Positions 1 to 43,912 of a stretch of DNA of 43,912 bases are shown here, piece after piece. The position numbers and the translations under genes are program-made. Position 1 is the stretch's first letter; every line of letters starts with the position of its first letter. The DNA lies in the NCBI GenBank assembly GCA_026395755.1, contig JAPLYC010000045.1:1-43912 (forward strand), read 5' to 3'. The stretch comes from Candidatus Parcubacteria bacterium. GTDB lineage: Bacteria; Patescibacteriota; Patescibacteriia; CAIXNZ01. The notes beneath the pieces were generated by a model. That model ran no database searches. It was not told the DNA's origin and was given only the letters and a program-made list of their open reading frames with translations.

Positions 1-1303
1 TGACTGACTTTAAAAACATCTGAAATTCGTCAGTATTAGTCAAAATATTTTCCAGCTGCTTATTTTGCGCGTTGCTAAGTTTGGCCTTAACTTTTTGCAA
101 TAATGCCCGTTCTGTTTCTTTTTGCTTTTTATATTGATAAAGCTGTTTGATTAAATTAGGCAAAGAATCAAGCCTAAAATTGCGCAAAAGTGACAGCCAC
201 TGGTATTGTTGCTTTTCTTTTTGCGTTTTATCAGTTTTTAATTTAATTGTATCCAAAAGCTGCTTCTTGTCTTCCTCCGGTAAAACGTTATCTAAGCCGT
301 TTTGAAAATCATCAAAATTTAATCTGGAACCCATGATTTGCCGGATATAATCCTTGTTTATATAAATCCCTGCTTGCAGCTCTGCCAAGGGAACCATCTT
401 AACTTCAGCCGAGTTATATAAGAACCTACCCAAGGCCTGGCCATATTTAAAAATATAATAATAGGACAAAATAAATATAAATTGCAAAGCAAATAATCTA
501 TGCAAGTCAGCAAAAACAATTTCCCTAAAAAATATAGCTCCGATAACAAAATATGCCAGTACCAGGCAGGTAACAAATATTACTTTTTTTTGCAGCAAAG
601 TCCGCAGCGGCTGAAAAACCACAAAACCAAGTAAAAAGTAAACCCCAATAAATACCTGCCCCAAATAAGGTGATAAAACATCACTCAATCTGGTTCTTAA
701 AATTTGAAATAGTATTAAAATAAGCAAAAAGCTCAGGGTTAAGCTTAAATACTCTCTAAACTTCGTTTTATCAATCTTATTTTTGTTTTTAAAATTTCTA
801 TAATATTCTCTAAGTAATTGCGGATTTTTCAGATAACTGATCCCCAGCCGAATCGGATAAAGTAAAAATCTTATCAGCAAATAAATAAAAATCGGCAAAA
901 TGATATTGATTAACAGGGTCAATGAAGGCCAATATGGCAGTTGCCAATTGGAATAGAAGTCCAAAGGAATTAGAAATGCATACAAAGTAAAAAGTTTGGC
1001 ATCTCCGCCTGCCCAGAGCTTAAAATGCCACAAGGTGAAAGCAACAATAAAAGTCAACAAAGTATTTAACAATACAGACAAGAAATAACCAAATGGATAA
1101 TAACTAATATTAATTACCTCAGAATTACCTAAAATTGTAATTACCAGCGAAATTATGTAATAAATTAAACCCAAAATCAAACCAAGCTTAATCCATTTAT
1201 TGCGGATTTTGCCGGATTTAAAATCTTCGTAACAAATAATTATACCGATTATTAAGATAAGCACTATAAACAACCAATCTTCTAGCAATAATATATTATT
1301 CAT
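1..1303 (-). CDS. A24-family type IV prepilin peptidase-like membrane protein (3' end beyond window)
   Basis: An open frame runs from ATG at 1303 to the window edge (434 codons, no stop). The product is a polytopic membrane protein. Near the N terminus it has YEDFKSGKIRNKW with Asp27, matching the first catalytic Asp motif of A24 aspartyl peptidases (xxDxxxxxIPN). After the next hydrophobic segments comes WAGGDAKLF with Asp101, matching the second (GxGD) motif. These enzymes cleave prepilin or preflagellin leaders at the cytoplasmic membrane face. Usual members are about 250 residues; this one continues past 430 with further membrane segments and a charged, Lys/Gln-rich helical tail. Its start overlaps the upstream decayed radical SAM gene by 8 bases, so it is probably the distal gene of the Hxs operon. 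Whether it acts on pilins or on this locus is unknown. Confidence 0.75.
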   Translation of the reverse strand, partial: MNNILLLEDWLFIVLILIIGIIICYEDFKSGKIRNKWIKLGLILGLIYYIISLVITILGNSEVINISYYPFGYFLSVLLNTLLTFIVAFTLWHFKLWAGGDAKLFTLYAFLIPLDFYSNWQLPYWPSLTLLINIILPIFIYLLIRFLLYPIRLGISYLKNPQLLREYYRNFKNKNKIDKTKFREYLSLTLSFLLILILFQILRTRLSDVLSPYLGQVFIGVYFLLGFVVFQPLRTLLQKKVIFVTCLVLAYFVIGAIFFREIVFADLHRLFALQFIFILSYYYIFKYGQALGRFLYNSAEVKMVPLAELQAGIYINKDYIRQIMGSRLNFDDFQNGLDNVLPEEDKKQLLDTIKLKTDKTQKEKQQYQWLSLLRNFRLDSLPNLIKQLYQYKKQKETERALLQKVKAKLSNAQNKQLENILTNTDEFQMFLKSV

Positions 1304-1800
1304 AAAAATTAATTTTGTTATCTTCGCAATATTTATAAGCCATGAGTAAATAAGGTCTAACTCTGCTGATTTTAGGGACAACATTACTGGTTTTAAGTGC
1401 CATACCGTCACTAACCACAAAGGAATAATCAATACCGGCTATTTGGGGTAATTTTTTATGGATAAATTTAGTCAAATTTAATAAACCCTTATAATTTTTA
1501 CTAGTGATCACAATATTTATGCTGGTTTCTATCCCGGCAGTTATTAAATTTTCCAAACCTTTTAAAGTCTTTTGCCAACAGCCAGGTACCTGAGTAAGTT
1601 CATCGGATATTTCAGCGCTATAAAATAACAAAAGGATATAATGTCGGTTCTCCCCCTGAGAAAGTCACATTACTGTCCTGGCGTCTTAACTCAACAAGCT
1701 TATTTTTAATATCAGCTAAACTAAAAGCCGGCAATATTTCCTGATAATTGCAAAACAAACATCTTTGATTACATTTATCAGTTAGCCTAATAATCGCCAT
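1296..1800 (-). pseudogene. Decayed radical SAM gene (internal deletion, frameshift, lost C terminus)
   Basis: The 5' part (from ATG 1800) encodes a normal radical SAM start with CNQRCLFC and SGGEPTLYP, then stops at 1618. The next frame resumes inside the TIM barrel at AEISDELTQVPGCWQKTL, which aligns with EIHDQLTCSPGSWQQVV of the 2898-3797 paralog. About 55 codons between the two blocks are missing and the frame is shifted. The second part ends at 1296, before the C-terminal Cys motif present in all intact paralogs, right where the peptidase gene begins. A functional enzyme is unlikely. This is a ninth member of the array that has degenerated. Confidence 0.85.
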
Positions 1801-1808
1801 AGTTTATT

Positions 1809-2867
1809 TTAGTTACCTTTTTTAATTTTTTGCAAAATTGGTTTAAATTCTTCCATGCCAAATTTATTTAAATATTGGCTCATAACACCGGCACAATTTT
1901 TTGTGTAAATACAAACTTGGCATTTATCTGGCTTTTTTCTTTGTTCAATCTCCTCGTTTTCATTTGTATGAAAATATTTCGGATAATTTGCCAAAAAACA
2001 TAGCGGAAAACCGCAAATCCCCTGGAAACCCATAAAATGTAGATCTTTACCTTGATATTTGTCCAATAATTCTATCAGCCTGGGGACAACTTCTGAATAT
2101 TTAATTAAACAATCATCTTTTCCCTTATCATTCATGCCGATAGCTGACAGATATAAACCCAAAGGACGGATAGAACCGAATTTTTGTTTGATAAATTTCA
2201 GATAATCCTCCAGAATATCAAAGTTATAATGGTTAATTACGCAGTTTAAGGCTATATAGTTCTGTCCCGTAGAAAAAACATTAAGCAAACCCTTAATAAC
2301 CAGATCGTAATTATCTTTAGTCCCAGTAATCAAATCATAAATATTTTCTTGATGAGAATGAAAAGAAACAAAATATTTAACTCTCTTTTCTTTGCTAAAG
2401 GGTTTAACATTTTCTTCCCTGGACAAAAGAACTGCGTTTGTTTGGACTGTAATTTCAGATTTTTTATCTTTAAGTATATATCTTATTAATTTAATGTAAT
2501 CAGGATGCAAAGTCGGTTCGCCTCCCGTTAAGATAAATTCTTTATTTTGAGCTGAATAACTGGTATTTATCTTGTCTATTATTTTTTTTAATTGCGCAAA
2601 ACTAAAAAAGTTTGAACCGGTATTATCAATCGGGCAAAAAATGCAATTCTGGTTGCAGCTACGGCTTATCCTTAAAAAAATTTTAATATAATCGGGATTT
2701 TTCGCGCTGATTTCCAAAAACTCCGGCAATCTTTTAATTCTTTTGAATTCCTCCGCAGACAAATTAATTATTTTGTCAATCAAAACCGCGCATCTTCCTG
2801 ATTGCCAGTCTTGCTTACTAATTTTCCCGATTAAATATTTAATGGCCAGAAAATATCTTGTTGTCAT
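1809..2867 (-). CDS. Radical SAM protein, array member 1 (352 aa)
   Basis: Radical SAM enzymes bind a 4Fe-4S cluster through CxxxCxxC and cleave SAM to a 5'-deoxyadenosyl radical. Here the motif is CNQNCIFC (Cys71, Cys75, Cys78), followed by TGGEPTLHP, the SAM-binding GGEP region. About 60 residues precede the motif, longer than in the sister genes. The C terminus carries CQVCIYTKNCAG, a CxxCxxxxxCxG arrangement shared across the array and likely to bind an auxiliary Fe-S cluster. An FG-x-EEF-KPI tail follows. The substrate is not known from sequence; location in the Hxs locus suggests peptide modification (inference). It ends 8 bases before the decayed paralog. Confidence 0.85.
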   Translation of the reverse strand: MTTRYFLAIKYLIGKISKQDWQSGRCAVLIDKIINLSAEEFKRIKRLPEFLEISAKNPDYIKIFLRISRSCNQNCIFCPIDNTGSNFFSFAQLKKIIDKINTSYSAQNKEFILTGGEPTLHPDYIKLIRYILKDKKSEITVQTNAVLLSREENVKPFSKEKRVKYFVSFHSHQENIYDLITGTKDNYDLVIKGLLNVFSTGQNYIALNCVINHYNFDILEDYLKFIKQKFGSIRPLGLYLSAIGMNDKGKDDCLIKYSEVVPRLIELLDKYQGKDLHFMGFQGICGFPLCFLANYPKYFHTNENEEIEQRKKPDKCQVCIYTKNCAGVMSQYLNKFGMEEFKPILQKIKKGN

Positions 2868-2897
2868 TTTATTTCGTTAATATGAATATCAAAATAC

Positions 2898-3797
2898 TTA
2901 TTCCTTAATAACCGGATTAAATTCATCCCAGCCGTATATTTCTGGGTATTCTTTCCAGGGGCCCTCACAGTCATTAAAAAATTTACATTTCTTACATTCT
3001 TCTCTTTTTACCTTGCCTCTGATAGTACGATATTCTTTATAATTTTTAAGCAGTCCGTCGCCGTCATAAATCTGTGTTTCCGGAATTTGTTTTTCAGCTA
3101 TGTAGTACCCATATCCTTGCATTAAACAATACGGGATAGCTTCAGTCATGACTCGTTTATTTGCCCTTATCCCAATATCTAATCCCCTTTTAACAAATGG
3201 CATCACATCAGTCTTCCGAGGCACAATCCATTCTTTATTTTTTGCGGCAGAGCCAATAATATGAACGTACGCAAACTGAAATTGATCCACGTTCAGCTCA
3301 ACCAGAAGATTAGCTATGCTTGGTAAATCTTGATAATTTTTTGTAGTAATAACTGTATTAGTCAGCACATGTGCTCCTAGTGATTTTAAATTTTTTATAC
3401 CGCTGACTACCTGCTGCCAAGATCCGGGGCTACAGGTTAATTGGTCATGAATTTCGGTAGTGGAACCGTGTAAAGCTGGCGAAAATTCATTGGCTCCGGC
3501 ATTTATGATTTTTTGGCAAAAATCCTTATAGGCAAACATTCGGCCATTACTTTGTATTTGGATGACTTTAAATCCTAAACTTTTAGCATACTCGACTGCC
3601 CTGATAAGCTCAGGATGAATTGTAGGTTCACCCCCTGTAAAAACAACCTCATCGCAGCTATCTTTCTTGGCACTGGCCAAAGCTTCTTTAATATCATCAA
3701 GGTCTCTGCCCTGATACTTAAAACGTTTATCGCCTTGGACGCAAAAAGCGCAACAATTATTGCAATTAAATATTATTTTTATATCGACTCGAGACAT
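2898..3797 (-). CDS. Radical SAM protein, array member 2 (299 aa)
   Basis: A compact radical SAM enzyme. The cluster motif is Cys12-x3-Cys16-x2-Cys19 almost at the N terminus, followed by FTGGEPTIHPELI. The barrel contains SNGRMF and ALHGSTTEIHDQLT, the block also preserved in the decayed copy at 1296-1800. The C-terminal CKKCKFFNDCEG motif probably holds an auxiliary cluster, followed by YGWDEFNPV. It is the best intact template for reconstructing the decayed copy, so the two probably arose by local duplication. It starts 7 bases after the swivel-domain gene and is translated in the same operon. Confidence 0.87.
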   Translation of the reverse strand: MSRVDIKIIFNCNNCCAFCVQGDKRFKYQGRDLDDIKEALASAKKDSCDEVVFTGGEPTIHPELIRAVEYAKSLGFKVIQIQSNGRMFAYKDFCQKIINAGANEFSPALHGSTTEIHDQLTCSPGSWQQVVSGIKNLKSLGAHVLTNTVITTKNYQDLPSIANLLVELNVDQFQFAYVHIIGSAAKNKEWIVPRKTDVMPFVKRGLDIGIRANKRVMTEAIPYCLMQGYGYYIAEKQIPETQIYDGDGLLKNYKEYRTIRGKVKREECKKCKFFNDCEGPWKEYPEIYGWDEFNPVIKE

Positions 3798-3804
3798 ATA
3801 GATT

Positions 3805-4719
3805 CTATTTTATATTGTGCTTATAATTTAAACTCCATGGCTTAATTAGTCTTACCAAATTATTATTTGAATCTATTTCGATCTTATCGCCATTTTCAAA
3901 TGTAAAAAGCGCATCCTCAACGCCGACCAGACAAGGGATCCTGAATTCACGGCAGATAACTGAGGCATGAGACAAAGCGCCCCCCATCTCAGTGATAATA
4001 CCCTTGGCTTTTAACATCGCCGGCAACAATGCCGTGTTTGTTGATTGCATAATAATTATTTCATAACTTTTTATATCAATTGGCAAGCCAATCTCATAAT
4101 TAAATAGTAACCTTGCCTGACCGTTGGCATTCAGCTCATTTACCGCCGAACCGGCCAAAACTTTTTTACATTTTTTATTTCTTTCTTGCTGTAGTTTATC
4201 CAATTCATTTAATATTTCTTTATTTTTCATATATAGTGCGTACAAGACTAACCTATCTCTTAATTTCAACAGGGTTTGATATTTATTATAGGCCTTACTT
4301 TCTCTAGCGTCTTCAAGATCATGTTTTAATTTTTTTGCGTGATAGAAGGGGGAAGTTTGCAGAAAGGAAGTATTTCCGTCCAAATTTACTTTTTCGCTCA
4401 GACTCAAAAATTCATAAAATTCCTTTTTGGATACGGCTTTCATTTCAATTTCTAAATATTTTTTCAAATACTCAACATACTCCTGCAAATATGCGGATCC
4501 TTTGGGTGGTAACACTTGCTGCCCCGTCTTCACTGGCCAAGGGATTCGGTAGTCTTTTATGATTATATGGGTTTCCGTAGAAGTATGCATTTCCTCCAAA
4601 TATTTTTTGTCAACAAATTTATCAATTATAATCCAATCGGCTGGCATAATACCCCATCCGGAAAACATAGCTAACATTTTAAGTATTTTATTTTTTAGTT
4701 CTGTTTCCGTTAAATACAT
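3805..4719 (-). CDS. PEP-utilising-enzyme swivel (phosphohistidine) domain protein
   Basis: The C-terminal third matches the mobile phosphohistidine domain of PEP synthase, PPDK and related phosphotransferases. It has an AGSAVNELNANGQARL block, then GGALSHASVICRE with the putative phosphorylated His (about residue 251 from this start), RIPCLVGV and FENGDKIEID. The N-terminal two thirds are helical and charged, and no ATP-grasp or PEP-binding barrel is apparent, so the usual phosphoryl donor and acceptor domains are missing. An in-frame TTG at 4752 would add 11 residues but overlaps the upstream gene by 26 bases; ATG 4719 is preferred. It lies inside the radical SAM array with 7-base gaps on both sides. 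Such a domain in a RiPP locus is unusual; its role is unknown. Confidence 0.8.
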   Translation of the reverse strand: MYLTETELKNKILKMLAMFSGWGIMPADWIIIDKFVDKKYLEEMHTSTETHIIIKDYRIPWPVKTGQQVLPPKGSAYLQEYVEYLKKYLEIEMKAVSKKEFYEFLSLSEKVNLDGNTSFLQTSPFYHAKKLKHDLEDARESKAYNKYQTLLKLRDRLVLYALYMKNKEILNELDKLQQERNKKCKKVLAGSAVNELNANGQARLLFNYEIGLPIDIKSYEIIIMQSTNTALLPAMLKAKGIITEMGGALSHASVICREFRIPCLVGVEDALFTFENGDKIEIDSNNNLVRLIKPWSLNYKHNIK

Positions 4720-4726
4720 TGCTAGA

Positions 4727-5494
4727 TTAATTAGATTTAAATTTTTCTCCAAGCCTTTTTATATAATAAAAATACCAACGTTCAAAATCTTTATTAATAT
4801 TTTCATGACAAAAATCTAGAAATTGTTTAGCAATATCGTATGTTTCTCGGCACTTAAAATTGCAAAAATAATGCATGAACAAAGGCCAAATATTATTAAC
4901 CAACGGGCATTCATGGTTTTTGATTCGTTTATTATCCATCCAGCGCCGATCGATTGAGACCTCGTCGAATTTACCGTTCTTAAGAACATTTTTGTAATGG
5001 TTTTTTACGCAACATGCGGGATAGCCAAGATATAACCCCATTCCCAAACAAGCCTTGGGGTTTGTGGTATATGAATTCTCAAATTGAATGAACCTTTTTA
5101 TCTCTACTGTAGATGCCGCGGCGATAACTATATTATTTCTTTTCTTGAGCTTATGTCCATATACGCATTGTTTATTTTTATAATAGATAACTTCCGCACC
5201 GTTTATTTGTTTTGGAGGATGTTTTCGTGCATTATCTTTATATCTGACAACAACGACCTTCAATCCTAACTTATTATATTTATTAACTAAATACTTAGCC
5301 TGGGTCAAAGTTAATAACTCCTGTTTGATAACCTTTCTTTTAGTTTGGGTTAACAAAATATAATCAAGATTAAGATTTTTAAAAACTTTCTTAATTTTTT
5401 TAAAATCATACCCATTAATATTACCGTTGCAGATATCAAAATAATCGCAAGTCAGTTTCATTATCGGACAATATCTTGTATTTTTTATGGTCAT
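4727..5494 (-). CDS. DUF483-like protein with GYPxCC motif (255 aa)
   Basis: Not a radical SAM enzyme: no CxxxCxxC motif. The central block LGMGLYLGYPACCVKNHY (GYPACC at residues 157-162) resembles the signature of DUF483-family proteins, small proteins of unknown function. A later HYFCNFKCRETYDIA segment supplies further conserved-looking Cys. Additional Cys at both ends (for example CPIMKLTCDYFDIC near the N terminus) could coordinate metal. Its start overlaps the end of the upstream radical SAM gene by four bases (ATGA), suggesting translational coupling. Family assignment is from memory of the motif and is moderate; function is unassigned. Confidence 0.6.
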   Translation of the reverse strand: MTIKNTRYCPIMKLTCDYFDICNGNINGYDFKKIKKVFKNLNLDYILLTQTKRKVIKQELLTLTQAKYLVNKYNKLGLKVVVVRYKDNARKHPPKQINGAEVIYYKNKQCVYGHKLKKRNNIVIAAASTVEIKRFIQFENSYTTNPKACLGMGLYLGYPACCVKNHYKNVLKNGKFDEVSIDRRWMDNKRIKNHECPLVNNIWPLFMHYFCNFKCRETYDIAKQFLDFCHENINKDFERWYFYYIKRLGEKFKSN

Positions 5495-6420
5495 AATAAT
5501 TTGGAAGTTTTAAAAAAATCAGCCCAGCCGAAAACCTTTATATATCCTTTCCAGACACCTTCGCAACTATTATTATAATTACAAGCTTTACATTTTAAAT
5601 GCTTTGTCTTCAAGGAATTTTTCCTCAGCTTTTGCCAATTAAATCTTTGCCGAATACCTTGCGGATTATTATAACCAATCACATCGGTATTAAAATCATG
5701 ATATTCCCCAATGTATTTTAAGCTATTTTTGTGCATTAAACAAGGCGGTATGCCGTCAAAGGCCACATTATATCCCTGGCTATTAGCTGAGGCTATAATC
5801 TTATCAATTTGCGGTATAAAATCCTGGTATTTTAGATACAAATCCTTATATTTTTTTGCTCTGCCGCGTATCCACATAAAATTCAGCCGGAAATCCCTGA
5901 CGCTCATCTCATGATAATATGACAAGGTTTTTAATAAATCCAAATAATTTATTTTATTTATTACCAAATTAATGGAAACGGGATGCCTGATCAGCCCCTT
6001 ATTGTAGAAAAATATCAAATTTTTTATCCCCTGTATTTTTTCCCCAAATCCGCCTTTGACTTGAGTCAGCTCATCCTCGATATTTGACTTATGGCTATGG
6101 ATGGAAACAGAAAAACGGTTTGCGCCGGATTCAATTAATTTAGCCAGAAATTTTTTATCCTCAAACTTTCTACCGTTGCTGATGATATGGACAATTTTAA
6201 ATTTTAGTAATTTACATAAATGCAAAATTTTATAAATCTCCGGATGCAAGGTAAATTCCCCGCCTAAAAATCCAATGGATTCAAAACCCTGCTTTTTTGC
6301 CAAAATTATATCGAACTTAATTTTTTCAAAATCAACCATCCGGCGGGTATCGTGTTCCACCATGCAGAATTTGCAGCGATTATTGCAAACATCGCCAATA
6401 TTGATATCAATATTTTTCAT
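5491..6420 (-). CDS. Radical SAM protein, array member 3 (about 309 aa, GGEF variant)
   Basis: ATG 6420 was chosen because it overlaps the stop of the upstream gene as ATGA; a longer frame to 6468 would overlap by 52 bases. The cluster motif is CNNRCKFC (Cys12, Cys16, Cys19). The SAM-binding loop reads LGGEFTLHP, with Phe in place of the usual Pro of GGEP. The barrel has SNGRKF and SVSIHSHKSNIEDELTQ, and the C-terminal motif is CKACNYNNSCEG followed by VFGWADF. It is a sister of the 2898-3797 gene by these shared blocks. Substrate unknown; probably acts on a peptide or protein of this locus. Confidence 0.85.
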   Translation of the reverse strand: MKNIDINIGDVCNNRCKFCMVEHDTRRMVDFEKIKFDIILAKKQGFESIGFLGGEFTLHPEIYKILHLCKLLKFKIVHIISNGRKFEDKKFLAKLIESGANRFSVSIHSHKSNIEDELTQVKGGFGEKIQGIKNLIFFYNKGLIRHPVSINLVINKINYLDLLKTLSYYHEMSVRDFRLNFMWIRGRAKKYKDLYLKYQDFIPQIDKIIASANSQGYNVAFDGIPPCLMHKNSLKYIGEYHDFNTDVIGYNNPQGIRQRFNWQKLRKNSLKTKHLKCKACNYNNSCEGVWKGYIKVFGWADFFKTSKLL

Positions 6421-7286
6421 AATATTTCCCCGAATAAGCCTAAATACTCGGTATCTATCCCCGGGCAAATCATGTCCAAATTACATCCGCAGCATTTTTT
6501 AATTTTTCGCTTTAATCTGCCCGGCTTTTCTTTTTTCATATTATAATCATAAATATCCCTGTCCATAGTAAACAATTCATCGGCCAAATAATAATCATCA
6601 CCCAATAAGCAAAAAGGAACTTCAGCGAATCTAACTATCATTTTATTTTTATGTCCATACTCAATCACTTTTTTAATTACCGGCTTAATACTGCCAAAAC
6701 TCACTGCATATGGTTTATTATGATCTAAAATTTCCATGCTGGTAAAATTCACCTCCTTGATATTATTTTTATTGATAAACTTTATGATATTCAGTAAATC
6801 CTTATAATTATAAAGATTAATGACGCAATTAGCCTTTAATAAACGACCCTTAAAATATATCCCTACATTCTTTAAAGCCTTTACCAGATTAGCATACAAC
6901 TGTTTATTTTGGGACAACTTGGCAAATAACTTTTGATTGTGGCCGTAAATTGATATCACCAATTCATCAATTAAAGGCAGGGCTTTTTGAGCAATATTTT
7001 TATCTGCCAGATAAAAACCGTTTGTAGCCAGCGCCGTGGTAAAATTCAGTTTTTTTGCCGTCTGCAATATATCAACGAAATTATCTTCAATAAAAGGCTC
7101 TCCGCCTAAAAAATTAATATATTTGTAGCCTTTTTGTGCATAGAAGCTTAAAGTATTGAAAACATCCCGGCTATCCTTAAAAGCAGACAAATCCTTATGC
7201 TTCTGCCGGTTATCTTTCTGAATGCAAAATACACAGTCATTATTGCACTTATATGTAATAAATAATTCCAATTTGTTTTCTGGCAT
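6417..7286 (-). CDS. Radical SAM protein, array member 4 (289 aa)
   Basis: The shortest intact member. The cluster motif is CNNDCVFC (Cys14, Cys18, Cys21), with LGGEPFIEDNF as the SAM-binding loop and ATNGFYLADK following. The barrel includes ELVISIYGHNQKLF and NCVINLYNYKDLL, the latter block repeated in several paralogs. It ends soon after CCGCNLDMICPG with only a short FGEIL tail, so the usual EF-P extension is lost. It overlaps the next gene by four bases. Confidence 0.85.
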   Translation of the reverse strand: MPENKLELFITYKCNNDCVFCIQKDNRQKHKDLSAFKDSRDVFNTLSFYAQKGYKYINFLGGEPFIEDNFVDILQTAKKLNFTTALATNGFYLADKNIAQKALPLIDELVISIYGHNQKLFAKLSQNKQLYANLVKALKNVGIYFKGRLLKANCVINLYNYKDLLNIIKFINKNNIKEVNFTSMEILDHNKPYAVSFGSIKPVIKKVIEYGHKNKMIVRFAEVPFCLLGDDYYLADELFTMDRDIYDYNMKKEKPGRLKRKIKKCCGCNLDMICPGIDTEYLGLFGEIL

Positions 7287-7296
7287 CTTAATTAAT

Positions 7297-8232
7297 TTAG
7301 GATTTTAAAATCTTGCTGATAATTATTTGCGGGTCAATTGTTTGCGGCTTTAATTCCGAAGCATCATAATATTTATCCGCGGCATACAAGCCGGCACAGA
7401 TATCTTTTAAACTGCAACTATTGCAAATTGGCACTTGGGGATATTTAAATTGATCGGAATTTTGCAGCATTTGTTTTCTTTTATCCAAAAAAATTATGAT
7501 TCTGCCTTCATCCTTCACCCTCTTTCTGGTTTCCGTTGAATATTCAGCAAAATCCAACATATAGCACAGAGGCACTCTTTCAACCCGAAAGGTTCTGCCT
7601 GCTAATTTTAATATTTTCAACGCCTTATTTAAACTCGCCTTGAAATCACTTAATTTAGGAATTACCTGGATATTTTCCGAAGCCCGATTCATAAACGGAT
7701 CCAAGTTATTAAAAACAAAATGTTTTATATAGGGGAAATTTCTTAAAATGAAAATAATATATCTGTCTAGATATTGAGCATTGTATTTACTAATAACACA
7801 ATTTATATTTACTTCAATATTATAATCGGCTAAATTCTTTAAAGCTTTAATTATATTAAGGTAAGATTTCGGATTTTGCGATAAATAATTTTGTATTTTG
7901 GGCTTATACGAATAAAATGATAAATGTAAGTGTTTCAGCCCTGTTTTTACCAAATCGCTCAGATACTTTTTGTCGGATAATTTCTGACCATTGGTAATAA
8001 TCCGGCAAGCTAAACCTTTTGACAAAGTGTATTTAATCAATGAAAATAATTGCGGATGTAAAGTCGGTTCACCTCCGGTAATAATAATCTCTCTTGTACC
8101 CCGCTCAATCAAATCATCAAGCTGTTTTTTAAATATTGCGACCGTCATTTCCTTAAAATTCTCCGGGTTGGAACAAAAAAGACAATTCTGATTGCATTTT
8201 CTGATAATCTGAATGTAATTTATTTTGGCCAT
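7297..8232 (-). CDS. Radical SAM protein, array member 5 (311 aa)
   Basis: Starts at ATG 8232; a TTG two codons upstream is possible. The cluster motif is CNQNCLFC (Cys13, Cys17, Cys20), with ITGGEPTLHP and ITNGQKLSDK next. The barrel has HLHLSFYSYKPKIQNYL and VNINCVISKYNAQYL. The C-terminal Cys group is CNSCSLKDICAG. Closest by eye to member 1 in the first motif. It begins about 8 bases after the upstream gene, so it is co-transcribed. Confidence 0.86.
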   Translation of the reverse strand: MAKINYIQIIRKCNQNCLFCSNPENFKEMTVAIFKKQLDDLIERGTREIIITGGEPTLHPQLFSLIKYTLSKGLACRIITNGQKLSDKKYLSDLVKTGLKHLHLSFYSYKPKIQNYLSQNPKSYLNIIKALKNLADYNIEVNINCVISKYNAQYLDRYIIFILRNFPYIKHFVFNNLDPFMNRASENIQVIPKLSDFKASLNKALKILKLAGRTFRVERVPLCYMLDFAEYSTETRKRVKDEGRIIIFLDKRKQMLQNSDQFKYPQVPICNSCSLKDICAGLYAADKYYDASELKPQTIDPQIIISKILKS

Positions 8233-8240
8233 AATCAAAA

Positions 8241-9449
8241 TTACCTTATTGGCTTTAATATCTTAAATCCCTTGTTCCTTATTATATCGATATGAACACC
8301 AGCACAGTCATCAAAATGACTACATTGACGGCAATTTATACTTTTCAACTTATATAATTTTTCCTGATAAAAATTCATAATTTCCTCGATATTCCTACTT
8401 GGATATAAGTCATTCAATGATGAATTTCTTATTTTTTTATTGGCTATAGCTAGACAAACCGGAAGATCGTAAACAAATTGGTCATCTGGGCCTAATTGCT
8501 TAATCTTTTTTGATTTATCAGGAACCAAAACATATTCGTGCAGTTTTTGGCATAAATCATAAAAATTGCACAGTTTACAGCGTTGTTCTTCCTGCTTACA
8601 CGCAAAAGGCTTTTTATTATTTATCAAATCGTTGATCTGGCCAAGCCGCCCCCTGGCTTCGTCTATTATCTTCTTAGGATCCTGGATAAGGTCCTCATAA
8701 CCCTCTAAATATTCAGCCGGGAATCTGTTTAACCAGATAAAATAATCTTTATTTTCCCGATAAAAGTCCAGTACTGCTTTAATATATTTAAAATCCTCAT
8801 TCAAATCGAAAAATATTTCGTCTTTATTGTCATAAGCGCTGCCAAATGGCACGGGATATAGTAAATCATATTCATACACACCGTATTTTTCACTGTAATA
8901 CTTAATGGTATCGAGTAATCCTGTGACATTTTGTTTATTTATTACGATGTCAATGTTAATAATCGATGGAACTTTCAATAATCTAGAAATTTTAATAATA
9001 TTGGCCAGACCTTGCTGCGCTTGTTGTCCGGCACCCTTTTTGCCGTATAATTTATCTTGAATATCAAAACGATGCGAATGCAACGATAAAGTAAACTCAT
9101 CAACCCCCAATTTAATACAATTTGTGGTAAATTTAGTATCAGCAAACATTCTTCCGTTGCTGATTATCTGGACTTTTTCGAAATTATACTTTCCAATTAA
9201 TTTTAAAATGGCAAACAAGTCAGGATGTACTGTCGGATCGCCGCCGCTTATCACTATTTTATTATAATTGCCCTTCTGTGCCAAAGCCAAATTCCGGTCT
9301 ATTTCATCAAGCCCAAGATGATAGTTCTTACGATTTTCCTTATCAAGACAAAACAAGCAATTGTTGTTGCATTGCTTGGTTATACTAAGCCAGTATATTT
9401 TGTATTTATCAATCGCGGCTTTTTTTACGAACAAACGTTCATCTTTCAT
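8241..9449 (-). CDS. Radical SAM protein, array member 6, with two C-terminal Cys clusters (402 aa, GGDP variant)
   Basis: The longest array member. The cluster motif is CNNNCLFC (Cys27, Cys31, Cys34) and the SAM loop is SGGDPTVHPDL, with Asp replacing Glu. SNGRMF and SLHSHRFDIQDKLYG follow. An insertion contains a first Cys group (CKQEEQRCKLCNFYDLC), then about 65 residues, then the terminal CRQCSHFDDCAG group. It could therefore carry two auxiliary clusters, as SPASM enzymes do. It could also be a partial duplication of the C-terminal region. Gap to the next gene is a few bases. Confidence 0.85.
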   Translation of the reverse strand: MKDERLFVKKAAIDKYKIYWLSITKQCNNNCLFCLDKENRKNYHLGLDEIDRNLALAQKGNYNKIVISGGDPTVHPDLFAILKLIGKYNFEKVQIISNGRMFADTKFTTNCIKLGVDEFTLSLHSHRFDIQDKLYGKKGAGQQAQQGLANIIKISRLLKVPSIINIDIVINKQNVTGLLDTIKYYSEKYGVYEYDLLYPVPFGSAYDNKDEIFFDLNEDFKYIKAVLDFYRENKDYFIWLNRFPAEYLEGYEDLIQDPKKIIDEARGRLGQINDLINNKKPFACKQEEQRCKLCNFYDLCQKLHEYVLVPDKSKKIKQLGPDDQFVYDLPVCLAIANKKIRNSSLNDLYPSRNIEEIMNFYQEKLYKLKSINCRQCSHFDDCAGVHIDIIRNKGFKILKPIR

Positions 9450-9458
9450 ATATTAATA

Positions 9459-10376
9459 CTATTTAATATCGGCAGCAGTTAACTTTTTAAATTCAGAATC
9501 CCCAAATATTTTCAAGTAAGCTTTGATAACACCATTACATTGCTTCCTGGCCAGATAGCCGCATTTATTGCACAAATTAATTTTCTGTTTGCACATTATC
9601 GGCGAATATTGCTCCTTAGTTACACAGCCGTGTTTGCCGATATTGAACTCATTATTAGTCGCGCATTTGGCCAGGCGCCTGGTTTTCAATACCGGAAATT
9701 TCCTTAAAAGGCAGGGCGGGATATCAAAAGCCTGAAACTTCATCTGATCATGGTTTTTAAGTATTTCCTCAAGGATCGGAATCGACTCTGAAAAGCGCAC
9801 ATTGTAATTTTTATTAAGTGAATCAATATAAATAAAAATTACTCTTTTTATGCCTAATCGGTCAAGTTTTGCTATTGTTTTTCCTAAATCCTTAATATTC
9901 AGCTTGCTTACAACTATATTTACAAAAAAAAGAAAATTCAGCTTCAATAGCAGCGCCAAAGCAGAATAAACCTTGGGTAAATTTTTAGATTTGGTAATTC
10001 TATTATATACAGACTCAGTTGCTGAAGGTAAGGAAATGAATATTTTTAAATATTTATTATAGGGCAGCAGTTTAGCTAAATATGAGGCGTTTAGCAGTAC
10101 TCCATTTGTATGAAAGCTGATATAATCTATCCCGTTATTTACCGCGTAATCAATAATTTTAAATATATCACGGTTTAAAGTGGGTTCAAATCCGGTCAGG
10201 CACATCTCATTGGTATATTTGCTGAAAATTCTAATGTATTTCATGATCAGCTTAGTATCAGTCAAAATTATGGATTGAAAAAGCTTATCCTTATCAGGCT
10301 CATGGTTAAGGCAGTACAGACATTTATTCTGACATTTATCACTGCAAACAAACACTATATTTTTCTTAATTATCAT
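9459..10376 (-). CDS. Radical SAM protein, array member 7, altered SAM-binding loop (305 aa)
   Basis: The cluster motif is intact (CQNKCLYC; Cys15, Cys19, Cys22, with an extra Cys11). The loop that normally reads GGEP is LTGFEPTLNRD: the second Gly is Phe. The Glu that contacts SAM is kept, so activity may remain. The C-terminal Cys group is CNKCGYLARKQCNG, one residue longer in its second spacer, followed by FGDSEFKKL. Its ATG overlaps the upstream stop by four bases. Confidence 0.83.
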   Translation of the reverse strand: MIIKKNIVFVCSDKCQNKCLYCLNHEPDKDKLFQSIILTDTKLIMKYIRIFSKYTNEMCLTGFEPTLNRDIFKIIDYAVNNGIDYISFHTNGVLLNASYLAKLLPYNKYLKIFISLPSATESVYNRITKSKNLPKVYSALALLLKLNFLFFVNIVVSKLNIKDLGKTIAKLDRLGIKRVIFIYIDSLNKNYNVRFSESIPILEEILKNHDQMKFQAFDIPPCLLRKFPVLKTRRLAKCATNNEFNIGKHGCVTKEQYSPIMCKQKINLCNKCGYLARKQCNGVIKAYLKIFGDSEFKKLTAADIK

Positions 10377-11434
10377 ATATATTTTTTGACTAAATTTATA
10401 ATTTGCTTTTCCATGAAGGCGGCATTGGCAAATAATTCTGCGGAAAATTTTCCGCTACTCAAATCAAAGCCGTAACATATCTTATGGCAAGAGCGGTCTT
10501 CATCACACTGGCCGCAAACAAACTTGTTAACCGCCACATTAATAATACCTTTTTCGCACATTTTAAAATCCAAAAGCTTTTTTATCAATACCTTATTTAC
10601 TTTGCCGCTTAAAATATTGGCAATAATATATTTTTTCTTTAATGCCGGCGGTAACCCCACGAAAAATTCACAGGGGTAAATATCGCCATCTGGGTCGATT
10701 GATAACTCATCCATAATAATAGAACAACTTTTATTCTTTTTCTCCATAACACGGCGCACATCATCGATTAATTTAAAACTAATTTTCGCTCCCTTGGCCT
10801 TCAAATATTTAATTAATTTTAAAACTTTTGATAGGTTATTCAAATATTGATCAACTTTATTTTTTTCCCAATAAAAGCCCATGGCCGGCTGAACATTTAT
10901 ATTCCTAAAACCCAAGCTGACCAATTGCTTATAACAATAAAAAAAACTATCTGCATATTCCGGCATAATAGTCATCTTTATATTTATAAAGTCTTTATAT
11001 TTTAAGAGTAATGGTAATTTCTTATTTAAAGCTTCAGTTTTCCTGAACTTATAATCCTTAGCAAAGGAATCGATACTGACGCAAAAAAAAGGAAAATTTT
11101 CAACCAAAAATCTTAATTTTTCTTCAGTCAGCAAGCTACCGTTAGTAGTCAAACCTAAATATATTTTTTTCTTATATTTTTTTCTAAGCTGCTTAACCTT
11201 TTTTGCTATTTTTACCAGCAAATCATACCTCAAAAGGGGTTCGCCGCCAAAAAAATGAATAGACCTATCCTTACAGTGATTATATTTAAAAAACAATTCC
11301 AGTATTTTATCCAACGTTTTAACATCAAATTCCTTTTGCGCCTTTTTTGAAACATTACAATACTGACATTTAAAATTACATCTAAAAGTCAGAGGGATTA
11401 CTAATCTCTGAATATTTTCCAGTAATTCCTTCAT
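10373..11434 (-). CDS. SPASM-type radical SAM protein, array member 8 (353 aa)
   Basis: The cluster motif is CNFKCQYC (Cys19, Cys23, Cys26), with FFGGEPLLRYDLL and TTNGSLL. It differs from the other array members: the C-terminal half has IDPDGDIYPCEF and then CGQCDEDRSCHKIC, the layout of SPASM/twitch auxiliary-cluster domains found in peptide-modifying enzymes such as sactionine and PqqE-type maturases. It is the first radical SAM gene of the tandem array in transcription order, 27 bases after the membrane-anchored Cys-rich protein. Of the array it is the best candidate for a true peptide maturase besides HxsB (inference). Confidence 0.85.
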   Translation of the reverse strand: MKELLENIQRLVIPLTFRCNFKCQYCNVSKKAQKEFDVKTLDKILELFFKYNHCKDRSIHFFGGEPLLRYDLLVKIAKKVKQLRKKYKKKIYLGLTTNGSLLTEEKLRFLVENFPFFCVSIDSFAKDYKFRKTEALNKKLPLLLKYKDFINIKMTIMPEYADSFFYCYKQLVSLGFRNINVQPAMGFYWEKNKVDQYLNNLSKVLKLIKYLKAKGAKISFKLIDDVRRVMEKKNKSCSIIMDELSIDPDGDIYPCEFFVGLPPALKKKYIIANILSGKVNKVLIKKLLDFKMCEKGIINVAVNKFVCGQCDEDRSCHKICYGFDLSSGKFSAELFANAAFMEKQIINLVKKYI

Positions 11435-11461
11435 TTTCCATCATTATGGCATTAAAAAAAA

Positions 11462-12379
11462 TTAGTATTTTTTTTCGGCAATTATTTTCTTCAGCTCTGC
11501 CAAGGAATAATTTTTTTCCGATTGGGCAAAATCCATGCAACGGAAATAAAACAATCGTTCCATCAGATCTTTTTCCGGATTAAATATTTTGCAATATTCA
11601 ACCGTTAATTTATCTTCCACTGTCATATAATATATAGCAGTTTCTTTGTGGAATAAATCACAGATATAATCCTCATAGACACCATATGCTTCGGCAATTA
11701 ACTCCTTGTTAAATACTTCATTTGTATGCTGACAATCTTCAAAATCCGGATTAACAAAACTTATATATTGACAAGCTGCAATTTTCAATAAATCACCATA
11801 AGCGTTATCTTCCATCATAAATTTTTTATCCAAACATGATTTGCCGAAGCTCATAGTGCAGGTTGGATATTCCGGCCCGGGGCACAGGTCAACATTATTT
11901 TCCCTGATAGCCTTGGCCGTTTTCCTGGCGTTTTCAGTAGTAATTGCATTTAAATTTTCCTCATTGCCGTTTTTTAAATACTGAAAAGCATTATATTGAT
12001 TCTTGCAAGATTCAGATATGGCTAAATTTGGAAAAGGCTTATTGGGATCTTGGACGGGATTATCTTCAAAGGGTAACAAGTTTTTATTATTATCGCAAAC
12101 GGCTGCATCATTTAATCCAATATTCTTATACAATTCAGTCTGATATTCCCAGGAGACCCTCGGCTCATAAAAATCCAAAATGTTATTCAAATCCCATTCG
12201 GGAATTTCAAAAGTAATCGGCTGTTTTTCTGGTGGTAAAGTAAGATTACCATTTATATTTACATTGGGCTGGGGCTGTAATCTGCTGGAAATAAAAAAAT
12301 TATAAGCCAAAATAGCTACAATGGCTAACAATACTAATAATATCACTATAACTATAATAAAAATAATTTTATTTTTCAT
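11462..12379 (-). CDS. Membrane-anchored Cys-rich protein of unknown function (305 aa)
   Basis: Begins with a Lys-flanked hydrophobic segment (about residues 4-30) that looks like an uncleaved signal anchor. A short Pro/Asn-rich linker and a soluble domain of about 250 residues follow. The domain contains ten or so scattered Cys in short contexts such as VCDN, SCKNQ, LCPG, TCTMSF, ACQYI and YCKIF. Even Cys content in an exported domain suggests disulfides. It lies between the precursor gene (17-base gap) and the first array radical SAM gene, so it belongs to the Hxs operon. It could be a receptor, scaffold or second substrate. No family recognised. Confidence 0.75.
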   Translation of the reverse strand: MKNKIIFIIVIVILLVLLAIVAILAYNFFISSRLQPQPNVNINGNLTLPPEKQPITFEIPEWDLNNILDFYEPRVSWEYQTELYKNIGLNDAAVCDNNKNLLPFEDNPVQDPNKPFPNLAISESCKNQYNAFQYLKNGNEENLNAITTENARKTAKAIRENNVDLCPGPEYPTCTMSFGKSCLDKKFMMEDNAYGDLLKIAACQYISFVNPDFEDCQHTNEVFNKELIAEAYGVYEDYICDLFHKETAIYYMTVEDKLTVEYCKIFNPEKDLMERLFYFRCMDFAQSEKNYSLAELKKIIAEKKY

Positions 12380-12396
12380 AAAAAATAGTTATTGCA

Positions 12397-12699
12397 TTAT
12401 GATGCTGAACAGCAGCTATTTCCATGATGACCGTGAGAGCCATGAGACCCATGACTGCCATGTGAGCCATGTGAGCCATGACTACCATGGGAACAATGTG
12501 ATCCCTGAGTGCCTTCATTGTGAATAAAATTATTATGGCCAAAATGGCGAGAACCGCTACGGACTAAATCATAGGCATGACCGCCTTTACCACCGCTATC
12601 AGTCGCTCCTGCGGGATTCTCACCATGCAGGCAGGGAGGAGCTGCCGCATTAGCTTCTTCCGCCAAAATACCCAAAGCAGTCACGCCTATTCCCAGCAT
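12397..12699 (-). CDS. hxsA: HxsA-like RiPP precursor: His-Gly-Ser repeat peptide (core-encoding frame)
   Basis: The frame from ATG 12699 encodes 100 residues: a hydrophobic helix ending in an Ala-rich c-region, a Gly/Ser/His-rich middle, then one HCS and six HGS triplets, HGH, HGN and a CCSAS tail. Tandem His-Xaa-Ser repeats beside a SPASM radical SAM gene and HxsD define the Hxs class of ribosomal peptides. An upstream leader (from ATG 12842) would make a 129-residue precursor but is disrupted by a 56-bp duplication. ATG 12699 is preceded by AAGAAGGA, a fair ribosome binding site about 7 bases away, so internal initiation is possible. The modification is not known; His, Ser or Cys side chains are possible sites. 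Confidence 0.8.
   Translation of the reverse strand: MLGIGVTALGILAEEANAAAPPCLHGENPAGATDSGGKGGHAYDLVRSGSRHFGHNNFIHNEGTQGSHCSHGSHGSHGSHGSHGSHGSHGHHGNSCCSAS
12415..12495 (-). repeat. 9-bp His-Xaa-Ser codon repeats in the precursor
   Basis: Nine consecutive triplet codons: HCS, six HGS, HGH and HGN. Ser is coded by AGT, TCA and TCT and Gly by GGT, GGC, GGG and GGA among the HGS and adjoining units, so the repeats differ in DNA while agreeing in protein. Confidence 0.85.
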
Positions 12700-12716
12700 A
12701 ATAATATCCTTCTTGG

Positions 12717-12828
12717 TTATTTTACCTTCCTCGTCATTAAGAAATTCCTGAAATTTCTTCTTTAATTGTGGCTTATTTTACCTTCCTCGTCATTAAGAAA
12801 TTCCTGAAATTTCTTCTTTAATTGTGGC
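12717..12828. repeat. Perfect 56-bp tandem duplication in the precursor leader
   Basis: Positions 12717-12772 and 12773-12828 are identical (TTATTTTACC at the left end, AATTGTGGC at the right). The unit is one base short of 19 codons, so it shifts the leader frame. Identity of the copies implies a very recent event, or an assembly artefact. Confidence 0.95.
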
Positions 12829-12842
12829 AATCTGTTTTTCAT
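12762..12842 (-). CDS. Detached leader of the HGS precursor (26 codons, frame broken)
   Basis: From ATG 12842 the frame reads MKNRLPQLKKKFQEF followed by LNDEEGKI, then SHN and a stop. Removing one copy of the 56-bp repeat joins this leader in frame to KKDIIMLG and the HGS peptide, giving 129 residues. The ORF is thus the original precursor start, now ending early. It could be made as a separate leader, be a dead fragment, or reflect a minority or assembly variant. It begins 24 bases after hxsB. Confidence 0.6.
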   Translation of the reverse strand: MKNRLPQLKKKFQEFLNDEEGKISHN

Positions 12843-12866
12843 ACTATTAATTATAATGAATTTTAA

Positions 12867-14354
12867 TTATTTGGCAACCTTTACCGGCGGCTTGGCTCGT
12901 TTGGCCCAATCCAAGAAAATATCCCTGTTTTTTTTGTTGTGCAATTTAGTAAATAAATAATCGATAATCTGCTCATCAATTTGCCATTTGTAATTATTGG
13001 CCATTTGCGGAAATATGTTGCCGTGTAAAGAATAATTATAAACGGGACAAGTGCCCCAATACGGCTGGTAAACATTATCGCCGTGTCCGGCCAAGCCGTT
13101 TGTGCAGGAAGCCAGACAAATTGATTTGCACAAATTATTATTAATTAGCTGTTCAAAGGTATTGCTATTGACATTGCCTAATTTAAACATCTCGTCGCCC
13201 ATGCGAGAAATCATCCTGCCGTCATCACAAGTATAAATATCGCCGTTATAATTATAAGCCAATTGCCCGATAGCCGCCCCACAGGGTGAACGCATGTCCA
13301 AATTATGAGGTTCTTCCTGCAATAAAATTTTTCTCAGATAAGTTACGGCGGCAGTCTCCAGAAAAAGCTTACCCTGATAATTTTTTCCCAAAATATAATC
13401 CAGTGTCTTTTTATAAAAATCTATGTATTCTTCCGGCGTATACCAGATTTTTTCCTTGGCATTTACGGCAAAACCGTAAGGATTTAGATAGCGCAGATAA
13501 ATCGATCTCAGCCCCAAATCAATGTAAGTATCAATCACTTTCTTGTAATTGGCTAGGGTTTTACGGGTAACAGTAATTAAAGCTCCGACATTATAGTAAT
13601 TCTTCTTTTTGCCTTTATACTTTTGCGCATAAATTTCCTTGATTTTTTTAATCCATTTTACTGTTTCCGCGAAACTATTGCCGTCTGCATAGATGCGATT
13701 AAAATTATGAGTTTCCTCATCGCCGTCCAATGAAGTGCAAAAATGTACCCCCTTTTCCATAAGAAAATTAATTTTTTCGTCATCCAATAAACTAAAATTT
13801 GAAACCAATCTGAACTGCAAATTCTTTTTTTCCAGCCTATTTTTTTCACCGGCATACTGAATAATAAATTTAACCACCGGCCAGTTCAATAGCGGCTCCC
13901 CGCCCTGAAACTCAATAGCAATAGCATCATTGGTAGTTTTAAAGATCATGTCCACAATCTTTTTTGCCGTAGCCAAATCCATGTCTAAATTTTTATCTTT
14001 GCTATCTCCGGCACTGGCATGGCAATAAATACATTTATGATTGCAACGCAAGGTAACCACGATAATATGCAAAGACGGCCCGAATTTCAAAAAACTGTTT
14101 CTTTCTCTATATTTTTCAACCAATGTAGGCACATAAGCCTCATCTTTAATAAATAGATTAGCCTTTAACTCTTTATAAATTTTATTTTTGGAGCTCAGCT
14201 TACCGGTAATAAATGCTTTAAAATCATTCTCCTTAAGAAAAACATACTGCCCCACCTCATTGGTCAATAGATAATTATCAGCATCAAATTTCTTAAAGCG
14301 AAAATATCCGACTGACTTGGCGTCTAGTTTGTTTATTGTTTGTAGATCCAGCAT
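12867..14354 (-). CDS. hxsB: His-Xaa-Ser system radical SAM maturase HxsB
   Basis: A 495-residue enzyme. An N-terminal domain of about 90 residues contains GYFRFKKFDADNYLLTNEVG, typical of HxsB-like maturases. The radical SAM core has CNHKCIYC (Cys104, Cys108, Cys111) and FQGGEPLLNWP. The C-terminal SPASM region includes CGAAIGQLAYNYNGDIYTC, GNVNSNTFEQL, then several Cys (CKSICLASC and GTCPVYNYS) for auxiliary clusters. HxsB is thought to modify the His-Xaa-Ser repeat peptide. It sits directly upstream of the precursor gene (24-base gap to the original start). Assignment rests on architecture plus neighbours. Confidence 0.85.
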   Translation of the reverse strand: MLDLQTINKLDAKSVGYFRFKKFDADNYLLTNEVGQYVFLKENDFKAFITGKLSSKNKIYKELKANLFIKDEAYVPTLVEKYRERNSFLKFGPSLHIIVVTLRCNHKCIYCHASAGDSKDKNLDMDLATAKKIVDMIFKTTNDAIAIEFQGGEPLLNWPVVKFIIQYAGEKNRLEKKNLQFRLVSNFSLLDDEKINFLMEKGVHFCTSLDGDEETHNFNRIYADGNSFAETVKWIKKIKEIYAQKYKGKKKNYYNVGALITVTRKTLANYKKVIDTYIDLGLRSIYLRYLNPYGFAVNAKEKIWYTPEEYIDFYKKTLDYILGKNYQGKLFLETAAVTYLRKILLQEEPHNLDMRSPCGAAIGQLAYNYNGDIYTCDDGRMISRMGDEMFKLGNVNSNTFEQLINNNLCKSICLASCTNGLAGHGDNVYQPYWGTCPVYNYSLHGNIFPQMANNYKWQIDEQIIDYLFTKLHNKKNRDIFLDWAKRAKPPVKVAK

Positions 14355-14384
14355 GCTGTTTTAGCGATTAATTGAATTTAATGT

Positions 14385-14885
14385 TTTAATAAAATTTCAA
14401 ATCTCAAATTACAAGCCTCAAATAAATGACAAATCACAATATCTAAAATCTCAAACTATTTTGCTTTGCTCACAATAGTAGCGAATATTTTAATTAATTC
14501 CCTGGTTTCCATGATTAAAAACTCGATTTTTTCTTGAAATTCAGGATTGGCCTCTTGCAACAGTTCCAGCCAATATTTAGTTTCCCTGGCTTCCCGCAGA
14601 CAAATCCTGATCTTAAACCTAAAATCCTTCTTAGTCTCGGTTTCGTTCGCTTCACGATAATTCGCTCCAGATGATGTGCCTGCACGAATAAGCTGATCAA
14701 TTAAGCGAAAATTTATTGTATTTTGTGGCAAATCCTTGCATAAATGAATAATATCTTTGCCAAACTTTAAGGTGCGATCTTCTAAATCATAAATTTTCTC
14801 CATATTTTTATTTTTGTTTCTGATTTGTTATTTGTTTATTGTTTTTTATTTGGAACTTGATTTTTGATATTTGGTGCTTATACGT
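14385..14885. mobile_element. Repeat-bounded cassette carrying the four-helix-bundle gene
   Basis: The left flank (about 14390-14456: CAAATCTCAAATTACAAG, CAAATAAATGACAAATC) and right flank (about 14810-14880: TTATTTGGAACTTGA, GATATTTGGTGCTTA) are approximate inverted repeats around the gene at 14456-14803. A related palindrome without a gene lies at 31920-32050. No transposase is present, so any mobility would be in trans (inference). Confidence 0.55.
14456..14803 (-). CDS. Four-helix-bundle (S23/IVS-type) protein
   Basis: 115 residues matching the four-helix-bundle family first known from intervening sequences in 23S rRNA genes. Diagnostic blocks are LIDQLIRAGTSSGANYREAN and FRFKIRICLREARETKYWLELL. 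Function is not established. Here it interrupts the Hxs operon between hxsB and the HxsD-like gene, and both flanks carry inverted AT-rich repeats of the TTATTTGGA type. It is probably a passenger of a mobile or repeat element rather than a peptide-maturation gene. Confidence 0.88.
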   Translation of the reverse strand: MEKIYDLEDRTLKFGKDIIHLCKDLPQNTINFRLIDQLIRAGTSSGANYREANETETKKDFRFKIRICLREARETKYWLELLQEANPEFQEKIEFLIMETRELIKIFATIVSKAK

Positions 14886-15086
14886 TTAGCTCATTAACCC
14901 CAAAACATAATTAGCAAACTCATTTTTAATTACTGCCTGAACATCCTGATCGATTTTATCAATACTCACTTCCAGATAATTACCGACCATTTTTACTTTA
15001 AAATTAGCCAAATTTTTATACTCTTTAATGGCTTCTTCAATGACTTTTAAATTGTAAATATTCTTATTAAACTTAATAATTTCCAT
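14886..15086 (-). CDS. Short HxsD-like protein (66 aa)
   Basis: A 66-residue protein: EIIKFNKNIYNLKVIEEAIKEY at the N terminus, a YLEVSIDKI strand and KNEFANYVLGLM at the end. The pattern of a short beta segment, a helix, strands and an F-x-N/E-x-L ending helix resembles HxsD and HxsD-like proteins. It follows the larger HxsD by 7 bases. A role in binding the precursor leader or the maturase is possible but inferred from context. Confidence 0.65.
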   Translation of the reverse strand: MEIIKFNKNIYNLKVIEEAIKEYKNLANFKVKMVGNYLEVSIDKIDQDVQAVIKNEFANYVLGLMS

Positions 15087-15093
15087 ATAATAT

Positions 15094-15573
15094 TTATTTT
15101 CCCTTCTTCCCTTTTCCCCTTTTAGCTCCTCTAGCTCTTTTACCCTTATCAGATTCCTTTTGATCTTCCCAGGGCTTACTTATCCCCAAAGGATCCTCCT
15201 GCCAATCTTCCTCCTCAACTTCTTTTAATAACTCATCAACTTCATTGGGTACGGCATTATAAAGCGCCTGAGATACAATATATTCCCTAATTTTTGCATT
15301 AGTCAGACTCACTTTTTCCCTTAATAGCTGATTTAAAAGCTCATTATAAAATTCTCCTGCAATTTTCTCTAAACCTCCTGCGTCTTCTTTAGACTTCATA
15401 ATTACTTTAATTTCCTTTTTCGGATCCCCATCCAAAAAAACATAAACTTTATCCAGAAAGAAATAAGCGGCCTGATATATAGCTGCCACTGAATATATTT
15501 TGGTATTTATGGTAAATTTTATTTCACCTTCTTTTTCTTTAATTTCCTGCCTAATACCTGGTTTATTTTTCAT
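15094..15573 (-). CDS. hxsD: His-Xaa-Ser system protein HxsD
   Basis: 159 residues. The core (about 15-115) has TKIYSVAAIYQAAYFFLDKVYVF, then FYNELLNQLLREKVSLTNAKIREYIVSQALY, the strand-helix and terminal-helix pattern of HxsD. After it comes an acidic stretch (VDELLKEVEEEDWQED) and a basic Lys/Arg/Gly tail, which usual HxsD proteins of about 100 residues lack. HxsD is a small partner protein found with HxsB and HxsC; its biochemical role is not established. It lies between the secreted LamG protein and the short HxsD-like gene. Confidence 0.75.
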   Translation of the reverse strand: MKNKPGIRQEIKEKEGEIKFTINTKIYSVAAIYQAAYFFLDKVYVFLDGDPKKEIKVIMKSKEDAGGLEKIAGEFYNELLNQLLREKVSLTNAKIREYIVSQALYNAVPNEVDELLKEVEEEDWQEDPLGISKPWEDQKESDKGKRARGAKRGKGKKGK

Positions 15574-15617
15574 TTATTTCTAAAATCAATTATAAGACAA
15601 ATTCTAACAACGAATAA

Positions 15618-17888
15618 TTACTTACACGAACCATCTATACATTTCTTGCCGGAAGCGGCGCATTCGCTATCAAGAGAGCAGGGCGCTAAATCATTATAGC
15701 GGCAACAGACCATTTCTTGCTTGCCATTTTTGCTGGCATTAAAATCAAAGACATAATAACCCGGCTGGCAACAAGCTCGTCTGGCGCAAGTATTGCTCGC
15801 GGAAGTATCCTTACAGACATCCGAAGCGCCTCCTACTCCCGGTACTACACCGCCGCAAGTATCAGCAGGATCATCTTCAGCTCCAGCAGACTTAGGCGCG
15901 GTAGTAGCTGTAAAATTAGCAAAATTTAATTTTCCGGTGGTTTCATCCAACTTTTTTACATAACAAAAATTCTTTTTTATTGTACTACCACCAGAAGAAA
16001 CAGAATAAGTAATGGCCTGCGCAGTGGTAACTAAGCTTGATTGCAGATCTTCATTATTACAATATAGATTACAAGTTTCAGCACTATCCCAAGTTATGGT
16101 TGGCTCCTCCTCAACTATAGTTCGATTATTTCCGGGGCATTTCTTAACCAAGACCTTGCCTGGTAAAGCTAAGGTGGTAAAACTGCAATTTGCAGCCAAT
16201 TCATTAATATTGCTATCAGACAAGGCAGTATTATAAACTCTAAATTCATCAAAAGTCCCCCAGGAAGACTTCCCATCTTCATAATTACCAATATGAATAA
16301 CATTATTTCCCGACTTATACGCCGCTACGCAGGTTTTTCCGCCTATTGCCGAAGTTCCGTCAATATAAAATTCTGTTTTTCCGTTTCTACCGATGGCTAC
16401 CAGATGATGCCAAGTATTTGGCGGAAAAAGAGTTGTATTACTCAGATTAAGTCCATCCATTGCGGGGGTACTTGGAATAGTGTCACAGGGAAACCAGGTT
16501 TTGTCAAAATTATGTCCGGGATTTTCAATCGTACCCAGGAAAAACCCGAACGGATTATTATACCTTCTAGTGGCGATAACCATATCAGCGGAACCTCTAA
16601 CTAAAATATTATAACCATTGGTTGGAGGATTGAGCGGAGTTTTAAACCAAGTTTCAATGGTCCATTCATATAAAGGTATAGACCGGGTCAGACTTATCAC
16701 TTGAGTACCGGAAGTCTTAATACCATTGTTAATCCGGCCGCTGACATGCATAGGTGAAGTTGTAGTATTATCTTTTAAAATGCCGCTTGGACCGAAAAGC
16801 GAACTCTCAGAAATAGTATTACCGGCTACTTCATCAAAATTATAGCTCACCGCCAAATCAACGCTATTTGTAGCAGTCCCCAAAATATCGTCAAAGATAG
16901 CAGAATTGCTGGGGTCATCGGTTACCAGTCCGCCATAAGTAATATAGATATCCAGTCCGCCATAAGTAATATAGATATCCTTCGTTCCGTTCGCTGGTAT
17001 AGAAAAATCTATTGTCTCCCCAGCAGGATTAAGAATTGTTGCTGGTATTTTTACCCAGACCTTGGGCATGACATCAATAAAAAAATCAAGTTCTTGGGTT
17101 GGGGTTAACGCAGCATCGGCATAGAAATGCAAATCCCAGCCGTCAGCACACGTCTTATCACCGGCTAATAAATCAGCGGGAAAATTATTAATAGCCACCT
17201 GATAATCGGTTAAAGCCTGGCCGGTATTATTTTTAATGGTAATTTTTCTTTGATAGCGCGGCCGGATATTGGAAATCAATTTTAAAACGGTTCCACTGCT
17301 GATATTAATATACTGGCTACCACCCTGAAAAAGCTTTATTTCATTAGCTGAAACAATAGGCGCATAAATTGATTGAATCGGCGGAATGGCCTGAGTTAAA
17401 GTCAAACTGCCGTAATTTCGTTCCTGATTCAATAATAAATCGGATTTTATAGTAATATTATTAGCCTCCAAAGATAAATTGGCATAGCCCGGCTTGGGAT
17501 AAATTCCAAAATCATTGCCGCTATTGATGGCGACTGACTTGGTCTTAAAAACATAAGCGTTACCTATTTTCTGAATCTGGCGAGTACCGGTACAAGAATC
17601 ATCATTCGGATTGAGAATCGTGCAGAACCTAGCTTCAGGATTGAGAAAAATCAAATTATTGGTCACAGCTAAAAATTTGGAAGTAGGATTGGAAGTACTA
17701 ATAGGCCCCTCGGTAACTAAGCTGCTATTCAAAGCATTGCCGACCATGATATAATCCCCTCCGCTTTTTAAAACCGAGTCAATCATAAAATAGTTATTCA
17801 AAGACTCATAATTAAAGCCTGCCCAGGCAATACTGCTTAAGGCAAAAAAAGCCGCAATAATCAGACAAATTTTAGATGCCAAATTCAT
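15618..17888 (-). CDS. Secreted DUF2341/LamG-like surface protein (756 aa)
   Basis: A signal peptide ends near AFFALSSIAWA. Residues about 205-310 contain YQRKITIKNNTGQALTDYQV and later VWVKIPATI, typical of DUF2341. About 340-570 is a LamG/concanavalin-like jellyroll with ETWFKTPL, NTWHHLVAIGRNGKTEFYID and SSWGTFDEFRVYNTALSD, a fold that usually binds sugars or proteins. The C terminus is Cys-rich (CARRACCQPGYYVF, VCCRYNDLAPC, CIDGSCK). It probably sits on or outside the cell. A 27-bp in-frame tandem duplication repeats DIYITYGGL near residue 310. It heads the Hxs genes together with two smaller secreted proteins. Confidence 0.8.
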   Translation of the reverse strand: MNLASKICLIIAAFFALSSIAWAGFNYESLNNYFMIDSVLKSGGDYIMVGNALNSSLVTEGPISTSNPTSKFLAVTNNLIFLNPEARFCTILNPNDDSCTGTRQIQKIGNAYVFKTKSVAINSGNDFGIYPKPGYANLSLEANNITIKSDLLLNQERNYGSLTLTQAIPPIQSIYAPIVSANEIKLFQGGSQYINISSGTVLKLISNIRPRYQRKITIKNNTGQALTDYQVAINNFPADLLAGDKTCADGWDLHFYADAALTPTQELDFFIDVMPKVWVKIPATILNPAGETIDFSIPANGTKDIYITYGGLDIYITYGGLVTDDPSNSAIFDDILGTATNSVDLAVSYNFDEVAGNTISESSLFGPSGILKDNTTTSPMHVSGRINNGIKTSGTQVISLTRSIPLYEWTIETWFKTPLNPPTNGYNILVRGSADMVIATRRYNNPFGFFLGTIENPGHNFDKTWFPCDTIPSTPAMDGLNLSNTTLFPPNTWHHLVAIGRNGKTEFYIDGTSAIGGKTCVAAYKSGNNVIHIGNYEDGKSSWGTFDEFRVYNTALSDSNINELAANCSFTTLALPGKVLVKKCPGNNRTIVEEEPTITWDSAETCNLYCNNEDLQSSLVTTAQAITYSVSSGGSTIKKNFCYVKKLDETTGKLNFANFTATTAPKSAGAEDDPADTCGGVVPGVGGASDVCKDTSASNTCARRACCQPGYYVFDFNASKNGKQEMVCCRYNDLAPCSLDSECAASGKKCIDGSCK
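16925..16978. repeat. 27-bp tandem duplication inside the DUF2341/LamG gene
   Basis: Two adjacent 27-base copies beginning CCAGTCCGCC encode DIYITYGGL twice, in frame. This is the second perfect short tandem duplication in the same operon. Confidence 0.92.
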
Positions 17889-17897
17889 AATTGATAA

Positions 17898-18743
17898 TTA
17901 AAAACTAACATTCAGATGACAACACAATTTCGCGCCATTATTAATGGAAACAATGTCATTACCGGTTGTATTGGTATAAGTAGCACCAGCGGCCGCTACA
18001 CTAAATATCCATCTGTCGTTTTTCTCACTGCCTTTAGCTGTTTTACAGCTATTTGCCAAGCCAGCCTTCCAGCATAACCATTGATTATTTATATTCTTAT
18101 CCGAACCCAAATTAATATCTTTAAATATCAGTTTTTGGGCACTGATAAGTAACTCGTTTTTAGATAAGGGATATAAAGTTTTTAAATAAACATTGCCGGA
18201 CTTAAGCTCTTTTTCTCCTTTTTCTCCGCAAGTGCCGCTGCCATCATTGGAAAAACAGCCAGTTACCGTGGTGTTATCTTCTGCTATCCTATCTGTTATC
18301 CTAATAGGATACTTGGTCTGCACATTCTTCCCCTCTGCCGGTATAAAATTAATGGTACCATTTGGCGCTGACAATTTATTAGCCGTGAGCTGATAACGGT
18401 CGCTTTTTACTTCCAGACTGTTAGGTGTCCAAATCAGCATTTTTGAATTGCAATCTTTATTTAAAGGCGTATTAGCGCTCCGAATATCTTCACAAAAATA
18501 TAATTTGTTATTTTCATCCAATAACAAATAATTGCCGATCAGCACATCTCCGAGTTTGCCGGTCGCTGGACTCACTGTATTTTCCACTGCCAGATAGCCG
18601 TTAATATGTAAATTATCCAGAATATATAAATTATTATTTTTTCCCAAAAAGTAGCCGTTACCTGCGGCAAAAACAAATCTGGTTACCATTAAGATAACCC
18701 CGAGACTGCATAAAAAAATAATTATTTTATAAATTTTTGGCAT
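17898..18743 (-). CDS. Secreted protein of unknown family (281 aa)
   Basis: A signal peptide with hydrophobic core IIIFLCSLGVILMV ends near FVFAAGNG. The mature part is rich in short beta-like segments (NNLYILDNLHINGYLAVEN, LGDVLIGNYLLLDENNKL) with six or so Cys, ending in AKLCCHLNVSF. The opening layout (short label, ILDN, GYLAVE) resembles the neighbouring secreted proteins at 18750 and 15618, so the three may be a paralogous surface set. It is 9 bases from the LamG gene and probably co-transcribed with it. Confidence 0.7.
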   Translation of the reverse strand: MPKIYKIIIFLCSLGVILMVTRFVFAAGNGYFLGKNNNLYILDNLHINGYLAVENTVSPATGKLGDVLIGNYLLLDENNKLYFCEDIRSANTPLNKDCNSKMLIWTPNSLEVKSDRYQLTANKLSAPNGTINFIPAEGKNVQTKYPIRITDRIAEDNTTVTGCFSNDGSGTCGEKGEKELKSGNVYLKTLYPLSKNELLISAQKLIFKDINLGSDKNINNQWLCWKAGLANSCKTAKGSEKNDRWIFSVAAAGATYTNTTGNDIVSINNGAKLCCHLNVSF

Positions 18744-18749
18744 AATTTA

Positions 18750-19472
18750 TTACGGAGCTGAATTTACATTAACTCCTAGACCATTGACGTTAAGATTTAT
18801 TAATCTTTTGGGATAAAACATGATAAAATGCCCAATATTAGGGGCTTCATCATTTTCAGATATCTCATCAAATCTGATTTCCGGTAAAGTCAATCCGATG
18901 CGACCGGAAACAAGGTCAGTAGCCCCGGTATCCCTAAGCTCATTAGTAGACAAATAATTAACAAAAACGCTTTTAGAATCAGTGGGCAATGGATCCTGAT
19001 CAGTCACTATCAGATTTTTACTATTATCAATTATTAATTTGCCGGCTATATTGATACTGCCGTCTAAAAGCCCGTTTAAAGTAATATTGCTGTTTTGCGA
19101 AACAAAATCCAAATTAGAGTCTGAGCTGATCTCGTCCATGGTCAAAAAAGCCACGCCTATATTGCCGATGGCGGCCTGGCAATTGACACTTTTGGGATAA
19201 TCAGCGCATTCAAAGCCGATCAAGCCTCTGACAAAAAGATCTTTGCCGATTATTTTTAAAATCCCGCCGCCGACCGGTTCTGCGTCAGCAGCTCCGTCAG
19301 GCGACATCTTCAAACCCTGACCAACCATTCTGACATTGTCCCATAAATACATTTTGGGGTTGGTGGCGTCATCTTCATAGGTCACAAACCCGGCGGCTTG
19401 CACAACTAAAATTCCGGCTGTCATGATCGCAGCCGCTATCAAACAAATAATTGTAATTTTACTCAACTTCAT
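18750..19472 (-). CDS. Secreted protein of unknown family (240 aa)
   Basis: A signal peptide (TIICLIAAAIMTAGILVV, cleavage near QAAG) is followed by a beta-rich mature domain with KMYLWDNVRMVGQGLKM, ILKIIGKDLFVRGLIGFEC and LLDGSINIAGKLIIDNSKN. Only two Cys (ECADYPKSVNC). No enzyme motif is visible. It shares its N-terminal layout with the 17898-18743 protein and leads this set of exported proteins. The 134 bases upstream hold two AAGGCTTAGCCTT palindromes. Confidence 0.7.
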   Translation of the reverse strand: MKLSKITIICLIAAAIMTAGILVVQAAGFVTYEDDATNPKMYLWDNVRMVGQGLKMSPDGAADAEPVGGGILKIIGKDLFVRGLIGFECADYPKSVNCQAAIGNIGVAFLTMDEISSDSNLDFVSQNSNITLNGLLDGSINIAGKLIIDNSKNLIVTDQDPLPTDSKSVFVNYLSTNELRDTGATDLVSGRIGLTLPEIRFDEISENDEAPNIGHFIMFYPKRLINLNVNGLGVNVNSAP

Positions 19473-19482
19473 AAAATCTTAT

Positions 19483-19556
19483 ATTGTCATTCAAGGCTAA
19501 GCCTTGAATATATTCCCAAAATTTTATACCTGATAGAATGTTGCTAAAGGCTTAGC
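19483..19556. repeat. Pair of AAGGCTTAGCCTT palindromes
   Basis: TTCAAGGCTAAGCCTTGAA (about 19490-19508) and AAAGGCTTAGCCTTT (about 19544-19558) are perfect palindromes sharing a core. The arms of the terminator at 27669 begin with the same AAGGCTTAG. They may be hairpins in the 5' region of the 18750-19472 gene or dispersed repeats. Confidence 0.6.
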
Positions 19557-19606
19557 CTTTAATCCCTATCAACCCTCTCCCATAACTATTTTACCGCCAT
19601 ACAACC

Positions 19607-20140
19607 TTATGCTTCCATACCCATCTTACTCTTTTTACTTTTCCTTATTAGTACCATCATGACAATCGGAGTCACCAGCCAAAAAAACTTTGCCGGATCG
19701 GAAATAAATAAATTGCGCATATTTTCCGAAACATTGGCCAGAACTTCTTTGGGCAAATAGGTCATTAAAATGCTGAGCATCAACCCGACATGGAAAAAGC
19801 TAAAAACGATCGATTGCCACCAGCGTCCCGGGCTGTCTGAAGCGGCAATGGTATTTAATAAAGCACTGCGCGACAGCAAGAAAAATAAAACAATAAATAT
19901 GCCCAAAAAAATGGTAACTTTAAAAATCGAAGCATTATTAAAACTGATTTCCGCGGTAAAATTATTCAGATAAGGCGCGGTGTTAACAATAGCCAAGGCC
20001 ACATAAATACTGACTAAAATAACAATAATGCGATCGCGACCCAAAGATAAGCCGTATAAAAAAGCAGCCACGACAAAAAATAAGATTATAAACAAATCCC
20101 AACTCGGCACGGCCCAGTTAATATTAGGTAAAAAATTCAT
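19607..20140 (-). CDS. Polytopic membrane protein, unknown (177 aa)
   Basis: About five hydrophobic segments (for example LFIILFFVVAAFLYGLSL, IIVILVSIYVALAIVN, IFLGIFIVLFFLL, FFWLVTPIVMMVLI) and a basic C-terminal RKSKKSKMGMEA. No catalytic motif. It has its own TTGACA-type promoter about 30 bases upstream and is separated from the ribosomal operon by a terminator. It may be the first gene of the surface/Hxs unit, though 134 bases separate it from the next gene. Confidence 0.7.
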   Translation of the reverse strand: MNFLPNINWAVPSWDLFIILFFVVAAFLYGLSLGRDRIIVILVSIYVALAIVNTAPYLNNFTAEISFNNASIFKVTIFLGIFIVLFFLLSRSALLNTIAASDSPGRWWQSIVFSFFHVGLMLSILMTYLPKEVLANVSENMRNLFISDPAKFFWLVTPIVMMVLIRKSKKSKMGMEA

Positions 20141-20165
20141 GGGTGTGGATAGATTTTTTAACTTT

Positions 20166-20195
20166 ACTATATTATACCATAAAAATCCCTGTCAA
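20166..20195 (-). promoter_or_regulatory. Promoter of the 177-aa membrane protein gene
   Basis: TTGACA (20195-20190) is followed either by TATAGT (spacer 18) or by an extended-type TGGTATAAT (spacer 13). Confidence 0.6.
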
Positions 20196-20226
20196 ACAAA
20201 ATCCCCAGCCTTTGCTAAAAACCCAG

Positions 20227-20259
20227 CAAAAAACACCCCTTAAGATGAGGTGCTTTTTT
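20227..20259. terminator. Bidirectional terminator after rpsI
   Basis: Stem CACCTC/GGGGTG with a 7-base loop and T runs on both sides; on the minus strand it ends the ribosomal operon. Confidence 0.8.
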
Positions 20260-20310
20260 GCTATTTGAACTATTAATTTTCACTTTAAATACCCAGTAAC
20301 TTCAGCAGAA

Positions 20311-20736
20311 TTAACGTTTTGCCCACTGCGGCGCTTTTCTGGCGCGTTTCAAGCCCGGTTTCTTTCTTTCCTTTATTCTGGCATCGCGCTTTAAAAAGCC
20401 GGCTACTTTTAAAGTTTTGCGCAGCTCTTTATCCTGATCCTGAAGTGCCCTGGCAATACCCAGCCTGATGGCTTCAGCTTGTCCGGTTTTGCCGCCGCCC
20501 CTGACAATTATAGTAATATCAAATTTGCCCAGCAAACTGGTGATTTTCAATGGGGCATTGACAATATCTTGATTTAAAATAGTGGGAAAATATTCAGTTA
20601 ATTTTTTATCATTAATTGTGATCTGGCCGCTGCCTTTAGGATAAAGCCTAACCGTGGCAATGGCTGTTTTGCGCCTGCCGACTGCTGGAAAATATCTTGT
20701 CTGTTCTTTAATTTTAGGAATAATTTTTTCAGCCAT
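20311..20736 (-). CDS. rpsI: 30S ribosomal protein S9 (uS9)
   Basis: 141 residues, normal length plus a short N-terminal extension. YFPAVGRRKTAIATVRLYPKG and the basic C-terminal KKPGLKRARKAPQWAKR are diagnostic; the C-terminal tail reaches the ribosomal P site. It is the last gene of the operon, 2 bases after rplM, the usual rplM-rpsI pair. Confidence 0.97.
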   Translation of the reverse strand: MAEKIIPKIKEQTRYFPAVGRRKTAIATVRLYPKGSGQITINDKKLTEYFPTILNQDIVNAPLKITSLLGKFDITIIVRGGGKTGQAEAIRLGIARALQDQDKELRKTLKVAGFLKRDARIKERKKPGLKRARKAPQWAKR

Positions 20737-20738
20737 AT

Positions 20739-21116
20739 TTATTTCTTAAAAGTCAATCTTTTATAAAAACTTTCTCGCAACTTATTTTTCGGTAACATAC
20801 GATAAACCGTTCTTTTAATTACATATCCCGGATCACTACTGAATTTCTGACCCATTTTTTGGGTTTTTAAGCCGCCCGGATATCCAGAATGGTTATAGAA
20901 TTTTTTTTGTTCCAGCTTTTTACCGGTTATTTTAACCTTGGCTGCATTGATTATTTCAACAAAATCGCCATTATCAACATTGGGAGTATAACTTGCCTTG
21001 TGTTTGCCCATTAATAAAGTTGCTATCTTCGTAGCTAAACGACCTAAAACCTGATCAGTGGCATCCACCAAATGCTTTTTTCTTTCAATTTTATAATTAA
21101 AAATAGTTTTTGTCAT
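20739..21116 (-). CDS. rplM: 50S ribosomal protein L13 (uL13)
   Basis: 125 residues. LVDATDQVLGRLATKIATLL, GDFVEIINAAKVKITGKK and HSGYPGGLK match uL13, an early assembly protein of the large subunit. It is shorter than the usual 140 or so, ending at the KRLTFKK stretch. Five bases separate it from rplQ. Confidence 0.96.
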   Translation of the reverse strand: MTKTIFNYKIERKKHLVDATDQVLGRLATKIATLLMGKHKASYTPNVDNGDFVEIINAAKVKITGKKLEQKKFYNHSGYPGGLKTQKMGQKFSSDPGYVIKRTVYRMLPKNKLRESFYKRLTFKK

Positions 21117-21121
21117 AACTT

Positions 21122-21472
21122 TTAAACAAATTCAATTAAAACCATATTGGCTCCGTCACCCTGGCGCTGTTTTAGCTTAGTAATCCGCAAATAGCCGCCT
21201 TTTCTGTCCAGATAACGGGGGCTTAAAACTTCCAGCACTTTTTTTACCGCATTTTTGCTGTAAAGAGTTTTTAGCAGATAACGTCTGGCGACTAAATTAT
21301 TTGGCTTGCCTTTAGTGATTAATTTTTCAACTTGTCCTTTCATGGCTCTGGCCTTGCCGTCAGTAGTTTTTATTTTTTCATACAAAATCAAATTCGTAGC
21401 CAGACCACGCAGTAAAGCTTTACGCGGGCCTTTTTTCCGATCTAAAATTTTATTAACATTACGATGCCTCAT
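21122..21472 (-). CDS. rplQ: 50S ribosomal protein L17 (bL17)
   Basis: 116 residues, typical length. MRHRNVNKILDRKKGPRKAL and the C-terminal GGYLRITKLKQRQGDGANM are diagnostic. It follows rpoA by 7 bases as in most bacteria. Confidence 0.97.
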   Translation of the reverse strand: MRHRNVNKILDRKKGPRKALLRGLATNLILYEKIKTTDGKARAMKGQVEKLITKGKPNNLVARRYLLKTLYSKNAVKKVLEVLSPRYLDRKGGYLRITKLKQRQGDGANMVLIEFV

Positions 21473-21479
21473 AATTTAA

Positions 21480-22259
21480 TTATTTCTTAACTTTCTTGGC
21501 TATTTTTTTAACTTTGGCTGACTTTTTAGCTGGGGATTCTTCCTCATCTACTTTAATAGCTTCAGCCGGCAATTCGCCTTTATATAATAAATTAAAATGA
21601 TCTAGCAATATTTTTACCGCGTAATTAATCGCATATTCCGGAGACGTGGTACCATCTGTTTTAACGGTTAAAGTCAGTTTGTCGAAGTTGGTAATCTGTC
21701 CCACGCGGGTATTTTCCACATTGAAACCGACATCAATAATCGGAGTAAAAATAGAATCAATGGCAATGGAACCGACCGGTAACTCGGCTTTATTGCGATT
21801 TTCTGTTGGTTCAAAACCCATGCCTTTCTGGACCACGATTTCCATGTTCAATTCAATATTTTTATCGGTTAAAGTCAGAATTTTCAGGTTTGAATTTATA
21901 ATTTCCACATTGGCATCCTTCGTAATATCCTTGGCAAAAACTTCGCCTTCACCTTTTTTCACCAGCTTCAATGTCACGGGTTCTTCCGAATATACTTTTA
22001 AACGTAATTGCTTTAAATTTAAAACTATTTCCAAAACATCTTCATAAATCCCTTTAACTGCGGAAAACTCATGCTGCGCGCCTTTAATTTTAAAAGATGT
22101 GATCGCAGCGCCCGGCAAAGAAGATAAAATTACACGTCTCAAAGCATTGCCAATGGTAGTACCATAGCCATGGAATAAAGGTTCGATGACTAAAATCCCT
22201 TCATTTTTAGTTTCACCTTCCTTTAATTCAATTTTTGATGGTAAAAAAATGTTTTCCAT
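21480..22259 (-). CDS. rpoA: RNA polymerase alpha subunit lacking the C-terminal domain
   Basis: 259 residues. The N-terminal dimerisation and assembly domain is complete (GYGTTIGNALRRVILSSL, GAAITSFKIKG, NYAVKILLDHFNLLY). After it comes an acidic linker (VDEEESP) and a Lys-rich tail, then the stop. Typical alpha is about 310-330 residues, with a helical CTD that contacts UP elements and activators; that domain is absent here. rplQ begins 7 bases on, so there is no hidden frameshifted CTD. Confidence 0.95.
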   Translation of the reverse strand: MENIFLPSKIELKEGETKNEGILVIEPLFHGYGTTIGNALRRVILSSLPGAAITSFKIKGAQHEFSAVKGIYEDVLEIVLNLKQLRLKVYSEEPVTLKLVKKGEGEVFAKDITKDANVEIINSNLKILTLTDKNIELNMEIVVQKGMGFEPTENRNKAELPVGSIAIDSIFTPIIDVGFNVENTRVGQITNFDKLTLTVKTDGTTSPEYAINYAVKILLDHFNLLYKGELPAEAIKVDEEESPAKKSAKVKKIAKKVKK

Positions 22260-22306
22260 AATGGATTTGTTACTTGAAGGTTCCCCCTCAATATTATTAA
22301 AAGTTT

Positions 22307-22936
22307 TTATTTGGAATAGAACTCGATAATCAGTTTCAAGTCAAATTCTCCTTTATTTTCGGCCAAAGTAGGCTTACCGGTTACTTTTATTTCCAATTTA
22401 TCCTCATCTAAAAATAGCCAGGACAAAGATTCTCTGCCCTTGATTTGTTCTTTCAGGTTTGCCAGGGTTTTAATTTTTTTACTTGCCTCTCTGACGCCGA
22501 TCACGTCGCCGATCTTCAACTGATATGAGGCGATATTTACTTTCTTTTTATTGATTGTAAAGTGGTTGTGGGAAATCATCTGGCGCGACAAATTTCTGGA
22601 TTTGGCAAAGCCTAAGCGATAAATCACATTGTCAAAACGCATTTCTAAAAGCTGCAAAAATGTTTCTTCGGTATTGCCTCTGGACTTGCTGGCCTTAACA
22701 AAATAATTTTTCATCTGTTTTTCTAGAATCCTGTAAATTCTTTTCGCCTTTTGTTTTTCTCTGAGCTGCAGGCCATAACCAGTCGGTCGGCCATAGCCTT
22801 TGCTGCCATGAACACCAGGCGGAAAATTTCTTTTAACCATGGCGCATTTTGGTGAATTACAACGATCGGCCTTTAAAAAAAGTTTAACGCCTTCTCGTCT
22901 GCATTGTCTGCATTTTGCCATTAAAAGTCTTGCCAT
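22307..22936 (-). CDS. rpsD: 30S ribosomal protein S4 (uS4), zinc-type
   Basis: 209 residues. The N terminus keeps four Cys (CRQC and CNSPKC), as in zinc-binding S4 forms. FPPGVHGSKGYGRPTGYGLQL and the S4 RNA-binding fold (RLGFAKSRNLSRQMISHNHF) follow. An internal ATG at 22921 is an alternative start; the longer one lines up with usual S4 starts. S4 initiates small-subunit assembly. Confidence 0.96.
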   Translation of the reverse strand: MARLLMAKCRQCRREGVKLFLKADRCNSPKCAMVKRNFPPGVHGSKGYGRPTGYGLQLREKQKAKRIYRILEKQMKNYFVKASKSRGNTEETFLQLLEMRFDNVIYRLGFAKSRNLSRQMISHNHFTINKKKVNIASYQLKIGDVIGVREASKKIKTLANLKEQIKGRESLSWLFLDEDKLEIKVTGKPTLAENKGEFDLKLIIEFYSK

Positions 22937-22964
22937 ATATATTTATAGTAAATTTTTAATTGCC

Positions 22965-23026
22965 TGCCCGCCGACCTGTCCACCGAAGCTATAGCGTAGG
23001 TGGAAGCTTCAGCAAAGGCGGATTAA
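22965..23026. repeat. Intergenic hairpin repeat between rpsK and rpsD
   Basis: GC-rich insertion-like sequence (GCCCGCCGACCTGTCCACC, CGAAGC TATAGCG, GGTGGAAGCTTC AGCAAAGGCGG) with self-complementary arms, unlike the AT-rich surroundings. It resembles dispersed hairpin elements common in Patescibacteria genomes. Confidence 0.6.
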
Positions 23027-23033
23027 CTATTAT

Positions 23034-23489
23034 TTAGACGCGTCTTGGCCTTCTGTGTCGGCAGCCATTATGCGGAATCGGCGTAATATCTTTAATTGAG
23101 ACGACATTTAAGCCATAAGTATTCAAAGCTCTGACAGCTGCTTCACGGCCAGAACCGACTCCTTTAACAAACACATTGACGTTCTTTAAGCCATAAGGCT
23201 TGGACTTGTCAACCGCATCCTTAACAATCACGCTGGCGGCGTACGGAGTAGCCTTTTTAGGGCCTTTGAAATTATTCTGTCCGGCGCTGGACCAGCTTAA
23301 AACATTACCGTTTAAATCCGTTAAAGTGACAATGGTGTTATTATAAGTAGCCTGAACATAAGCCCGACCATGAGAAATCTGGCGAATCTGCTTTTTCTTC
23401 TTGCCAGTCAATTTTTTCCCGTCTTCAGCTGTTTCTTTTTCAGTCTCAGCCGCAACTTCTTCAATTTTTTGGATATTTTCCTCTGTCAT
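23034..23489 (-). CDS. rpsK: 30S ribosomal protein S11 (uS11)
   Basis: 151 residues. HGRAYVQATYNNTIVTLTDL, GPKKATPYAA and PHNGCRHRRPRRV are diagnostic. A charged N-terminal extension of about 30 residues (Glu-rich, then KKKKQIR) makes it longer than the usual 129. S11 forms part of the platform and mRNA exit path. Confidence 0.97.
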   Translation of the reverse strand: MTEENIQKIEEVAAETEKETAEDGKKLTGKKKKQIRQISHGRAYVQATYNNTIVTLTDLNGNVLSWSSAGQNNFKGPKKATPYAASVIVKDAVDKSKPYGLKNVNVFVKGVGSGREAAVRALNTYGLNVVSIKDITPIPHNGCRHRRPRRV

Positions 23490-23553
23490 AATTTATATAT
23501 TGTTTAAAAAATTCCTCCACATTTATCTAATATCTAATTCCCTAATTTCTAAA

Positions 23554-23946
23554 TTAAGTTTTTTGAGCCGATATTTTTCTGCCGCTCATCAAAGTCTTTC
23601 TGACATTGCCGCGCACAGTGCGGGAATTTGTTTTGGTTCTTTGGCCTCGGCAGGGTAAATTCTTAGCATGACGGATGCCGCGGTAGCATTTTATTTCCCT
23701 TAAGCGTTTAATATTGCCCATAACATCTCGTTTCAGATCACCTTCGATTTTATAATTTGTCTTTATAAACTCTCTGATTTTTGCTTCATCAGCATCTGTT
23801 AAATCCTTGACTCTGGTATTAGGATTGATTTTTACTGACGCCAAAATCTTCTTGGCAGTAGTATTGCCAATTCCATATATATAGGTTAAAGAAATTACTA
23901 TTCTTTTGTCTTGGGGCAAAGTGACGCCCCCGATTCTGATAGGCAT
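23554..23946 (-). CDS. rpsM: 30S ribosomal protein S13 (uS13)
   Basis: 130 residues. [35 protein letters not shown] and [20 protein letters not shown] are diagnostic. It sits in the head of the small subunit and contacts P-site tRNA. The C terminus is somewhat extended with basic residues. Confidence 0.97.
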
Positions 23947-23965
23947 TTTACTATTTTAAAAATTA

Positions 23966-24002
23966 TAAATTATCCCGCAGACGGGATGCCGCTATGCGGC
24001 AA
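23966..24002. repeat. Two short hairpins between rpmJ and rpsM
   Basis: TCCCGCAGACGGGA and TGCCGCTATGCGGCA are adjacent small perfect stems. Confidence 0.5.
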
Positions 24003-24013
24003 AAATTAGACAG

Positions 24014-24130
24014 TTAGCCTTGGCGCTGTTTATGTTTGGCATTTTTTTTGCAAATCACCCAGACTCTTTTTCTGCGCCTAATGACTTTGCAGTCGCGGCA
24101 CATTGGTCGTACAGAAGATCTGACTTTCAT
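24014..24130 (-). CDS. rpmJ: 50S ribosomal protein L36 (bL36)
   Basis: 38 codons plus stop, ATG 24130. [20 protein letters not shown] and [12 protein letters not shown] contain the Cys/Cys/Cys/His zinc ligands of bL36. Usual length. It lies between infA and rpsM as in most bacteria. Confidence 0.95.
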
Positions 24131-24171
24131 AGTATTTATAAAAAATTATAATGGGTTTAGTAAATTACGTA

Positions 24172-24262
24172 AATCTTTTTTCGTTTAACGTAAATAGTCA
24201 TTCGTTTCGGTTAACGTAAAACGTTTGACGTAACGCCAAACGGAACCGAATAACGATTGCCG
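24172..24262. repeat. GTTAACG-rich palindromic element between infA and rpmJ
   Basis: Imperfect inverted repeats built from CGTTTAACG, CGGTTAACG, CGTTTGACG and CGGAACCGAATAACG. A similar element lies upstream of mutL at 40148-40232. Confidence 0.5.
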
Positions 24263-24268
24263 AAACTT

Positions 24269-24508
24269 TTAAAATCTATAAGTAATGCGTCCCTTGGTTA
24301 AATCATAAGGTGTTAATTCCAGCTTAACTTCATCGCCCGGCAAAATCCTGATTTTATTCATTCTCATTTTGCCTGACAAAAAACCCAGGATATCCTGGCC
24401 ATTTTCCAGCCTAATTTTAAAACTGCCGGCTGGAAGCAATTCTGCAACCACACCTTTCATCTCAATAAAATCTTTTGACTTAACCGTATTGTTGTTTTTG
24501 GCTACCAT
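24269..24508 (-). CDS. infA: Translation initiation factor IF-1
   Basis: 79 residues with an S1/OB fold: [39 protein letters not shown] and [13 protein letters not shown]-1 occupies the ribosomal A site during initiation. It is slightly longer than the usual 72 at the N terminus. It is the first gene of the ribosomal operon. Confidence 0.96.
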
Positions 24509-24625
24509 AATTTAACGGTATTTGTAATGTTAACTAAAAAAAAGATTCCTTGCAAGCACTTAAATGCAAAAAACCAATTGTGGTTAGTAATCTGATAAAT
24601 TATAGGTTAATTTATAGATAATTAT

Positions 24626-24653
24626 ATTATATAGTATTCTCAAAATATGTCAA
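24626..24653 (-). promoter_or_regulatory. Promoter of the infA-rpsI operon
   Basis: TTGACA (24653-24648), 16-base spacer, TATAAT (24631-24626). The leader to the infA ATG is about 110 nt and contains a T8 run, possibly a regulatory leader. Confidence 0.8.
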
Positions 24654-24658
24654 GCGAT

Positions 24659-26542
24659 TTACTCTAAGATTGCCTTAATGCGCCGAACTCCCGCACTGGA
24701 GCTCTCTTCTTTTTGGATCTTAAAATGGCCAAGAACACCGGTATTGTCAACATGAGGACCGCCGCATATTTCCTTTGAAAAATCTCCAATAGTGTAAACC
24801 TTTACTTTATCGCCATATTTATGCTCAAAAACACCCATTGCCCCCTCTTTTTTAGCCTCATCCAAGGTCATTTCTTGGCTAATTACAGGTATATTTTTAG
24901 CTATCTGCTCATTTGCTAAATCTTCCACCTTTTTAAGCTGTTCGGGGGTCATTTTTTGGCCAAAATTAAAGTCAAAACGCAACCTTTCCGAGGTAATATT
25001 ACTACCCTTTTGGAAAACGTCAGAACCCAATACCTGCCTCAAAGCAGCCAGCATTAAATGGGCAGCAGTATGAAGCTTGGTGGTCTGTTCAGAACTGTCT
25101 GCCAATCCCCCTTTAAACATACCGGCTGAGGCGGTACGGGATAACTCCTGGTGCTTAATAAATGCCTCATTACTTTCTTTCATTGTTTGTTCATCAAACC
25201 TTATTCCCCATTCAGTCATAATCTCCTGAGAAAGTTCCGGAGGCAAACCGTAAGTTTCATAAATATGGAAAATTTCATTGCCGTCTACCCTTATTACGTT
25301 ATCTTTAATGATCATCCCTTTAGGTAAATTTTCAGGATCTATTCCACCAATTGCCTTCGCAAATATTCTTTTAAGCGCTTTTATACCGTTCTCCAGTGTT
25401 TTAGCAAACTTTTCCTCTTCAAGAGTCAATTGATTTATCACAAATTCCTTATTCTTTTTAACTTCAGGATAAGTGTCCTTATACATATCAATAACAAATT
25501 CCGCAATTTTAAAAGTAAAAATCTCATCAATACCAAGCAATTTACCATAACGAACTGCTCTACGGATTAAACGTCTTAAAACATAGCCGGCGCCGACATT
25601 GGAAGGCATAATCCCCTTTTCATCTCCCAAAATCATAGTCGCAGCTTTAATATGGTCAACAATTATTCTGAACGCCCGCTCATTATCCTGATATTTTTTA
25701 CAGCTTAATTCTGCAATTTTATCCAAAAGAGGTACAAATAATTCTGTTTCAAATATATTAGTATAACCATTTAAGACAGTAATGGTACGCTCCATGCCCA
25801 TACCAGTATCTACATTTTGCTGAGCTAGTTTTTCTAATTTACCATCAGCAGTCTTTAAAAATTCCATAAAAACATCATTCCAGATTTCCATCAGCCTGAA
25901 ATTATTTACTAAGTCGGAAAATTTAGCATTTATCTCCCCTTCTTCAGGGCGAGTATCATAAAACATTTCCGTATCACCGCCGCAAGGTCCGGTTGCCCCG
26001 GCAATCCAAAAATTATCATCTTTCCCCAAAGGAATAATGCGAATCCCCGCTTTTATCATTTCATCTTCATTAGCCACACCATTGGAAACGCCTGAATTTG
26101 CTAAAACTTCCTGCCAGACCCTAATGGCTACCTCGTCTCGTGGAATATTGTCTTCACCTTTAAACACAGTTACATAGAGTCTATTTGGATCCAGTCCAAG
26201 CCATTTTTTATCAGTTAAAAACTCCCAGGACCATTTGATAGCATCTTCTTTAAAATAATCTCCCAAAGACCAATTGCCCAGCATTTCAAAAAAAGTATTA
26301 TGACGATTGTCACCCACATCCTCTATATCGCCAGTACGAAGGCATTTTTGCACATCAACAATTCTATTGCCGGCCGGGTGTTTTTCACCCATTAAAAATG
26401 GTACCAATGGCTGCATACCGGCTGTGGTAAAAAGCGAGCTGGGATCATTTTCCGGAATTAAAGAAGCGCTGGGTATTATCGTATGCCCTTTGGACTTGAA
26501 AAATTCCAGATATTTTTGACGTAATTCATTAGCGCTTAGCAT
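24659..26542 (-). CDS. alaS: Alanyl-tRNA synthetase, shortened
   Basis: 627 residues against about 870 in E. coli. The catalytic domain (FTTAGMQPLVPFLMGEKHP, RHNTFFEMLGNWSLGDYF) and the editing domain (HTAAHLMLAAL, CGGPHVDNTGVLGHF) are present. The protein stops at SSSAGVRRIKAILE, so the C-Ala/DHHA1 tail is absent. Charges tRNA-Ala and clears mischarged Ser or Gly. It appears to have its own promoter and little or no 5' leader. Confidence 0.96.
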   Translation of the reverse strand: MLSANELRQKYLEFFKSKGHTIIPSASLIPENDPSSLFTTAGMQPLVPFLMGEKHPAGNRIVDVQKCLRTGDIEDVGDNRHNTFFEMLGNWSLGDYFKEDAIKWSWEFLTDKKWLGLDPNRLYVTVFKGEDNIPRDEVAIRVWQEVLANSGVSNGVANEDEMIKAGIRIIPLGKDDNFWIAGATGPCGGDTEMFYDTRPEEGEINAKFSDLVNNFRLMEIWNDVFMEFLKTADGKLEKLAQQNVDTGMGMERTITVLNGYTNIFETELFVPLLDKIAELSCKKYQDNERAFRIIVDHIKAATMILGDEKGIMPSNVGAGYVLRRLIRRAVRYGKLLGIDEIFTFKIAEFVIDMYKDTYPEVKKNKEFVINQLTLEEEKFAKTLENGIKALKRIFAKAIGGIDPENLPKGMIIKDNVIRVDGNEIFHIYETYGLPPELSQEIMTEWGIRFDEQTMKESNEAFIKHQELSRTASAGMFKGGLADSSEQTTKLHTAAHLMLAALRQVLGSDVFQKGSNITSERLRFDFNFGQKMTPEQLKKVEDLANEQIAKNIPVISQEMTLDEAKKEGAMGVFEHKYGDKVKVYTIGDFSKEICGGPHVDNTGVLGHFKIQKEESSSAGVRRIKAILE

Positions 26543-26548
26543 GACCTC

Positions 26549-26577
26549 ATTATAGGCAAAGTTAGCAAATTTGGCAA
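26549..26577 (-). promoter_or_regulatory. alaS promoter, apparently leaderless transcript
   Basis: TTGCCA (26577-26572), 17-base spacer, TATAAT (26554-26549), then only GAGGTC before the ATG at 26542. A start 6-7 bases after the -10 box falls on the A of ATG. Confidence 0.7.
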
Positions 26578-26595
26578 TATTTTATGGCTAAAAGC

Positions 26596-26624
26596 TTGAC
26601 AATTTAAAGATTTTATGCTAAATT
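26596..26624 (+). promoter_or_regulatory. Promoter of the GAF/GGDEF-like gene
   Basis: TTGACA, 17-base spacer, TAAATT. Confidence 0.75.
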
Positions 26625-26682
26625 GTAATGATTGTCGTTCTTTGTCAATTATCAACAATTATTGCAAAAAGGGAGAAAAAAC

Positions 26683-27657
26683 GTGGAAAACACCATGAGT
26701 CCTGAAGCCATCAAACTTCACTACAAACTGATGTATGCCATCATGTCGAGCTTGAATGAAAGTGTCCATAACTTAATGGAGGTGCTGCTGGGCCAGATTT
26801 CTATGCATTTCAAAGCTGACCGGCTCGGTATCTTCCAGGTGCTGAAAAGCGGAGAAAAACCAAAGTATATTCTCTGTGGGATCGTTGGCGCCAAAGAAGG
26901 CGATTGTATTGATGAAGCCTATCCGTTGGAGTTTAATTTCACCGATGGCTTTATCTGCTACACGCCGACCCAGTCAGTTGGCTGGGATGCCTTCATCTCC
27001 ATCGTGGATCAAAACAATGAACTGATTGCCATTCTGGCCGTAGATGATACGTCCGCTGCGCGAGAATTCGATCCCGAGCAGCGCATTATCTTATTCCATA
27101 TCAAGATGATTGTGGAAGAGATCTTTAAGCAGCGTAACTTCATCGAGCAATTTCGATTTGTTGATCCGGTGCTCAATATTCTGAACTGGCGCGGAATCTT
27201 CTGGAAAGCCAAAGAAATCGAATTGCGGAGAAAAGTTTCCCCCGGTCCGCTTTCCATCGCCGTGCTCGACATTGACCATTTCAAGGATATCAACACAACG
27301 CATGGTCACAGCTTTGGAACGACTTGTCTCAAAGCCATTGCCAAAGCTTTCCTGCAGAACATGCGCCCTTCGGACATTATCGGCCGCTGGCACGAAGGCG
27401 ATGAATTCATCGTCATCTGGGAACAAACAGCCGAAATCATGAAAAAAAGGCTGACCCGGATCCAGGAACTATTCACCGGCCTAAAGGTCGATGCTGACGG
27501 TCATCATGAAATAGGTTTCGGCTTTTCCGCCGGCGTGGTGGAAGTAAAAGAAGGTGAAACGCTGGAAGAGGCCATTAATCGAGCTGATGAACGACTCCGT
27601 CGAGCCAAAAAAACAAGGTTCACCATCATCAGCGACGATGAAACCGAAGGCGGATAA
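26683..27657 (+). CDS. GAF-like/GGDEF-like protein, degenerate signature
   Basis: GTG 26683 is the likely start, 7 bases after GGGAG. The N-terminal half (about 20-170) looks like a GAF-type sensor domain (FKADRLGIFQVLKSG, LIAILAVDDTSA). The C-terminal half is GGDEF-like: LSIAVLDIDHFKDINTTHGH, then RWHEGDEFIVIWE and FSAGVVEVKEGETLEEAI. The signature reads EGDEF instead of GGDEF, so diguanylate cyclase activity is uncertain. Codon use is GC-richer than in the Hxs region. c-di-GMP proteins are not typical of reduced genomes. A single-gene unit with its own terminator. Confidence 0.85.
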   Translation: MENTMSPEAIKLHYKLMYAIMSSLNESVHNLMEVLLGQISMHFKADRLGIFQVLKSGEKPKYILCGIVGAKEGDCIDEAYPLEFNFTDGFICYTPTQSVGWDAFISIVDQNNELIAILAVDDTSAAREFDPEQRIILFHIKMIVEEIFKQRNFIEQFRFVDPVLNILNWRGIFWKAKEIELRRKVSPGPLSIAVLDIDHFKDINTTHGHSFGTTCLKAIAKAFLQNMRPSDIIGRWHEGDEFIVIWEQTAEIMKKRLTRIQELFTGLKVDADGHHEIGFGFSAGVVEVKEGETLEEAINRADERLRRAKKTRFTIISDDETEGG

Positions 27658-27668
27658 TTGACTGATTC

Positions 27669-27713
27669 AAGGCTTAGTGCTAGGATGTAAAATCTAGTGC
27701 TAAGCCTTTTTTA
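27669..27713 (+). terminator. Terminator after the GGDEF-like gene
   Basis: Stem AAGGCTTAG with inner CTAG pairing, complementary CTAAGCCTT, then TTTTTT. Confidence 0.9.
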
Positions 27714-27717
27714 TTTG

Positions 27718-27726
27718 TGTTATAAT
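27718..27726 (+). promoter_or_regulatory. Extended -10 promoter, leaderless
   Basis: TGTTATAAT ends 7 bases before the ATG at 27734; no clear -35 and no ribosome binding site. Confidence 0.6.
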
Positions 27727-27733
27727 AAGATAT

Positions 27734-28138
27734 ATGAATCCTGAACAAAAACTTCCATCATTTATATGGTTCAAACGCGGCGCCTTGGCGTTTATCGGCT
27801 TTATTTTGTCTCCCCTGTCCTGGTGGAATGATATTTTTATTAATATTCCCCTGGCTTATGGATTTGCCTGGGTCATCGGCAAAGTGATTGATATTTTCTT
27901 TGATGTCCACCGTTTTTTATTTACAGGTTTATTTATCATTGGATATTTCCTAACCAATTTACTCGGGTTTTTAATGATTCATTACAGTATTACTGCTGAT
28001 AACGGCAAAAAAGAATCACCATTAAAACAAATTTTGATTTCCCTCTTTTATACAATAGTAATTGTTCTCCTGACATATTTTGACGTTTTAAACCTGAATT
28101 TAAATCTAAATATCCTCCCTCATTGGGTAATTAAATAA
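27734..28138 (+). CDS. Small polytopic membrane protein (134 aa)
   Basis: Three or four membrane segments (GALAFIGFILSPLSWW, LFIIGYFLTNLLGFLMI, ILISLFYTIVIVLLTYF). No motif recognised. The -10 box lies 7 bases from the ATG, so the message is probably leaderless, unlike its neighbours with strong ribosome binding sites. Between two well-bounded transcription units. Confidence 0.75.
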   Translation: MNPEQKLPSFIWFKRGALAFIGFILSPLSWWNDIFINIPLAYGFAWVIGKVIDIFFDVHRFLFTGLFIIGYFLTNLLGFLMIHYSITADNGKKESPLKQILISLFYTIVIVLLTYFDVLNLNLNLNILPHWVIK

Positions 28139-28184
28139 CCGAAAACAAAAACGGCTCGAAAGGGTTGTTTTTTATTTTATTGCA

Positions 28185-28213
28185 TTGACAAAAATTACAA
28201 CTAGGCATAAAGT
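28185..28213 (+). promoter_or_regulatory. Promoter of the 321-aa hypothetical
   Basis: TTGACA, 17-base spacer, TAAAGT; followed by a strong GGAGG ribosome binding site. Confidence 0.8.
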
Positions 28214-28256
28214 GTAAAATCAAAGGTATTTTTAAAAGTCGAAGGAGGAAATACTA

Positions 28257-29222
28257 ATGGCCGAAAAAAACATTGGCAGTCTGGCGCAAAAATACGCCCA
28301 GATTATCATGGGTTTTTTAACTCAAGCAATCATTCAGTTCCAGGCCATGCAGAAAGAGCAGGAAAACAAAAAACAGCCCGAGAGTCTGATCATTCAGCCG
28401 GGCAGCGTCCAAGCTTTGATCAGCAAAATTGATTCTGCTTTCGGTGATCTAAAGCTGGATAGCGGATTACAGAAACAAAGCCAATATCCCCTCATCTTTT
28501 GGCAGGATCTGGCGCTTAAGATCAAGAATTATCTGAAAACCCATGACCTCCCGCTGCAATGGCGAGTTTTCATGGCAGTTATCAATGACCTGATTAAGAT
28601 GAAAATCTTGGTGCCCAGTCTGGCGCTAAAGCAGGATCTGAAAAATCCGCTTTATGAAATCAATACTGATTTCTTCAACCGCCAGCAAATCGAGCATAGC
28701 AGCCTGACTCTCAAGGAAGCGCTGGAACAAAAGCTCTTTAAAGTGATCGGGAATGAAGTCGCCAGGGAAATTCTCATGCACATGGCGCTAATAAAATCAT
28801 TCTCGGATGAAGATGCCAATTATTTCTACAAAAATTTCCCGCAGACACGCGGCATCATCTTTATGACCAGCCGCTTTGGCCGCGGATATTTGCTAACGAT
28901 TCTTCACAAAAAAGGCATCAAATACCGGCCGTTCATGGAGACTGTTACCCAATTAGTCTCCCATGGTATTCTGATCGAGGGCTGTGATGAAATCAGTCAG
29001 GAATTCCTGATTCTGAATCCCCTGCTCAAACCTTTCAGCGTAATTGCTGAAATTATTTCCGCCCTAAAGACTAAAGAACAGCAAACAAACATCGTAGAGG
29101 TTGAATCATCCCAGGAGAGTGTTACTCCTCTGGGAGGCATGATCTCAATCAACAGTTTAAACCCTGCCAGCCAGGATATTTTCCTTTTTGATGGCTTTGA
29201 ATTCGGCTTACAAGGCCTATAA
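28257..29222 (+). CDS. Hypothetical cytoplasmic protein (321 aa)
   Basis: Preceded by GAAGGAGGAAATACTAATG, a near-ideal ribosome binding site. The product is mainly helical and Gln-rich near the start (TQAIIQFQAMQKEQENKKQ), with no signal peptide or membrane segment. No catalytic motif or family recognised. One gene between its own promoter and terminator, suggesting independent control. Confidence 0.75.
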   Translation: MAEKNIGSLAQKYAQIIMGFLTQAIIQFQAMQKEQENKKQPESLIIQPGSVQALISKIDSAFGDLKLDSGLQKQSQYPLIFWQDLALKIKNYLKTHDLPLQWRVFMAVINDLIKMKILVPSLALKQDLKNPLYEINTDFFNRQQIEHSSLTLKEALEQKLFKVIGNEVAREILMHMALIKSFSDEDANYFYKNFPQTRGIIFMTSRFGRGYLLTILHKKGIKYRPFMETVTQLVSHGILIEGCDEISQEFLILNPLLKPFSVIAEIISALKTKEQQTNIVEVESSQESVTPLGGMISINSLNPASQDIFLFDGFEFGLQGL

Positions 29223-29229
29223 AAATATC

Positions 29230-29259
29230 AAAGTCGCCCCGACAACGGAGCGACTTTTT
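29230..29259 (+). terminator. Terminator of the 321-aa hypothetical
   Basis: AAAGTCGC stem with GCGACTTT and a T run. Confidence 0.9.
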
Positions 29260-29261
29260 AT

Positions 29262-29290
29262 TTGACAAATATGCCCTTTTAAACTAAATT
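29262..29290 (+). promoter_or_regulatory. Promoter of the aspartate kinase gene
   Basis: TTGACA, 17-base spacer, TAAATT, directly after the preceding terminator. Confidence 0.8.
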
Positions 29291-29327
29291 TATAAATCAG
29301 GGAAGCGTTCTTAAACAAACAAATCTG

Positions 29328-29376
29328 AAAGCCCTCCGTCGCTCCTTTGGAGCTATGGTGGGCAAAGGGAGGTAAT
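29328..29376. repeat. 5' leader hairpin element before the aspartate kinase gene
   Basis: GAAAGCCCTCCGTCG, an inner GCTCC/GGAGC hairpin, then GGGCAAAGGGAGG, which supplies the ribosome binding site. A close relative lies at 33806-33852 before another gene. Confidence 0.65.
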
Positions 29377-29379
29377 ATC

Positions 29380-30642
29380 ATGGAACGGACAAAACGTATC
29401 GTCATGAAATTCGGAGGCAAATGTCTGGCCGATCTGGATCTGATCAAAGCAGTGGCTGATTACCTCAAGGAGTATCTGGCCAAATATCCTGATTTCAGAA
29501 TCATTGCCGTAGTCTCGGCCATGGGCAGCTTTACTGATGATTCGCTCAAGCAAATCACAGAGCTAGCGCCCAATACACGGCAAAACCAGGGACGTGAAGT
29601 CGATTACGTCACCCAGGCTGGTGAAGGAATTTCCGCCGGTCTGGTCGCCATCCGCTTGAATGAAATCGGGGTTACAGCCAAATCACTCAATGCCCTGCAA
29701 CTTAATATCTGCACCACCGGAGATTATCAGGACGCCCGCATCACTAAAATTGACATTGGTAAAATTGAAAAAGGATTTGAAACCAATGATATTTTGGTGG
29801 TCACCGGTTTTCAGGGGGTCCACGAATCAGAAGCTGAAGTAATTGTAACTTTGGGTCGCGGCGGCAGCGATACCACTGCTGTTGCCCTGGCTGCGGTCTT
29901 AGGCTGCAAATGCGAGTTTTACAAAAAAGCCAAGGGCATCACGGCTTTTGATCCGGACATCAGCGACCAAGCCAAAGTGCTGAACTTCATGACTTACCAG
30001 GATGCTTTTAACCTGAGCACTTACGGCTATCAGTTCCTGCACCCACGCTGTCTAGAAATCGCCCAGCGCTTTGGAGTTCTTCTGGAATTCAAAGCTTCTC
30101 CTGGTTTGGGCAACGACCCATGGGAAAACAGCACCACTATCGGACATTGTCTCGATAAAATCGAGGATGTCGCCTATAATTTCCGGGCCATTGCCTTAAA
30201 AAAAGGCATTGCCTTGACCACAATTGAAAATGTTCCCAATGAAATCGGCTGGGCGGAAAAAATCTTCACTCATTTCCGGGAGTTGAATCTCCTCGATTTC
30301 CAACAGATCATTTCCGGCGACAACCGAGATCATGCACTCATCAACATCATTTTGAGTGAAGATCTCATTGACAAATGTAAGGAACAAATATGGAAAACGC
30401 TAAGAGCTAACTGCCAGCTAAAAATCAGCACCCTGATGGGACTGAGCAACCTGACTTTTATCGATACATCTATGGGTTACAACACCGGATTTGCTTACCT
30501 CATCGGAAAAGTCCTGGCTGACGCTGGCATCAATATTGAGGGTCAATATTCCTCAGGCAATAAAATCCACAGCCAGATCAAAGCATCAGTTGGAGAAAAA
30601 GCAGTCCTGGCTTTGGCCAAGCATTTTTCCCTGATTGAATAA
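29380..30642 (+). CDS. Aspartate kinase
   Basis: ATG 29380 was chosen because GGGAGG lies just upstream; 420 residues. The kinase domain has RIVMKFGGKCLADLD, AQAGEG-like VTQAGEGISAGL and LGRGGSDTTAVALAA. The C terminus has two ACT-like regulatory regions (about 275-420). The enzyme phosphorylates L-aspartate, the first step to Lys, Thr, Met and diaminopimelate. The ThrSer after KFGG is replaced by LysCys and the YTxDP block reads ITAFDP, so activity needs testing. Nothing else of the pathway is in this window. Own promoter and terminator. Confidence 0.9.
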   Translation: MERTKRIVMKFGGKCLADLDLIKAVADYLKEYLAKYPDFRIIAVVSAMGSFTDDSLKQITELAPNTRQNQGREVDYVTQAGEGISAGLVAIRLNEIGVTAKSLNALQLNICTTGDYQDARITKIDIGKIEKGFETNDILVVTGFQGVHESEAEVIVTLGRGGSDTTAVALAAVLGCKCEFYKKAKGITAFDPDISDQAKVLNFMTYQDAFNLSTYGYQFLHPRCLEIAQRFGVLLEFKASPGLGNDPWENSTTIGHCLDKIEDVAYNFRAIALKKGIALTTIENVPNEIGWAEKIFTHFRELNLLDFQQIISGDNRDHALINIILSEDLIDKCKEQIWKTLRANCQLKISTLMGLSNLTFIDTSMGYNTGFAYLIGKVLADAGINIEGQYSSGNKIHSQIKASVGEKAVLALAKHFSLIE

Positions 30643-30656
30643 GGAACTTAAAAACT

Positions 30657-30686
30657 AAAGTCCCCCGTAACGCGAGGGACTTTTTT
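30657..30686 (+). terminator. Terminator of the aspartate kinase gene
   Basis: AAAGTCCC / GGGACTTTTTT hairpin. Confidence 0.9.
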
Positions 30687-30737
30687 ATATTTATAATCTA
30701 AATCATATCTCCAATTCCAAATTCCTAATTCCCAACC

Positions 30738-31904
30738 TTATTTAGTATCTTTAAGGGTCAGGGCCGGATAAAGTCCGGTCAAAACAATAATTCCCAAAAT
30801 CAAAAAGATATAGTTAAGCGATAAAAAGTATAAAAGTAATCCGACAATCATCGGAGCCAAAATATATGACAAAGGTACGGTTGAACGCAAGGCATTGATT
30901 AATTCTATATCCTCCACGTCAACTTTTTTAAAAAAGTAAGATTCCCTCATTATCTCAACCAAGCTAGCGCCGATTCTGCTGATAAGTAAAATAATACCCC
31001 AAATCAACAAGCTGGTGGTATTAACAAAAAATATGGCAGCGGAAGCCAAAGCCATAATAATCAAGCCTGCAGTCAGTATTTCTTTTTCTCCCCAATATTT
31101 ATCCGCCAGATAACCGGCCGGGTACTGCAACAGCACAAAAGGCAGCAGCATAATAGTGAAAACCAAACCAATATCGCCCCAGGCCAGCCCGATATACTGA
31201 TTTAAATGAATTGGCGTATAAATCAGCATGACGGCATAAAAAAAATTCAGAATAAAGGCGCAATAAAAAATCTTTTTTATATTTTTGCGGCGTAAAATTT
31301 CCCGCAAAGTTTTGACCATGGAAAAATGTCTGGACTGATAATGGTTGGTAAATTGACGGAAACTATACAATAGAACCAAGACAACTAAAACAGTTAACAC
31401 CAGGTCTAGCCTGAATAAAAATTTAAAACCAAATTTTTCCAAAATTTGCCCGGCCATAAACGGCGAAACCAACCAGCCCAGATTATAAATGGTAAAATAA
31501 GTACCGCGGATTCTGCCGGTTTTGACATTAGCGGAAAAAGCCTCCAAGAAAATATCGAAATTTATAAAAATCAGGTTAAATGATACGGTAAACAGAACAA
31601 AACCTATAAAAACCAGGGTCGGATTAGCGCAAAAAATAAAAATCAGCAAACTCAATAATTTAACTACCAATGCAGCAATCGCAGTCCTAAAGTTATTAAA
31701 CCGGGCAATAAAATTGGAGTACTCGTTAATTACAAAAAATGTAACCACGTATGTGATTATAAAAACCAAACTTACCCAGTTCAAATTAAAAAACTGGTTC
31801 AAATATGTTGACTGAACATAAGCAATAATCGCCTCGCTGACGGCCAAAATAAAAATGCCCAGATACAGGCTGTTAATCTTCATTTTTATATTGTTGTTTG
31901 GCAT
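30738..31904 (-). CDS. Major facilitator superfamily transporter
   Basis: About 388 residues from ATG 31904 (an upstream in-frame TTG falls inside the flanking repeat). Twelve hydrophobic segments with the MFS half-repeat pattern. In the second half LLPFVLLQYPAGYLADKYWGEKE resembles the MFS cytoplasmic loop 2-3/8-9 motif (GxLaDrxGrk). Substrate unknown. It is convergent with the aspartate kinase gene. Confidence 0.85.
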   Translation of the reverse strand: MPNNNIKMKINSLYLGIFILAVSEAIIAYVQSTYLNQFFNLNWVSLVFIITYVVTFFVINEYSNFIARFNNFRTAIAALVVKLLSLLIFIFCANPTLVFIGFVLFTVSFNLIFINFDIFLEAFSANVKTGRIRGTYFTIYNLGWLVSPFMAGQILEKFGFKFLFRLDLVLTVLVVLVLLYSFRQFTNHYQSRHFSMVKTLREILRRKNIKKIFYCAFILNFFYAVMLIYTPIHLNQYIGLAWGDIGLVFTIMLLPFVLLQYPAGYLADKYWGEKEILTAGLIIMALASAAIFFVNTTSLLIWGIILLISRIGASLVEIMRESYFFKKVDVEDIELINALRSTVPLSYILAPMIVGLLLYFLSLNYIFLILGIIVLTGLYPALTLKDTK

Positions 31905-31919
31905 AATTTTTTTCAAAAT

Positions 31920-32050
31920 AAGCTCCAAATCTCAAATCCCAAAACTCAAATAAATCTCAATAGCCAAATTTCAAATTACAAACTTGTTTGGAATTTAGCA
32001 TTTGTAATTTATTGTTTATTTGGAGCTTGGGATTTGATGCTTGATATTTT
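31920..32050. repeat. Gene-less copy of the TTATTTGGA inverted-repeat element
   Basis: The left half (CAAATCCCAAAACTCAAATAAA, CAAATTACAAAC) is inversely repeated on the right (TTTGTAATTTATTGTTTATT, TGGAGCTTGGGATTTGATG). The arms resemble the flanks of the four-helix-bundle cassette at 14385-14885. It overlaps the mnmA 3' end. Confidence 0.6.
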
Positions 32051-33116
32051 TCACTATAATTCCTCCCCCCAGCACTTCCCCGTCATTATAAAACACTGCA
32101 GATTGCCCGGGCGTGATTGCGCGTTGTTTATGTTCAAACGCCACTTCTAAAATCCCATTTTTTATTTCTTTAATATTTGCCAAATGACCTTTATGCCCAT
32201 AACGGATGCGGACTTCCAATTTTGTCGGCAATTTTACCGGCTGTAACCAATTAACATCGCTTACAGACATTATATCATTAAATAATGCCGGATGCTCATT
32301 GCTGTCCGCCACAATCACCAGATTATTTTTGTAATTCAAATCAACTACATACCAGGGACCGCCAGACATTTCCAGCCCCTTGCGCTGGCCGATTGTATAC
32401 AAAGCAATGCCTTCATGCTTACCGATTATTTTACCTTCAGTTGTGACAATCGCTCCCGGCTCAAGCTTTAAATAACGTTTTAAAAATTCTTCCGGCGTTT
32501 TTTCCGGCACAAAGCAAATTTCCTGAGAATCCCTTTTAGCAAAAACCGGCAAATCCATTTTTTCCGCCATTTTCCTAACTACATCTTTTTTATACTCGCC
32601 AATCGGAAATAAACAGTGCTTTAAAATTTCCGGAGTTAAGCGATGTAAAAAATAAGTCTGATCTTTGTCTTTATCTTCAGCTTCCAGCAAATGTCCGTCT
32701 TTCAATCTGACATAATGACCAGTGGCGATGAAATCACAGCCCAAAGACTTGGCCTTTTCCCAAAACAAGCCAAACTTTATAAACTGATTGCAGCGCACAC
32801 AGGGATTGGGCGTAAGTCCCATTTTATATTGTTCCAAAAAATTGTTCACGATATACTCTTTGAAATCCTGATCCAAATTCAAAGTGTAAAGCGGAATACT
32901 TAATTTTTCCGCCACGCGACGCGCGTCTACCTTGGCGTCAACTGAACAGCATTTATTGGCAATGGTCTGTTTTTCAGCATAATGTGGGTCAGTCCAAAAA
33001 TGCATAAAAATGCCAATGACATCATAGCCCTGGTCTTTTAGCAATGCGGCGGCAACTGAGGAATCAACTCCGCCTGACATGCCGACTGCAACTTTTTGTT
33101 TTCCCGAGGTTGTCAT
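32016..33116 (-). CDS. mnmA: tRNA-specific 2-thiouridylase MnmA
   Basis: About 366 residues from ATG 33116. PP-loop KVAVGMSGGVDSSVAAALL binds ATP. Catalytic Cys are in NPCVRCN and QEICFVP. GQRKGLEMSGGPWYV belongs to the C-terminal region. It thiolates U34 of Lys, Glu and Gln tRNAs. The frame extends upstream to 33197, but that part is read-through of a CTTCGA-type repeat (PSTNPSTSSGRRLRMT); the chosen ATG is at the repeat edge. Confidence 0.95.
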   Translation of the reverse strand: MTTSGKQKVAVGMSGGVDSSVAAALLKDQGYDVIGIFMHFWTDPHYAEKQTIANKCCSVDAKVDARRVAEKLSIPLYTLNLDQDFKEYIVNNFLEQYKMGLTPNPCVRCNQFIKFGLFWEKAKSLGCDFIATGHYVRLKDGHLLEAEDKDKDQTYFLHRLTPEILKHCLFPIGEYKKDVVRKMAEKMDLPVFAKRDSQEICFVPEKTPEEFLKRYLKLEPGAIVTTEGKIIGKHEGIALYTIGQRKGLEMSGGPWYVVDLNYKNNLVIVADSNEHPALFNDIMSVSDVNWLQPVKLPTKLEVRIRYGHKGHLANIKEIKNGILEVAFEHKQRAITPGQSAVFYNDGEVLGGGIIVKNIKHQIPSSK

Positions 33117-33169
33117 CCTGAGCCGACGCCCTGAGCTTGTCGAAGGGTTAGTCGAAGGATAGACAACCG
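33107..33169. repeat. CTTCGA...CTCAG repeat at the mnmA start
   Basis: Ends GGTTGTC/GACAACC are inverted; inside is CCCTGAGCTTGTCGAAGGG. It encodes an unusual N-terminal extension if read through. Confidence 0.65.
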
Positions 33170-33221
33170 AGGCTTTCTGTTTTTTATTTCTTATCATATT
33201 ATTGATTTTATCATAATTGCC

Positions 33222-33250
33222 ACACTTCGACTATGCTCAGTGTGACAATG
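33222..33250. repeat. CTTCGA...CTCAG hairpin upstream of mnmA
   Basis: CACACTTCGACTATGCTCAGTGTG forms a stem; related to the copies at 33107, 33896 and 35125. Confidence 0.6.
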
Positions 33251-33263
33251 AAAAAATTTAAGC

Positions 33264-33294
33264 AAAAAAACCGTCCCACGTTGCGGGACGGTTT
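33264..33294 (-). terminator. Terminator of the 83-aa membrane protein gene
   Basis: AAACCGTCCC / GGGACGGTTT stem followed by a T run. Confidence 0.92.
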
Positions 33295-33297
33295 GAA

Positions 33298-33549
33298 TTA
33301 TCTGCCGTATAAACTGCGGATGTAAGCTTGTCTCTTAGCTTCCTGTTCCTGCCAGATTTTTTTTTGCCGCTGATCGTTTATCTGATCATTTAAAACATTA
33401 GCCATGATCATGGCCATGAAACCCATCAAACATAGGAAGATGGACCATGAATCATCCAAAAATTGCGGCCAATACCGATTTGAAACCAGGACAAAGACAA
33501 TCATACCGTAAAAAACAAATTTGCCGATAATCCTGTAATTGTGTTTCAA
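33298..33549 (-). CDS. Small membrane protein (83 aa)
   Basis: TTG start preceded by AAAGGGAGGGAAAC, a strong ribosome binding site. Two hydrophobic segments (GKFVFYGMIVFVLVS, SIFLCLMGFMAMIMANV) and a charged C terminus rich in Gln, Arg and Lys. Unknown function. 23 bases after the zinc-ribbon-like gene, so probably co-transcribed with it. Confidence 0.7.
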   Translation of the reverse strand: MKHNYRIIGKFVFYGMIVFVLVSNRYWPQFLDDSWSIFLCLMGFMAMIMANVLNDQINDQRQKKIWQEQEAKRQAYIRSLYGR

Positions 33550-33572
33550 GTTTCCCTCCCTTTAATTTACTT

Positions 33573-33803
33573 TTAAAAGATGAGTCTCTCCGGGATGCAG
33601 GAAATACCTTTACAAGGCGAACCTTGTCTGGTGGGATGAACAACAATCAGATAGTTCATTGGATCTTTCGTATCCGTCAAATTGATACTAAAACCGCCGC
33701 TGGAAAAATGATCCTTGAATTCACAATCTAAAATTGTTGTCTTAACCCTGCAGGCTGTTCCGCAAACTGGACAAACTCCCAAAATTATTTTTTGGTCACT
33801 CAT
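33573..33803 (-). CDS. Small Cys-containing protein, possible zinc ribbon (76 aa)
   Basis: CPVCGTAC near the N terminus (residues 11-18), then CEF and GSPCKGISC later, allow one metal site. No family recognised. The promoter and a leader hairpin carrying the ribosome binding site are directly upstream. Confidence 0.65.
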   Translation of the reverse strand: MSDQKIILGVCPVCGTACRVKTTILDCEFKDHFSSGGFSINLTDTKDPMNYLIVVHPTRQGSPCKGISCIPERLIF

Positions 33804-33805
33804 TT

Positions 33806-33852
33806 CCCCTCCCTTTGCCCTCCGTAGCCTTGCGCGGAGGAGGGCTTCATTT
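33806..33852. repeat. 5' leader hairpin element, second copy
   Basis: On the minus strand: GAAGCCCTCCTCCGCGC, then CGGAGGGCAAAGGGAGGGG before ATG 33803. It shares the GGGCAAAGGGAGG end with the aspartate kinase leader at 29328. Confidence 0.65.
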
Positions 33853-33865
33853 TTTTATTTTTAAA

Positions 33866-33894
33866 ATTTTATCATCTAAAAAGATTTTTGTCAA
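33866..33894 (-). promoter_or_regulatory. Promoter of the 76-aa/83-aa unit
   Basis: TTGACA (33894-33889), 17-base spacer, TAAAAT (33871-33866), immediately after the upstream terminator. Confidence 0.82.
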
Positions 33895-33895
33895 G

Positions 33896-33950
33896 AAAAA
33901 ACCGCCTCAGCTTACGCACTTCGATAAACTCAGTGCAAGCCTTGGCGGTT
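33896..33950 (-). terminator. Terminator of the metallophosphoesterase gene with CTTCGA repeat
   Basis: AACCGCC / GGCGGTT outer stem with an inner GCACTT...AAGTGC arm and a T run. Nearly identical to 35125-35179. Confidence 0.88.
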
Positions 33951-33954
33951 GATT

Positions 33955-34935
33955 TTACTTTGCCGAAGAAATCGGACTCCATTCTTGGCCATTGGCGAAG
34001 ACGGTTTTGGTGGTAAAGGTTCCGTCAGGGCAGAGATCTATAACCTTTCCGCCCTTAATGAGCCTTGATTCTCCATAACCGGCATAACCCGTGGCTCGCA
34101 GGTATTCGAAATGAACACCCAGCCAATCCCCTTCAAAATCATTTAGATGGTCGTGACCGCAAAACATTCCCTTAATCTGTCCTGTCTCCACAATAGCCTC
34201 CATTGTTTCGGGATCACAACGTCCAAAATTCACCCCTTCATGACGGATGCCCATAGCCATGTTGTTTCGGACCATTTGACTGTAAGCCAAAATCGGAACA
34301 TGACAGAATAGCAGAGACGGAGGTACAACGGACGACTCTTGCCGGATACGATCAGTCTCATTTTTGAGCCAGGCTATCTGGCTTGGACCGAAACCAATTT
34401 TAGGTGCAGCGTCGTTGATGAAAATCAGATTCCAGGTTGTCAGTTCGCCATTAGTGACCTTGAGTCTGTAATTACCGTTAGTCTTAAAGCCACGGTAAAG
34501 AGAACCGGGAGTGGAAGCTAACAACTCCTCGCACACAGCAAAGTCGTCAGCTTTGTCGTGGTTTCCCCTTACATAAGCCCAAGGCCTTCCGAGATCAGAC
34601 ATGACTTTGCAGAAGTAACGGCAGAACTCGATGCCCTTGCCTTTCGGGTTCTCAAACCAGGCATCCCCGGTAACAATGACCAGGTCAGGCTGATGCAGTT
34701 CGTTCATCTTCTTCATATCACGGACTGTCCACTCGTCAATCTTTCGGCCAATCTGTCCAAAATGCAAATCCGTAAAGGCAAGTATCCTGAGATTGCCATC
34801 GGATTTGGCAGCAATTTGTCCGACCCAGGGGTAAGCTGAGTCCGATACCGAACGAATCGGAAGTATAGCTCCAGCCAAGACCAAACTCGCAATGAACAAA
34901 AAAATGCGCCAATCGATTTCATGATACTTCGCCAT
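33955..34935 (-). CDS. Calcineurin-like metallophosphoesterase
   Basis: ATG 34935 follows AGGAGGGGGATT; 326 residues. An N-terminal hydrophobic segment (IFLFIASLVLAGAILPI) suggests export or membrane anchoring. Metal ligands are in TDLHFGQ, VTGDAWF, RGNHDKADD, FCHVPIL and CGHDHLND, the complete metallophosphoesterase set. The substrate is a phosphoester, possibly extracellular; specificity cannot be told. Single-gene unit with a long leader. Confidence 0.9.
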   Translation of the reverse strand: MAKYHEIDWRIFLFIASLVLAGAILPIRSVSDSAYPWVGQIAAKSDGNLRILAFTDLHFGQIGRKIDEWTVRDMKKMNELHQPDLVIVTGDAWFENPKGKGIEFCRYFCKVMSDLGRPWAYVRGNHDKADDFAVCEELLASTPGSLYRGFKTNGNYRLKVTNGELTTWNLIFINDAAPKIGFGPSQIAWLKNETDRIRQESSVVPPSLLFCHVPILAYSQMVRNNMAMGIRHEGVNFGRCDPETMEAIVETGQIKGMFCGHDHLNDFEGDWLGVHFEYLRATGYAGYGESRLIKGGKVIDLCPDGTFTTKTVFANGQEWSPISSAK

Positions 34936-35061
34936 AATCCCCCTCCTAATCCCCAAATATTTTCTGGGAATCTGAATAGTTTTATCCCAAGTTACTAAAC
35001 AAGAAATTTTCCTTTAAAAGAATAGATATAGTTACCAGAATAAAAAAACTTTCCAATCAAG

Positions 35062-35070
35062 TTATTTCAT
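35062..35070 (-). other. Minimal ORF AUG-AAA-UAA in the metallophosphoesterase leader
   Basis: GGAGGAATATACAGA precedes ATG AAA TAA, about 130 bases before the real start. It may be a decayed gene start or a regulatory mini-ORF. Confidence 0.4.
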
Positions 35071-35094
35071 TCTGTATATTCCTCCGTATTGCTA

Positions 35095-35123
35095 AAAATA
35101 ACAAATTTTACTCTAATAGTCAA
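35095..35123 (-). promoter_or_regulatory. Promoter of the metallophosphoesterase gene
   Basis: TTGACT (35123-35118), 17-base spacer, TATTTT. Confidence 0.72.
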
Positions 35124-35124
35124 T

Positions 35125-35179
35125 AAAAAACCGCCTCAGCTTACGCACTTCGATAAACTCAGTGCAAGCTTTGGCGGTT
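35125..35179 (-). terminator. Terminator of the three-gene unit, same repeat
   Basis: Same hairpin as 33896-33950 with one base change (CAAGCT versus CAAGCC before TTGGCGG). Confidence 0.88.
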
Positions 35180-35190
35180 CGGAATTATTT

Positions 35191-35547
35191 TTAGCGCATC
35201 ACTCTCTTCCCATCTTTTAAGGTGAAGTCGAGCTGTGTGCTTTTGCCGCGATAATCTTGATCTTCCTTGATGTCGGGACGAGTATGAACAGCCCACCTTT
35301 TGGTGAGTAGCCTTTCGACTATTTTGGCTGCCCAGGTGCTGCGCACCGTGCTTTCCCAGAAAAAGTGCCGGATGATGTCGACGAGCTGGAGAGTCGTCAG
35401 GCTCAAGGCCAGATCGACTTTTTCTCCTTGTTCGTTGAGAACCGTCACCTCCAAGATTTGACGACTCTCAGTGGTTTCGTTCCCCAGCAGTTCATTTACC
35501 CGGAAACCGACTTTGCCGCGATGGAGAGACTGAAAAGACTGCTCCAT
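35191..35547 (-). CDS. Hypothetical protein (118 aa), three-gene unit gene 3
   Basis: ATG 35547 follows AAAAGGAGGATGTC; an upstream extension to 35703 reads low-complexity sequence and overlaps the previous gene. The product is hydrophilic (LHRGKVGFRVNELLGNET, LTTLQLVDIIRHFFWE). No family recognised. GC-richer than the Hxs region. Confidence 0.72.
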   Translation of the reverse strand: MEQSFQSLHRGKVGFRVNELLGNETTESRQILEVTVLNEQGEKVDLALSLTTLQLVDIIRHFFWESTVRSTWAAKIVERLLTKRWAVHTRPDIKEDQDYRGKSTQLDFTLKDGKRVMR

Positions 35548-35578
35548 GACATCCTCCTTTTTCTTTCGTTGCGGTTGA

Positions 35579-35962
35579 TTAGGTTGTGGCCGTCTGAGCC
35601 AGATGTTCGCTGACCCGCTGGGTGGCTCTACTGGCTCGATGCTCCTTGACCCGCTTGATGAAAATTTCCACGTCCGTTTTGGGGACGAGGTTGTTCTCGG
35701 CATGTTCAGTCCAGGCCTCGAAAAGTCCTTCGCCGAGTTTGGGCTTGCCGAAAGTGCCCCTGAAGAAGAAAACGGTTTCGAGGACGGACAGGCCGAGCTC
35801 TTTGGCGATCTCGGTCATGCTCATGGACGGAACCTCTCTGACGCAGTCGATAATCGACAGCGCCGTCCCACGAACTCCAGCAGCTGCCGGCGCTGACTTC
35901 CAGTCCTTGGCGCCGACCAGTTCTTTGAGTCCATCTATCCACTCGATCTGAAAAATCTTCAT
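35579..35962 (-). CDS. Hypothetical protein (127 aa), three-gene unit gene 2
   Basis: Preceded by AAAAGGAGCAAGAAC. The middle (MTEIAKELGLSVLETVFFFRG) resembles a helix-turn-helix, so DNA binding is possible, and the unit has an operator-like palindrome. That link is inference. GC-rich coding. Confidence 0.68.
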   Translation of the reverse strand: MKIFQIEWIDGLKELVGAKDWKSAPAAAGVRGTALSIIDCVREVPSMSMTEIAKELGLSVLETVFFFRGTFGKPKLGEGLFEAWTEHAENNLVPKTDVEIFIKRVKEHRASRATQRVSEHLAQTATT

Positions 35963-35976
35963 GTTCTTGCTCCTTT

Positions 35977-36462
35977 TTAGTAGCCGAAATTTTCAGGGAA
36001 ACGGAAAATCTCGATGCTGTGAGAATGATCCTGACCTTTGGTCTTGATCACAGCGTCAAAAACCAGTTTCTTACTTTCCTTGCCCCAGTACTGCTGATGC
36101 CAGCGAACCAGATGCTCAATAACCTTATGGACGGAAGTTTCATCTTCCTCGGCCTCCGGCTTCCAAGCCACCGAACGCGCCCGATGAGCAAAGGGCTCCC
36201 CTTCAATATGAATCAGAACCTGATACTTCTCCCACTTGTAGTCTGCCCCCTCACCGCTTTGGTGATTAGTTAAGGTCGTATCCAGCGCCTCAAATGGCCG
36301 AAAGGCCACGAATTGAAGCCTGGTCCGCACCCAATCCTTGAGCATGGCCAGAGCCTTGTGCTCGGGGTGGTTGTGAGGGGCTGAAACCACGTTCGCGCTT
36401 CCGATGAAATCGCGAAGCCAGGGATTTCCAGCCAAAACACCGCTAAACTTGTTCCATTTCAT
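35977..36462 (-). CDS. Hypothetical protein (161 aa), three-gene unit gene 1
   Basis: Preceded by GACAAGGAGGAAGAAAG. Soluble, His/Trp-containing protein (SAPHNHPEHKALAMLKDWV, VRWHQQYWGKESKKLVFDA). No motif or family recognised. First gene after a consensus promoter with operator-like palindrome. Confidence 0.72.
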   Translation of the reverse strand: MKWNKFSGVLAGNPWLRDFIGSANVVSAPHNHPEHKALAMLKDWVRTRLQFVAFRPFEALDTTLTNHQSGEGADYKWEKYQVLIHIEGEPFAHRARSVAWKPEAEEDETSVHKVIEHLVRWHQQYWGKESKKLVFDAVIKTKGQDHSHSIEIFRFPENFGY

Positions 36463-36503
36463 CTTTCTTCCTCCTTGTCATATAGACAGTTAGAATGAAT
36501 ATT

Positions 36504-36522
36504 AGTCAGGATATACCTGACT
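36504..36522 (-). promoter_or_regulatory. Operator-like palindrome AGTCAGG-ATATA-CCTGACT
   Basis: Perfect 7-base arms around 5 bases, at about +6 to +24 relative to the predicted start, where a bound repressor would block initiation. Confidence 0.65.
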
Positions 36523-36534
36523 TAAATTGCCATG

Positions 36535-36563
36535 ATTATAGCATATTCTAGCCATAATGTCAA
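36535..36563 (-). promoter_or_regulatory. Perfect consensus promoter of the three-gene unit
   Basis: TTGACA (36563-36558), 17-base spacer, TATAAT (36540-36535). Confidence 0.92.
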
Positions 36564-36654
36564 TGTTAAAACCCGATATTACCTAGTTTTAGCAATAAAA
36601 AAAACCGCCGCAGACTTAACCTTAGCGATTATTAAAATTAATTCCACTATAACT

Positions 36655-37482
36655 TCAGACTGCCATAACCTGATAATCCGTTTCCGAACGTGCTCCTAAT
36701 CCCAATTCCTTAGCTCTTACAATCTGCCCTAATGCCCAAGGATCAGTGCCTAACATATTATTAGCCTTATAACTTTGTAAAATTTTAATGCCTTCAATAT
36801 CAACACTAACCATATCATTACCGCTCAGTAAAATGTTTGGGGTCTCCAATTTGCCGCTGCCGGGTCCGCCTTCGGTAAAACACTTGCGTCCGTCCATAAT
36901 AATTAAATCCGGTTTCAAAACTGAAGCAACTTCAGCCACCCGTTCCTGCAAATGATTTAGATGCAGACGACCGCGCATGGACGGCTTGAGCATGCCGATA
37001 TTAATTTTAAGAGCTCCGGTATAGGCAGCTAAAAAATGAGTCTTCAAGCACGGCAAAGTAATAAGCTTATCAACTTCCTGCGTAATTTTCGGGACTTTAA
37101 TACTTTTAAAATACTTACCCCCGGGAATATTTACTTTAACCCAGTCACCATTTTCAAAATTATGCCAGGTAACCTTGAATTTTCCCATGACCGCAGGCGC
37201 GCCTTTGAGACGGCAAACTTTTTCAGTATTTAAAAAATAGGTGCAAGATTCACCTACAATAATTTCCTTGGGATTTGCTTCGCTAATAATTTCAATTACT
37301 GCCTGCAAAAAATCCATGGCAGTTGAACCGGGAAAAGGATCAGCCGTATTAAAATTCGGCTTGAGTAAAACCCGATCGGTCGGCCTGATGAAGCTGGCAA
37401 TATCGCCGACGATGGGTTGGATAAGTTTTTTTATATCTGACTTTAAATCGGTAGTTGCTGTCGTTTTGGTAATTATGGACAT
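36655..37482 (-). CDS. DUF362 domain protein
   Basis: 275 residues. VLLKPNFNTADPFPGSTAM, EIIVGESCTYFLNTEKVCRL, KLITLPCLKTHFLAAYTGALKINIGMLK and DGRKCFTEGGPGSG follow the DUF362 layout. Family members often also carry ferredoxin domains; none here. Function unknown. Not obviously co-transcribed with its neighbours. Confidence 0.85.
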   Translation of the reverse strand: MSIITKTTATTDLKSDIKKLIQPIVGDIASFIRPTDRVLLKPNFNTADPFPGSTAMDFLQAVIEIISEANPKEIIVGESCTYFLNTEKVCRLKGAPAVMGKFKVTWHNFENGDWVKVNIPGGKYFKSIKVPKITQEVDKLITLPCLKTHFLAAYTGALKINIGMLKPSMRGRLHLNHLQERVAEVASVLKPDLIIMDGRKCFTEGGPGSGKLETPNILLSGNDMVSVDIEGIKILQSYKANNMLGTDPWALGQIVRAKELGLGARSETDYQVMAV

Positions 37483-37556
37483 AAACTAATTTAAAATTTA
37501 GGAAAATTTAAATAAAATATTTCCATAATTTTGCATTTTAAACTTTGAGCTTTAAA

Positions 37557-38258
37557 CTAGAAGATAGTTCTTTCCCTCGACTTTCTAATTATCTTCAATG
37601 CATCTTCCGCCTTATCGACAATACTGAACAATTTCAAATCATCAGGATTTACTGTTTTATATTTATCAACCATAGTCTTTTGAAACCAATCCACCAACGG
37701 TGTCCAAAATTCCTTACCGACTAAAATCATGGATATTTTCTGCATTTTTTTAGTTTGAATCAACATTAATATTTCCATAAATTCATCAGCCGTACCATAA
37801 CCGCCCGGGAAAAATATGTATGACTGGGCAGATGCCGCCAGCATAACTTTACGGGTAAAAAAATAGTAGAAGCCCTTACTCTTGGTTACATACTCATTAG
37901 TGCGCTGTTCTGACGGCAGCTGAATATTTATACCAATTGACTTACCGGGATTTTCTTCATAGGCGCCCTTATTCGCCGCCTCCATAATCCCGGGCCCTCC
38001 GCCCGTAATAACAGTATAACCATTTTTAGCCAGCAGCTTACCCAATTTTTCCGCTTCTTTACACCACTTATTTTTAGGATCCAAACGCGCGGAACCGAAA
38101 ATCGTGACTTCTTTGTGAAATTGGGATAAAAACTGAAAACCTTCCACAAATTCCGACATAATGCGAAAAATCCGCCAGGTAATATCTGACATTTTGTTTA
38201 ACGGGATAGCCCGTTCCATCGGGTGCATCGGGACTTTGTTACTCTTCTTTTTCGGCAT
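37557..38258 (-). CDS. LOG/TIGR00730-family Rossmann protein
   Basis: 233 residues. TVITGGGPGIMEAANKGA and FFPGGYGTADEFMEILMLIQ (PGGxGTxxE motif) mark the LOG family of nucleotide phosphoribohydrolases, known for cytokinin riboside monophosphate cleavage in plants and related hydrolysis in bacteria. The N terminus is longer than usual by about 40 basic residues. Confidence 0.9.
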   Translation of the reverse strand: MPKKKSNKVPMHPMERAIPLNKMSDITWRIFRIMSEFVEGFQFLSQFHKEVTIFGSARLDPKNKWCKEAEKLGKLLAKNGYTVITGGGPGIMEAANKGAYEENPGKSIGINIQLPSEQRTNEYVTKSKGFYYFFTRKVMLAASAQSYIFFPGGYGTADEFMEILMLIQTKKMQKISMILVGKEFWTPLVDWFQKTMVDKYKTVNPDDLKLFSIVDKAEDALKIIRKSRERTIF

Positions 38259-38262
38259 AATA

Positions 38263-38340
38263 TTAGATTTTAGTGTTTTAAATTTTAGATTTTGGATTCT
38301 AAGCTAAAACCTAAAATCTATAATCCAAAATCTTTTTATA
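38263..38340. repeat. AT-rich inverted repeat between mutL and the LOG gene
   Basis: AGATTTTGGATT (38287-38298) and AATCCAAAATCT (38322-38333) are perfect arms within further TTTTAGATTTT/CTAAAATCTA pairing. Confidence 0.7.
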
Positions 38341-38353
38341 TTATACCATTTTC

Positions 38354-40135
38354 TTACTTTCTCTTAAAGTTCTTCGCCAGCTGATCCATGGTCAGTTCCA
38401 TAATAAAGGGTCGGCCATGCGGACAGGTATTTATTGTATCCATGGTAGCACGTACATCTTGAAGTAATTTAATTTGTTCCTCCAATTCCAGCTTGTCCTG
38501 GAATTTCACGGCTGCGCGGCAAGAGGCGTATTTAATAACTAAATCCTTCTTGTCTTCAACTGACTTGGCTGACATAAAATCTTCTTCCTCTAAATCATTG
38601 ACCAAGCCCAAAATTGTCTCCTTAATATCTAATTTATCCAATTCCTGCGGAACGGCATTGACCTTAAATGTATTGCCGCCGAATATTTCAATGTCAAAAC
38701 CTAAATTTATAAGAAATTCCAAACTTTGATTTAAAATTTCCACTTCACGGTGCGAAAGTTCCAAAGTCAAAGGCAGAAGTAATTTTTGGCTCTTAATTCC
38801 TGACTTGGCATATTCAGCTTTAAAACGCTCATACATCATCCGTTCCGCTGCAGCGTGCTGATCTATAATTAGAATTGCAGCAGGCGCTTCAACCAAAAGA
38901 TAAGCCAGATGGATCTGTCCTAAAAGTTTCCAATCGCCGATGACCTGGCTATCTGTCTGTTCTTCAAAGTCACTTTGTAAAAGCTGTTTGGAAAATTCCA
39001 GCGCCCGAGATACCTGACTCGGACTTGCGCTGATATTTTTAAATTGAGACTGATAATTAACTGACGGCTTATACTCCTGAGTTAAATTTTGAGGTTTCAG
39101 AGTATAAATCTTGGCTGACTTTTCTTCAGCAACCTGATATTGCGCTACAGTCATATTTTTTCCCAGACATTTTTGTACTCCCTGCAAGACAACCGTATAA
39201 ACTTCATTAGAATTAACAAATTTAACTTCGGATTTACGCGGATGCACATTGACGTCAACCAATTTAGGCGGCAATTTTATGCTCAAAACAAAAACCGGAT
39301 TTAACTCTCTGGGAATTAAACTGCCATACGCTTCTTTAACCGCCTTGGCAATCAGATAATCACTGACATAGCGATTATTCACAAAAACAAACTGTGACCT
39401 TTTATTTTGCCGCGCAATTTGCGGCCTGCCTATAAAACCAGAGATTTCAATTGTACCCTGTTGTTTAATCTCAATTAATTCCTTGGCCACATCCTGCCCC
39501 ATAACCTGCCTGACCCGGTCAAGCCAAGTAACTGCTTTGGGTAAATTTAAAACTAAAGCTTTATTATGAGTCAATTTGAAACTAATTTGCGGATGGATCA
39601 AACTAAAAGCAGTAATTATTTCCAAAATATGGTTATATTCAGTCAAAGGAGTTTTTAAAAACTTTTTACGTGCCGGCACATTATAAAAAAGATTTTTAAT
39701 AATAATTTTTGTTCCCTGGGGACAACCGCAGGGGTTAATTTCCAATTTTCCATGTTCAATTTTCAAACTTGTACCTTCTAAACTATCACCTCGTTTGGTT
39801 TCTAAACTAAATTGTGAGACTGAAGAAATACTGGCCAAAGCTTCACCGCGAAAACCCATTGTTTGAATATTAAAAAGATCCTCAAGGTTTGAAATCTTTG
39901 AGGTTGCATGACGTTCTACTGCTAATTCCGCGTCTTCTTTACTCATGCCGCTGCCATTGTCAGCAATTACAATCAAATCAATGCCGCCCTTGTCCAAGTC
40001 AATGGAAATCTGGTCAGCACCGGCGTCAATGGAATTTTCTACGAGTTCCTTAACTACAGAAGCGGGGCGTTCAACTACTTCGCCCGCAGCAATCTTATTA
40101 ATAAGGTCTTGTTCTAAGCGTTTAATTTTTGCCAT
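38354..40135 (-). CDS. mutL: DNA mismatch repair protein MutL, endonuclease type
   Basis: 593 residues. GHKL ATPase motifs NSIDAGA, DNGSGM and GFRGEALASI in the first 120 residues. The C-terminal dimerisation domain has IIDQHAAAERMMYE, matching DQHA(x2)E(x4)E of nicking MutL proteins, and CPHGRPFI. It joins MutS in repair of replication errors. mutS lies 2.1 kb upstream, separated by small genes. Confidence 0.96.
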   Translation of the reverse strand: MAKIKRLEQDLINKIAAGEVVERPASVVKELVENSIDAGADQISIDLDKGGIDLIVIADNGSGMSKEDAELAVERHATSKISNLEDLFNIQTMGFRGEALASISSVSQFSLETKRGDSLEGTSLKIEHGKLEINPCGCPQGTKIIIKNLFYNVPARKKFLKTPLTEYNHILEIITAFSLIHPQISFKLTHNKALVLNLPKAVTWLDRVRQVMGQDVAKELIEIKQQGTIEISGFIGRPQIARQNKRSQFVFVNNRYVSDYLIAKAVKEAYGSLIPRELNPVFVLSIKLPPKLVDVNVHPRKSEVKFVNSNEVYTVVLQGVQKCLGKNMTVAQYQVAEEKSAKIYTLKPQNLTQEYKPSVNYQSQFKNISASPSQVSRALEFSKQLLQSDFEEQTDSQVIGDWKLLGQIHLAYLLVEAPAAILIIDQHAAAERMMYERFKAEYAKSGIKSQKLLLPLTLELSHREVEILNQSLEFLINLGFDIEIFGGNTFKVNAVPQELDKLDIKETILGLVNDLEEEDFMSAKSVEDKKDLVIKYASCRAAVKFQDKLELEEQIKLLQDVRATMDTINTCPHGRPFIMELTMDQLAKNFKRK

Positions 40136-40147
40136 ATGTTTTTCATA

Positions 40148-40232
40148 AATCGTTATACGGTTTCGACATGCGTTTCGTCTAACGGTTGACGATTAACATA
40201 ACGTTAACCGATACCTAAAAACGCATAACGAT
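40148..40232. repeat. GTTAACG palindromic element upstream of mutL
   Basis: CGTTTCGTCTAACGGTTGACG and AACGTTAACCG arms; similar in composition to 24172-24262. Confidence 0.5.
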
Positions 40233-40251
40233 AGTATAAATGTATCAACAA

Positions 40252-40280
40252 TTGACCTTTTTATCAACTTACGCTAAGGT
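40252..40280 (+). promoter_or_regulatory. Promoter of the 57-aa zinc-ribbon gene
   Basis: TTGACC, 17-base spacer, TAAGGT. Confidence 0.7.
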
Positions 40281-40306
40281 GTAATTAAGTTTTCAAGGAG
40301 GAAAAA

Positions 40307-40480
40307 ATGGAGGAAGTCATTATAATTGAAAATTTTAGTGATCACAAGCTGATCAAATCGAAAAGTAGGTGTACTGACTGCAATAGTTCATTGTACCGTC
40401 AATTTAATGATGGCACTATCACTTGCGTTAAATGCCTGAAAATAATACGACATCCTGACAAAGCCCCTGGCAAAAAGTAA
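40307..40480 (+). CDS. Small zinc-ribbon protein (57 aa)
   Basis: ATG follows TTCAAGGAGGAAAAA. CTDC and CVKC, 18 residues apart, form a likely zinc ribbon. The rest is basic and ends in PGKK. Promoter, ribosome binding site and terminator all present, so it is a real single-gene unit. Function unknown. Confidence 0.75.
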   Translation: MEEVIIIENFSDHKLIKSKSRCTDCNSSLYRQFNDGTITCVKCLKIIRHPDKAPGKK

Positions 40481-40513
40481 ACACCCAATGACAAAGTCTG
40501 CGGGTGTTTTTTA
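40480..40513 (+). terminator. Terminator of the zinc-ribbon gene
   Basis: ACACCC / GGGTGTTTTTT hairpin overlapping the stop codon. Confidence 0.82.
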
Positions 40514-40517
40514 ATAT

Positions 40518-40547
40518 AAAAAAAACCGCCGGGCTGACCCAACGGTT
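40518..40547 (-). terminator. Terminator of the small-gene unit 40556-41218
   Basis: AACCGTTGGG / CCCGGCGGTT stem (with GU pairs) followed by a T8 run. Confidence 0.85.
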
Positions 40548-40555
40548 GAAAATAA

Positions 40556-40645
40556 CTAAGAACTGTTTTTACGATTCAATAATCGCCAAACAAGCTCCAT
40601 AATTACCGCAAAAGCAAACAGACAGAAAATGATTTTTGCTATCAC
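40556..40645 (-). CDS. Single-span membrane peptide (29 aa)
   Basis: GTG start with GAAGGAGAAATC upstream. VIAKIIFCLFAFAVIMELVW is one membrane helix, followed by RLLNRKNSS. A terminator follows the stop. Too short for most gene callers; function unknown. Confidence 0.6.
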   Translation of the reverse strand: MIAKIIFCLFAFAVIMELVWRLLNRKNSS

Positions 40646-40664
40646 GATTTCTCCTTCTTTATTT

Positions 40665-40955
40665 TTACATGAACTTGCTGGCATCAACCGCAAACCCGTT
40701 GCTTTTGCTGGTTTTTAAAACAAGCACGATTTTGCCGCAGGGCCATTGGCCAATGCCTGTGATGTTATAAGGGCCTTTACCCATCCAACGATGTAATGAA
40801 GCAATATCCTCTGGAATGAAATAATCTTCGGTTTCATCACCTGTTTTGCGTAAATCAGCTGGCATTAAATCCACCTGATCACCCGGCCGAACCAATCTTT
40901 TTCCGCCCTTACCATCTTTTAGATGAGTTTCTGGCAGATATGCGTACATTGTCAT
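40665..40955 (-). CDS. Hypothetical protein (96 aa)
   Basis: ATG 40955 follows TAAGGAGGTGTCAA. Hydrophilic N-terminal part (YLPETHLKDGKGGKRLVRPG) and a beta-rich end (CGKIVLVLKTSKSNGF). No family recognised. 35 bases after the previous gene and 19 before the 29-aa peptide; likely one transcript. Confidence 0.7.
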   Translation of the reverse strand: MTMYAYLPETHLKDGKGGKRLVRPGDQVDLMPADLRKTGDETEDYFIPEDIASLHRWMGKGPYNITGIGQWPCGKIVLVLKTSKSNGFAVDASKFM

Positions 40956-40990
40956 TTGACACCTCCTTATTTTGCAGCCGTAACTAGATG

Positions 40991-41218
40991 TTAAATTACC
41001 CAGGCCAGGATAATGACGCAAGAACCGGCAATGACCAGCCAGAAAAAGATTATCCTAACCAAAACCCGAAAGTAATCTTCTATTGACTCAAAGATTTTCG
41101 GTTCAGAAAGTAATGGCAATCTGTCCTCATAGGACTTTAAAAACCTGGAAAACTGGCGACTTTTTTTAAGAACCATTAAGCAAGCTATCAAAAAACAAAG
41201 AACAACTATCAGTTTCAT
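40991..41218 (-). CDS. Small membrane protein (75 aa)
   Basis: ATG 41218 follows AAGGAGGGGAAAT. Two membrane segments (LIVVLCFLIACLMVL and IIFFWLVIAGSCVIILAWV) around a charged loop. First gene of the small unit; no family recognised. Confidence 0.72.
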   Translation of the reverse strand: MKLIVVLCFLIACLMVLKKSRQFSRFLKSYEDRLPLLSEPKIFESIEDYFRVLVRIIFFWLVIAGSCVIILAWVI

Positions 41219-41246
41219 ATTTCCCCTCCTTGTAATACTTACTAAG

Positions 41247-41275
41247 AAACTATCAAAATTAGCCATAATTGTCAA
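41247..41275 (-). promoter_or_regulatory. Promoter of the small unit 41218-40556
   Basis: TTGACA (41275-41270), 17-base spacer, TAGTTT. Confidence 0.72.
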
Positions 41276-41310
41276 TCCGCCATCCGTTATCTGCAATCCG
41301 CAATCTGAAA

Positions 41311-41343
41311 AATAAAAACCGCAAGGTTGAAGTCCCTTGCGGT
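41311..41343 (-). terminator. Terminator of the duplicated-domain secreted gene
   Basis: ACCGCAAGG / CCTTGCGGT stem and T run. Confidence 0.92.
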
Positions 41344-41364
41344 GGTTGTGGTGACGAGACTCTT

Positions 41365-41859
41365 TTAGAGTTCGACCCAGGCGGTGGCGAATGCCCGAAC
41401 GACATCGATGTGCAGGCCGGTCGGAGTGTCAATCGAGTAACGGATGTTGCCGTTGTTCAGGTCGACGATGGCCTGGCGGAAGAACTCGCGGTTCTCCGAA
41501 TCGCTACGCGGCATCATGTATCGGCACCAATTCTTGGCGTTCTCGACCATCACCTGTTTTTCCCAGGCGGCGGCGAATGCCCGAAGGACATCGATGTGCA
41601 GGCCGCTCGGAGTGTCGATCGAGTAGCGGATGTTGCCGCTGTTCAGGTCGACGAGGGCCTGGCGGAAGAACTCGCGGTTCTCCGAATCGCTGCGCGGCAT
41701 CATGTACTCGCACCAGCACTTGGCCTTCTCGGTGTCGGTCAGCGTGAGGATGAACTTCTTGTTATAGTCGTTCATCTTGGTGTTAACCGAGGCGTCGATC
41801 TTGGCGCCGAACAGGGACAGAAGAGCCACGATTACCACGAAAACAAAGCTTTTCTTCAT
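41365..41859 (-). CDS. Secreted protein with two near-identical domains (164 aa)
   Basis: Signal peptide FVFVVIVALLSLFGAKIDA. The mature part is two copies of a 62-residue unit containing YMMPRSDSENREFFRQA, VDLNxGNIRYSIDTP and GLHIDV-RAFA-AW. The coding DNA is strikingly GC-rich against an AT-rich contig. GGGAG lies 5 bases before ATG. An opposite-strand frame exists over the same DNA but has no promoter. Possibly foreign; function unknown. Confidence 0.82.
   Translation of the reverse strand: MKKSFVFVVIVALLSLFGAKIDASVNTKMNDYNKKFILTLTDTEKAKCWCEYMMPRSDSENREFFRQALVDLNSGNIRYSIDTPSGLHIDVLRAFAAAWEKQVMVENAKNWCRYMMPRSDSENREFFRQAIVDLNNGNIRYSIDTPTGLHIDVVRAFATAWVEL
41381..41752. repeat. 186-bp in-frame direct repeat in the secreted gene
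   Basis: Two tandem copies at an offset of 186 bases, differing at scattered, mostly silent positions. Confidence 0.85.
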
Positions 41860-41953
41860 TTTTTCTCCCGTTCCTTCTGCTGTTGTCCTGTGAAAGATCT
41901 AGGCTAATTCGCTAGTTTTAGCAAAAAAGCCGAAAATTAACTAATCTATTGCA

Positions 41954-41982
41954 AGTATAGCACATTTTTAACATTTTGTCAA
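41954..41982 (-). promoter_or_regulatory. Promoter of the duplicated-domain secreted gene
   Basis: TTGACA (41982-41977), 17-base spacer, TATACT. Confidence 0.88.
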
Positions 41983-41984
41983 AT

Positions 41985-42010
41985 ATAAAACCGCCGGTCT
42001 CCCAGCGGTC
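41985..42010 (-). terminator. Terminator of the 42031-42237 gene
   Basis: ACCGC / GCGGT stem, loop of 10, then TTTTAT; abuts the next promoter. Confidence 0.75.
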
Positions 42011-42030
42011 AGTTGTCCTTCCCTCCTCTC

Positions 42031-42237
42031 TTATTCTACAGGATCAAAGGGTAATTCTTCTTCCCAGATAAGTATCGGGCAAATTTTTCTTCCCGGTTCT
42101 TTATCCCAAATTTCTTTAGCTACTCGCATAGCCTCCTTTCTTTTTTCAATGCCACCTTCAACCACTAATTGCTCTTCTTTTTCTTGAGGTAATCCTCTGA
42201 AAAAACGGAAATACCACGCTTTTTTTAAATCTGCCAT
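42031..42237 (-). CDS. Hypothetical protein (68 aa)
   Basis: ATG 42237 follows AAGGAGGAATAAGA. Short soluble protein (ADLKKAWYFRFFRGLPQEKE) ending in acidic WEEELPFDPVE. No family recognised. Single-gene unit. Confidence 0.7.
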   Translation of the reverse strand: MADLKKAWYFRFFRGLPQEKEEQLVVEGGIEKRKEAMRVAKEIWDKEPGRKICPILIWEEELPFDPVE

Positions 42238-42274
42238 TCTTATTCCTCCTTGCGAAATAGAACTAACCTTACCA

Positions 42275-42303
42275 ACAATACTAATGAAATTTTTTATTGT
42301 CAA
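42275..42303 (-). promoter_or_regulatory. Promoter embedded in the mutS 3' end
   Basis: TTGACA (42303-42298), 17-base spacer, TATTGT; the -35 lies within the last mutS codons. Confidence 0.8.
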
Positions 42304-43912
42304 TTTTCAATTCGCTTTCCAACTCAGCCAATATCTCATATGCCCTATCTGTCAAAGCCTTGGGCAAACCGGCGAGCTTGGCGACTTCAATGCCATAGGA
42401 GCGGTCAATGCCTCCTGGTATAACTTTGCGTAAGAAAATTACACCGGTATCTGTTTCCTTAACAGTAACACAATAATTTTTCGCCTTGTCCAATTTATCT
42501 ACCAAATCAATCAATTCATGGTAGTGCGTGGCAAATAAAGTCTTGGCTTTAATATTTTTATAAATAAATTCCACAATGGCCCAGGCAATGGAGACGCCGT
42601 CATAAGTTGAGGTTCCCCTACCCAGTTCATCCAGGACTATAAAACTCTTGCTGGTCGCGTTATTTAAAATATTGGCCGCCTCCTGCATTTCCACCATAAA
42701 AGTTGACTGGCCGCGGATTAAATTGTCTGAGGCGCCCACGCGGGTAAAAATGCGATCAACAATTCCGATTTTGGCTGATTCAGCCGGGACAAAGCAACCG
42801 ATTTGCGCCAGCAAAATAATCAAAGCGGTCTGTCGCAGATAACTGGACTTACCGCTCATATTGGGACCAGTGAGCAAAATTAACTGATGATCCTCGTGAT
42901 TGAACAAACCGTCATTGGGCACATAAGATTCTTCAACCAGCATTTTTTCAATCACCGGATGACGACCGCTTTTTATCATTATCTCTCCCCCGTCATTAAT
43001 TTCCGGCTTTACATAATTATTTAGCAAAGCTATTTCAGCAAAATTCAAAAGCGCATCCAGCTGACCTAAAATCTGGGCAGTCGCCTGAATCGCTTCAAAA
43101 TGTTTAGCTACCTGATCACGGATTTCCCAGAATAAACGCTGTTCAATTTCAATTATCTTTTCCTGGGCGCCTAAAACCTTTTGTTCATATTCTTTCAGTT
43201 CCGGGGTCACAAACCTTTCCGCATTAACCAAAGTCTGCTTGCGCGTATAATCAGTCGGCACCTGATCCAAATTAGAATTGGTAACTTCAATGTAATAACC
43301 GAATATTTTATTAAATTTTACTTTTAGTGTAGAAATCCCGCTTCTTTGAATTTCGCGTGTCTGTAAATCCTTAAGCCAATCTTTACCTGTAGTAGAAATT
43401 CCCCTAAGTTCATCCAATTCAGAGTTATAACCATCTGCAATCATACCACCATCAGTAATTATCAGGGGCGGATCTTCACTGATTGATTTTTGAATTAATT
43501 CCACTACATCTTTATGTTCATCCAGATATTTATAAGAATCTTTTAGTAATTTCGAATCACAATTTTTAATCAGCGCCCTAATCTGCGGGATTTGCTGTAA
43601 AGAATTTTTCAAATTAACCAGATCGCGCGCATTTGCCCGTTTGCACCCTAAACGGCCGATTAACCGCTCAATGTCAGACATATTCTTTAATTCGCATTTT
43701 AAGTTTTCCCTTAAATCAAGATTTTTATAAAATTCAGAGACAGCGTCTAAGCGCGCCTGGATTTTTTCAGCATTAATCAAAGGATGCAGCAGCCAATTGC
43801 GCAACAAACGCCCGCCCATGCCTGTTTGCGTCTGGTCAAGAATGGAAATTAATGAACCTTTTTGTTCAAAGAACTGATAAGTATATAAAAGTTCCAGATT
43901 ACGAATAGTCGC
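42281..43912 (-). CDS. mutS: DNA mismatch repair protein MutS (5' part beyond window)
   Basis: The frame stays open to the window end and begins inside domain III (ATIRNLELLYTYQ, then GSLISILDQTQTGMGGRLL). The ATPase domain has LTGPNMSGKSSYLRQTALI (Walker A) and LDELGRGTSTYDG (Walker B/D-loop), then FATHYHEL. Ends in ESELKIDNKKFH without a long C-terminal tail. MutS recognises mismatches and recruits MutL. Confidence 0.96.
   Translation of the reverse strand, partial: ATIRNLELLYTYQFFEQKGSLISILDQTQTGMGGRLLRNWLLHPLINAEKIQARLDAVSEFYKNLDLRENLKCELKNMSDIERLIGRLGCKRANARDLVNLKNSLQQIPQIRALIKNCDSKLLKDSYKYLDEHKDVVELIQKSISEDPPLIITDGGMIADGYNSELDELRGISTTGKDWLKDLQTREIQRSGISTLKVKFNKIFGYYIEVTNSNLDQVPTDYTRKQTLVNAERFVTPELKEYEQKVLGAQEKIIEIEQRLFWEIRDQVAKHFEAIQATAQILGQLDALLNFAEIALLNNYVKPEINDGGEIMIKSGRHPVIEKMLVEESYVPNDGLFNHEDHQLILLTGPNMSGKSSYLRQTALIILLAQIGCFVPAESAKIGIVDRIFTRVGASDNLIRGQSTFMVEMQEAANILNNATSKSFIVLDELGRGTSTYDGVSIAWAIVEFIYKNIKAKTLFATHYHELIDLVDKLDKAKNYCVTVKETDTGVIFLRKVIPGGIDRSYGIEVAKLAGLPKALTDRAYEILAELESELKIDNKKFH

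Follow-up and report, generated by a model that had tools for sequence, protein, structure and literature searches.

Why is a protein with a phosphohistidine swivel domain encoded in the middle of a run of radical SAM genes, and which enzyme could supply its phosphoryl group? The window, by which we mean the whole stretch of 43,912 nucleotides analysed here, forms contig C120 in the 1.46 Mb draft genome of a tiny uncultured bacterium of the Patescibacteria; in a pattern scan of named-species genome contigs, the named relatives closest to it are MAGs of Parcubacteria and Falkowbacteria. A sequence-only reading had drawn attention to the swivel gene and to a neighbouring gene for a Cys-rich protein, and its interpretation of the pair turns out to be partly right.

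The array around the gene pair

By its HxsB and HxsD matches, both of which exceed their cut-offs (Table 1), the locus is an Hxs locus, and the two genes do lie inside it as the earlier reading had placed them. On the minus strand the order is HxsD, HxsB, an HxsA-type precursor, a protein that by inspection has a membrane helix at its N terminus, six radical SAM genes, the Cys-rich gene, the swivel gene, two further radical SAM genes and finally one that is broken. The run is operon-like: most intergenic gaps do not exceed 30 bases, and there are overlaps between several of the genes. The swivel and Cys-rich genes are both intact frames on this strand with radical SAM genes on either flank, and besides HxsB the array holds eight intact radical SAM genes, one of which (2898-3797) has counterparts in eight other genomes at 51-71% identity. 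None of the genes scanned passes the cut-offs for HxsC, the best scores being 117.3 against 267.9 (TIGR03977) and 167.1 against 500 (NF038332) in a scan of array members other than 6417-7286. The HGS repeats and the position of the precursor fit HxsA although it misses the NF038313 cut-off, which the HxsA precursor of a relative (G008) passes with 82.6 bits. The array probably makes a chemically modified peptide.

The radical SAM gene at 1296-1800 is broken by a frameshift and an internal loss, and G004 seems to have an intact counterpart of it (L026:2026-2877). In five genomes of the family the array is followed by a prepilin-peptidase-related membrane protein (A24; 2-1432 in the window); for the corresponding protein in G004 the A24 match is below cut-off.

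Table 1. Features of the array, with window coordinates and the evidence for each.
Feature	Position	Strand	Evidence
Two radical SAM genes downstream of the pair (2898-3797, 1809-2867)	1809..3797	-	PF04055
Swivel protein, 304 aa, probable start ATG 4719	3805..4719	-	ortholog starts; model residues 1-10 with pLDDT <50
Phosphohistidine swivel (PEP-utilizers) domain	3841..4152	-	PF00391, 69.4 bits, cut-off 23.1; residues 230-296 of the long frame
Phospho-accepting His codon, motif TEMGGALSH	3967..3969	-	His invariant in 28 aligned swivel domains
Three-helix stretch from N domain to swivel	4171..4350	-	helices 135-151, 155-175 and 178-194 in the model
N-terminal alpha/beta domain, weakly nucleotidyltransferase-like, catalytic Asp pair absent	4351..4719	-	AlphaFold2 models, structure search
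Cys-rich ORFan, 255 aa ('DUF483-like')	4727..5494	-	reading frame, Pfam, searches
GYPACC motif	5009..5026	-	sequence
Six radical SAM genes upstream of the pair (10373-11434, 9459-10376, 8241-9449, 7297-8238, 6417-7286, 5491-6468)	5491..11434	-	PF04055 in each
HxsA-type precursor, HGS repeats	12397..12699	-	NF038313, 29.4 bits, under cut-off 55
HxsB radical SAM/SPASM maturase	12867..14354	-	TIGR03978, 515.7 bits, cut-off 370
HxsD	15094..15573	-	TIGR03976, 61.1 bits, cut-off 50

The second protein of the pair is Cys-rich and carries the GYPACC motif, as had been seen from its letters, and by inspection this motif and the further Cys residues suggest metal binding. Its assignment as DUF483-like does not hold: the DUF483 model (PF04467) gives 14.9 bits, or 15.9 in the genome search, against a gathering cut-off of 25, and it stands between equally weak matches to TFIID_NTD2 (16.3 bits) and PfaD_N (14.2 bits), likewise below cut-off. 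DUF483 candidates in 12 other genomes of the phylum all fall below the cut-off as well, no relative of the Cys-rich protein was seen at the three DUF483 loci that we opened (G640, G484, G503), and papers on DUF483 proved uninformative. No convincing relatives were found in 57 related genomes, the 381 genomes of the class, viral contigs, plasmids, phages or PHROGs; a match in G004 (E 8.5e-4, 69 residues) is to an unrelated ORF of 116 aa outside any array. We treat the gene as an optional member of the array.

The swivel protein and its N-terminal domain

The swivel frame is open from a TTG at 4752 (315 codons, 3805-4752, minus strand). A Pfam scan of the protein finds nothing above cut-off besides PF00391, in agreement with the earlier remark that it has no recognisable kinase or PEP domain: ATP-grasp is absent from the chain, a PEP/pyruvate-binding barrel was not found in it by Pfam, and there is no ATP-grasp gene in or near the array. 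The His-containing loop, also recognised earlier, is retained as TEMGGALSHASVICRE (codon 3967-3969). Within the motif T/SxxGGxxxH the T/S and the second G vary among the orthologs (L005 C, L004 S), and the His, the Arg-Glu pair that follows it and the frame are all intact in three divergent orthologs. The PigC and RedH models score 50.1 and 44.7 bits on the window protein, and the swivel is C-terminal in these models and in that of Rph. This placement would suit a phospho-activating ligase subunit like PigC/RedH, which would activate a group that is then joined to the peptide, leaving no phosphate behind, but the matches are limited to the swivel, the substrate domains differ and no second substrate is known, and we consider such a role quite improbable.

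The full-length AlphaFold2 model (23 sequences; pLDDT 90.9, pTM 0.81) consists of an N-terminal alpha/beta domain, three long helices and the swivel domain, the last of which superposes on rifampin phosphotransferase 5hv2 (1.5 A over 105 columns) and also matches pyruvate phosphate dikinase. Modelled alone (8 sequences), the N domain reaches a pLDDT of 90.4. Its best PDB matches, to the nucleotidyltransferase toxin MenT1, are weak (E 0.014-0.11, with TM 0.37 at E 0.014), as are those to an AbiEi antitoxin and to poly(A) polymerases (E 0.25-0.34); a viral structure library returned weak matches only, poly(A) polymerases among them, and sequence profiles of the domain gave nothing usable against the PDB. 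Equivalents of the nucleotidyltransferase residues hG[GS] and Dx[DE] are absent. We take the N domain to be a probable nucleotidyltransferase-like fold, though not a catalytic one as such; it is not an ATP-grasp. The suspicion that the N terminus hides a nucleotide-binding fold finds weak support: the fold is confident and its best PDB matches are mostly to nucleotidyltransferases, but E is 0.014 at best and the Asp pair is missing.

The lack of hG[GS] and DxD residues could also be taken, together with the broken radical SAM gene in the same array, as the mark of a degenerate relic or of a regulator without phosphotransfer, in which the N domain would bind a ligand through a dead nucleotidyltransferase fold. 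Conservation of the His, the Arg-Glu pair and the frame across such divergent orthologs argues against this, and we regard it as very unlikely.

Distribution of the orthologs and the candidate kinase

A profile of the three orthologs finds full-length members in 3 of the 381 genomes of the class (G000, G004 and G007, with 537, 521 and 470 bits), and the next match reaches 93 bits and is C-terminal only. All three genes, each from a draft genome, lie inside radical SAM arrays and adjoin an ortholog of 2898-3797, and a prepilin-peptidase-like gene follows them directly or after one to three genes. The full-length orthologs are 31-42% identical to the window protein, so that they must have been separated for long. 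The scan of named-species contigs returned the same two relatives and one C-terminal match of 83 residues in Crocinitomix. HxsB occurs in 9 of the 381 genomes, and G007 has an array with no HxsB match, making ten genomes with such arrays; in seven of them (G002, G005, G006, G008, G279, G303 and G331) the array has no swivel gene, from which it follows that the swivel protein is not needed for the core pathway. The hypergeometric probability for the co-occurrence of swivel gene and array is 1.3e-5, but it is no proof because all three genomes come from one family.

A profile of the N domain adds five more distant proteins, all of which also contain a swivel domain (G027, G068, G266, G288 and G327). 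No radical SAM genes were seen near them in the 12.8-19.5 kb read, the gene in G027 standing at a contig end, with a radical SAM profile that does score in the array loci. In a tree of eight rows the array proteins form one group (support 98/98) beside G068, where 2.6 kb separate the carrier gene from that of a stand-alone ATP-grasp. Homologs in the looser sense therefore do occur apart from radical SAM genes, both as these five proteins and as the swivel domain itself, which is common outside radical SAM loci, but full-length orthologs are found only in arrays. Likewise, the co-occurrence with radical SAM arrays that had been named as a check for both genes holds for the swivel orthologs, three of three, but not for the Cys-rich protein, which was found only in this genome among those searched.

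The class contains many dispersed swivel carriers, and in some genomes the first-look candidates number 20 to 42. One locus (L028:3259-18159, in G000:C68) has eight swivel-carrier genes in tandem with a single stand-alone ATP-grasp gene.

With up to 42 such candidates in one genome, many Patescibacteria carriers in unrelated loci and five proteins that share the N domain where no radical SAM gene was seen, the array protein might be a dikinase carrier whose job is unrelated to the peptide, phosphorylating a small molecule and merely riding in the array. We find this unlikely, given that three orthologs as different as these have all stayed in arrays and have kept the same radical SAM neighbour.

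In all three genomes with an array swivel, stand-alone ATP-grasp is encoded elsewhere: G000 has two such genes, beside carriers, and G004 has one. In G007 the one PF00391 match of the genome is the array protein and the one PPDK_N match is an intact stand-alone ATP-grasp gene of 318 aa, and searches with these two models reveal no further partner for the one or the other. A second genome of this genus, G003, has the same ATP-grasp gene in the same surroundings (the proteins are 83% identical, that of G007 being full length), followed there by a 378-aa carrier of which G007 shows no remnant between the flanking genes. Since the sole carrier of G007 is in the array and its sole PPDK_N gene has no neighbouring carrier, the array protein is most likely charged in trans; this genome is a draft in 130 contigs, however, and a carrier missed by sequencing would weaken the argument for the pairing.

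In G008 no carrier adjoins the stand-alone ATP-grasp gene. Apart from PEP synthase this genome has one other small swivel protein, and G002 and G003 have proteins of its type. These proteins of about 212-251 aa (L127:2680-3324 in G008, L128:3205-3960 in G003 and L129:2821-3459 in G002) presumably begin with a part that resembles MazG enzymes.

A candidate carrier and the systems it resembles

The explanation that we favour, at a probability of roughly 0.6, is that the array swivel is the carrier half of a two-component dikinase of the HpeHI/PpsAB type, captured by the Hxs array and charged in trans. The array would have recruited the carrier once, from the abundant Rph/HpeH-like carriers of Patescibacteria. 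The carrier His would be phosphorylated from ATP by an HpeI-like, stand-alone ATP-grasp subunit of about 318 aa whose gene lies elsewhere. The charged swivel would then turn to its own N-terminal domain and deliver its phosphoryl group to a bound acceptor; an Hxs product or intermediate, perhaps HxsA, is the most likely one. We infer the physical pairing, the direction of transfer and the identity of the acceptor from the arrangement of the genes. The idea that the swivel protein works with help from another protein would be best explained by this separately encoded ATP-grasp.

A more specific form of the proposal is that the dikinase carrier has turned into a tailoring enzyme, which would phosphorylate or phospho-activate the His-Xaa-Ser peptide, the phosphate coming from a general ATP-grasp on which several dispersed carriers of one cell depend; we put it forward tentatively, as possible but doubtful. 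Decoration of the HGS-repeat peptide, with its serines as possible acceptors, is attractive but unproved, and the attraction comes from other kinases and glycosyltransferases that recur in sister arrays. APH-type kinases are found in the arrays of G002 and G004 (37.4 and 35.9 bits, cut-off 23.2), a GT9 glycosyltransferase in G002 (41.2 bits, cut-off 22) and a GT1 glycosyltransferase just below cut-off in G007 (25.8 against 26.4). Two radical SAM proteins have an extra C-terminal domain (L026:2888-4690 in G004, 600 aa, and L097:12815-14605 in G002, 596 aa), which is APH-like in G002 (22.1 bits, just below cut-off) and unmatched in G004, and the G005 array has one with an N-terminal P-loop domain by weak matches (L098:3480-5237). 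The recurrence of such enzymes makes the HGS-repeat peptide product a concrete target.

Two Hxs arrays also contain a gene pair on the opposite strand (L097:6256-7966, L098:1703-3422), and one of these genes in G002 belongs to the peptidase U32 family.

Should the carrier reading hold, the chemistry of radical SAM peptide arrays would come to include phosphotransfer by way of an ATP-grasp subunit that is shared and encoded apart from them, and the many orphan swivel proteins in Patescibacteria could be understood as carriers that a single kinase supplies. We found no report in the literature of a kinase-carrier pairing within peptide-modifying clusters, and the G007/G003 pair offers a direct and small test case of pairing in trans.

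Among known systems, the closest parallel is HpeHI, in which the carrier HpeH and the ATP-grasp HpeI are separate chains, the catalytic His motif T/SxxGGxxxH is the one found in the array swivel, and the carrier His is essential: H581Q in HpeH abolishes activity (PMC12167813). With HpeHI, CreHI and PpsAB (phenylphosphate synthase) our system shares a carrier with a C-terminal His swivel and a separate ATP-grasp of similar size. Unlike in HpeH, CreH and PpsA, the N-terminal part of the array carrier is about 190 aa, of another fold and without the large Rph-like substrate domain, and its gene lies in a peptide-maturation array rather than beside that of the ATP-grasp. The array protein is best read as a carrier that works like HpeH yet stands outside the HpeH family by its substrate domain. 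From Rph, whose swivel domain is superposable and also C-terminal, it differs in having neither ATP-grasp nor a rifampin-binding domain in the chain. PEP synthase, pyruvate phosphate dikinase and enzyme I have only the swivel domain in common with it, whereas their PEP-binding barrel, ATP-grasp and HPr-binding domain are missing from the array protein. As in the His-Xaa-Ser system, the window has an HxsA-type precursor, HxsB, HxsC-like enzymes and HxsD, but to the known Hxs set its array adds the eight intact radical SAM genes, the carrier and the ORFan.
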